Assembly: GCF_963675165.1 (NCBI RefSeq)
Contig: NC_087378.1
Coordinates: 6,195,205-6,259,204 of the forward strand
Length of the DNA stretch: 64,000 bases
DNA from: Halichondria panicea
Lineage: Eukaryota; Porifera; Demospongiae; Suberitida; Halichondriidae
Direction: 5' to 3'
The first letter of the stretch is position 1. Every line of letters begins with the position of its first letter. The translations under genes and the position numbers were made by a program. Shown here in pieces: positions 1-64,000 of this stretch. The notes under the pieces were generated by a model, which saw only the letters and a program-made list of their open reading frames with translations, did no database searches and was not told where the DNA came from.

Positions 1-388
1 GTAGAAGAATTCATCTCTATGTCAGTACATGTCAGTACATGTTACCAATAATTATTACTAACCTACCTGTACAATTCTACGTAGCTACTACAGTACAAAA
101 CAGTGGATACGTGTATGTGAAGTGTGGGGGGGATCAGGTTTTGCATACCTGGGTAACTTGCATAGCATGCACACACACATACACCTGTGTCATTGTAGGG
201 CTATAGTATGACATGAAACAATTCAAACTTGGGTACTTTTAGACTAATGGATACACAATGAACAGCAATGCACACATTGACAGTTTGTTGTAGTACGCAC
301 AACTTTATAGCAAGCTAGTTGGTGTTTTGATTGTGAAAGGTATGACCAACTTCATTACAAGTGCTAAGTTGTGCCCCCCTCCCCTCAG

Positions 389-544
389 GCTCGAGTGAAA
401 TACAACCAAGGCCGATTCCTAGAGTCTGAGGCACTGTGCACACGAGCAAGAGGCACTGCTATCTACTCTATGGCTATTGGAGTGGGGCTGCTGGTCATCA
501 TGGGACTGCTGCTAGGACTAGGGGCGAGATTCAACTGGTACTAG
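389..544 (+). CDS. CD225/dispanin membrane protein, last exon (5' part outside window)
   Basis: A pyrimidine-rich acceptor (ending CCCCTCAG at 388) opens a frame of about 51 residues ending in TAG at 542-544. It reads ARVKYNQGRFLESEAL, then a CTRARGTAIYSMAIG stretch, then a hydrophobic segment and the tail FNWY. The 'A-x-x-x-Y-x-x-G...A' pattern just before a transmembrane helix is the hallmark of CD225/dispanin proteins (IFITM, PRRT, TMEM233 and relatives), small two-helix membrane proteins of plasma and endosomal membranes. Only the end of the domain and the second helix are present; the earlier exons should lie upstream of base 1. I cannot say which dispanin subfamily it is, and no antiviral role is implied by this fragment. 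Confidence 0.72.
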   Translation, partial: ARVKYNQGRFLESEALCTRARGTAIYSMAIGVGLLVIMGLLLGLGARFNWY

Positions 545-1364
545 CTGCAATGGACCCACATCAATCATTCACATGCAGCCACTCACACTCACATCGTTTT
601 TAGCATTGAACACACTAGCATTTTGTTATTAAACACACTAGCATTTTTGAAGCATAACTATGCATTCAGTACAAAAGGACATAATTATGCATACAAGCAG
701 ATGCTGGTCACAGTACTTATCTATTGTGTAATAGATGCTATTTTTGCAAGGGCTCATTTAGCAATGGACCAAGCTAGTGTTTATACATGTACTATGTACG
801 TGCTAACGACTCACTGATGTGAGGTGTCTTGGTACGATACTAACAAAGTGTGGGTACTTGGCTCTGAACAGGCCCCACAGTTTGGTCAAATCCGGTGCCT
901 AAAGAAATTAAAGAGAGTTTGTAAGAGATTGTAAACAAAGAGGGCAATAGACAATACAGTGTGTACATAGCTGGCAAGGAAGGAAGAGCGCTTGTGGTAA
1001 CTGCAAACATGCATGTGGTACCACTGCTACCAAAGTACATGCCAGTTCAATTGCTACATCCTGGTGCTAATTTAGAAGTAATTAAGGGCTCTAAAAACAA
1101 TAATTATTGCCTGTTGTTATAACATGTTAGGTATATGTACTGCAAATATTCACTATTGCATTCCTGACCCATTTCCCGACCCATTGTGACACTACAACCC
1201 TTCATAGCTTACTTCCATATAGCGGGTATTTTCGGGGGGAAAATAGTTTGTGGTTGAATCCCTGAATATTTGCACCACAAAAAATGTTTCCCAAAATAAA
1301 TATGTATCCCACGAACTGACTAAATATTGTTCAACCACGAATGCCCTGGAAATTACCCACTAAA
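545..1364. other. 3'-to-3' intergenic spacer between dispanin tail and coiled-coil gene
   Basis: No exon-like reading frame with splice sites is visible on either strand. The short open frames here have no recognisable composition or motif. The only structured piece is a small inverted-repeat element near 1219-1362, listed separately. Confidence 0.5.
1219..1362. mobile_element. MITE with TAGCGGGTA ends
   Basis: The left end reads TAGCGGGTATTTTCG and the right end GGAAATTACCCACTA, which are imperfect inverted repeats. The interior holds phrases such as CACGAA and TTTCCC typical of the same family at 11462-11670, whose ends (TACCGCATAGCGGGTAATTT) are better preserved. It is non-coding. Confidence 0.5.
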
Positions 1365-4300
1365 CTAAGCAGTACTGCTATTTTCCTTCAGTAGATCTCT
1401 TACTAGTGGGTCTCTATCAGACGGCTCCTCCTTGGATTGGGGTGGTGGTTGCGTGACAGTAGTCGTGTGCTCAGGAACAGTTAATGACGGACGACTGATT
1501 CTCAGATGAGTGGAGTTGACAGGAAGTTGAATTATCATGTCTCCTCGAATCGCTTTATGTGGGCAGACAACTGTCTGTGTGTAAAATGTACATAATTATG
1601 TGAGAAAACTGGCAAGATCTGTACAGAAAAACATTTTTGGATCTACACACGTGTACCCAAATATCACAGGCCTGAATTCAGGCAATTGTTTAGTAACACG
1701 TAAGTCAATTGATAACGATGTTGATAATCATGGGCTCTCATGATCAATGCAATTAAGTTCTAATTAAGTCATCCACAGTTCTATGAATGCTCAGCCCACC
1801 AAATAACTAACTAATGGTGTACCTGGTGTCCACAGCTGTCACAGAGCTGGGCCTCTTTCAGAGAGTAGTAACTGCCACCGCCATCACTAGAGGAGTGCAC
1901 CTACACAGTCACACAAGTACATACACTGTAACACAGGATAGAAAAGCAACAGAATAGGGATGTAGTGTCATCACTGATAGCACTAGATAGCAGTCAACAC
2001 ACGTACACCTACATGTGCACACACTGTACATTATAAAGTAGATTATATAAATCAAGCAAAGCGGTCCCTACTGCCTAACATGTACATGTAGCTATGATCA
2101 TAAACATTAGTGTAGCCTCTCTATCACAATTTATAAGCTGAAGCAAAGACTTCTTCCTGTAGTGGCTAGAGTTTGGCTGCTCACCATGATGGCGTACTTG
2201 CTTGTGACCTGCTGTTGTGGCACTAGAGGATTGTCCGGGTGTGCTGGGAGTACTAGGGCAGTGTTGGATGAGGCTTTTCCAAGCTTTTTCAGTTGACCTT
2301 GTCTCTCCACTAGGCACCGGCTGTGGTCCCCCAATAGCGTTAGCTGAGGGGAGGGGGAGGGGGAGGAGTGAGTGAAAATAGTAGCATCAGGCTTTTTGTA
2401 GGTCTTACATTACACAAACCTGCATGCTGTTGCTGCTTAAAAGTGATTTAGAGGGTACAAAAGTATGTATTGTACGTACATAGTTTTCAGACTTTCAGTG
2501 TACAACTCACTTCTGTGGTGATCTCTGCAATATTCTGCCGGAAATTTTTTTTACTGCAGATCTATGTAAAGTTATAAAAATATATACAACAATGTACTGC
2601 TTATGACAATGTACATGTACGTACCACTGTTGCTGGGAGAATCTGGTCACTCCGTTGCTCCCCAACTGTCAGGCTGTTGATCCACACATCATACTCTAGA
2701 CAAATACTTAGTCAGTGACAGCTTTTGCTTGAGATTCTTGTCTTACCTTGTATGAGTAAATTTTGCATTCCCAGTAGCTGCTTCTTGAGTAGATTGGCCG
2801 AGGCTATTTGTTGCTCTAGCTCGGTCTGGATATAAAATATAAATTATAGTTAGAATTTTACTCAGTATAGTTCACAGTACAGTTGCAACCATAGAATACG
2901 TATGCTCACCTTAACATTAGCTTTGGTGATGGACTTCTTTTGCAGTTGTTTGGAGCTAGGACTAGAGAAAACTGTGAGGGGGAATCAATATAAAAAGTTG
3001 ACGACACTTTGAGTAGACACTTGCCATCTTGGAGCTTGTCATAAGTGCCCTTGTACACACGCAGTCTTGCCTTGTCCTCTTTCAGTGTCCCTATAGTGCT
3101 CTGTGTACACAAAGCATTAAACAACATTTACAATGGCGGCAAAAAAACAAAATACAGCCTTTTCAATAGTCACCAGATAATTATGGTTATAAGCTAAGTT
3201 CGTATTAATGAAAGTGCGAATTACTCTCCCCAATGCATGCACCAAGGGCAATGAACTACGTTTTAAACTATTTACTTACTCGTACTCGTACTACAGGGCA
3301 CTTACTTTGAAAGAGATCATTCTGAATTCTGCCTCTTGTCTGAGTCTCTCTTGGCCCCTCTGATGCTGCCCCTCCAGTTTCTGAAGCCTCTCATTCTCAG
3401 AACAGCACAGTCGAAAATCTGAGCTGAGTCTATGAATCTTGGCCTCCCTGTCCTTGATGTCATGACGACACGACTCAATCGTATTGGATGCCTTCTCAAG
3501 ATCAGCCTCACACGTGTACAGTCTACAATGGAATTGTAGTGCAACCTCTACTGTGCACGTATGGTACTACGTGTTTACACATACTGAGTCACAAAAGCTA
3601 AACAACCAACGCAGATTATAAAAGCACAAGTAGACAGCAGTTATCATTACTAAACAAACTGTATGGATCGAGGCTTACTGTTCTTCCAGAGAGGATATTT
3701 CCGACTTGAGTTTGCTCATATCTGACGCTCTCTTGGACATGAGTTTTTGGGCAAGAACAAAGTAAGGCAAGGGTTGAGGGGAGCCCGGGTCCCTCTTGCT
3801 GGAACTGGTGTACTCACGACTGTATACTGCAGCTAGAGAGGGAAAGAATACCTTAAAACCAAAAAGGATAGTGGTGATGGTAGTGGTAGGGGGGGGATTC
3901 TTCTGCTCAGTACATACAATGACAGGAAGAATTGCTAACCCAGCTATACATGTTGTATGCACACAGAGAAAGAATATAATGTTTTATGCCTTAATCAATT
4001 AAGTGATAATTGCGTCAGTTGTTTTTAGTACTGAGATACAATTTACAGAAGCATGTAAATGCACAGACTCTGCGCGCGCGCGCACACACACACAACACAC
4101 ACACACACACACCAAACAGCTCATCTCTCAGCAGCCTCATGACTCTCTGGTACACGCCCAGGCTGGGAAGCACCTCATCTGAGGGGAATAACAGCAATGT
4201 CCGATGATACATGTACATGTACATCTCATAAAGTAGCACGAGGAAACAACTGATATATTCACAATAATTATAGAATACATGGCATTGTGGTGTGGGGCTA

Positions 4301-4685
4301 CGATGTTGTGTACCTAATATCTGGAAGCAAGTGTTGACCCTGGTATGGGTGAGCCCTGATCGCTTGGCTGGGCTCCCTTCCCCTCCAGCCAGCTCCGCCC
4401 CCTGAGGCAAGTGAGATAGCTCCTTAAGCAGCAGCTCATAGCGGAGAGCTGTTAATAGACGGTGTACAACAATTAGACACAATGGATTCTTGATGCACCC
4501 CAATCAATCATGAGTCTAGTCCCTGACAAGCTTGCATGTGAAATGCTTTAATAACAGTAGCCATAGCAACATACAGAGAATGGTGACTAGATCTATAGAA
4601 AGTTGCTTTGGTTACCTAGTGAATGTCCTGGTTTTCCGAGGTTCTTCCCCTCTTCAGAGAACAGAGGTTTAGCTTGAGCTTGCAT
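1365..4685 (-). CDS. Coiled-coil protein with C-terminal Cys cluster (12 exons, ~456 aa), family not recognised
   Basis: Phase-consistent exons (minus strand, 5' to 3'): 4685-4616, 4448-4314, 4178-4113, 3832-3679, 3522-3306, 3100-3021, 2961-2910, 2825-2747, 2695-2625, 2343-2185, 1900-1823, 1574-1365. They join to 457 codons including the stop. The N-terminal third has a helical segment (ILDEVLPSLGVYQRVMRLL, then RDELFAAVYSREYTSSS). This loosely recalls the N-terminal domain of TSNAXIP1-type proteins, but I am not sure. The middle is charged coiled coil rich in Glu, Arg and Gln. The C-terminus has a small cysteine cluster (LCDSCGHQTVVCPHK) followed by a conserved-looking IQLPVNSTHLRISRP. The donor after exon 6 is ambiguous (GT at 3020 or a GC donor a few bases earlier). 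It starts about 155 bp downstream of the TTI2 stop on the same strand. A ciliary or cytoskeletal role is only a guess. Confidence 0.72.
4072..4112. repeat. (CG)n/(CA)n dinucleotide tract in intron
   Basis: Alternating CG then CA dinucleotides directly abut the donor of exon 3 of the coiled-coil gene; on the coding strand the donor itself is part of a GTGTGT run. Such a tract is mutable and could influence use of that donor. Confidence 0.8.
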
Positions 4686-4840
4686 GATAGCCTTAGAAAC
4701 GATGCAGAGTCGAGTGAGACGTAGACAGCATCAGAATGCAGTGGTACTGCGATATGGTGATGATCGTAATTCAAGCTCCTCACATTGAAGGTCAAAAGTA
4801 AACTCAAAACACAAAATGTCACTAATACAACGGAACACTA

Positions 4841-7172
4841 TCAACTAAAACAGCATTTCAGACAGTGTATTAATCCAGCATGTTCACAGTCAGACATTAG
4901 TGCCTTGTAGTGCTCCTGCAAACATAAACTCATACATGTACATACTTATGCCATGATTTTGACTGCTTACCTCAACTTCTGGACAAGCAGTCTGTAAAAG
5001 CTTGAAACACTGAGACACTTCACTAAGCTGAGACAAAGTACCTGAAAGGTAAATAATTTCAAACATGAGAAGCGCAGTGATGTCCTACCTTTGTCTTGTG
5101 GTAGTTCTGTGCTCGAGGTACACAAATCTGACACAACACGAACCAGACACTTCAATATGGAGTCTTTATGGGAGGGTATTCTGCGTATACACAAATCAAT
5201 GACTATCTTATATTCCAACAGCTAACCATAAATATAGGAGAAGTCCATGGATCATAATTCAAACTAATCATTCAGTGGCACACACTCTTATATACCTGGG
5301 CCAAGCATGCGTGATGAGTGTTGCCAAGGACTTTAGAGCATATCGCTGGGTATCACTGGTCTCTGGGAAGTAAGAGTCCTCAATACATGAAATGAGGACG
5401 GTTAGGAGCAGCTGGAAAAGAAGGAATTATGCTACACACATTACAAATAAGAGAGATATTACAACTTACCTTCATGTGTCTGACACAAAAGATACCCAAC
5501 AATTCGATGTACTTGCTCACATAGAAAGCATACACCTATGTGTCAGTGTCAAAAGTACACACATGTAACATCACAGTTGTATCCTTACCTTTTTTGCTGC
5601 TAGATTTGACTCCATATGGAGAGAGTTTATTAACAGTTCAAAAACCTCAGACGATTTGTTCGGCTGTAGTCAGAAATAAACTGAAACATCACTTATTGCA
5701 GCGCTTGTAGTCATACCTTGGCGGGAATGTCAGTGTGATAAGCATCCAATACAGGGAGGAGATGTAGTAAACAAGTGTGAACAGCATTGGACACATTGGG
5801 AGCACTTCCATAAAGCAATGGTTTTATGGCCTACAAGAATCAAAACATGAAATGAGATACTGGTCATTAACGTAGCGGAAAATCTAGTAGAGGAAAAAAT
5901 GTATACATGTACAGTACATGCATGTAGGGTAAGTGCTGAACTTACTAGCAACATTATTTTAGCAAGATATGACAAGTCCATGGAATTTACTTGGCACATT
6001 TTTTTTAAAGACATACCTGATATATCACATCAGCTCTATTGTACCACCTTAGCTCAGTAGAATCCTGCAATCATTGTACAGGCTACAGAGAAGATCATAT
6101 CCAGGACTTACCACATTACAGACTATGTGTGAAGCCAGTCCCAGTGCCAGTATTCTGTGATAGTCAGTGTAGTCATCGAGCATCATCAATGTAGCAGGTA
6201 GAAAAGTATCCAAGTACGGGGAAACATTCGGATGCTGGAATCATGACATAAGTTTAGACAAATGATATGTTTAATATTACCTTTAAGTGTTTAATACACC
6301 AAACAAGGGCATGTTTGTGTATCGGATATTCTTTCCATTTTTCTTTGGTGAGCTTCTCTCTAATTAAAAGCAAGACAGTGGCTAATACTCTGCTTCCATC
6401 AGCCTTGTCTCCGCCCGCCAGTAGCTGTTGTACTGACCCGCTGTTGGTGAGGTCAATGAGTCTTGAGATAATATCTGAAGATAAGCATTCAAAATTAATG
6501 CAGTGACAATTGGAACCACTGCACTTTAGTGCTGTGATTTTTGCTCTTTTGGTCACACATCAAATGGGAGCTCAAGTCAACAGTCAAAACAATACACAAC
6601 TATTATCAGATCTAGGACCACTTTCAACAGCGGTGGAGTTTTTTTGCAAATATACACGAACTGTTTTCATTTGGGACCTGGATGCCTGACATTAATTTAT
6701 CTCGGGGGGGGGGGGGGAGGGTAAGAGGGGTTTAACCATTAGACACGAAGAATAGACAACATACATCCCACATCTTTATCTTTTTTGTCTGCTGTTTGCA
6801 CACCTACCATTAGCAATTTGTCTAGAGACTGTGCTGGTCCAGTAGTGCTTCCCACAGTGACCAGCTCCAGTAATCACAGCATGAGCAACTGCCAGGTGGC
6901 TCTCATCTGATACCTTCAAGATAACAATAGGTTAGGGGCAGTTATTAAAATGCACCTACTTTATTTAGCACCTACTTTATCACAGTCATTCAGGAGACTC
7001 AATAGTTGTGTCAGGCCACTCTCATACATCGTTGAAGTATCTTCGCTAATTCCTGCACAACAGAAATGCTAACACTTACATGTACATGTAGAGTACATCT
7101 AACACCTTCAGAGACTTCATCTCCTGGGTGTGGAGACTTTACAGACTGTAGAGCCTTGCAAAGAGACAGCAT
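4841..7172 (-). CDS. TTI2: TELO2-interacting protein 2 (TTT complex subunit), ~13 exons
   Basis: TTI2 works with TEL2 and TTI1 as an HSP90 co-chaperone complex that matures PIKK kinases (ATM, ATR, mTOR, DNA-PK, SMG1). About 13 exons give roughly 410 residues of alpha-helical repeats, somewhat shorter than human TTI2 (508). The start is the ATG at 7172-7170 (MLSLCKALQSVKS). Diagnostic stretches are LMMLDDYTDYHRILALGL, ELRWYNRADVIYQAIKPLL, LLHLLPVLDAY and SCIEDSYFPETSDTQRYAL; the 'LDDY...L-R-YNRA-V-Y' core is characteristic of the family. Exons run 7172-7104, 7051-6976, 6914-6808, about 6474-6281, 6236-6109, 6065-6018, 5831-5717, 5664-5589, about 5535-5471, 5412-5297, about 5179-5088, 5041-4972 and 4915-4841. 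The C-terminal exon and exact stop are the least certain. It is head to head with the gene at 7436. A decayed partial copy lies near 42.1-42.7 kb. Confidence 0.85.
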
Positions 7173-7435
7173 TTTTTACCTTGATTTTTATTTTAACTGT
7201 TGACCATGTGTTAGGTATTGATCGATACGGGAAAACCTTAGATTAGATCACTGGGAATTAATTGCCCATGCACAAATGGCTGGCCTGCAGCTCGCAGAGG
7301 AGCAAGCAGACTTTCGGGAGGTTGCCCTTGACTAAATTCTAGAAGTCCTCTTATCTGTTACTGTCTCTTATCTGACATCTGTTACTGTTGAATCAGGAGC
7401 AAGTGACAGACTGAGAAAAGACTTTATATGTCAAA
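7173..7435. promoter_or_regulatory. Shared (bidirectional) promoter region of TTI2 and the 7436 gene
   Basis: Only about 260 bp separate the TTI2 start codon (minus) from the ATG at 7436 (plus), so both genes must be driven from this stretch or from inside each other. I see no clear TATA box or palindromic operator. This rests on geometry alone, and on the 7436 gene being real. Confidence 0.4.
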
Positions 7436-8278
7436 ATGGCTCAGAGCAAGGGATCGAGAATACACCCAAGAAAACGCTTTGAACAGGAGCACGTAAGTTA
7501 TTTAGCTACACAACACTTACCTCAAAGATCAGCAATAATCAATCACATAACTACGGGCTCTTTTGCCAGTCAAAATGTAGCGTATTTCTATGTTGCAAGC
7601 TATGCTGCAAATTTGATCACAAACTGCCATCATGTTATGAGCGATAATAGAATGACTACTGATTTCCCGTATTTCATGAACTAGGCTCCGTAATTGTTAG
7701 ATACTCAGGAGCGCCGCCAGGAGAGGTGCTGGAAGTGCTCAAGCACCTCCATCCAGCCTGAGTAGATGAAGCGTATCTGATTATCTAGCTGAGCACTCCC
7801 TTCTCTTTGCAGTTAGCTCTAGCAGGCAAGCAAATCAACCCAGTTCTAAATTGTGAGCAATTATAGCGTTCTCTTTCGTAGCTTCTCTATGCAAATAGAA
7901 TATCGAGCCACGCCCAACTAAGCAGATAAGTTAAGTCACGAATAAGAAGTGTGGCTTCCAGTCCAAAATTTTGTCGCGTATTCGCGCCCTCTTTTATCTA
8001 TGATAGCACCCCAGAGGAGGGTCATCAGGGTCAAAAGGTCTTAAACATAAAGCTGCTTCCGGAGGACTTTAATTGAATTCCACTTAGTTAGCTCCATGTG
8101 AATTGGAGATACTAAAGGAAGAGTGATTGTCCCTACCTATGATTAAATTCTTTGCTCCATGATAAGCTGCCCTGCCCAAGATAAGAGACATCACTTAAGA
8201 TTTTTCTCTTCCCATCCAGGAGTGATGTACACGAAGAAGAGGGCAGATTTCACACAGTATTTGACGACACCAAAATAA
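7436..8278 (+). CDS. Tentative 3-exon mini-gene, 48 aa, basic, unrecognised
   Basis: Exon 1 (7436-7492) encodes MAQSKGSRIHPRKRFEQEH and ends in a strong donor GTAAGT. The best phase-compatible continuation is a 31-bp exon 8007-8037 (HPRGGSSGSK) and 8220-8278 (GVMYTKKRADFTQYLTTPK, stop TAA). An AATAAA lies at 8584-8589. The protein is short and basic, with no domain I recognise. The exon 2 donor (GTCTTA) is weak. Directly joining exon 1 to exon 3 would hit a stop at once, so the middle exon, or another one, is required. A second frame of the last exon (SDVHEEEGRFHTVFDD...) is also open, so the true C-terminus is uncertain. Confidence 0.35.
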
Positions 8279-8881
8279 TGTCATCATCTCGACAGGTTTT
8301 GTCAGCACAGCAGAAGTGGTACCGGTATGGAAATTCTGTTGACAGCTGACTCACCTGCTGATGGAGAGAGTGGATGCGATGTATGTATGGTTCTCTCCGG
8401 ATGACCCCACTCGGGGTTGTCGACTTTCTGGTGATGCTCGGGAAAGGTTCAAGTGAATGTCAGGAATGCTGCAAACTGTTGACAGTATTAATTTATAGTA
8501 ACATTACTGTAAAAACTCTCATCTTTATTTTTAGCATTGCACAGCATATATTAGGTAGTAACAAATACTGACGTGCCACCACCAATAAACCTCAGCGCAA
8601 AATGCAATGTTGACTCGTGCTTTATATTGCGTGTTTTAAACTTGCTGAGGAAAACTGCTAAAAAGCTGCAGAAGTTAGTGCCAATCCTAATAGGATGTGT
8701 TAGGTAATGATGGCTACAGAAATCTATCAAACGTCACATGACGTCAGGCGTCTCTCAATCGGGCAGCGTCACTGTAGTCTGTACACGTAAACATGGAAAC
8801 TTGATTCTCCTCTCAATGGTAGTTTTTGACTATTAATAATTATTTTACCTTTAGTCTTCTGAGCTGAGTTAACTAAGAATA
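8279..8881. other. Intergenic spacer with poly(A) signal AATAAA at 8584
   Basis: It carries the likely 3' untranslated part of the 7436 gene and the upstream region of the membrane-protein gene. I see a CG-containing stretch near 8730-8765 (ACGTCACATGACGTCAGG, two ACGTCA half-sites resembling CRE/ATF sites) about 130 bp upstream of the next start codon. Otherwise nothing distinctive. Confidence 0.45.
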
Positions 8882-10960
8882 ATGATCTTCAATCTATGTG
8901 CTATGCGAGCCATCGTCACTGCAGTCACCCTACTTGCAGGACTGTTGACTCAGCCCATCCTCTTTGATCAAGCTCCCCTCCTTTCTTCAGGTAGATTAAG
9001 GCATTGATAGATCTATAAATAAACCCATTATTATCAGATACTCCTGCATTATCTATGATAAACCCAATGCCATTTGTTTTAATTCCAGGCACTAATAATC
9101 CACCTCTGATGAGTGACCTGCAAATGCCATCTCTAGACAGACTTTCTCTGGAATGGTCGTTATTCAAGCCAAACAATGGAATCTGTGCAAAGGTAAGCTT
9201 TGTACTAGTCTATTACAACATTATTGTATGTAACTTTAGTGGATACATGCTTAGCTGGTAATATACAGTCTGTCTATTACCGCATGTACCCACTTCAGGT
9301 CGATGAGGTTCCAATTGATCAGCTGTCCCCACTCCAAGCAGAGAATGTTGTCCAGTCTAATTTCACATACATATCCCCTGTCTTCAATGCCTCTGACCTG
9401 TTCAGTAACATATCTCTGGATCAGGATCAGGAATTCATCCTCACGGCCATGATACCACCAAACAAATCGTTTTGTTTTCATGAAGTAAGCAATTTTAAAC
9501 AAATTATCCACCCTGCATGTAATTACGTATTCTTCTATAGGTTGTCAATATTGTAGACACCTTTGCTGACAATTCAACGTTCCAAGCGACCACAAACGAT
9601 GTCTCCGTGGATAACCATACCATCAGAGCCTACTATTTGGATTTTCTAACATCTGCCTTCTCTGAGACTGGGCGGCCCTTTGAGCCGTACAGTCCTCAGC
9701 CTGATTGTGTGATATTAATACCTGCACTGATATCTGAGCCAGAATTGGAGCAGCATCTAATGGAACTGAAACTTGAATATAGTTGTCTTGTGTACCTCAA
9801 GGAGCTAAAATGTCATGTCCATGAGCTCCTTCTCAGTTCTCTACCAACTAACTGGACTACGAACAATGTAAGTCACATGCATGCAATCAATAACAGTAAG
9901 TGCATGTGTATATACTTATTCAAGCAGCGACTCACTCTCGGCTTGATCTGTGTAACTGTAATGTACGGGTCTCTATTCTGCCCCATTCTCTACTATTTCT
10001 GGACCCAAAAGAATGCAAAGAAGACATTAACAAGCTATCTCAACATCTTAAAAGGTAAACAATTATTATTGTTTCCACCACTTTAACTTTCGGTGTGTAT
10101 AATAGTAAGCAAGCTCTCCGCTGAATCGAAACTCTCTTCGATGGATTTGGAAAAGAATGTGCTTGAACAAACAACGCATCTACATGAGCAAGAACTGCAA
10201 GAGTTAAAGATGAGATTAGAGCGATGCAACCTGCTTGAGACAGAGACACTGGAGAGGCTTGTCTTGGCCAAAGAGGAACTAAAGAAGGAAACAATGGATA
10301 CGAGCAGTAGTATAAAACATATCCATTCCGAGCACTTAAAGCTTTTGACAAAAGTTAAGGAAAAGCTACAAGATACAAATAGAAAACTGGCTCAGTTTCA
10401 AACACTTGAGAGTGAAGCTCAGCTGAAATTGACCTCAGTGGAGAAGCAATTGGATGAGGAGAGGAGGGAATGGGATGTTAAAGAAGATCTGATTATGGCA
10501 GCTATTACAGAACTCTGGCAAGAGCTACACGATACCAAAAGACGAAATGAAGCATTTGAATCGGAAGGCCAGGATGCAAGCAAGGAACCCTTACTTGAAT
10601 TGTGTGATGAATTCAAGAGCGAGGAGGCATTGGTAAGTGAATGCATGGCAAAATATGATGCGGATTAATAATTATGACGTGTTTTTTTATGCATGCAGCT
10701 TTCTATTCAAGCCACTGAAAAGAGACTAAGGCTGGCCACCAACAAGATTGTCAAGCTAAAGATGAGGTATAACTAAATTATTTCCCATCGTGACTATCTT
10801 ATCCGTGTGTACGTTTTAGATCTAAAAGCCAATGTGTAATAATTATTATGACTGATAGTTTGTTTGTTTTTGTCTCTGTAGGCTATCGGATACTGCAGTC
10901 ATGAATGACTTTGAAATTGATGGCAGTGACAGTGGAATTTTTCTCTCTTGCATACAATGA
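8882..10960 (+). CDS. Type I membrane protein with cytoplasmic coiled coil (8 exons, ~508 aa), unrecognised
   Basis: Exons 8882-8990, 9089-9192, 9299-9484, 9541-9867, 9928-10054, 10106-10632, 10699-10766 and 10882-10960 are phase-consistent and give 509 codons with TGA. Residues 1-25 form a signal peptide (AIVTAVTLLAGLLTQP). The ectodomain (~26-242) is acidic, with several N-x-S/T sites (SNFTYIS, VFNASDLF, DNSTF, NNHT-type). A single hydrophobic helix follows at ~245-268 (LTLGLICVTVMYGSLFCPIL), then a long Glu/Lys/Leu coiled coil (~290-480) and a short acidic tail (DGSDSGIFLS). No ectodomain family was recognised. An AATAAA sits at 11067-11072, within 145 bp of the stop of the opposite-strand NPEPL1 gene, so the two genes converge tightly. 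It could be an adhesion or signalling receptor, but this is inference. Confidence 0.75.
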
Positions 10961-11066
10961 GGACAATGACTGTATTGAGAAGAATTATGAAAACAGCCAG
11001 TTAAATAATTTTTTTGTGTAATTTTAATAATCGCTTTTAACTTGTTACAACATTTAAGACAACGAC

Positions 11067-11072
11067 AATAAA
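11067..11072 (+). promoter_or_regulatory. Poly(A) signal AATAAA
   Basis: AATAAA lies 107 bp after the stop of the membrane-protein gene on the same strand. It is followed by T-rich sequence and then the convergent end of the NPEPL1-like gene. Confidence 0.6.
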
Positions 11073-11104
11073 GTTCATATAATTTACTTCAGTCAATTTA
11101 GTTC

Positions 11105-22463
<11,359 letters not shown>

Positions 22464-22781
22464 GACTCTATTGCATTCACTTTCAGGCTAGGCATGCAAG
22501 CAAGGATCTTCACCAGAATACTATTAGATAAATGTTCCCACGTCCACATTCTTATAGTAGGGTTGAACCCATAGCAGAGCAGAGGCTGGGCAGTACTACC
22601 GGTGTCATAAAATTTTAGGCCCCCCATGAGATTGGGCCTCCCCCGGGCCTAGAATTTTAAAATTCTGGGCCCCCTCTTAAAAGTTTAGGCCCCCCTATTA
22701 AAAGTATCTCAGCGGTTATTATGATGCATCTCAAAACTTGAACAAGTACAACAACAGAAAAACTAGCTATCTATTTGCAGT

Positions 22782-24058
22782 CTATTTGCAGTCTTTACAG
22801 TGCCAGTCACTGAATGGAGCTTTCTTTATACGTGCACACTTCATGTGGTACCACCTGTCGCAGCCATCACACTGCACCATGTCGTTCCACGAGTCAGGCC
22901 TTATGCACTGGTAGCACGAAGCTACTACAGATACCCACACTATCTCACTTCGAGGGGTCTCCTGCCTTGATTTTGGGAACCTTGATAGTTTCTTCTTTTC
23001 AAAGCACCTTACCAAATGCCGTCTGAGTTTTTACTGGTCCAGTGTCAGCGTGTTTAAAGAGTCTCCATGCAACTAAGAGGTGGTACGCCCATGCAATAGC
23101 AAATAAGCCACAGTCATAATTATGACTCTTGTTGTTGTTGGACAGGCGGACACTCTGCCAGAAAACCAATTTCTTGACGTTGTGGTGGACTAAGTGTGGG
23201 ATGGTAGAGCTGGAGTAGTTGATTTTCTACAGATCTAGGAAATTCCTTAGTGCCTGTCTGCAGGCTGTCATACACATAGACACTGCCTTCAATACAACTT
23301 GTCAGGATCCAGTGATGACGTTCTGGCACAAACAGTATATGCACTCCTAATATATAATAAAAAGAATTGTTTCATAATCTTGAGACAGTTACATAACTCA
23401 CCTTGAACCCTCGTGCGCTTGTCCAAATCAATTGGGCGAAAACCAAGACGAAACTGCACTTTAAGTGACGATTGCAACCCAGATGTTTTGAAGAATTGGC
23501 CACTTAAAAGCATCATTGCAGCATCCACATGTTTGTCAGACAGCATGCCTGTTGGGGCGAGTAGTATTTGTTTGACCAGGCCAGTAATACTTGGCTGTGA
23601 TCATGTCCAATGTTCTGTTGACTCCCATATGACTTGGATCATGGATTGCTCCTATAATCCTTTTCCTCTGCTCCTTGTCTTCCACAACAAGCCTCTTCTC
23701 ATCAACTTTTTTGAAAATGTAATACTGCATGTAACAGTATGTATAGACACAAATATATAGTGATAACTATATGTATAATATCTAGGTAATTTATGGCTGG
23801 CAACTGTCTCTTACGGGTAGATCCAACATAGTACAATTCTCCATCCACTGCATCAAAGCATTTAACTCTCCGCCTCAGGGAACGCTTGTCTTCTTTACTA
23901 AAGGATGAAGGGTACTCGTTCCTGCTTATGAGAGCATGAATAACTTCAAAGGTAAATCTTCCTTCACTTTTGAATTCCATGGTAGATTTACTAACATGCC
24001 TGCTAACATATTTGCTACTTTTATACACTCTCTGACAGGATCTGAGGTGAGGGTTCAC
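22782..24058 (-). pseudogene. Decayed transposon protein: integrase H2C2 zinc, ULP1-type protease, PHD finger
   Basis: Read on the minus strand: a KRAB-A-domain-2-like/Gin-type N-terminus (FEVIHALISRNEYPSSFSKE, LYYVGSTRKR); an integrase zinc-binding segment (AIHDPSHMGVNRTLDMI, then KYYWPG); then ULP1-like pieces (LLSDKHVDAAMMLLSGQFF; HHWILTSCIEGSVYVYDSL with the His and Asp; NYDCGLFAIAWAYHLL with the Cys). It ends in a C4HC3 PHD finger (CYQCIRPDSWNDMVQCDGC, WYHMKC, WHCKDC). The integrase DDE core expected after KYYWPG is missing. The frame shifts near a CAACAACAA run (~23143) and again before the PHD region, and there are in-frame stops, so it is not functional here. Confidence 0.72.
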
Positions 24059-24377
24059 AGATAACTAATAGCTAGAAGTTATAGTGTCATAACACTCCCT
24101 TTGCTTTGTCCATTAGTATCATGCATAGATAAGTCAGTTAATAGCCAGAAGTCATAGTGTCATAGCACTCCCTTTGCTTTGTCCATTAGTATCATGCAGC
24201 ATAGATAAGTCAGCTAATAAGCGCTTTTTGTTCCTGCAGAAAAGAGGGGGCCTAATCTCACAGTGGGGGGCCTAGAATGTTAACAGTTTGGACCCCCTGG
24301 GGAGCCTAAACTGTTAACATTCTAGGCCCGGGGGTCCCAAAATTTTAAAATTCTAGGCCGGGGGGGGCCTAAACAGG

Positions 24378-26046
24378 TGTCATAAAATTTTGGGCCCCCC
24401 CATGTTTAGGCTCCCCCCGGGTCTAGAATTTTAAAATTTTGGGACCCCCGGGCCTAGAATGTTTACAGTTTAGGCCCCCCAGGGGGTACAAACTGTTAAC
24501 ATTCTAGGCCCCCTCTTCTGCTATCCTTTTCTGCACGATAGAACGAAGTCAAAGAGATAATCAAAGAGATATAATAATAATTATGGTAAGGTTAGCTCTA
24601 TTAGTTGACAAAGCATCAAAGAGACTGCATGCATGCAAAGACTCTGTATCAAAGTAGCAAAAATGTTTGCATTATTATTCTATCATGGAATTCAAAGTGA
24701 AGGAAGATTTACCTTTCAAGTTACTCATGCTTTACCTATAAGAGTTAAATGCTTTGATGCAGCTCTGCAATGTTGGATCTGCCTGTAAAACAATCGATGT
24801 TGTTGCATAGCTATCGCCATATTTGCAACTTCGTGCTTACTTTCTCAGCCAAATTTCAGGACAAAAAAGTATAAAACACACAATTTCAGTGCAAAGACAA
24901 CAATTCATATCTTCCTCCATGTTTTCCTATACATAGAAGATGTAAATTGTTGTGGGGATGCTCCAATAGCATCACTGTCTCAGCTCTCAAGTAATGTGGA
25001 ATCACAGATAGAAGTCAAGAGAAAAACTGTTGTATCATGGTGGAATCACAATAGCAGTTTCCTTTCGGGACAAGGGTAATCTTGGACAGTCCTGACCAAT
25101 TTTCGGGACAGTTGGCACCTATGTGCTTCGTGCTGCATGAGGCCTGATTCATAGAATGACATGGTGCAGTGTGATGGCTGTGAGACCAGTGGTATACTAC
25201 TGTACTAACTACTGTACATGCATGAAATGTGTGTGTGTGAGGAGAGCTGCATTCAGTAACTGGCACTGCATAGACTGTGAAGACTATAGAAGACTGTATT
25301 GGTGTATTTTGAGAATGCACTGTCACATAATGTTACCGCTGTTGCGCTGTTAATGGGGGGCCTAAAATGTTAAAATTCTAGGCCCGGGGGGGCCCAATCT
25401 CATGGGGGGCCTAAAATTTTATGACACCGGTGTCATAAAATTTTAGGCCCCCCATGAAATTGGGCCCCCCCCGGCCTAGAATTTTAACATTTTAGGCCCC
25501 CTATTAAATACACCAATACAGTCTTCTATGGTCTTCACAGTTTATGCAGTGCCAGTTACTGAATGCAGCTCTCCTCACACACACACATTTCATGCATGTA
25601 CAGTAGTATACCACTGGTCTCATAGCCATCACACTGCACCATGTCATTCTATGAATCAAGCCTCATGCAGCACGAAGCACATAGGTGCCAACTGTCCCGA
25701 ATTGGTCAGGACTGTCCAAGATTACCCTTGTCCTGAAAGGTAAATCTTCCTTCACTTTGAATTCCATGATAGAATAATAATGCAAACATTTTTGCTACTT
25801 TGATACAGAGTCTTTGCATGCATGCAGTCTCTTTGATGCTTTGTCAACTAATAGAGCTAACCTTACCATATTATTATTATATCTCTTTGACTTCGTTCTA
25901 TCGTGCAGAAAAGGATAGCAGAAGAGGGGGGCCTAATCTCACAGTGGGGGGCCTAAACTGTTAACATTCTAGGCCCGGGGGCCAAAAATGTTAAAATTCT
26001 AGGCCGGGGGGGGCCTAAACATGGGGGGGCCCAAAATTTTATGACA
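24378..26046. repeat. Large imperfect palindrome, arms of ~600 bp
   Basis: The right copy (25431-26046) is the reverse complement of the outer parts of the left copy (24378-25426). Matching phrases include GCTATCCTTTTCTGCACGAT against ATCGTGCAGAAAAGGATAGC, ACTCTGTATCAAAGTAGC against GCTACTTTGATACAGAGT, and a PHD-like CGATGGCTGTGAGACC region. The right copy lacks roughly 300-400 bp of the left copy's interior. The two meet head to head at the shared CCGG. Confidence 0.75.
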
Positions 26047-26050
26047 CCGG

Positions 26051-26983
26051 TGTAGAAGCGATTTGGCCCCCCTCTTATTTTGGGGCCCCCGGCCCTAAAA
26101 AGCTAGCGATTTGGGGTGTTACTGTTAGGGGGGGACCTATTGCGCTAGTGATATAGGCCTCCCATAGTGATTTAGGGCCCCCCTCGAGATAGCAACGCAA
26201 TGTTCTATGTAGTCTACCAGGAGAGAAAGGTGCCTCATCGATGAGCAAGCTGCCAGGTGCAACCTCTGAAGGTGGCTTTCAGTTCTACCTATTGATGACC
26301 ACAGTTTCAGGATGCACCCTGTATTTGTTATGGCTGGCCACTGCCATCAACCCCAACTAAGTGCAACCATAGATCGTCGACGTCTTCTATAAGGCCACTC
26401 CAAGTGACACTCTGGTTTCTGGTCCTGAAGTTTTTCTTGCATGCGGCTTTTCTCATTATGTCATTATCAATTTCACCTTATGAATCTCGTTATTTTGCAC
26501 TATTTTGTACCGCATGGACCAGTATGCGCATGCGTAGTAGAAATAATGGGATAGAAATCCAATAATAAAATCTGATGTGGGGCGGTGGACCAGAAACCAG
26601 AGTATCACTTGGAGTGGCCTAAACCACAGGTGGACTGGGGCAAGAGGCCGCCACCTTCTACAAAAGACTAGCAGACATGCTCGCCTAGAAATAATGAACT
26701 CAGTAGTAATCAGTTGGCTAAGGTGCAAGCTATCCTTCGCAGCACAGTGCAGCTTGCAGCATTTATTTCTAACATGCATGCAGCATTACAAAAGTTAAAA
26801 ATACATAAAGATACATGTTCAGGGAATTTTCATACGTTAACTGTGTGTGTCCGTTAAAAGTAGATCTACATTGTATACATTAATCATACATTATATATAC
26901 ACTACAAGTGGCTTATAAGTAAACACTATTCGCTGTAATATATAGCTTATGTTCGGTACCAGCATGTACGTGCATGGAGCAAA
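26051..26983. other. Spacer after the Ginger-like block
   Basis: 26052-26190 is another G/C-run-rich stretch (GGCCCCC, TAGTGATATAGG) that seems related to the composite's ends but without matching borders. A TIR element at 26393-26619 is listed separately. No gene is visible. Confidence 0.45.
26393..26619. mobile_element. MITE with ~32-bp inverted ends
   Basis: GGCCACTCCAAGTGACACTC then TGGTTTCTGGTCC on the left is mirrored by GGACCAGAAACCAGAG then TATCACTTGGAGTGGCC on the right. Arms are about 32 bp with one mismatch. Body ~227 bp, non-coding. Confidence 0.7.
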
Positions 26984-28483
26984 CTAGGATGGATTGCACT
27001 CTGCCCTCCCCGAGTTCATAGCACGCCTCATCAAAGCCGCCTGCATCTCCTCAAATGATGGTTTTTCCTCTGCTTGCTCGATCTTGACAATCAATGAATC
27101 ATTCCACAGTCCTTGCGACACAGCTTCGTGGGTAATCCATTCCTCTCGAGTCCCCAGAATGCGATTGTCTTCCCCCTCTGTCAGAAGAGAAAGATCAATG
27201 TTCGCACCGCAAATCCCACTGAGATAGACGCGATGGTAGTTCCCAGAACCAAGCTTTAGCATTGGAACAAGCACGTGGATAGAAGAAAGTAGGCTACTAA
27301 AGGTCGGGCTCTCACTCGTAGTGGCTGTACGGACTTCCAGTAGAATCAAGGAGAGGGAGGCATGCGATTCAAAGCCTGAGCCCAAGCCTCTAGGATGCAC
27401 AGCTAGACATAACTTGTAGTGTTGAATGGTAAAGGGAGCACTGTACCATGTTGTGCTAGATCTAGCTAGTTGGGAGAAGTTGAGAAGTCGAAACGCTGTC
27501 GGCTCAGGCTTGTTCATAATGTCACTCTCTTCCTCAAGAATAGTCTCAATAGCTTCATATGCTGCACTTTTCATGCCACCATGTACACTCCCGTCCAAAG
27601 CTCTAAGCTCAAAAATTAAAGACTGTTTAAGCATTTTGGCAGTTTCTTTCTCTTTAGCTTGTTTTTCTTGCATGCTTTTAAGCTCACTTTCCATCTTTGT
27701 AGTCTTTTCCTTCATTTCTTTGTGTTCAATCGCAAGCATTTGCATATGTTGTATCATGCTACTCTCCATATGTCTCTCTAGATCTCCTGGCTTCAAGCTG
27801 ACTGTACAACCAGCTACTTCAAACGGACACTCCTGTTTTCGCTTGGGGCATATTTTCAAGTGCTCTGGCATCTTTCCTCTTTCAATTAAATCGCTGTCAC
27901 AATTGTTGGGGCAAACTAATGGGAAATTGAGGCACACAATCTTGTGCTCTGCAATAGCTGCAAATGTATCCTGTTTTCCACAGTGCTGACACTTTTCTTG
28001 TCTCTGGCTACACTCGGTAATGATGTGACTTGCTAGGTTAATACGAATCACTTTCACACTACACTTATTAGGGCACTCGATCTTGGCATAGCTGCAGCCA
28101 CTTTCTCCTGAACGCTTCAGATGATCACTTAACTCTCCAAGTTCCCCCGTCCACTCACAGCCATGGCACTTATTGGAGCACGAAATCTTGAGCTGGCTAA
28201 TCTCACTCTTTAATCCCTTGTTCTTCACATGTTGGAACTGAGAGCCCTCCGTTCTGCAATAAGGACAACTCGTCTTGTGCTGTTTCGTAAACCACTGCAA
28301 TAGACAGGTTCCACAGTAGTGTTGACCACAGCAAACTGTTAGCTCAGGATCTCTCAATACTTTAGTACAAATTGTACACTTGTAACGATCTTGAACACTA
28401 TCTATAAATTCATAATCGTAACCTCCGAAGTCGTCCATATTGTGGCTGTGTGCTTGACTATTGCAATCTTGTTTCAATAGCAA
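26984..28483 (-). CDS. RING / TRAF-type zinc-finger protein, TRAF-like (499 aa, intronless)
   Basis: A single uninterrupted frame. Residues ~36-76 form a RING finger (CTIC ... CCGQHYCGTC ... CPYC), giving probable E3 ubiquitin-ligase activity. Residues ~95-245 hold several TRAF-type zinc fingers (CSNKCHGCEW, CPNKCSVKV, CQHCGKQDTF, CPNNCDSDL, CPFEVAGC). A coiled coil follows (~250-300: KEMKEKTTKMESELKSMQEK). The C-terminal ~170 residues (WYSAPFTIQHYKLCLAVHP, SHASLSLILLEVRT) resemble a diverged MATH/TRAF-C domain. Order and length match metazoan TRAF proteins, which link receptors to NF-kB or JNK signalling. An alternative start is Met16 (MDDFGGYDYEF). The paralogue at 29151-30599 lies immediately upstream in the same orientation. 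The assignment to the TRAF-like class is firm; orthology to a numbered TRAF is not claimed. Confidence 0.88.
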   Translation of the reverse strand: MLLKQDCNSQAHSHNMDDFGGYDYEFIDSVQDRYKCTICTKVLRDPELTVCCGQHYCGTCLLQWFTKQHKTSCPYCRTEGSQFQHVKNKGLKSEISQLKISCSNKCHGCEWTGELGELSDHLKRSGESGCSYAKIECPNKCSVKVIRINLASHIITECSQRQEKCQHCGKQDTFAAIAEHKIVCLNFPLVCPNNCDSDLIERGKMPEHLKICPKRKQECPFEVAGCTVSLKPGDLERHMESSMIQHMQMLAIEHKEMKEKTTKMESELKSMQEKQAKEKETAKMLKQSLIFELRALDGSVHGGMKSAAYEAIETILEEESDIMNKPEPTAFRLLNFSQLARSSTTWYSAPFTIQHYKLCLAVHPRGLGSGFESHASLSLILLEVRTATTSESPTFSSLLSSIHVLVPMLKLGSGNYHRVYLSGICGANIDLSLLTEGEDNRILGTREEWITHEAVSQGLWNDSLIVKIEQAEEKPSFEEMQAALMRRAMNSGRAECNPS

Positions 28484-29150
28484 TTATATGTGCTATGTTG
28501 TGATGCAATGTCTTTATATAATCGTATGCTATCATAAATATGAATTTGATTGTACGGGCTGTGTCGGCACATTCCTTGAACTTATAATGTACACTGTATT
28601 GTATCGTAGTAACCTTTAGTGTAGGGGGTGACCCAGGGAACCCCCCTTGCTTGTTACGCAATTCGGGGGACTATCCTATGATTATCTTTCATTAATGGAA
28701 TATTTGTTGATACAACATACCGTATACCTGGTCGAATGCGTATATTTATCATTTACAAATGACACTGGATGGTACAAACCCTTTATATAGGCAATTGCAT
28801 TTTTAACAGTATAAAATTAATGGTGCAAAGCACGAGAAATTGCATGTGGATGCATGCTCACCCTTTGTATGTTTTTTGTTTTTGTAATCTATACGAAAAT
28901 TCACAATTGAAATACAATCGCATTTGAAACTTTATATACAGTATTGTGCATATAGTATTAGTTTGTGTAAACATCGTATGTATATAATTATATAATTATG
29001 TTCAAATATCTATACAAAACAAACAAGAGGGAGAATTCCCAATTGAAATACCATCTACAGCATTGTGCGTTGTATTAATTTATGTAAAGGTTGGAGCTCA
29101 CAAAGTGCACATTTTTACAATACAGTCAGTTGTGCAGTTTTTTTATTTTA
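28484..29150. other. Spacer between the two TRAF-like paralogues
   Basis: It must contain the promoter of the downstream (27-kb) gene and the 3' end of the upstream one. The two phrases AATTGAAATACAATCG and AATTGAAATACCATCTACAG (28907, 29041) recur as a diverged direct repeat followed by GCATTGTGC-like sequence. No gene is seen. Confidence 0.4.
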
Positions 29151-30599
29151 TTAAGATGTGCGACAATCCTCTCTTGCTGCCATACTCAATGCAGATGCTC
29201 TCATGGCACTAGCAAATAATGCTCTGTGGAAGTCACCACCTCGCTCGATCTTGATCATAAACGATTGCCCCTCCAGCTCCGCCTTTACAATGATGTGTGG
29301 AATCCAATCTTTAATCGTCCCAAGAATCCTCCTCTTCTCTCCAACTTTCAATGGACTTAAATCAAACGGCAAAGCCCCTTTAACCTCTTTCAAGAACGAT
29401 CGATGAACTCGGTTGTTGGATAATGGCACCAAAACACGAATATCGTCCAATGATCCAGTGAAGTCCTCGTTGTTTGGGGAAGATGAAACGATATCGAGAA
29501 GTATCAATGAGAAAGAAGCATGTGTTCCCAGGCCCACTCCCACTCCTTTGGGGTGTACACCCACACACACTTTAAAACCCTCGATTATGAACGGAGCACT
29601 GTACCAGATTGTAACATCACGAAAGTGCTTAACAAAATCAATCACTCGGAATATCAGAGAATCGAGATTTTCAAGCTCCTCCTCTTCTAGCATTGACTGG
29701 ATGGAACGGAAGGCTCCAATACGCTCATTTTCTGTGTCACTCTGTTTAATGGCATTCACTTCAAATGCTAGCCCTCTCTTCAGTGATGATAGCAGCTCTG
29801 TCTCCATTTCAAGCTTGCTATTCGTCTTGGCTAACTCTTGTTTCGTCTCTTGAAGCTCCTCCTTGGTTTCTTTGAGTTGCACCAAAACCTTCTTGCTAGA
29901 TTCCATAAGCATTGTCAAATGTTGAGCTTGGTTGGCTGTAAGGTGCTTTTTGAGTTCGTCAGGTTTGTCTCGAACTGTACATCCAACTTCTTCAAACGGA
30001 CACGGTTTGCGGGCCTTTGAACATGTGGAGAGGTGAGCTTGTAGATTCTCCCGAGTAAAGGCCCTGAACATTGACAGCGAGCATCCATTGGGACATGAGA
30101 CTGGAGCCTTGGGGCAGGCATCTTTGTGTGACTGCATAGCCCTGTGGGTGTCTTGTTTCTTGCAGTACTGGCAAGTTTCAAGTCGGAGTGGACATGAGCT
30201 GCGAAGGTGTGTGTCGAGATCTTTCCTGCAGTTTTTTGTTCCACACTTATTTGTGCAATCCACTGTCTCATATCTACAGCCACTGCGTGACTCCATGTGC
30301 GTCTTCAGATCACCCAATTCTCCATTCCAAGTACAGCCTTGTGTGCGGTTGGAGCAGTTGATCTTGAGTTGGTTTATCTCACTATTGAGACTTCGATTGG
30401 GAACATGTTGAAACTTTGACCCCTCGGCTCTGCAATGTGGACAACTCTCCTTGCGTTGCTTGCCAAACCATTGTTTCAAACAGTCGCTGCAATAGTGCTG
30501 TCCACAACAAACGGTTAGCTTAGGTTCACGAAGCACATTGGTACAAATATTGCAGTTAAAGCGATCAGAAACAGGTGATATAAACTGGGAAGACTGCAT
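29151..30599 (-). CDS. RING / TRAF-type zinc-finger protein, TRAF-like paralogue (482 aa, intronless)
   Basis: It has the same plan as the neighbour at 26984: RING at ~16-56 (CNIC ... CCGQHYCSDC ... CPHC), TRAF zinc fingers (~70-225: CSNRTQGCTWNGELGDL, CTNKCGTKNC, CQYCKKQDTH, CPNGCSLSM, CPFEEVGC), a coiled coil (~235-285: QLKETKEELQETKQELAKTN) and a C-terminal MATH-like region (WYSAPFIIEGFKVCVGVHP, THASFSLILLDIV). Start MQSSQFISPVSDRFNC. The two proteins are clearly tandem duplicates that have diverged substantially, most in the coiled coil and C-terminus. The lack of introns in both, in a genome where other genes here have 5-13 exons, suggests an intronless ancestor, perhaps retrocopied. Predicted E3 ligase or adaptor in innate-type signalling. 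Confidence 0.88.
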   Translation of the reverse strand: MQSSQFISPVSDRFNCNICTNVLREPKLTVCCGQHYCSDCLKQWFGKQRKESCPHCRAEGSKFQHVPNRSLNSEINQLKINCSNRTQGCTWNGELGDLKTHMESRSGCRYETVDCTNKCGTKNCRKDLDTHLRSSCPLRLETCQYCKKQDTHRAMQSHKDACPKAPVSCPNGCSLSMFRAFTRENLQAHLSTCSKARKPCPFEEVGCTVRDKPDELKKHLTANQAQHLTMLMESSKKVLVQLKETKEELQETKQELAKTNSKLEMETELLSSLKRGLAFEVNAIKQSDTENERIGAFRSIQSMLEEEELENLDSLIFRVIDFVKHFRDVTIWYSAPFIIEGFKVCVGVHPKGVGVGLGTHASFSLILLDIVSSSPNNEDFTGSLDDIRVLVPLSNNRVHRSFLKEVKGALPFDLSPLKVGEKRRILGTIKDWIPHIIVKAELEGQSFMIKIERGGDFHRALFASAMRASALSMAAREDCRTS

Positions 30600-31375
30600 A
30601 GCTGTTAACTTATAACGCGTTAGCTATCAAGCTGTGTTGCTTCGTTCACCAGCTACATATAGCATATTTTGATCAATGTTGCAAATCGCTAAATTTTATG
30701 CGCAATTGCCCTATACCATAAATGGAATCATAGGTTACCTATGTTATTACAATCTGAACTTTGGGTAAATACATGACTGTGATAAACATTTTCACTACCA
30801 ATGTAAGTGTTATTCACAGTCATAACAGATGTTAAAGTCCTTGTTTTGGTAAACAGACAATGCTCTATTGACCTTTAGGCTATTTATTATTTAGGCACCT
30901 TATACTACTCAAGAACCTCACATGAGAGAGATATGGCTGAGGGCCCACAATGCACACATTCCTTATTCACATTAATTTTACATTGTCAGTGTATTAAACT
31001 GTTATTGTTGCCTTTTTACCTCTGAGATCAAAGGAATAGCAGTTCCAGTAGCATATTGTACTGGGGAAAGGTGACCTTTTGAGATCTGAGCCCACCCTCA
31101 CTCCACCTTCCACCCATTAACTAATTACATACGACCTTCTGACTCTTACGCTCAGGCATTCAATGTATCAGAGGATCCCGCTTCAGTAATTTTACATTGT
31201 CAGTGTATTCATAGTAGTTGAAGGAATAGCAGTGCCAGTGACCTGTTTTGAGACCTAAGCCCACACTCCACCCAATAGTTCAAATCGTTGGTTTTATAGT
31301 GACATACTCAGTAAGACATCAAGTTTGCTATGCAGGATATGCATGGTTTCCACGTAGTTACTATTGTAATTCCAG
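30600..31375. other. Upstream region of the TRAF-like pair; diverged direct repeat
   Basis: The block ACATTGTCAGTGTATT ... GAATAGCAGTTCCAGT ... TTTTGAGATCTGAGCCCA (30985-31100) recurs as ACATTGTCAGTGTATT ... GAATAGCAGTGCCAGT ... TTTTGAGACCTAAGCCCA (31193-31265). No coding exon is supported. Confidence 0.5.
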
Positions 31376-31900
31376 CCACAAAAAAACGGAACAAAATGAA
31401 AGCACCGCAGGTGCTGATGCCTTGGTGGAGATGCCAAAGCTACATAACAAAAAGCTACTAATAGCTTTTATACACAATTTAATTTTGCTGCATGCAAAAA
31501 CTCAGGAAGTAGGTAATGATCGACCATGATTTTAAAAACGATTGATGCCAAAAGTTCAAATCTAAAATTAATTGGCTGCATATAGCTACATATAGCCTTG
31601 CAGCTCTCTTCTCACTCTTGCAGCTACCAATAGCTAGAGTTCTAGTGCAGAGCTAACTACTAAGTAGAGTAGCAACACTCGGTAAAAAGTTTGGCTATGT
31701 GCTCTTCTGAAAAGGCTACAATGGCATTCCAAGTAAGCAAAACTAGGCATAACTCGAGAACGAAGCATTATTTTGCAAATCCAGGAAATGACTAGAAGCC
31801 TATAGAAACTCTTAAACTTCATCCTTGAGCAGCTGCAGCAGTCTACACACACGTACGTACACACACAGACACACAAAAACACACTACCGTATATACCTTT
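31376..31900 (+). repeat. Dispersed repeat family, copy 1
   Basis: It runs from GAAAGCACCGCAGGTGCTGA to the CACACTACCGTATATACC end. Shared landmarks with copies near 51.0, 60.3 and 62.7 kb are GCAGCTACCAATAGCTAG, CTAGTGCAGAGCTAAC, AATGGCATTCCAAGTAAGC, ACTCGAGAACGAAGCATTAT and GACTAGAAGCCTATAG. It has no coding capacity; class (SINE or MITE) is undetermined. Confidence 0.7.
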
Positions 31901-33164
31901 TTTTCTTTTTTTTTTTTTTTTTTAGCCTTTATGGCGAAACGAGTAGGTAAGGTAAGTACAAACGGGTAGACAGATATAAATCGAAATCTAAGTAAGGTAA
32001 AGATATGAAGAACAAACTAGCATATAGTAAGTTTAGGTATGCCCATCAAGCACAGGTGATAGAGTTGGTGACCTGTCGCTTGCGCATGCGCACCGCAAAT
32101 GGTTCTCTAGGAGAATTCAACACATAATTATAGTGCAACATGTGATCCTGGAAAACCTTATATGGAGTTCCATGACACATGCAGGACATCAGCTACGCCC
32201 CCTTTTAGAACACTTTGTAGTGTGCACACTAAATCATAGTCAGTGGGAAACTACTGTCTCTTTTACCAGACATCTAGATAATTATAGGTGAGAGGTGTTA
32301 GTCAGCTAGACTATATGGTTTCTATACAGATACCTCACAGGCCTTATAGTCAAAATAATTATTAATATTTATTCACATAGAACAAATTCTGTGGGAAGAC
32401 CAATTCTGTGGGAAACCATCTAATAGGAGCCCAATCTGTTCCTGTGCTGCAAGTGAGTCAATCTCTTTATGCCGTAGTAAATAATTATGCCTCGAGATGT
32501 AGCCGCACGAGGGATATTCTGTGTGTGTTTGTTGTAAGTCTAATACGACGAAAACTATAAGCTTCTAGCTATATGTTCTCTTGAATCGTGGATTATGGAT
32601 TAGCTTATTTCTTGAATTATGGCTAATTTGACTCATAGTGAATTATATACTTAACATGCATTCTAGTCTCCATAAATGATCTACAGTTCAGGCTCTATTC
32701 TGATAGCTTCTCTTAGTTAGCTATATGCGGCTCACAAAAGACTCACAACAATTAACAGTGAGAATGACCATCATCTGAACACACTAACCTTGTCACAAAG
32801 CCTCATCAAGAATAAGAGCTCATGATCAGAGTGATGTGCTGCAACAAACCTACAGTTAACTAAATTAAGACTTAAAGTTCCTCTGTCTCTATAATAGCTA
32901 TAGCTCTGTGTATAGTACTAGTATACGTGCACACTCACTAAAAATTAGAATTTGTATTCTTTGTCAGGATATTATTTTTTGTGATGAAATGTTCAGTTTT
33001 ACGGTAAATGTTCCGAGAAAATATCCAATAAGTTTTCACGTGCACAGACAATCATAGCAGGCATCCTTTTCTTCCCTCGAGGCCTGTGAAGAGGCTAGGT
33101 GGCATATATAGTATATATATAACTAGGAAACGTTTAGAAGTATTGAAACCTTGCACTCGGCATA
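31901..33164. other. Repeat-rich spacer upstream of the ANK-Roco gene
   Basis: It opens with a poly(T) run (31901-31923). A segment at ~32486-32640 (CCTCGAGATGTAGCCGCACG, ATACGACGAAAACTA, TTGAATCGTGGATTA) recurs at ~46302-46520. No exon is supported. Confidence 0.5.
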
Positions 33165-33575
33165 CAGTAGAACCTTGCTAATCCGGACCCCTTTAATCCG
33201 AAACCTCGCAAGTCCGGACAAAATAGCAAACTGAAAAAGAGGAGGGCTGTCAGTAGAATAGAGTACTGCGCATGCGCAATGTATATTGCTTAGCTGAATC
33301 AGCAATAATTATTTTGATAAACTGCTCAAGACAATGGCCACTGCAAAGAAAACGAAGAGAGAGCTCACAAGACTCACTGTATTGGAGAGAAAGTTGAGAT
33401 AAAGACTATTCTAGCTAGCAGCTTCCCTTCTGGCCACATTAATATCATAATACATGTATAAAAGTGTCTTCGTTAATGATATTCATAATCAATTAATGAC
33501 ATTCGTTAATCCGGAAATTTCATGTATTCGGATGGGGTCTGGTCCCGCTCTATTCGGATTAGCGAGGTTCTACTG
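33165..33575 (+). mobile_element. pogo/Tigger-like element remnant, TA target duplication
   Basis: It begins CAGTAGAACCTTGCTAATCC and ends with the inverse GGATTAGCGAGGTTCTACTG, flanked by TA on both sides (33163-33164 and 33576-33577). At 33334 it opens MATAKKTKRELTRLT and continues after a frameshift as KVEIKTILASSFPSG. This matches the start of the N-terminal HTH of pogo/Tigger transposases. No catalytic region remains. The element is 411 bp long. Confidence 0.75.
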
Positions 33576-33934
33576 TACTAGATAGCATGCCTAAAATACA
33601 GTATGCACGGCAATCCATTTGGTATCATATAGAATAAATACAATGCCTGCATAATATATATTAGTGCATGTATACCAGCCTTACCATGAATCACATGAAA
33701 GGAACACCATATATATGCATCCTAACTATACGGTTTCTGGTAATACAACAGGGCAACCGTGTTAAATTGGGAAGAGAGTAATAATATACATTATAAGTTG
33801 CCTTTTTGGGGTCATGCCGTGACACTAAGAATTCGCGAAACCTGCATACTATTAAATATAGTTTCATAAGTGTAACGAGGATATAATTATGGTTTTTAAC
33901 TATTATATTATGCTTATCTGCACGCAGAGCACAA

Positions 33935-36900
33935 ATGGCTGAAGACAGCCATCTATGCAACACTCCTTTGCATACTGCAGCAAGCTTTGGACAATTAGAC
34001 ATTGTCAGTAGGTTACTACAATCAGAAGAGTATGACGTTAATGTTGTGAATTCAAGCCAGCAGACTCCACTTCACATTGCTTCGATCAGTGGTCATATTG
34101 AAATCGTCAACTTCTTGGTTAATGAATTCAACGCAGATATGGGAGTTGTTGACATTCAAAATAATACACCGCTACTTCTTGCTGCTGAAAATGAGCATGT
34201 AGAAATAGCTATTGTGCTTATTCTGACATCTGCTTATGGAAGAAGGCACATGAGGTCCAGGCGGATAGGAACACCTGGTCGTGTGTGTACTTATTTTAGT
34301 GAGCAACAAAAAATGGTTATGCAGAGATTTATATTCCGTTTTAATGATGACACCAAAGCTAAAGACAGAAGTGTAAAGCTTTTACGTGCCCAGTTCGAAG
34401 ATCTTTTTATTAAGAGTGATGACTCTCCGATTCAATATGATGAAATCAAACCATTTATTCCTGTGTTTTTAGCAGCTTTTCTAGGACTTCAACATGCTAT
34501 AAGTGTAATTGCTGAGAAATTTGGGGGTAAAAATAGCCTCAAGAACATTACAATTGATGGCTTGTCGCTCTTACATTTTGCATGCTTTGGAGGACATGCA
34601 GATCTTGTTAAGAATCTCGTATCTGATTATCACTTCGATTACTTACTCAAAGACAAAAGAGGATGGTCAGCCTTGCACTTTGCTGCTTGTGGTGGTGATG
34701 AAAAAACTGTCCAATTGCTGATAACGGAGTACAAATTAGATTGCTCTGCTATTGGTATATTTGGGGAAACTCCTTTATGCATAGCAGTTTACATGGGAAA
34801 TCTATGTACAATAAAAATTCTGATTGAAGAGTTTAAGTGCAATCCTCACATCAAAGCCGTAGGAGGCTACACAGTGATTCACTATGCATGTATAAGTGGT
34901 GCGATAGATGCTATAGAAAAACTTATAAGAGTTTATCATGTTAATCCTACAGCTGCTAATGATCAAGATGAAACTCCACTGCACATAGCTGCTTTTTATG
35001 GTCATGTTAAAATTGTCCGACAACTTATCATTGATCACAATTGCGTTCATTTAGTCAATAAAACAAATAAGACTGGTTACTCTCCAATTTGTGCAGCAAC
35101 TAAAAACGGTCACTTTAAGACAGTGCAAGTATTAATTGACGAGTTTAATTGTGACCCTAACGCAAAACGATGCGAGGGCTGGACGATCCTTCATTATGCT
35201 TGTCAAAGTGGCCACACAGATTTTGTGAACAAATTAATGGCAAAATATGATCTTGACTTAACAGTAGAAACCAATGATGGAGACACTCCTTTACATTTAG
35301 CCACTTCTTACGGACATGCTGAAATAGTGCAGATTTGGCCTGTAAAACAAATACATATCAAAAAATGTAATAAGCATGGATTCACCCCACTCTGTCAAGC
35401 AGCTCGAAATGGGCACACAAAAACTGTAGAAATGCTAGTGGAACAGTTTAAGTGTGATCCGACTGATAAACAAGTTAATGGAAAGACACTTCTCCATTTT
35501 GCTTGTCAAGGAGATCATACAAAGCTTGTAGATCAATTAATAAAAAGATACCACCTGGATCCATCCATTAGAGATGATGATGGAAACACATCTTTCCACA
35601 CAGCTGTCATAAATGGCCAAGTTAAGACTGTACGGCACCTTACAAAAGAGCACAAGGTTGAAAGCCACATTCCTAATGTGTATAATACCAACCCACTAGT
35701 TCTTGCAATTTTGAATGGAAAGAAAGATATGATGAATATGCTGGTTACAGAATTAAACTTTGATATCCATATTACAGTTGGACCTTGTGGTTATTCTCTT
35801 GTCCATGTGGCATGTGTCCACGGCCATACAGAAATTATAAAAGAGCTAGTTCATATGCACAATTTAAGTCCAAATGCATTAGATAATGATGGAAATACGC
35901 CTCTGCACCTGGCTTCTCTTCATGGGAAATACGAGGCAATTAGATTCCTCATTTCTGAGTGTAATGTTGAGCGTAGTGTTCAAAATATCAATCAAATGAC
36001 GCCACTTTCGCTTGCAGCAGCCAAAGGACATAGAAGTACAGTTCATAGTTTGATAAAGGAATTCAACTGCAATCATGATGAAAAAGGCTTCAAGGAGCAG
36101 TCCATTTTGCATTTTGCATGCACACAGGGCTATTTAGACTTGGTAACTGACCTCATCACAGAATACAAGCTTGATCCAACAGCTACAGATAGTAACGGTA
36201 ATACTCCTCTACATCTAGCAGTGTACAACGGGCACATCGAAGTAGTAAGATACTTGTTTGATAATTGCACTCTAGATACAAGTTTTGGAGTAGGCAATCA
36301 TTCTGGTGATACTGTATTACATGCAGCCGCTCAAAATGAGAAAACAGATATTGTACAGTATTTAAGTACGAAACACAAAGCTGAGGTTGAGAGCCGCAAC
36401 AAAAATGATAACACTCCACTCTTGCTTGCAGCTCTACACGGGCATTTTGATACGGCGCAAATACTAATTGACCAATTCGGTTGCAACCCTCGGGCCAAAG
36501 GTTACAAGGGGCAAACTCTTCTTCACTACACTTGCTACACTTGTAAAGGTGAGCACACAAAGCTTACAAAGCAACTGATAGTGCAGTATCAACTTGATCC
36601 TATGGCTAAAGATGATGACGGCAATACTCCTCTGCATTTTGCTGCCGCAGCAGGACAAGTTGAAATGATTAAGTTTCTAATTACTCAAAACACTAAAGTG
36701 AACTGTCTTAACAGAACTGGCTGGACCCCACTATCCATGGCAGTTTTTTATGGCAAAAGAGAGACTGTTACAATATTGATAGAGGAGTTTAACAGTGATG
36801 TACATGTTAAAGATTCTCGTGGATTTACTCTTGTTCACCTAGCATGTGCAGCAGGTCACGCTGAGCTGATGGATAAATTGTTATCTGATTACAATTGTAA

Positions 36901-39900
36901 CCAAGACGTTTCAATAGGGAAACTTACCATTTTTGCTGTTGTGAAAGGTCTATCTCACATGTTAAAGCATCTTGTTACTAAGTACAAAATTGAACTTAGT
37001 AGATTTTTGCTGTTTCAAGCAGCCTCAAGAAAACATACGGACACTTTGAAAGTCTTAATAGGAGATTTTAAATGCAACCCTCTCGCTAAAGACGCAAATG
37101 GCAAAGGAATGCTTCATTACTTTGCTCAACTTGGTGGTAGTACAGCTATAATGGATGAATTGGTGAGCATGTATCATCTTGATCCAATGTCTAAAGATAT
37201 TAATGGCAATACACCACTGCACACAGCTGCTAGCTTCGGACAGCTTGCCATTCTAAAACACTTGATTACTACGTATAAAGTTGATATTGACAACTGTAAC
37301 CATAAAAATTCCACATCACTATGTCTGGCAGCACAATGTGGGCAGAAAAGTATTGTTAAACTACTTATTGACGAGTTCAATTGCAATTCTAAGGTCAAGG
37401 GCTATAACGGATGGTCTCTTCTTCATTATGCATCATGCAGCAGTAAATCAAAGGAACTTGTAAATGAATTAATATCAATCTATGGACTAGATCCCACAAC
37501 AAAAGCTACTGATGAAGACACTCCATTGCATATAGCAGCCCAATTCGGTAATGCTCTGATTCTTCAATACTTCATAACAGAGAAGAAAGTGGATATTAGC
37601 GACATGTTTTTCACCTTACATTGCTTAGCCGAACTGAGTGGAGATAAGAACACAGCAGAGCTGTTCTTAGACATTCGTATAATGGGTGACAAACTTCCTG
37701 CTACATATACTAACAATCAAACACTTCTTCATGGGTATGCATATGAAGGGAATAAAATAAATATTGTCGATCAACTAATCCAGAGATTTGGCATTAACCC
37801 AATGGCTACGGATGAACGTGGTAATACACCACTGCATATTGCTGCTTCCAAGGGGAAAATTACGATACTGGAGCATTTGATTAGTCGATATGGCGCTCAA
37901 CTTGACAGCCGTAACAGCAACAACTACACTCCACTTGGTCTAGCAGCTGTGAATGGTCATGCAAGTATAGTAAGAGTTCTCATTGAGAAATTCAATTGTT
38001 ATCCACATGTGAAGGAGTCTGGAAATGCAACTGTTCTTCATTGCGCCTGTCAAAGTGGAAATACCGACTTAATAGAAGAACTAACACTTAAATTTTCGTT
38101 TGATTTGTCAGCTCAAGATGAAGATGGTAATTCATGCTTGCATGTTACTGCTCAACATGGGCATACAGATGCATTCCAATACTTGATTTCGAGGTTTCGT
38201 AAGGATGAACTATGTGTATGCATTATGCAAAAAAATGCAATAAGACAGTCGCTTTTACATATGGCATGCTTCAGCGGAGATATAAAGTTAGTGGAATTAT
38301 TGCTGAATGAATTTAAGCTTCCATTACTGTCGGCTGATCACGAAGGCAACACACCTCTTCATATAGCTGCTAAACAGGGCAATCCTAAATGTGTAAAAAC
38401 ACTACTTTATGAGTACAATGCTCCTATTCATATTAAGAATTTTAGTGAACAAACAAGTGAACAACTCGGGAAATTGTCATTAAAAAATGCAGGTCATATC
38501 AATATTTTATTTACCAAGTATATGAAAGAAAAAGGATCAGATATACAAAAACACTATGAAGAAATTTTAAAGCTATCACAGCTGCAGTATCAAAACAGAA
38601 AACTAACTCGAATATTTGTTCTCGGTCATCATGGGGGTGGTAAATCAACTCTGGTGGACACATTAAAACACTCCTTTGAGACGAATTCCTGGTTCAAATT
38701 TCGTTCACCCATTAAGCCCCACACAGCTGGTATTGTACAAAGTGTTGTAGATAGCCCTCAGTATGGACGACTGTTAATACATGATTTTGCTGGAGACAGT
38801 GAGTACTATTCTTCCCATGCTGCAATTCTGAAAAATTTTGATTCTCAAGCGGGATCCAACATATACATAATTGTTTTAAACCTAACCAACACAAACGAGC
38901 AAATCAAACTCAGATTTGGATACTGGTTAAATTTTATTTCAACGTTACAAGATAATTCATATATATTACCAGTTGGTAGTCATTGTGATACGTTCTCTAA
39001 TAAGTTTCCTGTTCTTAAAAAAACGACCATCATAGATGAAACCGCACATGAATTCGTTTCTCAACTAGAGCTAAAAATGCAAGTTTTAAACAGTGAAGCT
39101 ATTGACTGTCGTAAAAAAGATGAAGTAATCGAGTTTGTAGGAAACATTATACAGCAGGTTTCCACAGCAGCGCCTTCCTTTGAACTAACACTAGAAGCGA
39201 AATTCCTCTGTGGCTTTTTAAAGAAGGAGTTCTCAGAAATCCCTGCTTGTAGCATCAGTAAAATTCTCAAGCTTATAAAACACAAACAAGTCCCATTGCC
39301 TCGTGAAGAAAGTAAACTCTATCTTGTACTTAAAGAGCTTTATCACACAGGATTAATCTTGATGATTGAGAAAGAAAATGCTGCAATACAAGATTGTTTG
39401 GTGATTTTTCAATTGCAAAAGATAGCAGAAGAGTTACACAAAAAACTATTTTCTAAAGCAGCTAAGAGTGCCATATCATCAAAAATCAATTCAATACAAC
39501 TAACTGCTGGACTCATACCAGAGTCTTTACTACCAGTTTTTCTCCCAGAACACATAACAAAAGAATGTTTGCTTTACCTTCAGTACTGTCAAGAACTAAA
39601 GGATGTGGAGATTTCAGGAGATTTTACTTTAACTACATCTGAACCAACAATGATTACTGACCAAGATAGTGAGTCGGAATCTATACTATTTTTTCCAGCA
39701 CTCTGTGAAGTGAAGAAGGAAGGCACCTTCTGGATTAAAGCGAGCTGCGCATTTGGATGGTATGCCATATGTGATCGACAGCGATTTGAGCACTTCCCAA
39801 TTAGATTCCTTCAAGTACTTATGATACGTATCATACACAAATTCCCATGTAAACAATACCAGCCTAGATCTAGGTCAAATTTAGCTGTATTAGATAGTTC

Positions 39901-41039
39901 TAGACAGCAAGCATTGGCAAAGGCTCAAAGGCTTAATCCTGGTTGCCAGGTTTGGTCAACAGGCCTTCACTGGCTAATGGAAAATGGAGTTGAGGCAGTT
40001 GTTGATATGATTAAGGAGGGTGGTAGTAAACAACTCGTTGTAATCACTAGAAGCCGGGAGGATTGCAAAACAGAATGTGCAACAGTGTTAAGAAAAATTG
40101 TTCAAGTGATAAGCGAAACTAAAGTAGAGTTTTGTCACCGACTATCACCATCTCTTTACCTCCTTCATCCTGAAGAATTGATGGGGAATAAATTCCCAAC
40201 TTTAGTCAGATCATCCATGCGGTATTCTCTTGAAGAAGTCATTGATGGCTGGAAGAAGAATAAAAAACATGTTCTCAGTGCAGACAGCAAAAGAAGCAAA
40301 CCTTTATTGTTGAGAAGTATTCCAATTGCACTTTGTACACACTGGAGTAAGTCAGAGTGTTAGTCTAACTGTATGTATTGCTTATTATTTTCATTTACTT
40401 ACCCCGTTTTTCATGTATACAGATGTGTTTTTCCCAATGGATACTGAAATGGTCCGATTTGCCCTGAAAGACGTTGTTAATTGGAAACTCATGGGTCTCA
40501 ATCTTGACATTTCCTGGACTGAGTTGAGCAAAATTGAGAGTGATAATGTAGCTTTTCCTGACCACAATCTAAAAAAAGAGCGTGTTATCCAGCTATGGAT
40601 GTCTAACGAGCCAACATGGCCTTCTATGGTGGAAGCACTCAGAGAACCTTCCATTGCTTTGTACAGAAGTGCAGATGAAATTTCAACCCAACACAGTATG
40701 TTCTATAGTCTCATTATAGATTTTTATATACATCTATATTCCACAATACACGCAGACCTGCCTCTACAATGCAATATTCTTGATGAAGAAAATTCGACGA
40801 TCCGTCCTAACAAGGATTTCCTAAAATCGTTTGCTGATATCATCAGTTCTCGATGGCAGTGTTTTGCATCTCCCCTCTCCCTCACCTCAGAGGACATTGT
40901 GAGCATCAAGAGAGAAACAAGGGGAGCAGAGCCCACCAGACAAGCACTCGTTATGCTGCAGAAGTGGGCAGCCCACGAGACAGCAACTTATGGGCAGTTG
41001 AGAGAGAGACTTCGTACACGCTCAGTTTTTCATATCTAA
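33935..41039 (+). CDS. ANK-Roc-COR protein with two Death domains (~2,320-2,342 aa)
   Basis: Exon 1 (33935-40346) is 6.4 kb without an intron; it splices in phase to 40423 (donor GTAAGT, acceptor TATACAG), ending at 41039. A possible 60-nt intron (GTATGT at ~40697 to GCAG at ~40756) is in-frame either way. Residues ~5-1530 are ankyrin repeats (LHxAAxxGH type). Next is a Roc GTPase domain: P-loop GHHGGGKST at ~1564-1571, DFAGD at ~1617-1621, and SHCD at ~1682-1685 where N/TKxD is expected. A COR-like region follows (~1730-1970). Exon 2 encodes Death domain 1 (ALKDVVNWKLMGLNLDISW, KKERVIQLWMSNEPTWPSM) and a second Death-like module (FADIISSRWQCFASPLSLT, RQALVMLQKWAA). The order matches DAPK1 without its kinase. 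Inferred role: Roco-type signalling scaffold or receptor in death or immune signalling. Upstream exons of a 5' UTR may exist (an acceptor-like GCAG precedes the ATG). Confidence 0.88.
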
Positions 41040-42137
41040 GTAAACTCCCATTGACAATTAGTTCACCATGCAGGGACTGAGCTTTTTTTGTAGTAAGCCT
41101 GGCCCGAATATAATTATGTAACCATGAACATGCACATACTTTTATTATAGATAGAAATTACCTCACCTATATATATAGTCCTCTCTGTGTGTCCTGCAGA
41201 TAGAAATAGTATAGACGTAATTTGTATTTTTTGTGTATAGATAAATTATATATTATATATATACAGTTATATAGATCTATATATAGCTTCTCTGCTATTA
41301 TATAGTCAGTATAGATGTATTACTATACACAATCATGCTTTTTTGTCTTGTTGGGACCTGACATGCATGAATACTGATTGATTTCCCCACTATACTATAT
41401 AGCTCCATGCCATGCATTCATGCATGATTTCCCAGAAATTTGTTCTCTGCCATGTCTGCATGAAAGAGGATTGAGGAAGTTAGAGAATGAGAAGAAAGGA
41501 GAAATCGTACAACAGAATTGCAACAGCATGAACTGACTTTGATAGCCTCGATCCCAGGCTGCTCTTCCTCGAAGACGCACGCACACACTACTATATGGTT
41601 CGAAGAGGTTTGGAAGTGTTGACCAAACTCGTTAACTGAACAAAAGGTCATTTACACGAGTCTGCATGGGGTGGTTCAAACTTCCGAGTTGGAAAACTGA
41701 TAAAATTTTTTAGTCATAAACTACCGTAAAATAAAGATGTAATACGTAGGAAACACGTCTGCTCTGTCGGGTTGCTCAACTTTTGAGCCTCTCACCCTCC
41801 CTGTCTGATATTACTCTGACCATTCCTTTTGATGTGATTACCGTAAGGGGCATGTGAGTGAGTATCCAGTATAGACTACAGTAAATTATTTTACTCACCC
41901 TGCTTAGTGGAAGAGGAGGAACTCTGCTCACCTTCAGGACATACTCTCATCATGGGCTGGGAGGTGTGTGTGGATTGAGATACATGTATATATATAATAA
42001 TAATTAAAATAAAAGTACCACCGTCACGTGCTTGTACACACTGCATGCACTATAATTATTATAGTATCGGATCTATACGACTTTCAAAAGAAACACGTGG
42101 CCATGTTGGCCATGCATGTTGAGGAGCTTTTTTGCTT
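41040..42137. other. Spacer after the ANK-Roco gene, with an orphan exon-like fragment
   Basis: It is mostly AT-rich with TATATA tracts (41230-41300). At 41888-41960 (minus) the stretch PMMRVCPEGEQSSSSSTKQ is bordered by an acceptor-like CAG and a GTGAGT donor. A related piece, QPMRVCPECKEKLAHS, lies at ~47475-47525 (minus). Both look like fragments of a duplicated exon of an unknown gene. Confidence 0.4.
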
Positions 42138-42660
42138 GTACACAAACTTTTAATTTGGGACTTGGATGTCTGATTGGCCTTGGGTGGGAGTGCATGGTAG
42201 ATAGCCTCGAGACCGCAGCCGTTCGTTATAACGAACGGCTGGTCTTGAGGCTACATGGTAGAGGCATATATAGACTACATGACACAGATGACACGTTATA
42301 TATATATATATATAGATGTTAACCCACATGCATCTTCACCTAATTGCTGTCTGCAATGCATGTATGCTGTTTGATGAAGTTGTCTATATAAATTATACTC
42401 AAGAGGATGGATGCATGTGCTGATCTATAGCAATGCTTCCCACAGTGACCAAGCAATAACAGCATGAGCAACTGTATGGTGCATGGTGCATGGCTCTCAT
42501 CTGATAGCTTAATTCAAGATAACAATACAGGTTATGGCTGGAGAATTCAAGGTAACAACATTTGGCTGCACATGATATGGAGACTTAATATAGGTGTCAG
42601 GCCACATGCACTTTTGCACATGCATACATTGTTGAATAACAATGTCATCATCAGCAATAA
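42138..42660 (-). pseudogene. Decayed duplicate of a TTI2 intron-exon segment
   Basis: The stretch matches TTI2 at ~6650-7050 in the same order and orientation. The intron phrase ATTTGGGACTTGGATGTCTG (42156) matches ATTTGGGACCTGGATGCCTG. TGCTTCCCACAGTGACCA ... ACAGCATGAGCAACTG ... GGCTCTCATCTGATA (42434-42508) matches exon 3. GTGTCAGGCCAC...CATACATTGTTGAA (42595-42636) matches exon 2. Because introns are included, this is a DNA-level duplication, not a retrocopy. It has many small differences and an inserted palindrome, so it is not functional. It ends just before the ERI1 stop codon. Confidence 0.7.
42204..42251. mobile_element. 48-bp palindromic MITE (GCCTCGAGACC...GGTCTTGAGGC)
   Basis: It reads GCCTCGAGACCGCAGCCGTT then CGTTATAACG then the inverse AACGGCTGGTCTTGAGGC, a near-complete palindrome. 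It is a minimal relative of the 267-bp element in ERI1 intron 1, which has the same outer sequence. Confidence 0.7.
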
Positions 42661-42727
42661 CATAAATAAATTATACATGCATGCATGTAAATGATCAGCA
42701 TACAATTAATCACATTAATTTGGTATA

Positions 42728-44552
42728 CTATCTTTGTCTAAATGCATCAAACTGTTTTAGCACATCGTCTGGCATGAACCTATTGTACTTGAGTACACAA
42801 CCATCAGTGATAAGCTGTACAATAATTCTGGTAATGTTCCTAGTATCGTGGAGTCCACAATGTTCTCTTCCTTCAAACTTGAGCCCAAGATGGTGGAGCA
42901 TTTTTGAAAGGTTCCCGCTTCTCATTTGGTAGAAACTTGCAAACAGTTTTCTCACATCAATCCATTTGGTGGTGTATCTTGGAAAAGGGACTCGTGCAAA
43001 CACACATTGAGGGAAGAGGCATTCCTTAATGTCCCATGGGCTGCAGTGTTGTGTGTGTGTGTGACTATTATGAGCAGTATATTAATTATTGGTTATTATT
43101 ATGATAACTGCATGTAAACATAATTATATGGGCATAGTCAGCAGTATTATGACATTGTATGTACTATACGTACAGCATGCACATACGCACATGCTGCTAT
43201 ACTATAGGTATACTATATGCACAGATGGTATTCTTGTACACTGTGCAGGCCTAATGTACTGTATAATTATACGCTCACCAGTCAGTTAAAACAGCAAACT
43301 TGAGCTTGGACCCCAGTTCCTTCTCTTCCATCCACAGTGAGAAATTTCTGAACACTTCAGAGAAAGTGGGAGCATTATCCACCTGAGTCTGCATGTGTCA
43401 AGTATACATATATATATGAAGCTCAGGGGTCATGGGAACACTGTTTTGCCTTACCTGTCCAATTCCAGTCAGTCTCTTACAGAAGTCACTGAGAACAGGG
43501 TTGAGCACTGGTTTGACATAAGTATGAAACTCAGCATCCTGAATGAGACACACTGTAACTGTACTACCAGAAAACACTATAAAGATAAAAAACACATGAT
43601 GTGCTAGGACTTAATTAAGGGGAATCTCGCATCAAAACCTACCACATGGAGTGTTTGCAAGTTGAGCAAGAGGACTGGGAACTCTATAATCTCGTGGATG
43701 TAATCCGGAGGGTTCTTCTCGAGACAGGTGGCCTCAAAATCCAACACAAGGAGGTAGTCTAGGCCGTACGGATTGAGTACTGTCAATGACAACACATCAC
43801 TAGGAGGAGCAGGATCGCTCTGAATCAGCTGTCTCCTTAAATGGCTTTTGAGTCGTTTACGCAGAACCTCCTCACAACCCCTACAGTGAAGAAGACATAT
43901 ACTCCCTAGCAACAGCCTCGAGACCAGGCCGTTCGTTGTCTGAAAGAACGCCATGGTTAAGTTCCAATGTAGAACTTGTTATAGTGTTAGTAGTTGTGAA
44001 CATGATTGCAGTAACTGCAAACACAACAATACTATAGCCTAGCTGCACTTTACTGTAAGTATCGTAATGATCTTCACGGGTAAGTACGGTTGTTGCGGGC
44101 AATTATTGGTTCAAGAAATTCCTGGACCAATTAGACGAGACCAGGCGTTCTTTCAGATAACAAACGGCCTGGTCTCGAGGCTAGCAACAGTACGTGCAAA
44201 AAACACACTTACAGATCATGAACCATATCTTAGGAACATTCACCCCATAGATCTGGGTCATTGTGTGCATATTAAAGGCTTCAAAAATTAATAGACCATG
44301 AAAGTATAAACACAATGTACAGTTCACTGTTTTATACATGCAATCCACAGACCTTGCAGACAGTTTGAGTTGACCGAGTAACTCCTTCACTTTATGAGCA
44401 GTTAGAGAGTTGACATGTCCACTCTTGGCTGCCATCTGTCCATAAAGGGGGTGATGTGACGCATAAGGTACTGGTACCCAGGGCTGACTTGTTGGGGTCT
44501 CTTCACTGGGGAATGAGCTGCTTCCTTTCTTTGTGTATGATTGAGTGGCCAT
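42728..44552 (-). CDS. ERI1: 3'-5' exoribonuclease ERI1-like (SAP + DEDDh exonuclease, 5 exons, 314 aa)
   Basis: Exons 44552-44353, 43880-43643, 43538-43455, 43388-43279 and 43040-42728 are phase-consistent (315 codons; human ERI1 is 349 aa). Residues ~48-80 form a SAP-type helix pair (LTAHKVKELLGQLKLSARG, EEVLRKRLKSHL) split by intron 1. The exonuclease domain follows: DFEAT (Exo I) near residue 115; TDCPWD (Exo II Asp); and EHCGLHDTRN (Exo III His and Asp) near residue 275. ERI1 trims histone mRNA stem-loops, the 3' end of 5.8S rRNA and small RNAs. All DEDDh residues appear present, so activity is expected. Intron 1 hosts a MITE. The 3' end abuts the decayed TTI2 fragment. Start ATG 44552-44550 (MATQSYTKKGS). 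Confidence 0.9.
43915..44181. mobile_element. 267-bp MITE with 8-bp target duplication (TAGCAACA) in ERI1 intron 1
   Basis: Inverted ends of 38 bp with two mismatches (GCCTCGAGACCAGGCCGTT ... TCTGAAAGAACGCC) are flanked by TAGCAACA at 43907-43914 and 44182-44189. An 8-bp duplication suggests a hAT-superfamily transposase. The intact duplication and near-identical ends indicate a young insertion. Confidence 0.85.
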
Positions 44553-44999
44553 GTTCCCTCCTAATTTCACACTATTTGTTTTTCCCAGCAGTAAGTAGAA
44601 GAAGAGAATACCACCGCCAAGGAATCACACACTCATCACTCATACAAAACTGGAAGTGGAAGGATAAAGCCACGCCCACAAAGGCGTTACTATACATGTA
44701 CATGTACATGTACAACAACTGGAGGCCATGTTAAAATTAATTATAATTATGATATTAAAATACATGTATCCCCAAAATGCATGATTGTAGTCTAACAGCA
44801 AAAACTACAAAAAATATCCGAAAAATGAACATGTGAATAAAGTTGTAACGAATTGGAGTTATGCACTCGCCTGTTTCTACGCTTTTTCGTGCTTTTCCTG
44901 GCAACATTTCACCATAGATGATACAGTACTGTATCTATGGGGGGTGATCAGTGCCAAAACCTCCAGCTCTTTTTATTTAGTACTAAAATCATTTGCATA

Positions 45000-45270
45000 G
45001 TGAAGTTCTACATACAAATGACACGCTCTCTCTTATTTGCATGTGAAGTTCTACATACAAATGATACTCTCATTTACATGGTGAAGTTCTACATACAAAT
45101 GATACTCTCATTTGCATGGTGAAGCTCTACATACAAATGATACTCTCATATGCATGGTGAAGTTCTACATACAAATGATACTCTCATCTGCATGGTGAAG
45201 TTCTACATACAAATGATACTCTCATCTGCATGGTGAAGCTCTACATACAAATGATACTCTCCATTTGCAT
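45000..45270 (+). repeat. 38-bp tandem array, left arm (7 units)
   Basis: Units start GTGAAGTTCTACATACAAAT and end CTCTCATTTGCATG, with starts at 45043, 45081, 45119, 45157, 45195 and 45233, an exact 38-bp period. A first unit at ~45000 is slightly longer (CACGCTCTCTCTT insert). Several units contain ATTTGCAT, the octamer. Confidence 0.9.
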
Positions 45271-45829
45271 AGTTAATTTGCTTGGAAACTACTCCCCTTT
45301 TCACCTAAGAAAAGGCTCAGGGGAGAGAGTAATTTTTTTAACTCCGTTATTGGACACGCCCACTTATGTGACCAAAAAGGATTGCCACATGAGCGGGCGT
45401 GTCCAACACGTAGTTGATATGTTAATTAAAATGTCCATCTATACTATAATGTTAATTGTGTCCTCCTTCAATATGCCACTATAAATTTACAGTTGTCCTA
45501 TAGGGGCATGCGTGAAGAATAATGTCACGCTCCCACAATGTTAACGTCCTAACAACTTGCGTTCCACCACTCACGCATGTACTATTTCTGTTGCTATATA
45601 GCCTCGAGTATAAAATACATTTCTGACGGTCTTGGATCAAAGCTGAATAAACACCCACACATTATGTAGTTATAGTGGTTTGTTCTAATTGTATTCCAAC
45701 CTTCCCTTTTTCATCCGAGCCCTTCCTTATACATGTAGATGAAAAAGGGAGTGGTTTCAAGTCAATGCAAATGTATATGAGAGTGTCATTGTAAAACTAA
45801 CAAAGCTTATCATTTGCCATGCAGCGTTA

Positions 45830-46215
45830 TTTGTATGTAGAACTTCTTTGTATATGTAGAACTTTCATCGTATGTAGAACTTCACCATGCAAATAAGAGT
45901 ATCATTTATATGTAGAACTTCACCATGCAAATAAGAGTATCATTTGTATGTAGAAAATCACCATGCAAATGAGAGTATCATTTGTATGTAGAACTTCACC
46001 ATGCAAACAAGAGAGAGCGTGTCATTTGTATGTAGAACTTCACCATGCAAATGAGAGTATCATTTGTATGTAGAACTTCACCATGCAAATGAGAGTATCG
46101 TTTGTAAGTAGAACTTCACCATGCAAATGAGAGTATCCTTTGTATGTAACTTCACATGCAAATAAGAGAGAGCGTGTCATTTGTATGTAGAACTTTACCA
46201 TGCAAATAATTTTAG
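45830..46215 (-). repeat. ~38-bp tandem array, right arm (about 9-10 units, inverted)
   Basis: Units read CATGCAAATGAGAGTATCAT then TTGTATGTAGAACTTCAC, the reverse complement of the left-arm unit. ATGCAAAT is intact in most units. Two units share the GAGAGAGCGTGTCAT variant with the left arm's first unit, so the two arms were copied as a block. Confidence 0.88.
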
Positions 46216-46301
46216 TACTAAATAAAAGAACTGGAGGTTTTGGCACTGATCACCCCCCATATGTATCATCTATGATTTCACATAGCAAATGTTTTTTATG
46301 C

Positions 46302-46520
46302 CTCGAGGTGTAGCCGCACGAGGGATACAGTAAAGCTGACTGTGTGTGTGTGTGCGTGTCTGTTCACGTTCCAGCTGTAACTGCTCAACGGTTGCAATAC
46401 GACGAAAGCTAACAGCTTCTATAGGCTTCCAGCCACGTTCTCTTGGATTTTGATTCGTGGATTAGCAAACTAAAGCTTCTTTCTAGAGTTATGGCTAGTT
46501 TGACTCACATTGAAGGCTGT
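46302..46520 (+). repeat. Dispersed repeat (CTCGAGGTGTAGCCGCACGA family)
   Basis: It shares CTCGAGRTGTAGCCGCACGA, GGGATA, ACGACGAAARCTA and ATTCGTGGATTAG with ~32486-32640. The second half resembles the 31.4-kb repeat family (GAGTTATGGCTAGTTTGAC). No coding capacity. Confidence 0.6.
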
Positions 46521-47786
46521 TGCAGTCTCTTCAGAATCTTTCATAGCATCATCTGTCGGCACAAACTTTCTATTCAACATATGAGTTAGCTTTGCACTAA
46601 AGCGCTAGCTTTTTGTTAGCTACAATACTCAGAAAATATCTGTTAAGACAGCTAGCTAGCTAGCAGTAGCCGACCAGCCATTTGTGAAATTGATCTCTTT
46701 GTACCCTTTAATTATTCCGGTGGATGTAATGCGCATGCGCGCTCATTCCCCATGTGTGAGAAAATAATATCCAAGATCCAGATCCAGGATCCTCCTGGCA
46801 GAATCATCTTTGTCTTAAGGGCCTGGTAAGCCACAAAACACAACAATATAGATAACAATATGCATGTACACAGGTCTTTTCTTCTTAGATATTATAATTA
46901 TACACTGAACTACAGATCCTGGAAGAATCAATTTTCTTCTTTCTTGAGGTCCTGGTAAGCCACATAATACAATAAATAACAACAATAGATGCATGTAAAT
47001 AAGTCTTTTCTTCTCAGTGACTTTATATAGATAAGCTAACTTTAATATAAAATTCATTATAGAAACTAATATAACACTCTAATAGTAATACTTTTGAGCG
47101 AAAGCAAAAACATGGCGAGAGGCATTAGCACAGCGCCAGCTTGAACACTAGTTTAGTTCAGCTTCCATAAACAGCACTTTCCCTGATCCATGATCATGTA
47201 CATGCATGAACACTCAGAAGACATTGCCTATGCTTGCATGAGTGCCTGTTACATGAGAACATTGACTACCAATGAACCAAAAGCAAAAATTAATAATGAC
47301 TGAACAGAATTTTTGCATCAATTAAAAAAAGTCATGTAACTCCTTTCAGACAATTTTCAGTTATTACATTTTCTACTACCATAACAACTTTTGTTGTTGA
47401 ACGTTTATAACTATGGTAATACAAAGTAAAATGACATGGAAAGTGGTAATTAAAAATAATTATTGTGTGAGTGAGCGAGCTTCTCCTTGCATTCAGGACA
47501 TACTCTCATTGGCTGGGCATGTGTGTGTGAGGGGGAAGGGTATATAGGATGTAACGTACGTTTTGCACAAATTGTACATGTAGATGTTTTGTGCATTCAA
47601 AATTAAGAGCTTGACCGTATGTATATATGTGCGTGTGAAGGATTTCAATTATAATAGCAAGAGCCCATAATAAAAGGAGAGAGTATTGAACGTAGTATAA
47701 TTATACACAGATGTATGCGGAAAGTAATGAGATTTCCTGCTTGGTAACTGACCATTCAGAGTGCCTGTAGCATGTGGAGCTGCTAC
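46521..47786. other. Spacer with local duplications
   Basis: A diverged direct repeat (AGGTCTTTTCTTCTTAG...GGTCCTGGTAAGCCACA, around 46820-47040) is visible. The orphan QPMRVCPECKEKLAHS fragment (minus, ~47475-47525) lies here. No gene is supported. Confidence 0.45.
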
Positions 47787-49517
47787 TTATCCCTTCGAGG
47801 CAGCAATAATATTATTGATGATACTTTCGCATATAATTATTTCATGCACGGTTACTATATTCAATACTCTCATTATAATTATGGACTCTTGATAACGGCA
47901 AATTACCTTTTTGTGTCTTTGCTGTTGTAGGAGGATCGCTCCCCTCATTCCTTGAGTCATCACTATTTTCATTCCTTGAGTCATCATTATCCTCATTCCT
48001 TGAGTCATCACTATCTTCATTCCTTGAGTCATCACTATCCTCATTCCTGGAATCATCACTCTTTCCAGTTACAGCAACTGCATAGAGAGTACAGTATTGG
48101 ATCACACTGCATGTGTACTTACATGACCGTATTGAGCTTACATTGTTGTGGCTGGAGGTAACCAGTAATTTCAGTGAAATTCCACTGTATAGCAATGTTT
48201 AAAGTAGTCCTGTCAATATCATCAGTTGCATCTGAATAAGAGTGGGTGTAGAAACAAAAGTATAAATGAACTAGAGCAATGACCCTGAGAGAGTACTATG
48301 CTTGTGTGTCAATCTCATGTGGGGGTTGTGTTGTACTCACTGATATCACAGTTGGCCTTCTCCACCAAGTACTGTACTATGTCTTTGCGTCCCCTGTAGC
48401 ATGGGTTGTGGAGAGGGGTCCAGTTCCAAGAGTCCCTTACACCTGTAGAACAAACAATATATGACAGACAAGCACAGTACATTATCACACTCACTCCTGG
48501 GGTCAACTTTGTCCTGCTCAACCAGTTCCTTCACTACACCCAACCTGCCCCTCCTACATGCTGCACACAGAAACCTGGGTTTGTCTTCATCACCACCACA
48601 GCCACGACTCTTCAGGTAGAGGGCAACATCCATACAGCCGTCATAATCATGCATATGGTCCATAGCTAGATCCAGTGGTGACTGTCCATTTTTATCCCTC
48701 AAATCTGCGCAATCATACAGTACTTTGAATACTCAACCACTTTAACAGGATCAATAAGAAAACATATAATTTTGTCGTAAATCTATACACTTGCGCAATT
48801 CACACTCATTCTTGGGGTCAACTTTGTGTTGCTCAACCACTTTCTTCACTACATCCAGCTTGCCCGGCGACATGCTGTACGCAGTAACTTGGCTTTGCCC
48901 TCATCACCATCACAACCACAGCTCACTAGGTACAGGGAAAGATCCATACAGCCTTTATGGTCAGACAAATAGACAGGATCCAGTACAATGTCCAGTGGTG
49001 ACCATCCCTCACATCTGTACATTGCAGACAGTCAAACACATAGTTACACGGAATTGTGTGTCTAATCAACTGGACAGAGATAAATACAAACAGCAGGAGA
49101 GTACATTATGGGAACAAAATACAAAACATGCTATCACATGCACTAAATCTCACTGAACTACTTACCAGTACTATATCCAACCTCCTGGATCAAGTACTCC
49201 ACCACCTCTTTATAACCTCTCACGCATGCATAGTGAAGTGGAAATCTGTTAAGCCACCCGCCACCCTTATCAGCATGAGCTCCATGGGTAACAAGCGTCT
49301 TCACAATCTCAAGGAAACCCCACTGGCAAGCCCAGTGTAATGGAGGCTCCCACGGTCTCCACTCCTCACTCCAGTAGAGCTGGTGGTTGGGGTCCGTCCC
49401 CTGTCCTAGCAGGGACCTTACTTCGATGATATCACAATTTTCTACAGCTTCATCTAAGTTTTGGCTAGCTTCTTTTGAGCTCTGTATAAATAGACCGATG
49501 GTTGGGGTGTCAGTCAT
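47787..49517 (-). CDS. Ankyrin-repeat protein with acidic Ser-rich repeats; one exon decayed
   Basis: Exon 1 (about 49517-49166, MTDTPTIGLFIQSSKEASQN) holds two to three ankyrin repeats (PPLHWACQWGFLEIVKTL, FPLHYACVRGYKEVVEYLI). Later exons at ~48703-48500 (SPLDLAMDHMHDYDGCMD, FLCAACRRGRLGVVKELV), 48446-48340 (TPLHNPCYRGRKDIVQYLV) and ~48232-48085 (TTLNIAIQWNFTEITGYL) carry more repeats. The next exon (~48078-47913) encodes five DDSRNE-type repeats. Between them, ~49020-48790 is a clear copy of the 48703-48500 exon (SPLDIVLDP, YLVSCGCDGDEGKAKLL). It lacks about 10 bases near its start and one G in the CGCCGGGCAAG run, so it cannot be read through. The 3' end of the gene is not defined. Ankyrin scaffold; partner unknown. 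Confidence 0.6.
47939..48058 (-). repeat. 24-bp coding tandem repeat, 5 units
   Basis: GATGACTCAAGGAATGA recurs with a 24-bp period, encoding SDDSRNED, SDDSRNED, NDDSRNEN and similar. Being a multiple of three it can change length without breaking frame. Repeated Ser-Asp-Asp is a casein-kinase-2-like context. Confidence 0.85.
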
Positions 49518-49532
49518 ACCATAGGTAAACAA

Positions 49533-50126
49533 AATTCTTTCGCATAATGACCATAGCTATACTTGTCTATTGACTATTATGCATGTCAATCATCAGTGAT
49601 CACACAGAGAATTACTTGATAATTTATGTGTAGTTTTTACAAGTAAACACCACATAGATTTATCTATTTATCTAAAGCTTCCTTACTCTAACTCAGAGTC
49701 TTGTTGATTTGTGTCCATGTGTGGAAGACAATGTTAAGCCTCAATGTGCAACAGCCTTAGCCTCAGCTCAAATAAACTTGAAACAACGGCGTACTCTTTC
49801 ACCCGGTACCCATTATAAACAAAAACTAAAAACTAACCAGGCAAAAGATTACATGTGAAGTGCGGCCTGGGATCGAGGCTATCCAAGCTATATTAAATAC
49901 AGCACATGTATAAAGCAACAGTAAGCAAATACACTCGGGATCTAACATTGTTCATCACAACACACCTGAACCCTTTCTTTTTGAGTATTAATTTTAGTTC
50001 ATAGACAACATCCACATTCAACATACTTTTTAGTACAAGTCAAAAGAAAACTAAAGTTTAAACAAAAATTAATGCTCAAAACTTATATTATATAATAATA
50101 TTATACTCTAAAACGATATGCATACA
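49533..50126. other. Spacer between ankyrin gene and CLINT1
   Basis: It contains a half-element GCGGCCTGGGATCGAGGCTA at 49861 related to the GCCTCGA MITE ends. AT-rich sequence precedes the CLINT1 stop codon. No gene is seen. Confidence 0.45.
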
Positions 50127-53100
50127 TCAAAATGGTCTCTGATATTGCATTCCAGTGTTCATCTGCGTGTTTGTCATACCACCGCCAAATCCAGTCATCT
50201 GCTGTGGTTGCATGTAGCCCATGTTTCCATATCCACTCGCACCACCACCATAGTTCATTCCCATTCCAGGTTGCCCCATTCCTTGCATGCCCATGTTGGG
50301 CTGTGGTCCCATCGCCATTCCTCTTGGCATTCCCATTCCAGGTTGCAGCGGTGCACTCATGCCAGGTTGCATTCCCATTCTACCAGGTTGGAATCCCATT
50401 CCAGACATCGATGCTCGTGACTGTTGTGGCATTGGTGAAGTGCTGATGTTGTAGTTAGGCCCAGAGAAGGAGGTGGGCCCCGATGAAAACGAAGGGTTAG
50501 TGGAAGTCGAAGGTGTGGTGGAAACACTAGACTGGGCGAGTTGGTTCATAGAAGGTCGACCAGTGCTTGACGCGATCTTGGGTTTGGCAGGACCCAATAG
50601 ATTGTCCATATCTATGTTAATGCCAGCAGCATTCCATATGGTAGAGGAAGCAGTGGTGGACACCTGGAAAAAAGGCAAATATTCCACTTGTGCGCATACA
50701 TGTACATACAATTATACCTGTGCCCAGACTTTTTTTAATATAAATGGTGCAAAATATGCTCATGCCTATTAGAACACAACAAATAGGTGAACAATTTTAC
50801 CTTTTCAGCTGGCTTGGGCTCTGACATATCGAGAAGTGAAGGTTGCTCTTGTGCAGTGGGAGTGGGCATGAGGAAAGAGCCACCAGTGGTAGGCTGGGGA
50901 GCCAATAGAGGCTGGAGAAGGGGGAGGGTGAATATCAAACATGGTAACTGTCCAGCAAACAATACAGTTGTCCGTAAGGTACAGGTACATGCATCTACAC
51001 TATAATAATGAAACCACTACTGGTGCTGATGCCTCGGTGGAGGTGCCAAAGCTACATAACATAAAGCTACTAATAGCTTTTACACACACATTATAAATTA
51101 TCATGATGAACATTTTCGCATTAATTAATTTTGCTGCATAGAATCCAGGAATCGCAGGTGTAGTAGACTATATTTAGTTAGGCTTAGGTCATTAGAGTTA
51201 TTTATACTTATGATTTCCTGTCCTTCCTGTTAGTCCTGTTTTGTGTGTATTTAAGTCAGTGTGCTGTGTATTATATTCAGTCTTACTGCCATGATATTGT
51301 TGCTTACTGAACCCCTATCAGTTTAGCTAGTGACTCAGCTAGGCTAATACACTACAACAGGGAACTCAAATAGTGGGTAATGATCGACCATGATTGTTGT
51401 AAAACGATCGATGTTCGAGTCTAAAAATTAATGGCCGCATCAGTAGAGCCTTGCAGCTCTCTTCTCACTGTTGCAGCTACCAATAGCTAGCATTCTAGTG
51501 CAGAGCTAACTACCTTAAGGTGACACATATTTTCACAGGTAGATTTGTTTGCGTTTTTACAGTTTTGTACATTTTGCGGTATAATTTTTTGTGAAATGTC
51601 GATCTGGATACATTAAACAAGAGGGCGGCCAATTATTTGCGAGTACTAATTTTTGCGATTTACTCTCATTCGCAGAAATAGCAGAAATTAATACACACGA
51701 AAATATGTCACCTTAAAGTACTGTAAGTAGAGTAGCAACACTCCATGGACAAGTTTTTCTACGCACTCTTCTGAAAAGGCTGCAATGGCATTCCAAGTAA
51801 GCTAAACTAGGCATAACTCGAGAACAAAGCATTATTTTGAAAATCCACAAATTAAAATCCATGACTAGAAGCCTATAGGAACTCTTACTTACACTTCATT
51901 GATCATTGAGCAGCTGTAGCAGTCTATATACAGATCGACACACACACAGACACACTACCATATACCACACTACCGTATACCTCGCTTGCGCATGCGCACC
52001 GCGGCATAATTATTATGTTAGGTTATGTATACACATCACCTAGGAGACAACTACAGCCAAATACACTGTAATTACCCGAGGCGCGTGAGCGGCCACGGGC
52101 ATAGTAGTCATTTGTCTTGTGATATCTGTTGCATTTATAGCATGGATAGTCTTCATACAACAAGTTATTAGTCTAAAGTTAAAGCTTCGTTGTCAAATAA
52201 AAGAGAGCAAAAGCTAAGAAGCTTGAACTTGCTCGCTGGCTGGGTACATGCGCTTTTTATTCGAGGTATACGCGTCCTTTATTCAAGGTATAGCTACACA
52301 TTTGCAGCTGAAGTGATCTTTTACCGATCTCTATTAAAAGTAGAATTGTAGTTTGTTGCTTCTTTATTAGAACACTCCTCTGGTTATTCAGCCTAAATAT
52401 CAACTACACTTAGGTGGGTGGCTCAATGTCAAAGCTCACAACAATTATATTATAGATGCTATAATTCACCCACTCCCCCCCACTGTGAAAAACGTATACA
52501 TACCTGAGACATCCCAGTTGAAGGTGTGCTCTGAAAGATTCCAAAGTCGGCAAACTGTGCTGGCTGCTGTGTGGGTTGTTGGGGAGCTGGTACAGATTGA
52601 AAGCCAGCAAAATCACCAAATCCACCACCTGCACACGCAGAAGAAAAGTCATACATTAACTCCCTCCAAGCACACTACAAAAACAAAATCTACTATGTAG
52701 AATGTGTACTATTATACAGAGGCATCTCGTGTCTAGCATTTTGTTTGTTAGGGCAGATCAGTGCATTATTTATGGTGGTCTAAATAAACTGAGGACCCTA
52801 CAGTGACACAAACTCACCAGCAGCTTGGCTTTCCTCTGGGGGTCCTTTAAAAGCTGCCTCAAAGTCAGCAAAGCCATCACCTCCACCGCTAGTCTTCTGT
52901 GGCTGCTGAGAGGGTGTGTCCCCAAATAACAGCCCCTGCTGTGCTAGGCCCGAGGCCCCCTGTTGTGTGGGAGCCGACTGTTGGGCAAAGGTGGCTGCTG
53001 CTCCGAGATCAACCAGTTTGGATGGTTGGCCTCCTGTCTTTCTGGCAGTGCTGGGAGAGTCTCGGTTCATCTTCTCAAAGCCACTGAAACTAAAGAAGAA

Positions 53101-54697
53101 AGAAGAGAAGCAAGAAAAAGCATTAGTATGTACAAATCATAACAAACTCAGGAATTGCAGATTAAAACTTGTATATACCTCAGATATAATTTTACTGTAA
53201 CATCAATTATTTTAGAGAATGTCACCCGTGATAATCACTTGTACATGTACGTACAGTACCTTGGTTCCGGTTCCGGCAATGGGCTGGAAGATGTATCTTT
53301 CTCAGGACTATCCTCATCCTCATCAGAGTGGGTGGAGTGAACAGGTCCTCGAGCATCCTCATCGTAATAAGTACCTTTGGAACGGGGCTCTTGTGAGTAG
53401 CGGTCACCTGAATGGAATGTACGAGCACTCAATCGTGTACATATGCAGTGAGCCCACAGTTCTCATGACAACAGTGAACAGCAAATAGATGATAGGCAAC
53501 ATTGTAAGTACATGTATACATATGTACAGTGCTGCAGCAGTAAGGTATTACATGTTGCAAGGGGTGAATATGATTGCAATGAATATTAAATGTATCACAC
53601 CACACATACAACTAAATGCACATGCAACTAAATGCACATGCACACAGAGTCTTACTGTATGATTTTTTGGTCTCATCGTTGGAGATGCCGACATATTTAT
53701 CACGATTGGTGCGAGCAGTCTTTCTTGCTTCTCTCAGTCTGTCTTCGTCTTGTAAAAAACCAACGATTTCCTTACTCTTCTGTCGGACTGGAGAAGAAAA
53801 AATACATGTCACCTTCTGTTTTGATACCACAACAACCAAATGCAGATTTGCTCAGCTGATATGATGGGCATATCTACAGTTGGGCAGCAGCAGGAAGTCA
53901 CCGATACCATAGAAGCTAGAGCACTGACTGACCACATTTCGAAGTGTGCCCAGATAAATACGCACATCTACAAATTGGATGTTTACAAAGAGTAAAGAGT
54001 TGTTGTGTCTTTAGCTGAGACAGATAAGCAATAAAGTAGGCATACCACAGCTACTCTCCATATCTCTGTATGTAGAACATTACTTATGCATACATGTACA
54101 AGTTTGCTGAATATTGAGTTATGCAGTAAAGCATGTTTAAAATGGGCCCTGTCACAATCGAGAGATGAACAACTAAAGAACCATACAACATCGGTGGTCA
54201 AAGGGCAACAAAAGCTATACATCAAGGAACTATCATGGGGATGATCTAAAAATGAAAGCCATACACTCACCATTGATTCCTTGATCCTTGCCCTGCTCAT
54301 CACTGAACTGGTAGTTCTCCAACGGCTTCATATCATAGACGTGCTCTCTAGCACTTGTGACCACTCGTTCCGAGCCGTTGAGAATCAGGTAGTTAAGTAG
54401 TAGAAGAGCCTGTGTGGGCGCGGCGTGTGTGTGTGTGTGTCAGGTACATGGGTTGGTGAACAGGAACAAGCTTAAGGAATACCTTGTAAGTTCGTCGCCA
54501 GTTCTTCTTTGCCTCAAACATTCGTTTCCACAGCATAGCCATGACCTCCGGATAGTGTTCGTAAGTGAATGTGTACTTGGCTAGTTGAGCCATTGTCGAT
54601 CCATGTGGGCCCCAGGTATCATCATTAGTGGCCTCCCGAACCTTGGTCTCTACATCAGAGTAGTTCATGACCACATTGGCCCTGTGTACATGAGTGA

Positions 54698-54740
<43 letters not shown>

Positions 54741-54836
54741 GCAGTTGGTTGGGGGTGTGTACATGTACCTAGTTTACTATTAAACTTATAGACTACCACC
54801 AAAAAACACTCACATTTTATCCACAAATCTTTGCAT
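50127..54836 (-). CDS. CLINT1: Clathrin interactor 1 / epsinR-like ENTH protein (9 exons, ~561 aa)
   Basis: Exons 54836-54814, 54681-54483, 54409-54271, 53787-53656, 53407-53260, 53089-52818, 52628-52504, 50911-50801 and 50663-50127 join in phase (562 codons). Residues ~1-150 are an ENTH domain: NVVMNYSDVETKVREATNDD, WGPHG, KKNWRRTYK, NGSERVVTSAREHVYDM and DEQGKDQGINVRQK. These match CLINT1/enthoprotin more closely than epsins 1-3. CLINT1 binds PI4P and clathrin/AP-1 at the trans-Golgi and endosomes and carries Vti1-type SNAREs. The tail has DFxxF/GFADF-type adaptor motifs (DGFADFEAAF, GGFGDFAGF, FADFGIF), NxxF/DLL-like SLLDMSEP, and a Met/Gly/Pro-rich end with repeated QPGMGM. A repeat cluster fills the 1.6-kb intron before exon 8. 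It is divergent with the Ki-67-like gene. Confidence 0.92.
51010..51990 (+). repeat. Dispersed repeat family, copy 2, with two nested insertions, in CLINT1 intron 7
   Basis: It has the same landmarks as 31376-31900 (GCTGATGCCTCGGTGGAGGT, AATGGCATTCCAAGTAAGC, end CACACTACCATATACC). It is interrupted by ~190 bp at ~51150-51370, which starts TGTAGTAGACTATATTTAG and ends ACACTACAACA (a TG...CA, LTR-like insert). It is interrupted again by the MITE at 51511-51720. Confidence 0.68.
51511..51720. mobile_element. Nested MITE with TTAAGGTGACA ends
   Basis: The left end TACCTTAAGGTGACACATAT (then TTTC) is mirrored by GAAAATATGTCACCTTAAAG then TA at the right. TA lies at both borders. It is inserted inside a copy of the dispersed repeat, hence younger than that copy. 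Confidence 0.7.
54697..54741. repeat. (GT)n microsatellite in CLINT1 intron 1
   Basis: An uninterrupted GT tract of about 40 bp; a shorter one sits at 54421-54440 in intron 2. Confidence 0.9.
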
Positions 54837-55165
54837 CGTGGCTTCTTTGTAGGATGAGGGTAACTTTAACGTACCTAGCAGCTTACAATTTCACAGCCAA
54901 CACAGAATAACGGAGTCGATAACTTAACAGAGCAATTGATGTCATCACGTGACAATAAGCAGCAGTGAAGGTAAGAAAGAACAGGAAAATGAAATTTCAA
55001 ACAACACATCTGATTGGACAATAACCAATCCAATTACAGATTCAAAAGTAGCGAATTTCTTTAGCGCTCAGTTTCTCAAGCTTTTGTTATAAAGCGGATC
55101 GAAGTTCGATTCCTTCGACTAGCCTAGCCAGTATTTTTTGGATCACTAGATCACAAGCTTAGAAA
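54837..55165. promoter_or_regulatory. Divergent promoter region of CLINT1 and the Ki-67-like gene
   Basis: The 329 bp between two opposite start codons must hold the 5' ends of both genes. It contains two inverted-CCAAT motifs (ATTGG at 55012 and CCAAT near 55025 and 55030). CCAAT boxes bound by NF-Y are common in animal cell-cycle promoters; their use here is inference. No TATA box is evident. Confidence 0.5.
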
Positions 55166-58100
55166 ATGGAGTGTTGCAATTTTATTCACATCAAGCGAAA
55201 TGGAACCGAAGGAACGGCTTATCCTCTAATCAAAGGCTCCACTATGATCTTGGGCAGGTAAATGCTTGCACTTGTATTAATCAATATTAATACTAATTAA
55301 TACCTAATCTCTTATGCAGAGATGAGGATTGTGATTTCAGAGTGCAAGTTCCAAGTGTTTTTGGAAAACATGCTAAGCTTAGAGTGGACACAACAGGAAA
55401 GGTGAGTCATTATACGCTGACAATTTGATGCATCGTTCCACTGTAGACATTAGGGGGAGGGGTTAGGTACGTTACCATTGATTCTGCGTACTGTAATTTC
55501 TAGCAAGTTTGTAAGCACACGTACACGTAGGTACGTCTTGTAATGTAAAACACATTGTAATGTAAAACAAGTTGCCTTTTACCCACTCAGGCCTACATCG
55601 TAAGCCTCGTCTCCACGGCTCCTGTGTACGTGAATGACTCTGAAGTCAAGAGTGAGCTGCTGGTTATTGACAAAGCCGTCCTCAGGATTGGCACTTGCTC
55701 ATTCAAGTTTGCTTATGCTGATGGAATATTCAGCCCACTGCGTGAGGAGAATGGCACTCATACTCCGAAGAAGGTTAGTGTGTAATGAGGTTAGTGTGTT
55801 TAGGCCCTACAACTTTGGCAAAACTGGTCACAGGCTAACCTATTTATTAACTTTGCCTCTGCTATTTTTACAGACTCCATTGAGAACCCCAACAGCTCCA
55901 AGCTCTGTCATAAAAACTAACAAAGAGAATGCATCATCAACTCCCAAGCTCCCCAACTCAGCTAAGAAAGCACCCACTCTGAACCAAGTAAAGAAGACAC
56001 CTAAAACTCAGTCCAGTTCGACTCCCAAGATACATGAGGCATCTCTGGTGAGGGTGATGCAACAGGAGCATGCTAGTGGGTCCAGTCGTACACCAACTCC
56101 TATTAAGGTACTTAAAGAGGCTCTTGATTACATACAATCATGTGCGCAATTAGGTTTGTATTATTATAGCTTCCTTTTCATTTCAGGCAACTCCAAAGTC
56201 TAGAATCTCTAGTGGGTCCATCTCGTTAACTCCCATCCCCTCCATGGACACTTCGAGACATCGAGCACTACGAACAACTCGAAATTCATCTCTTCTGTCC
56301 ATCCCTGAAAGCGATGAATCGACAGCTTCCCCTCACAGACCTGCTACACCTATCCAGCCAGATCTCAACTTATCTCGTCGATCCCTCAAAAGCACCCGTA
56401 AAGCCTCCCTGATGTCTATCCCCGAAAGCGATGAATCGACCGCTTCCCCTCACAGGCCTGCTACCCCCTACCAGTCAGATCTCGACTTATCGCATCGGTC
56501 CTTCAGAAGCACCCGTAAAGCCTCCCTGATGTCCATTCCAGAAATGGAGGGCGCGTCAGTTCAATCTCCTTCCCCTCGAAAACGACATATTGAGTACTCT
56601 CTAACCCCCAATCAACCGTTGCTAAAGAAATCGCGCAAGAGTGTCACTTTTGGGCCAGTTCTCTCTCCTGAAGTGTTTGACAAGAGACTACCCTCTTGTA
56701 CCCCAGTTAAGACTGGGTTAACTCCAAAAGGCCAACGCCGCTCTCTGCCTGCCTTTGAAATCGTCCCTGAAGAGGAAGAGGAGGCCAGCTACCTGTATGA
56801 GTACTCCATGACTGGGTTTGAGGTCAGTTGGTATTTGCATGGTTGTACAATGCAGCACTCACGCTCCAGTTCTTCTTGATGCTTTGAGGCATTTTCCGTG
56901 TCTAGTTTTTGTACTTAAAGACTAAAATTGTAGCTATCGTTCTTAGCTACTGAAACTACATTCTGTACAGTATGATGTTACATGTAATTTAATAGTTGTG
57001 GTCTCGTTTGCAGGAGAGCTTCTTGACGTCGGAGAGTGAAGAGTCAGAGGGTGAAGAAGATGCTACTCCCATCACATCACCTGCTAAGAAGCTGGTCACT
57101 CCTCTGAGAAAACAGATTGAAAGCAAACCTGAGCTCCGCAAGACTCGAAGAGCTTTGTCCACTCCTTTGAGAGCCGGTATCAGGAACCACCCTGGACTAG
57201 GGAGAACCAGGAGAACATTACCCACTCCCATAAGAAAGTCTATTGTTGCTGGAGGCAAACTGCGCAAAACGAAATCCTCAATGCCCACACCAGTTCGAAA
57301 AGAGATCCAGGGAGCAGTCGCACTACGCAAAACTAAGAAGAGTATGCCCACCCCTGTTCGGAAGGAGATCCAGGGAGCAGTCGCACTACGCAAAACTAAG
57401 AAGAGTATGCCCACCCCTGTTCGGAAAGAGATCGAGAAAAAGCCTGGTCTACGTAAAACCAAGCAGTCTCTCCCTACACCAGTTCGAAGTGCAATTGGAG
57501 ATAGGCCTACCCTCAGGAAGACCAAAAGAAGTATGCCTACCCCAGTCAGGCAAGAAATCGAAGCAGGATCCAGTCTCAAAATAACCAAGCCTACGATTCC
57601 CACTCCAATTAGGGAAGGTATCAAGAAAGGTGTCTCTCTACGCAAGACAAAAAGAAGTGTGCCCACCCCTCTCCGAAAGCAAATCGAGAACAAAATAATG
57701 CTGCGCAAAACAAAGCAAGTTATGCCTACTCCTTTGAGGTACCAAATTAAAAATCCGCCAGGGCTTCGCAAAACAAAACAGTCAATGTCTACTCCAATTC
57801 GTAAGGAGATTGAAAGAAAGCCTACCCTTCGCAAGACAAAACAGTCAATGCCTACCCCAGTTCGCAAGGCGATCGAAAGAAAACCATCTCTCCGCAAAAC
57901 CAAACAGTCAATGCCTACCCCAGTTCGCAAGGCGATCGAAAGAAAACCATCTCTCCGCAAAACAAAGAGATCCATGCCGACCCCTGTGCGCAAAGATATC
58001 GAATCCAAACAAAACCTTCGGCAAACGAAGAAATCGCTGCCAAGTCCACTCATGAAGTCCATCCATGCCAAACACGGGCTAAGGAAAACCAAACGTTCTA

Positions 58101-59576
58101 TTCCCTCTCCTTTGCGGTTGGCCTTGGAAGCAAAGCCCCTTCTTCGTAAAACCAAGCAAACACTTCCAACTCCTATCAAGGATGCTATCAACAACAGGCC
58201 AGCTCTTCGCAAGACAAAAGTAATCCTCCCTTCCCCCCTTCGTGCTCAGATCGTGGCAGGTACCACTCTCAAGCAGACAAAGTGTATTATGCCTAGTCCT
58301 CTTCAAAAGGACATCAAGTGTAAACACACTCTCCGTCATGTCCCAGTGAATAAGCTTGGCAAACGTGCTATCCAGGAAAATGATTCTCCACTTCCACAAC
58401 CCCCTGCAAAGAAGCGACGAATTATACCTTTCCAATCTCCTTCACCGTACGATTTCAGCAAGTACTTCAAGCCTGGCTGCAAGTCCCCTAATGCAAATGT
58501 AGATGGTCTGAAACACCTATTCAAATCACCGCGAAAGAATTTTTCAATGGACCCCGCTGATAATTTCATCAAAACCATTTTCGGCTCTCCTGTTGGTGTA
58601 ACCTTCTCTTCTCCTGTGGCTGGCACTGCCAAGAAGCTCAGCAGGTCACAAGTACAAGCACCCTGTCTTAAGAAGACGATTGAGCCAATCCTGTTTAATG
58701 TTGATGCTACCACGATTACAACCACAGCTACACGAGTCACACGTCAACGCAAAAGAGCTCCAGCTGCAAAAAAAGCTGTCTCAAGATCAACCAGGTCCTC
58801 TCGAAGTACTAACGCTGTTGCTACAGTGGAAGAGGTCAAAGGTATATATGTACATGTATACTGTTACGGTAGCTGGCTCAAGCTATTCTATAGTTCAGCC
58901 TCAGTATTGATTTAGGCACTACAGTGTGTATAATTATTTTGCTTGCATGACTGTAATTATATACATGTAGTTGTTCACGTGTAGGTTATTAGCTCGTGAA
59001 GTTTCATGTGGTCAATCATACCTGTATATACCTTGTTTTACATGTCTTATTTTTTTCATCTGTGTAGCTCCCACTACTAGAAGAGGGAGGAGGACAACTG
59101 AGACTACTGAGCCTGCATCTGTTGTTCCAACTACTCGTACAGCAAGATCATCTCGCAAGCAAGAAGTTGAAGCTGCCCCTGAGGTTCAACCTACTCGTAA
59201 GCGGAGTAAGCAAACAACCAAGAAAACAACAGAAGTGAAGATTGAGAATCCTCCCAGCAGCCGTGCTACCCGATCTCGTGCCAAGAAAGCAGACACTTCA
59301 GTCGTTGAAAAAACCACCAGCCCTGCGCCTCGTACCACTCGCACCAATGGCAAGAAAGAGGAGACTGTCGATACCTCGGAAGTCACCCGCTCATCTAGAT
59401 CAAGAGCAAAAAAATCCATTAAGTGTACGCCCCTTCTCAAAGAGACACATATCCCTACTGAGAATATACCTGAAAAGAAAACAAAACGTAAGCGCACCAG
59501 GACCTCACAAAAGGTGGAGAGTGAGTGCAAAGAGACAACTGAAACTCTCAGACGATCCTTGCGTCTCAGAAAGTAA
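55166..59576 (+). CDS. Ki-67-like mitotic chromosome protein: FHA, PP1-docking motif, 21-aa repeats, LR tail (7 exons, 1,187 aa)
   Basis: Exons 55166-55257, 55320-55401, 55591-55773, 55874-56107, 56187-56822, 57014-58841 and 59068-59576 sum to exactly 1,188 codons. Residues ~1-105 are an FHA domain (LIKGSTMILGRDEDCDFRV, then VFGKHAKL; GR...S-x-x-H-type core). Residues ~347-378 read RKSVTFGPVLSPEVFDKRLP then SCTPVKTG: the RVxF plus 'SPEVFD-LP--TP' block is the PP1-gamma docking signature of Ki-67 and RepoMan. Residues 438-857 are twenty 21-aa repeats. Further on, DGLKHLFKSP resembles the FKELFQTP core of vertebrate Ki-67 repeats. The C-terminus is Arg/Lys-rich, ending LRRSLRLRK, like the Ki-67 LR chromatin-binding tail. 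Two diverged copies of STRKASLMSIPE (exon 5) precede the docking motif. Expected role: perichromosomal PP1 recruitment in mitosis. RepoMan lacks FHA, so Ki-67 is the better match. Confidence 0.9.
57098..58357 (+). repeat. 63-bp coding tandem array: 20 units of 21 residues in the Ki-67-like gene
   Basis: Each unit starts TP or SP, continues [VLI]RKxIxxxxxL and ends RKTKxSMP, with no length change over 20 units. Every unit therefore has a Ser/Thr-Pro followed within a few residues by Arg/Lys, a cyclin-dependent-kinase-type site. Units 4 and 5 are nearly identical (57289-57351 and 57352-57414), as are units 13 and 14 (57854-57916, 57917-57979), marking recent duplications. Later units switch to SPL. 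The minus strand shows a spurious 407-codon frame here. Confidence 0.95.
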
Positions 59577-59894
59577 CTTTACCCCAAGAAACTTTATCCC
59601 AAGAACATTTCCTATGTAGTGTATTTTCTATACCAAACGTCTTGTGCACTGATGGAAGGACCATCTGAACTTCATGTACTGTGTATGTCATTCAGTAGTT
59701 AGTGTTCTGTTTTACTAGAGCCGCGTTACGAACTACGCACATTAAGTTTTTACTTGTGTATATACAGAAAGCTGTGCTTAAAAAATTATTATAATATTAT
59801 TAATGTGTAGACAATAAAATTAATGAATTGTGGTAAAGGACAATCGTGAGTTAGTGACTACAATGCTAGCTATAGCAATATTTGAATTGAAAAC
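59577..59894 (+). other. 3' region of the Ki-67-like gene
   Basis: It holds the probable 3' UTR with AATAAA at 59813-59818. No other gene is seen. Confidence 0.55.
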
Positions 59895-60023
59895 CTATTC
59901 TGCAAGTGTGTTTCGTGTAATGTGATTATAGTTCAGAACCCTTCTGAAACCTTGTCTTCTGTACTCTTCCTGTCTGAGATACAACTTCACAATAGCCTTC
60001 ATTGAGTAGTAGAGCAAGCCTCC
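59895..60023 (-). CDS. Possible orphan terminal exon (42 aa)
   Basis: On the minus strand, an acceptor-like ATGCAG at 60024 is followed by 43 in-frame codons (GGLLYYSMKAIVKLYLRQEE then YRRQGFRRVLNYNHITRN) ending in TAG. The residue pattern looks protein-like and amphipathic. I found no partner exon upstream, and the acceptor has a poor pyrimidine tract. It may be a gene fragment carried by a duplication. Confidence 0.2.
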   Translation of the reverse strand, partial: GGLLYYSMKAIVKLYLRQEEYRRQGFRRVLNYNHITRNTLAE

Positions 60024-60339
60024 CTGCATGGATAAAATTAGAAGATGCTCAGCGGCAAAACGGATACAATAACTTTTCACCGTATTAATGATCTTAACAT
60101 TCTGGGGAATGATTGTGAATCTATAAAGCAACGATTAGATCGATTAGAAAATAGTGTTTCTTGTCTCGCCTACAAAATTAATTAAATATAAGTAGCCTAT
60201 TATTTGTCAACCACTGTCTTATTTGTTGCCCAGTGAGTGGGCAGATTAAAGCAATCCAGTGCTCTGTATGACATGTTGCATCACTACCATAGCAACCATA
60301 TAATTTATTGTAAATGCAGGGCTTCTAGTCATGTTTTTT

Positions 60340-60735
60340 TATATTTTAATTCGTGGATTTGCAAAATAATTCTTTGTTCTCGAGTTATGCCTAGTTTTTG
60401 CTTACTTGGAATGCCATTGCAGCCTTTTCAGAAGAGTGCGTAGCAAAATTTGTTCACCGAGTGTTCCTACTCTACTTAGTAGCTATAGCTATGCACTAGA
60501 ACGCTAGCTATTGGTAGCTGCAAGAGTAAGAAGAGAGCAGCAAGGCTCTGCCGATGCAGCCATTAACTTTAGACTTGGAACTTTTGGCATCAATCGTTTT
60601 TAACAACAATCGTTCGATTATAAAAGCTTCAGTAGCTTTATGTTATAAAAGCTTCAGTAGCTTTATGTTATGTAGCATTGGCACCTCCACCGAGGCATCA
60701 GCACCTGCGGTGCTTTCATTGACTTACATGTAGCA
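60340..60735 (-). repeat. Dispersed repeat family, copy 3 (inverted)
   Basis: The reverse complement shows the same landmarks as 31376-31900: AATGGCATTCCAAGTAAGC (as GCTTACTTGGAATGCCATT at ~60398), CTAGTGCAT and GCACCGCAGGTGCTGATGCC. An 18-bp duplication TAAAAGCTTCAGTAGCTT occurs near 60620-60665. Confidence 0.7.
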
Positions 60736-60823
60736 CCACCCTCCACCCAATTGGTCCCTTTTATAGGTTCATTCCCTTTACACTAGTTGTGGCAAGCAAA
60801 ACTAATTTTCACTGTCTTTATCA

Positions 60824-61123
60824 ATGGATGAGAGCCAACCAGGACTGCAATTGAGTACTATATCTGATGCTATGGTGACAATTCAGGATAATGATGGTTT
60901 GTGTGCCCAAAATTAATGCTTAGTTTCCCAAAACCACCCTCTTGCAGACATTAACGAACAATTTACTATGGAATTCGGCAAAACTAATGAATTCACTCAA
61001 AACACATGTCTATTCACTTGGGGGTCTGTTCTGTATCATAGCAACTGGGTAGGGTTTAACTACCATAAACTCAGCATTCCTCATAAACTCCCTTGCCTTG
61101 AGGGTGCACTGATTTTATACTAG
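60824..61123 (+). CDS. Doubtful two-exon small gene (82 aa)
   Basis: The ATG at 60824 opens MDESQPGLQLSTISDAMVTI then QDND. A GTTTGT donor at 60897 and a TTGCAG acceptor at 60947 join in phase to INEQFTMEFGKTNEFTQNT, continuing to TAG at 61121-61123. No domain is recognised. The length and lack of similarity to anything I know make this weak; it may be the 5' part of a gene whose later exons I cannot see. Confidence 0.2.
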
Positions 61124-62500
61124 ATCTACGATATACACAGCCAAAGAGAAGCTAGACATTTGTTGGCAAGGGCAGAACAGATGGGTAGGGCTGGTTAAAC
61201 ACCAGGAAGGCTGGAGAAAGAATGGGGTTCACTGCTTGGACATGGACAAGTTAGTGCGTATTGGGCAGTGCTTTGATAGGTTTGTCTGCAGGAGGCAGGC
61301 TGTATCTGCTTTAGCACTTACACCGTTTCTTCTATTAAGAGCAATGATTATACAGACGTAATGCATGCCTGATAGAGCTAGAAGCTTAGCACTGGCTACA
61401 AGCTATACGCACAAGCTTTTCGTTCGTTTTCAATAATTTTTGAGACTGTTAGCTAGTTGTATCCAAGGTAAGGTCACTTAGGTAGCAAGCATTTTTCATT
61501 CTAGTGGGTATATTATAACACTTATTGTTCACTACATTCGAATTTATGGCGACGTAAACCATCCTTGGCCTCGTTTTCGGAGATTTACTGCGATAAATTC
61601 TGATGTAGTGGACAATGAGTATAACTTATAAAGAAAAACTTGACCAATCAGAAAAGTTTAATGTCATTGGGCAACAAATTAGGTTAGTTATTACAGGCGC
61701 CCTCGTGAAACATGCCAAATTGCACTCAGGCTGGGCATTAACTAATACTTAATAAGTATGATTAAGAGTGCAATATGGGATTAATAGCACTAGTAATAAG
61801 CAATGGCAAGGCTACTAATTGCACGAGGTGCCATTAACAACGTACAATTACTTGACAGGTAATTGCACGCTGTCAGTGATGACGTGCAATTACTAGTGGA
61901 TGTGCTGTACAAACTCCAGCCACTAATGGCACATCATACGATTAGCAGTTAAAGCTAGTCTATAAAAGTGTCTAGTTCGCTCAAACAGCTCATTTTGAAT
62001 CCACACATACACATACACACCAATAATCTACCCATGCTGCGCACGCACGCACGGCGTAATAAGACTGCTTCTAGGAATGTAGGGGGCAACCAGTTCTACA
62101 ATACGTAGCAGCCTATCGTTCAGGGTAAGGTAACAGTCCTTATTATAACGGTCGGCAGTCGGCCCTTTACCGACCATTTAGTGCTAGTGCACCCATTTAG
62201 TGCACGTGACTGGTCAATTTGCTGTGACAGACAATATTTTAGTGCTAGTACTAGTTCTGTAGCTCTGTTCTTTAAGTCTAGTACTAGTTCTAGTTCTGAT
62301 AGCTCTGAAGGCTAGAAGGAGCAGGCATCTAGTTAGTATTACTACTTTTGAAAGGTGAAAACAGACTGTGCTAAACAGCATAGAAGAACCATCTTGTTGA
62401 GTCACTCAAGGAAAAATCTTTGTAAGCATTTTGATGGATGGCTCCACAGCTATATGTCAGGCCATCAGAGTATATGGTAGGACATTATGTCCTTTCGATT
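61124..62500. other. Non-coding spacer with short inverted repeats
   Basis: Around 61780-61900 TAATTGCACG and CGTGCAATTA phrases are repeated in both orientations, suggesting an eroded MITE. At 62230-62300 TTAGTGCTAGTACTAGTTCT and GTCTAGTACTAGTTCTAGTT are short local repeats. No exon is supported. Confidence 0.4.
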
Positions 62501-62501
62501 C

Positions 62502-62760
62502 TAAATCCTTATAATAAGCACTGGGGTATGGGTACTCTCTAAGGGGGAGAACTTCCACAAGTGCTTTTAAAATCCATGCAACTTGAATCTCATTATGAAA
62601 GCACCGTGGGTACTGATGATCTCTAAATCCTTATAATAAGCACTTGGGGTAAGGGTATTCTCTAAGGGGGAGAACCTCCACAAGTGCTTTTTAAAATCCA
62701 ACTTGATTCTCATTATAATTATAATGAGAGCGCCGTGGGTACTGATGCCTCAGTGGAGGA
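62502..62760 (+). repeat. Tandem duplication, ~125-bp unit, two copies
   Basis: CTAAATCCTTATAATAAGCA ... CTAAGGGGGAGAAC ... CCACAAGTGCTTTT ... CCGTGGGTACTGATG occurs twice, starting at ~62501 and ~62625. It directly precedes dispersed-repeat copy 4 and shares its GTACTGATGCC beginning. Confidence 0.8.
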
Positions 62761-63545
62761 GCCAAAGCTTTATGGCAACGAAGCTACAGTACTAGCAGAC
62801 TAGCAGACTATTATTAAATACATTACACATGCATGCAGAGTGTAGAATGGTGAAAATGACTATTTGTGGCTATACCCTCTCTCACAAGCTGCACAGTCGA
62901 CAACTTCAAAGTCTATAATTATTAATGGCTGCAATGAACAGTGTGGCTTTGCAGCTCTTTTCTCACTCTTGCAGCTGCGAATAGCTAGCATTCTAGTGCA
63001 GAGCTAACTACTAACTACTAGCCAACAGTGGCGAATCCAGGAAAAAGGAAAGGGGGTTACGCCCATTTCCAGTCACACATTGTGCAGTAAGACTAGGGAA
63101 AATCTCCATTCTCAGCCAGGGGAAGTCCCATAATAGACTTTCGTAGAGCTAGCTAACTGCTATGCCTAACAGTCAACTAGCTAGCCTAGGTTAACCATTG
63201 ACTTTGAACACTCTTTTGGCAGTTGATACATCAAAACAACAGGTAGAATCATTGAATCAAAAGCTAGCTGGTAGCTGTAGCAAAACCATAATACATGTAG
63301 CTAGACTGAACGGGGGATCTGGGATCTCTCCCTGAATCCGCCACTGGCCAACATATTTTGCTACGCAAGAGTCTAAAGAGTCTGCAAGGTGACCATAACT
63401 CCAGAATGAAGCATTATTTTGTAATTACAATCCGTTACTAGAAGCTATAGAAAGTATTACTTGCACTTCATTTTGAGCAGCTGTAACACTCTACGCAGAC
63501 GGACACACTACCGTAAACCTTGCTGCACATGCACACCTGAGGCAT
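62718..63545 (+). repeat. Dispersed repeat family, copy 4, with nested MITE
   Basis: It runs from GCGCCGTGGGTACTGATGCC to CACACTACCGTAAACC with the same internal landmarks as copies 1-3 (TAGCTAGCATTCTAGTGCAG, CCAGAATGAAGCATTATTTT). It is split by the element at 63026-63346. Confidence 0.68.
63026..63346. mobile_element. 321-bp MITE with CAGTGGCGAATCC ends and GCCAA target duplication
   Basis: The left end CAGTGGCGAATCCAGG and right end CCTGAATCCGCCACTG are inverted. GCCAA flanks both sides (63021-63025, 63347-63351). Same family as the element in the NPEPL1 intron at 14118-14373. Confidence 0.78.
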
Positions 63546-64000
63546 AACAAGCTTTCTGATACAGACTGGCTCACATAATCCCAAAGACAACAGCCTAGTC
63601 AGTGATACAGGTACCAGGGTTTCATAGAAGGGGGGGGCGCCCTGGGATTTCCCACCCCCAGCCAAATCCCCCCTAGAAATCTGAAAAATTAATGATGTCA
63701 TGTATGTCATGTATAGTAAAATGTCATGGTTTGACACAAATTGAACATCAGATAATAAAAATTTTCACGGGGAACGATCCCTGGACCCCCCTGAATTAAA
63801 CGTTTTTCCCTTACTGAGTACTGAAACCCATTCCATAACTTGTTTCCTCTTTTAGAGGTCATCATCCACCCAACATCTCACTAGAACTGACAGAATATTA
63901 AACCAGCAGAATTCCGCCGCCAAACCAAACCAGCTAGACTGGCATTGCATTGAAGCTTCAACCTAACATACAGTGTAGCACAACATAAATGTACTTCACA
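63546..64000. other. Terminal spacer
   Basis: It contains a homopolymer-rich stretch (GGGGGGGCGCCCTGGG near 63632) and a GAACGATCCCTGG / CCCCCCTGAAT phrase. No gene or element with two ends is visible before the window stops. Confidence 0.4.

Follow-up and report, generated by a model that had tools for sequence, protein, structure and literature searches.

Ki-67 is in wide use as a clinical proliferation marker, and its molecular job is under debate. The stretch of Halichondria panicea DNA analysed here (64,000 nucleotides; hereafter the window) holds a gene at 55166-59576 (+) which a preliminary description took to encode a Ki-67-like protein. This raises the question of whether a sponge has Ki-67 and, if so, which parts of the vertebrate protein's machinery it has. 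We put a probability of roughly 0.85 on the gene being the sponge Ki-67 (MKI67) orthologue, its product most likely being, judging from the sequence, a mitotic chromosome-coating PP1 scaffold that lacks the FHA-NIFK link.

Gene layout and family membership

Seven exons, modelled by predicted splicing from the genomic sequence (as were those of NIFK below), join in phase to give 1,187 codons with a single terminal stop, and all six introns begin with GT and end with AG, as expected from the one phase-perfect gene first described. From N- to C-terminus the protein carries an FHA domain, then the PP1-docking block and the repeat array, followed by a single putative Ki-67-type motif and a basic tail (Table 1). 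An Rfam scan of the 64-kb window gave no match. Two TTTGAA (CHR-like) hexamers lie upstream of the gene on the - strand; equally many were found in 161 of 2000 shuffles.

Table 1. Features of the Ki-67-like gene (nucleotide positions in the window; residues of the predicted protein).
Feature	Position	Strand	Content or evidence
Exon 1	55166..55257	+	Start codon, first FHA strands
Exon 2	55320..55401	+	FHA core including phosphopeptide loop; codon 55360-55362 = Phe45 replacing Ser
Exon 3	55591..55773	+	FHA end
Exon 4	55874..56107	+	S/T-P-rich linker
Exon 5	56187..56822	+	Linker, internal 117-bp repeat (56296-56544), PP1-docking block, acidic stretch
PP1-docking block, residues 347-380	56634..56735	+	PF15276, 41.9 bits; RepoMan and Ki-67 peptides in PDB
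Exon 6	57014..58841	+	Acidic run, 20 x 21-residue array, Ki-67-type motif, start of basic tail
Basic S/T-P array, 20 units of 21 residues (63 bp), residues 436-855	57092..58351	+	
Putative Ki-67-type motif (one site), residues 903-924, containing GLKHLFKSP	58493..58558	+	Motif-matrix match, alignment
Exon 7	59068..59576	+	Basic Thr/Arg/Lys-rich tail, end LRRSLRLRK, stop codon

The closest PDB matches are the human Ki-67 FHA domain and the PP1-docking peptides of RepoMan and Ki-67, which argues for membership of the Ki-67 family. The profile search proposed in the preliminary description placed FHA and PP1_bind above their curated Pfam cut-offs; among solved structures, the best FHA match is Ki-67 rather than an unrelated FHA protein. 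The description's assignment to the family is thus supported by Pfam, the PDB matches, the relatives and the KiR-SLiM comparison; its 'complete set of Ki-67 hallmarks' is overstated, since there is no K167R match, Leu is scarce in the tail and the contact serine of the FHA domain is replaced.

The relatives retrieved include proteins of Geodia barretti, Corticium and Oscarella, an ascidian protein and vertebrate Ki-67s, and they support the sponge assignment. The PP1 block and a 21-residue array, as found here, are present in 16/16 of P0001-P0016, including the G. barretti hypothetical protein GBAR_LOCUS6177 (P0011); these predicted proteins begin after the FHA exons and show 35-49% identity across 36-74% of the query, with EYSMTGF in 11/16, a DPxDxF block in 9/16 and a C-terminal RRS[SA]RL in 9/16. 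The 'Ki-67-like' proteins of Corticium candelabrum (P0019) and Oscarella lobularis (P0020) share with the Halichondria protein the FHA domain, PP1 block and long 21-residue array; the C-terminal ends of both differ from its own.

Within the reach of the searches, the gene is present once: it is the one match above cut-off in a PP1_bind profile search of the genome, and all four matches in a genomic search for paralogues with the 21-residue array fall inside it. A second PP1_bind match (18.4 bits), considered as a RepoMan paralogue, lacks an RVxF motif and was taken as chance. A Xenopus FHA query found nothing in the sponge's own genome, a result which is uninformative because the sponge FHA is split over three exons; together with the absence of this gene from the 17 matches of an exon-wise FHA family search, it provides no reciprocal test of orthology. 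A tree built from 26 rows and 52 columns of the PP1 block supports a homoscleromorph and a vertebrate group, and leaves this gene without supported placement.

PP1 docking, the FHA domain and NIFK

The PP1-docking block (RKSVTFG...) noted at first reading is borne out by PF15276 (E 1.2e-10, above the curated cut-off) and by matches to the PDB peptides of RepoMan (E 5e-6) and Ki-67 (E 0.011) in 5inb/5ioh/5j28. It matches 10 of the 14 KiR-SLiM positions and deviates at 4/14, the corresponding counts being 8-13 in 20 other sponge-type rows and 12-14 in five chordate rows. The T-P sites inside the block, T369 and T376, are spaced as T412/T419 of RepoMan. The genome contains a complete PP1 ORF with Arg20, Glu77 and Phe81 (PP1-gamma numbering), residues which in human PP1 are described as ordering the Ki-67 pocket (PMC5005033). 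From these sequences the PP1 arm looks intact, with a PP1 bearing the selectivity residue Arg20 encoded in the genome.

The N-terminal FHA domain, also named in the preliminary description, is recognised by Pfam (residues 28-92, 34.3 bits, above the curated cut-off), and its top PDB match is the Ki-67 FHA (36 bits, E 3.4e-8), the next FHA family (20.8 bits) scoring about 15 bits lower. Position 45, which we take to be the phosphothreonine-contact serine of FHA domains, is occupied by Phe in this protein, whereas 107 of 108 relatives (Corticium among them) have Ser and Oscarella has Ala; these relatives are not independent (82 distinct N-termini), and only 3 of the 108 are sponge-type. A search for FHA-bearing relatives with residues 1-110 gave 68 candidates and none at E <= 0.001, so that comparison of the change is limited to the relatives reached through P0017.

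The NIFK of this genome (209 residues from four exons by predicted splicing) matches the 293-residue human NIFK as far as human position 188; it stops before the Ki-67-binding segment and has no counterpart of the C-terminal stretch bound by the human Ki-67 FHA. Its 209 residues contain no S/T-P sites, and the two matches to the hNIFK_binding profile are both under the cut-off. Because the contact serine is Phe and NIFK lacks the FHA-bound segment, the FHA-NIFK link is probably absent in this sponge. The short NIFK may be the ancestral state, and the FHA domain may bind via other surfaces despite the Phe.

Repeat array, Ki-67-type motif and basic tail

The Ser/Thr-Pro repeat array reported earlier resolves into 20 S/T-P units at a spacing of exactly 21 residues (19/19 spacings). 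The K167R profile (PF08065) has no match in the protein at E <= 1, and the repeat is distinct from the vertebrate K167R repeats of ~120 residues; the repeat region of Ki-67 is itself described as remarkably variable across species (PMC8354752). Runs of at least 7 units occur in 21/21 sponge-type proteins against 0/109 of the chordate set (P0021-P0129, four without a species name), where the longest run is 4 units (P0106) and the other 108 have 1 or 2; the figure of 21/21 is biased towards array-bearing proteins, since the sponge set was mostly gathered by array-inclusive similarity and P0018-P0020 were reached via the array-bearing P0017. A match to COMPASS Shg1 (PF05205; 24.0 bits, at the cut-off) lies inside the array. 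Among six relatives scanned, P0001, P0002, P0005 and P0013 score 27-40 bits, above the cut-off, P0009 falls below it and P0017 is not listed; the match probably reflects repeat composition, and Shg1 homology of the array, the less likely reading, is not adopted.

The FKELF-like core is the best site of a chordate-derived motif matrix, with a score reached by 2 of 3000 composition shuffles. It is weak on its own, as a local HMM assigns it just -0.1 bits and a strict regular expression gives 0 matches. The Ki-67-type motif could be aligned in 7/7 chosen relatives, and the looser form G-hydrophobic-xx-[LM]F-xx-P occurs in 12 of the 17 relatives P0001-P0017; it was not found in P0001, P0006, P0007, P0015 and P0017, the last having LDG..RL.KTP-type copies instead. 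The tail (residues 951-1187), first described as Leu/Arg-rich and basic, is indeed basic (net +36 over 237 residues) but rich in Thr, Arg, Lys and Ser, with 3.4% Leu and its LR/RL pairs confined to the last 9 residues.

The protein has in common with vertebrate Ki-67 the FHA domain, the PP1 block (RVxF and KiR-SLiM), large-exon S/T-P-rich repeats, a candidate Ki-67-type motif and a basic C-terminus, and differs in its 1,187 residues (>3,000 in human), its 21-residue array, its single motif, the Phe for the FHA contact Ser and its Leu-poor tail.

Alternative readings, mechanism and ancestry

The PP1 block, which the RepoMan peptides fit better than the Ki-67 peptide, and the presence of only one such PP1_bind gene above cut-off in the genome could indicate a RepoMan (CDCA2)-like protein, or an ancestor-type protein predating the Ki-67/RepoMan duplication, rather than Ki-67 as such. 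RepoMan, however, has the PP1 block without an FHA domain according to the literature, while the N-terminal FHA here is closest to that of Ki-67; we consider this reading unlikely, and even for a single co-orthologue of both proteins the name Ki-67 fits best. More improbable still is a bridgin-like linker acting at kinetochores instead of the chromosome periphery. Fungal bridgin is a kinetochore protein with an FHA domain, a putative PP1 site, 13 disordered repeats and a basic C-terminal domain replaceable by that of human Ki67 (PMC7794384), but there the PP1 site is described as unconventional and the unstructured region as acidic; the sponge protein has a PP1 block of the Ki-67/RepoMan type and a strongly basic array. 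An unrelated FHA protein with an acquired PP1 site might resemble Ki-67 by convergence, since neither array nor tail shows much sequence similarity to vertebrate Ki-67 and low-complexity stretches rich in basic residues evolve readily; the 15-bit lead of the Ki-67 FHA over other FHAs, the PDB matches and the fact that homoscleromorph and ascidian Ki-67-like proteins have their FHA, PP1 block, Ki-67-type motif and basic C-terminal tail in the same order bring this close to excluded.

For the preferred reading, a chromosome-coating Ki-67, the vertebrate protein suggests that the C-terminal half, being basic, would attach to chromatin during mitosis, and the RVxF/PhiPhi/KiR block would recruit the Arg20-bearing PP1, in a manner that the T-P sites T369 and T376 would make dependent on CDK state. 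By computed charges the array is a polycation that remains net positive even with every S/T-P site phosphorylated, and only the N-terminal linker flips its charge sign on full S/T-P phosphorylation; the phosphorylated protein would accordingly behave as an amphiphile of two blocks, one end on chromatin and the other facing outwards, and not as a chain of alternating charge blocks. Tentatively, and at somewhat less than even odds, the two arms of Ki-67 have become uncoupled in this sponge lineage: PP1 docking and the Arg20 PP1 are kept, the FHA serine and the phospho-docking tail of NIFK are missing, and the polycation brush is permanently positive, with no charge-block switch. If so, the core job of ancestral Ki-67 would be PP1 delivery and chromatin coating, and the FHA-NIFK link and charge-block switch would belong to other lineages. 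A sponge Ki-67 with PP1 docking kept and its repeat and FHA pocket changed would be a natural experiment on the essential parts, making the charge-block and FHA-NIFK models testable beyond vertebrates.

The modular make-up (21-residue array, FHA Phe with a short NIFK, kept PP1 arm) may be new. The deep ancestry of Ki-67, in contrast, is already known: the preliminary description was right that the Ki-67/PP1 system is older than vertebrates and lies deep in animals, but non-vertebrate Ki-67s are published, with an alignment including Ciona, Saccoglossus, Hydra and Trichoplax in Booth et al. 2014 (PMC4032110), and Ki67 is named as the metazoan homologue of fungal bridgin in PMC7794384. NCBI already lists the sponge proteins of Corticium and Oscarella as 'Ki-67-like'.

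Gene model, family membership and copy number

The Ki-67-like gene of the window is joined in phase from seven exons into 1,187 codons ending in one stop, and all six introns have GT...AG borders, in agreement with the gene proposed in the preliminary description. In the translated protein, Pfam places FHA (residues 28-92) and PP1_bind (347-380) each above its cut-off, and K167R (PF08065), the vertebrate Ki-67 repeat of about 120 residues, gives no match at E ≤ 1. Against solved structures, the top two FHA matches are human Ki-67 entries (36.1 and 35.9 bits; next family 20.8 bits), and the PP1-docking block matches RepoMan peptides first (E 5e-6) and Ki-67 second (E 0.011). The profile comparison that had been suggested, Ki-67 family against unrelated FHA proteins, thus returned Ki-67 and RepoMan. 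The gene is a real Ki-67 orthologue, ordinary in its family; its role in sponge mitosis is, throughout, one that we infer. Three points are open to test: a changed FHA pocket paired with a short NIFK; a repeat of another kind, whose net charge stays positive; and a PP1 arm that looks intact.

The whole-protein query returned 17 relatives, one of which is annotated as a hypothetical protein and comes from the sponge Geodia barretti. With one of the sponge-type relatives, P0017, as the query, 114 proteins were obtained (itself counted); they include numerous vertebrate Ki-67s, a Ki-67-like protein from an ascidian, and entries of Corticium candelabrum and Oscarella lobularis that already bear the name 'proliferation marker protein Ki-67-like'. 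A tree of the short PP1 block placed the window protein without resolution. The deep ancestry of Ki-67 put forward in the preliminary description was already known, since Booth 2014 (PMC4032110) lists Ki-67 of Trichoplax, Hydra, Saccoglossus and Ciona, and PMC7794384 gives Ki67 as the metazoan homologue of bridgin. Among the titles listed in searches of the open-licence literature, none described a sponge Ki-67, nor did we meet there a printed account of its detailed anatomy.

Across the sponge's own genome (131 Mb, 39 contigs), PP1_bind has one match above cut-off, and all four matches to the 21-residue array lie inside the window gene. A second, weak PP1_bind match was rejected as a RepoMan paralogue because the RVxF core is missing; the PP1_bind and array searches therefore found no separate RepoMan, which agrees with a review in which RepoMan is probably a Ki-67 duplicate (PMC8354752).

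The PP1 and FHA arms

The PP1-docking block reads RKSVTFGPVLSPEVFDKRLPSCTPVKTGLTP. Scored against the 14 specified positions of the KiR-SLiM consensus (PMC5005033), the Ki-67/RepoMan docking motif, it keeps 10, compared with 8-13 in the other sponge-type rows (n=20) and 12-14 in chordate rows (n=5). Its T-P sites, T369 and T376, are spaced by 7 residues, as are T412 and T419 of RepoMan, named in PMC4032110. A PP1 elsewhere in the genome (L005) is a complete single ORF of 318 residues with PP1-gamma as its nearest PDB chains; counted on the printed alignment, it has Glu at gamma position 77, Phe at 81 and Arg at 20, the residue underlying the preference of human Ki-67 for PP1 gamma over alpha (PMC5005033), a reading that covers L005 alone among four loci, the other three STPPase_N loci being L006-L008. 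Judged from sequence, the PP1 arm looks intact. The EYSMTGF motif occurs in the window protein and 11/17 relatives (P0001-P0017); P0017 and Corticium carry an MTGF-x-D-[IL]-F-[QK]-SP form close to the C-terminus.

The Ki-67 FHA core was recognised by pattern in 108 of 129 fetched proteins. At the compared column, where we take Ser to be the phosphothreonine contact, 107 of these have Ser and Oscarella (P0020) has Ala, the window protein, counted apart, having Phe; the 108 rows are not independent, comprising 82 distinct N-termini with P0017, P0019 (Corticium) and P0020 as the only sponge-type members.

Searching the genome with a human NIFK query located a homologue; its matches to human NIFK and to Nop15-type fungal chains bear out the assignment. 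The alignment with human NIFK stops at human residue 188/293 and sponge residue 183/209, so that the Ki-67-binding sites of the human protein, Thr234 and Thr238 (PMC4811767), fall past its end and the sponge protein is without that C-terminal segment. Its 209 residues contain zero S/T-P sites, and the two genomic matches to the hNIFK_binding profile are both below cut-off and away from NIFK. The short form may be ancestral instead of lost, since beyond the match the yeast and S. pombe chains have 14 and 29 residues left; a longer fungal chain (8i9p) has 82.

The repeat array, Ki-67-type motif and tail

The array comprises 20 units with a period of exactly 21 residues and MPTPxRKxIxxKPxLRKTKxS as the consensus. 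All 21/21 sponge-type proteins (window plus P0001-P0020) have an in-phase run of 7 units or more, a count biased by collecting this set partly via the array; among P0021-P0129 (n=109; named members chordates), 108 proteins have no run longer than 1 or 2 units and the remaining one reaches 4. The COMPASS-Shg1 Pfam model overlaps the array, at cut-off in the window protein and above it in 4/6 relatives, which probably reflects repeat composition.

For human Ki-67, formation of the chromosome periphery has been proposed to be driven by alternating charge blocks averaging ~30-40 residues (PMC9106583). Residues 433-851 have a computed net charge of +97, or +57 with all 20 S/T-P sites phosphorylated, and negative 25-residue windows rise from none to 3% on full phosphorylation. 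The sponge array, which repeats every 21 residues and hardly changes sign, does not look able to make such blocks. On S/T-P phosphorylation the computed charge of the linker (105-346) changes sign, +20 becoming -16, and that of the whole protein falls from +155 to +51; human Ki-67 goes from +126 to -355 under full phosphorylation (PMC8786303, review), figures not strictly comparable since the sponge count takes S/T-P sites only.

The FKELF-type site (903-924) is the top site for a chordate-derived matrix (score 15.2, reached by 2/3000 composition shuffles), scores -0.1 bits in a local HMM and is not caught by a strict regex. It aligns in all seven relatives picked for alignment, with a DPxDxF block on one side and a stretch rich in proline on the other. 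A loose form occurs in 12/17 relatives (P0001-P0017), the exceptions being P0001, P0006, P0007, P0015 and P0017; P0001 has no good match to the matrix, and P0017 has several LDGxxRLxKTP copies. The tail, previously described as basic and Leu/Arg-rich, is indeed basic (Arg+Lys 25%) but not Leu-rich (Leu 3.4%, Thr 19%). Its end, LRRSLRLRK, resembles the RRS[SA]RL ends of 9/17 relatives and APVRRTRRK of several fish, and is unlike those of homoscleromorph and Xenopus Ki-67.

Neighbouring features

Coordinates of features in the window, and of the NIFK locus
Feature	Position	Strand	Remarks
Ki-67 gene	55166-59576	+	7 exons, in-phase join
Direct repeat, exon 5	56296-56544		separate; 117 bp, 2.1 copies; shortly ahead of PP1 block
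EYSMTGF motif	56799-57016		residues 402-410; spans exon 5/6 border
CHR-like TTTGAA hexamers (two)	54996-55001, 55041-55046	-	upstream of Ki-67 start codon
ENTH-domain exon, epsin-type gene	54393-54764	-	PF01417, E 1.3e-20
Gly/Met-rich ORF	50127-50711	-	no Pfam match
Death-domain ORF	40326-41039		overlaps ankyrin-repeat ORF
Ankyrin-repeat ORF, single	33935-40363	+	2,142 residues; many repeats, then Roc-like stretch just below cut-off
RING + TRAF-type zinc-finger ORFs, adjoining pair	26984-28483, 29151-30599	-	possibly tandem duplicates
NIFK/Nop15 homologue	L013 1907-3806 (genome C11:1469906-1471805)		4 exons, 209 residues spliced

Two CHR elements are described in the human MKI67 promoter (PMC8629999); as many TTTGAA hexamers as the two upstream of the window gene are found in 161/2000 shuffles, so this pair may be due to chance. 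The epsin-type gene runs divergently from Ki-67, and the Gly/Met-rich ORF may be its C-terminus.
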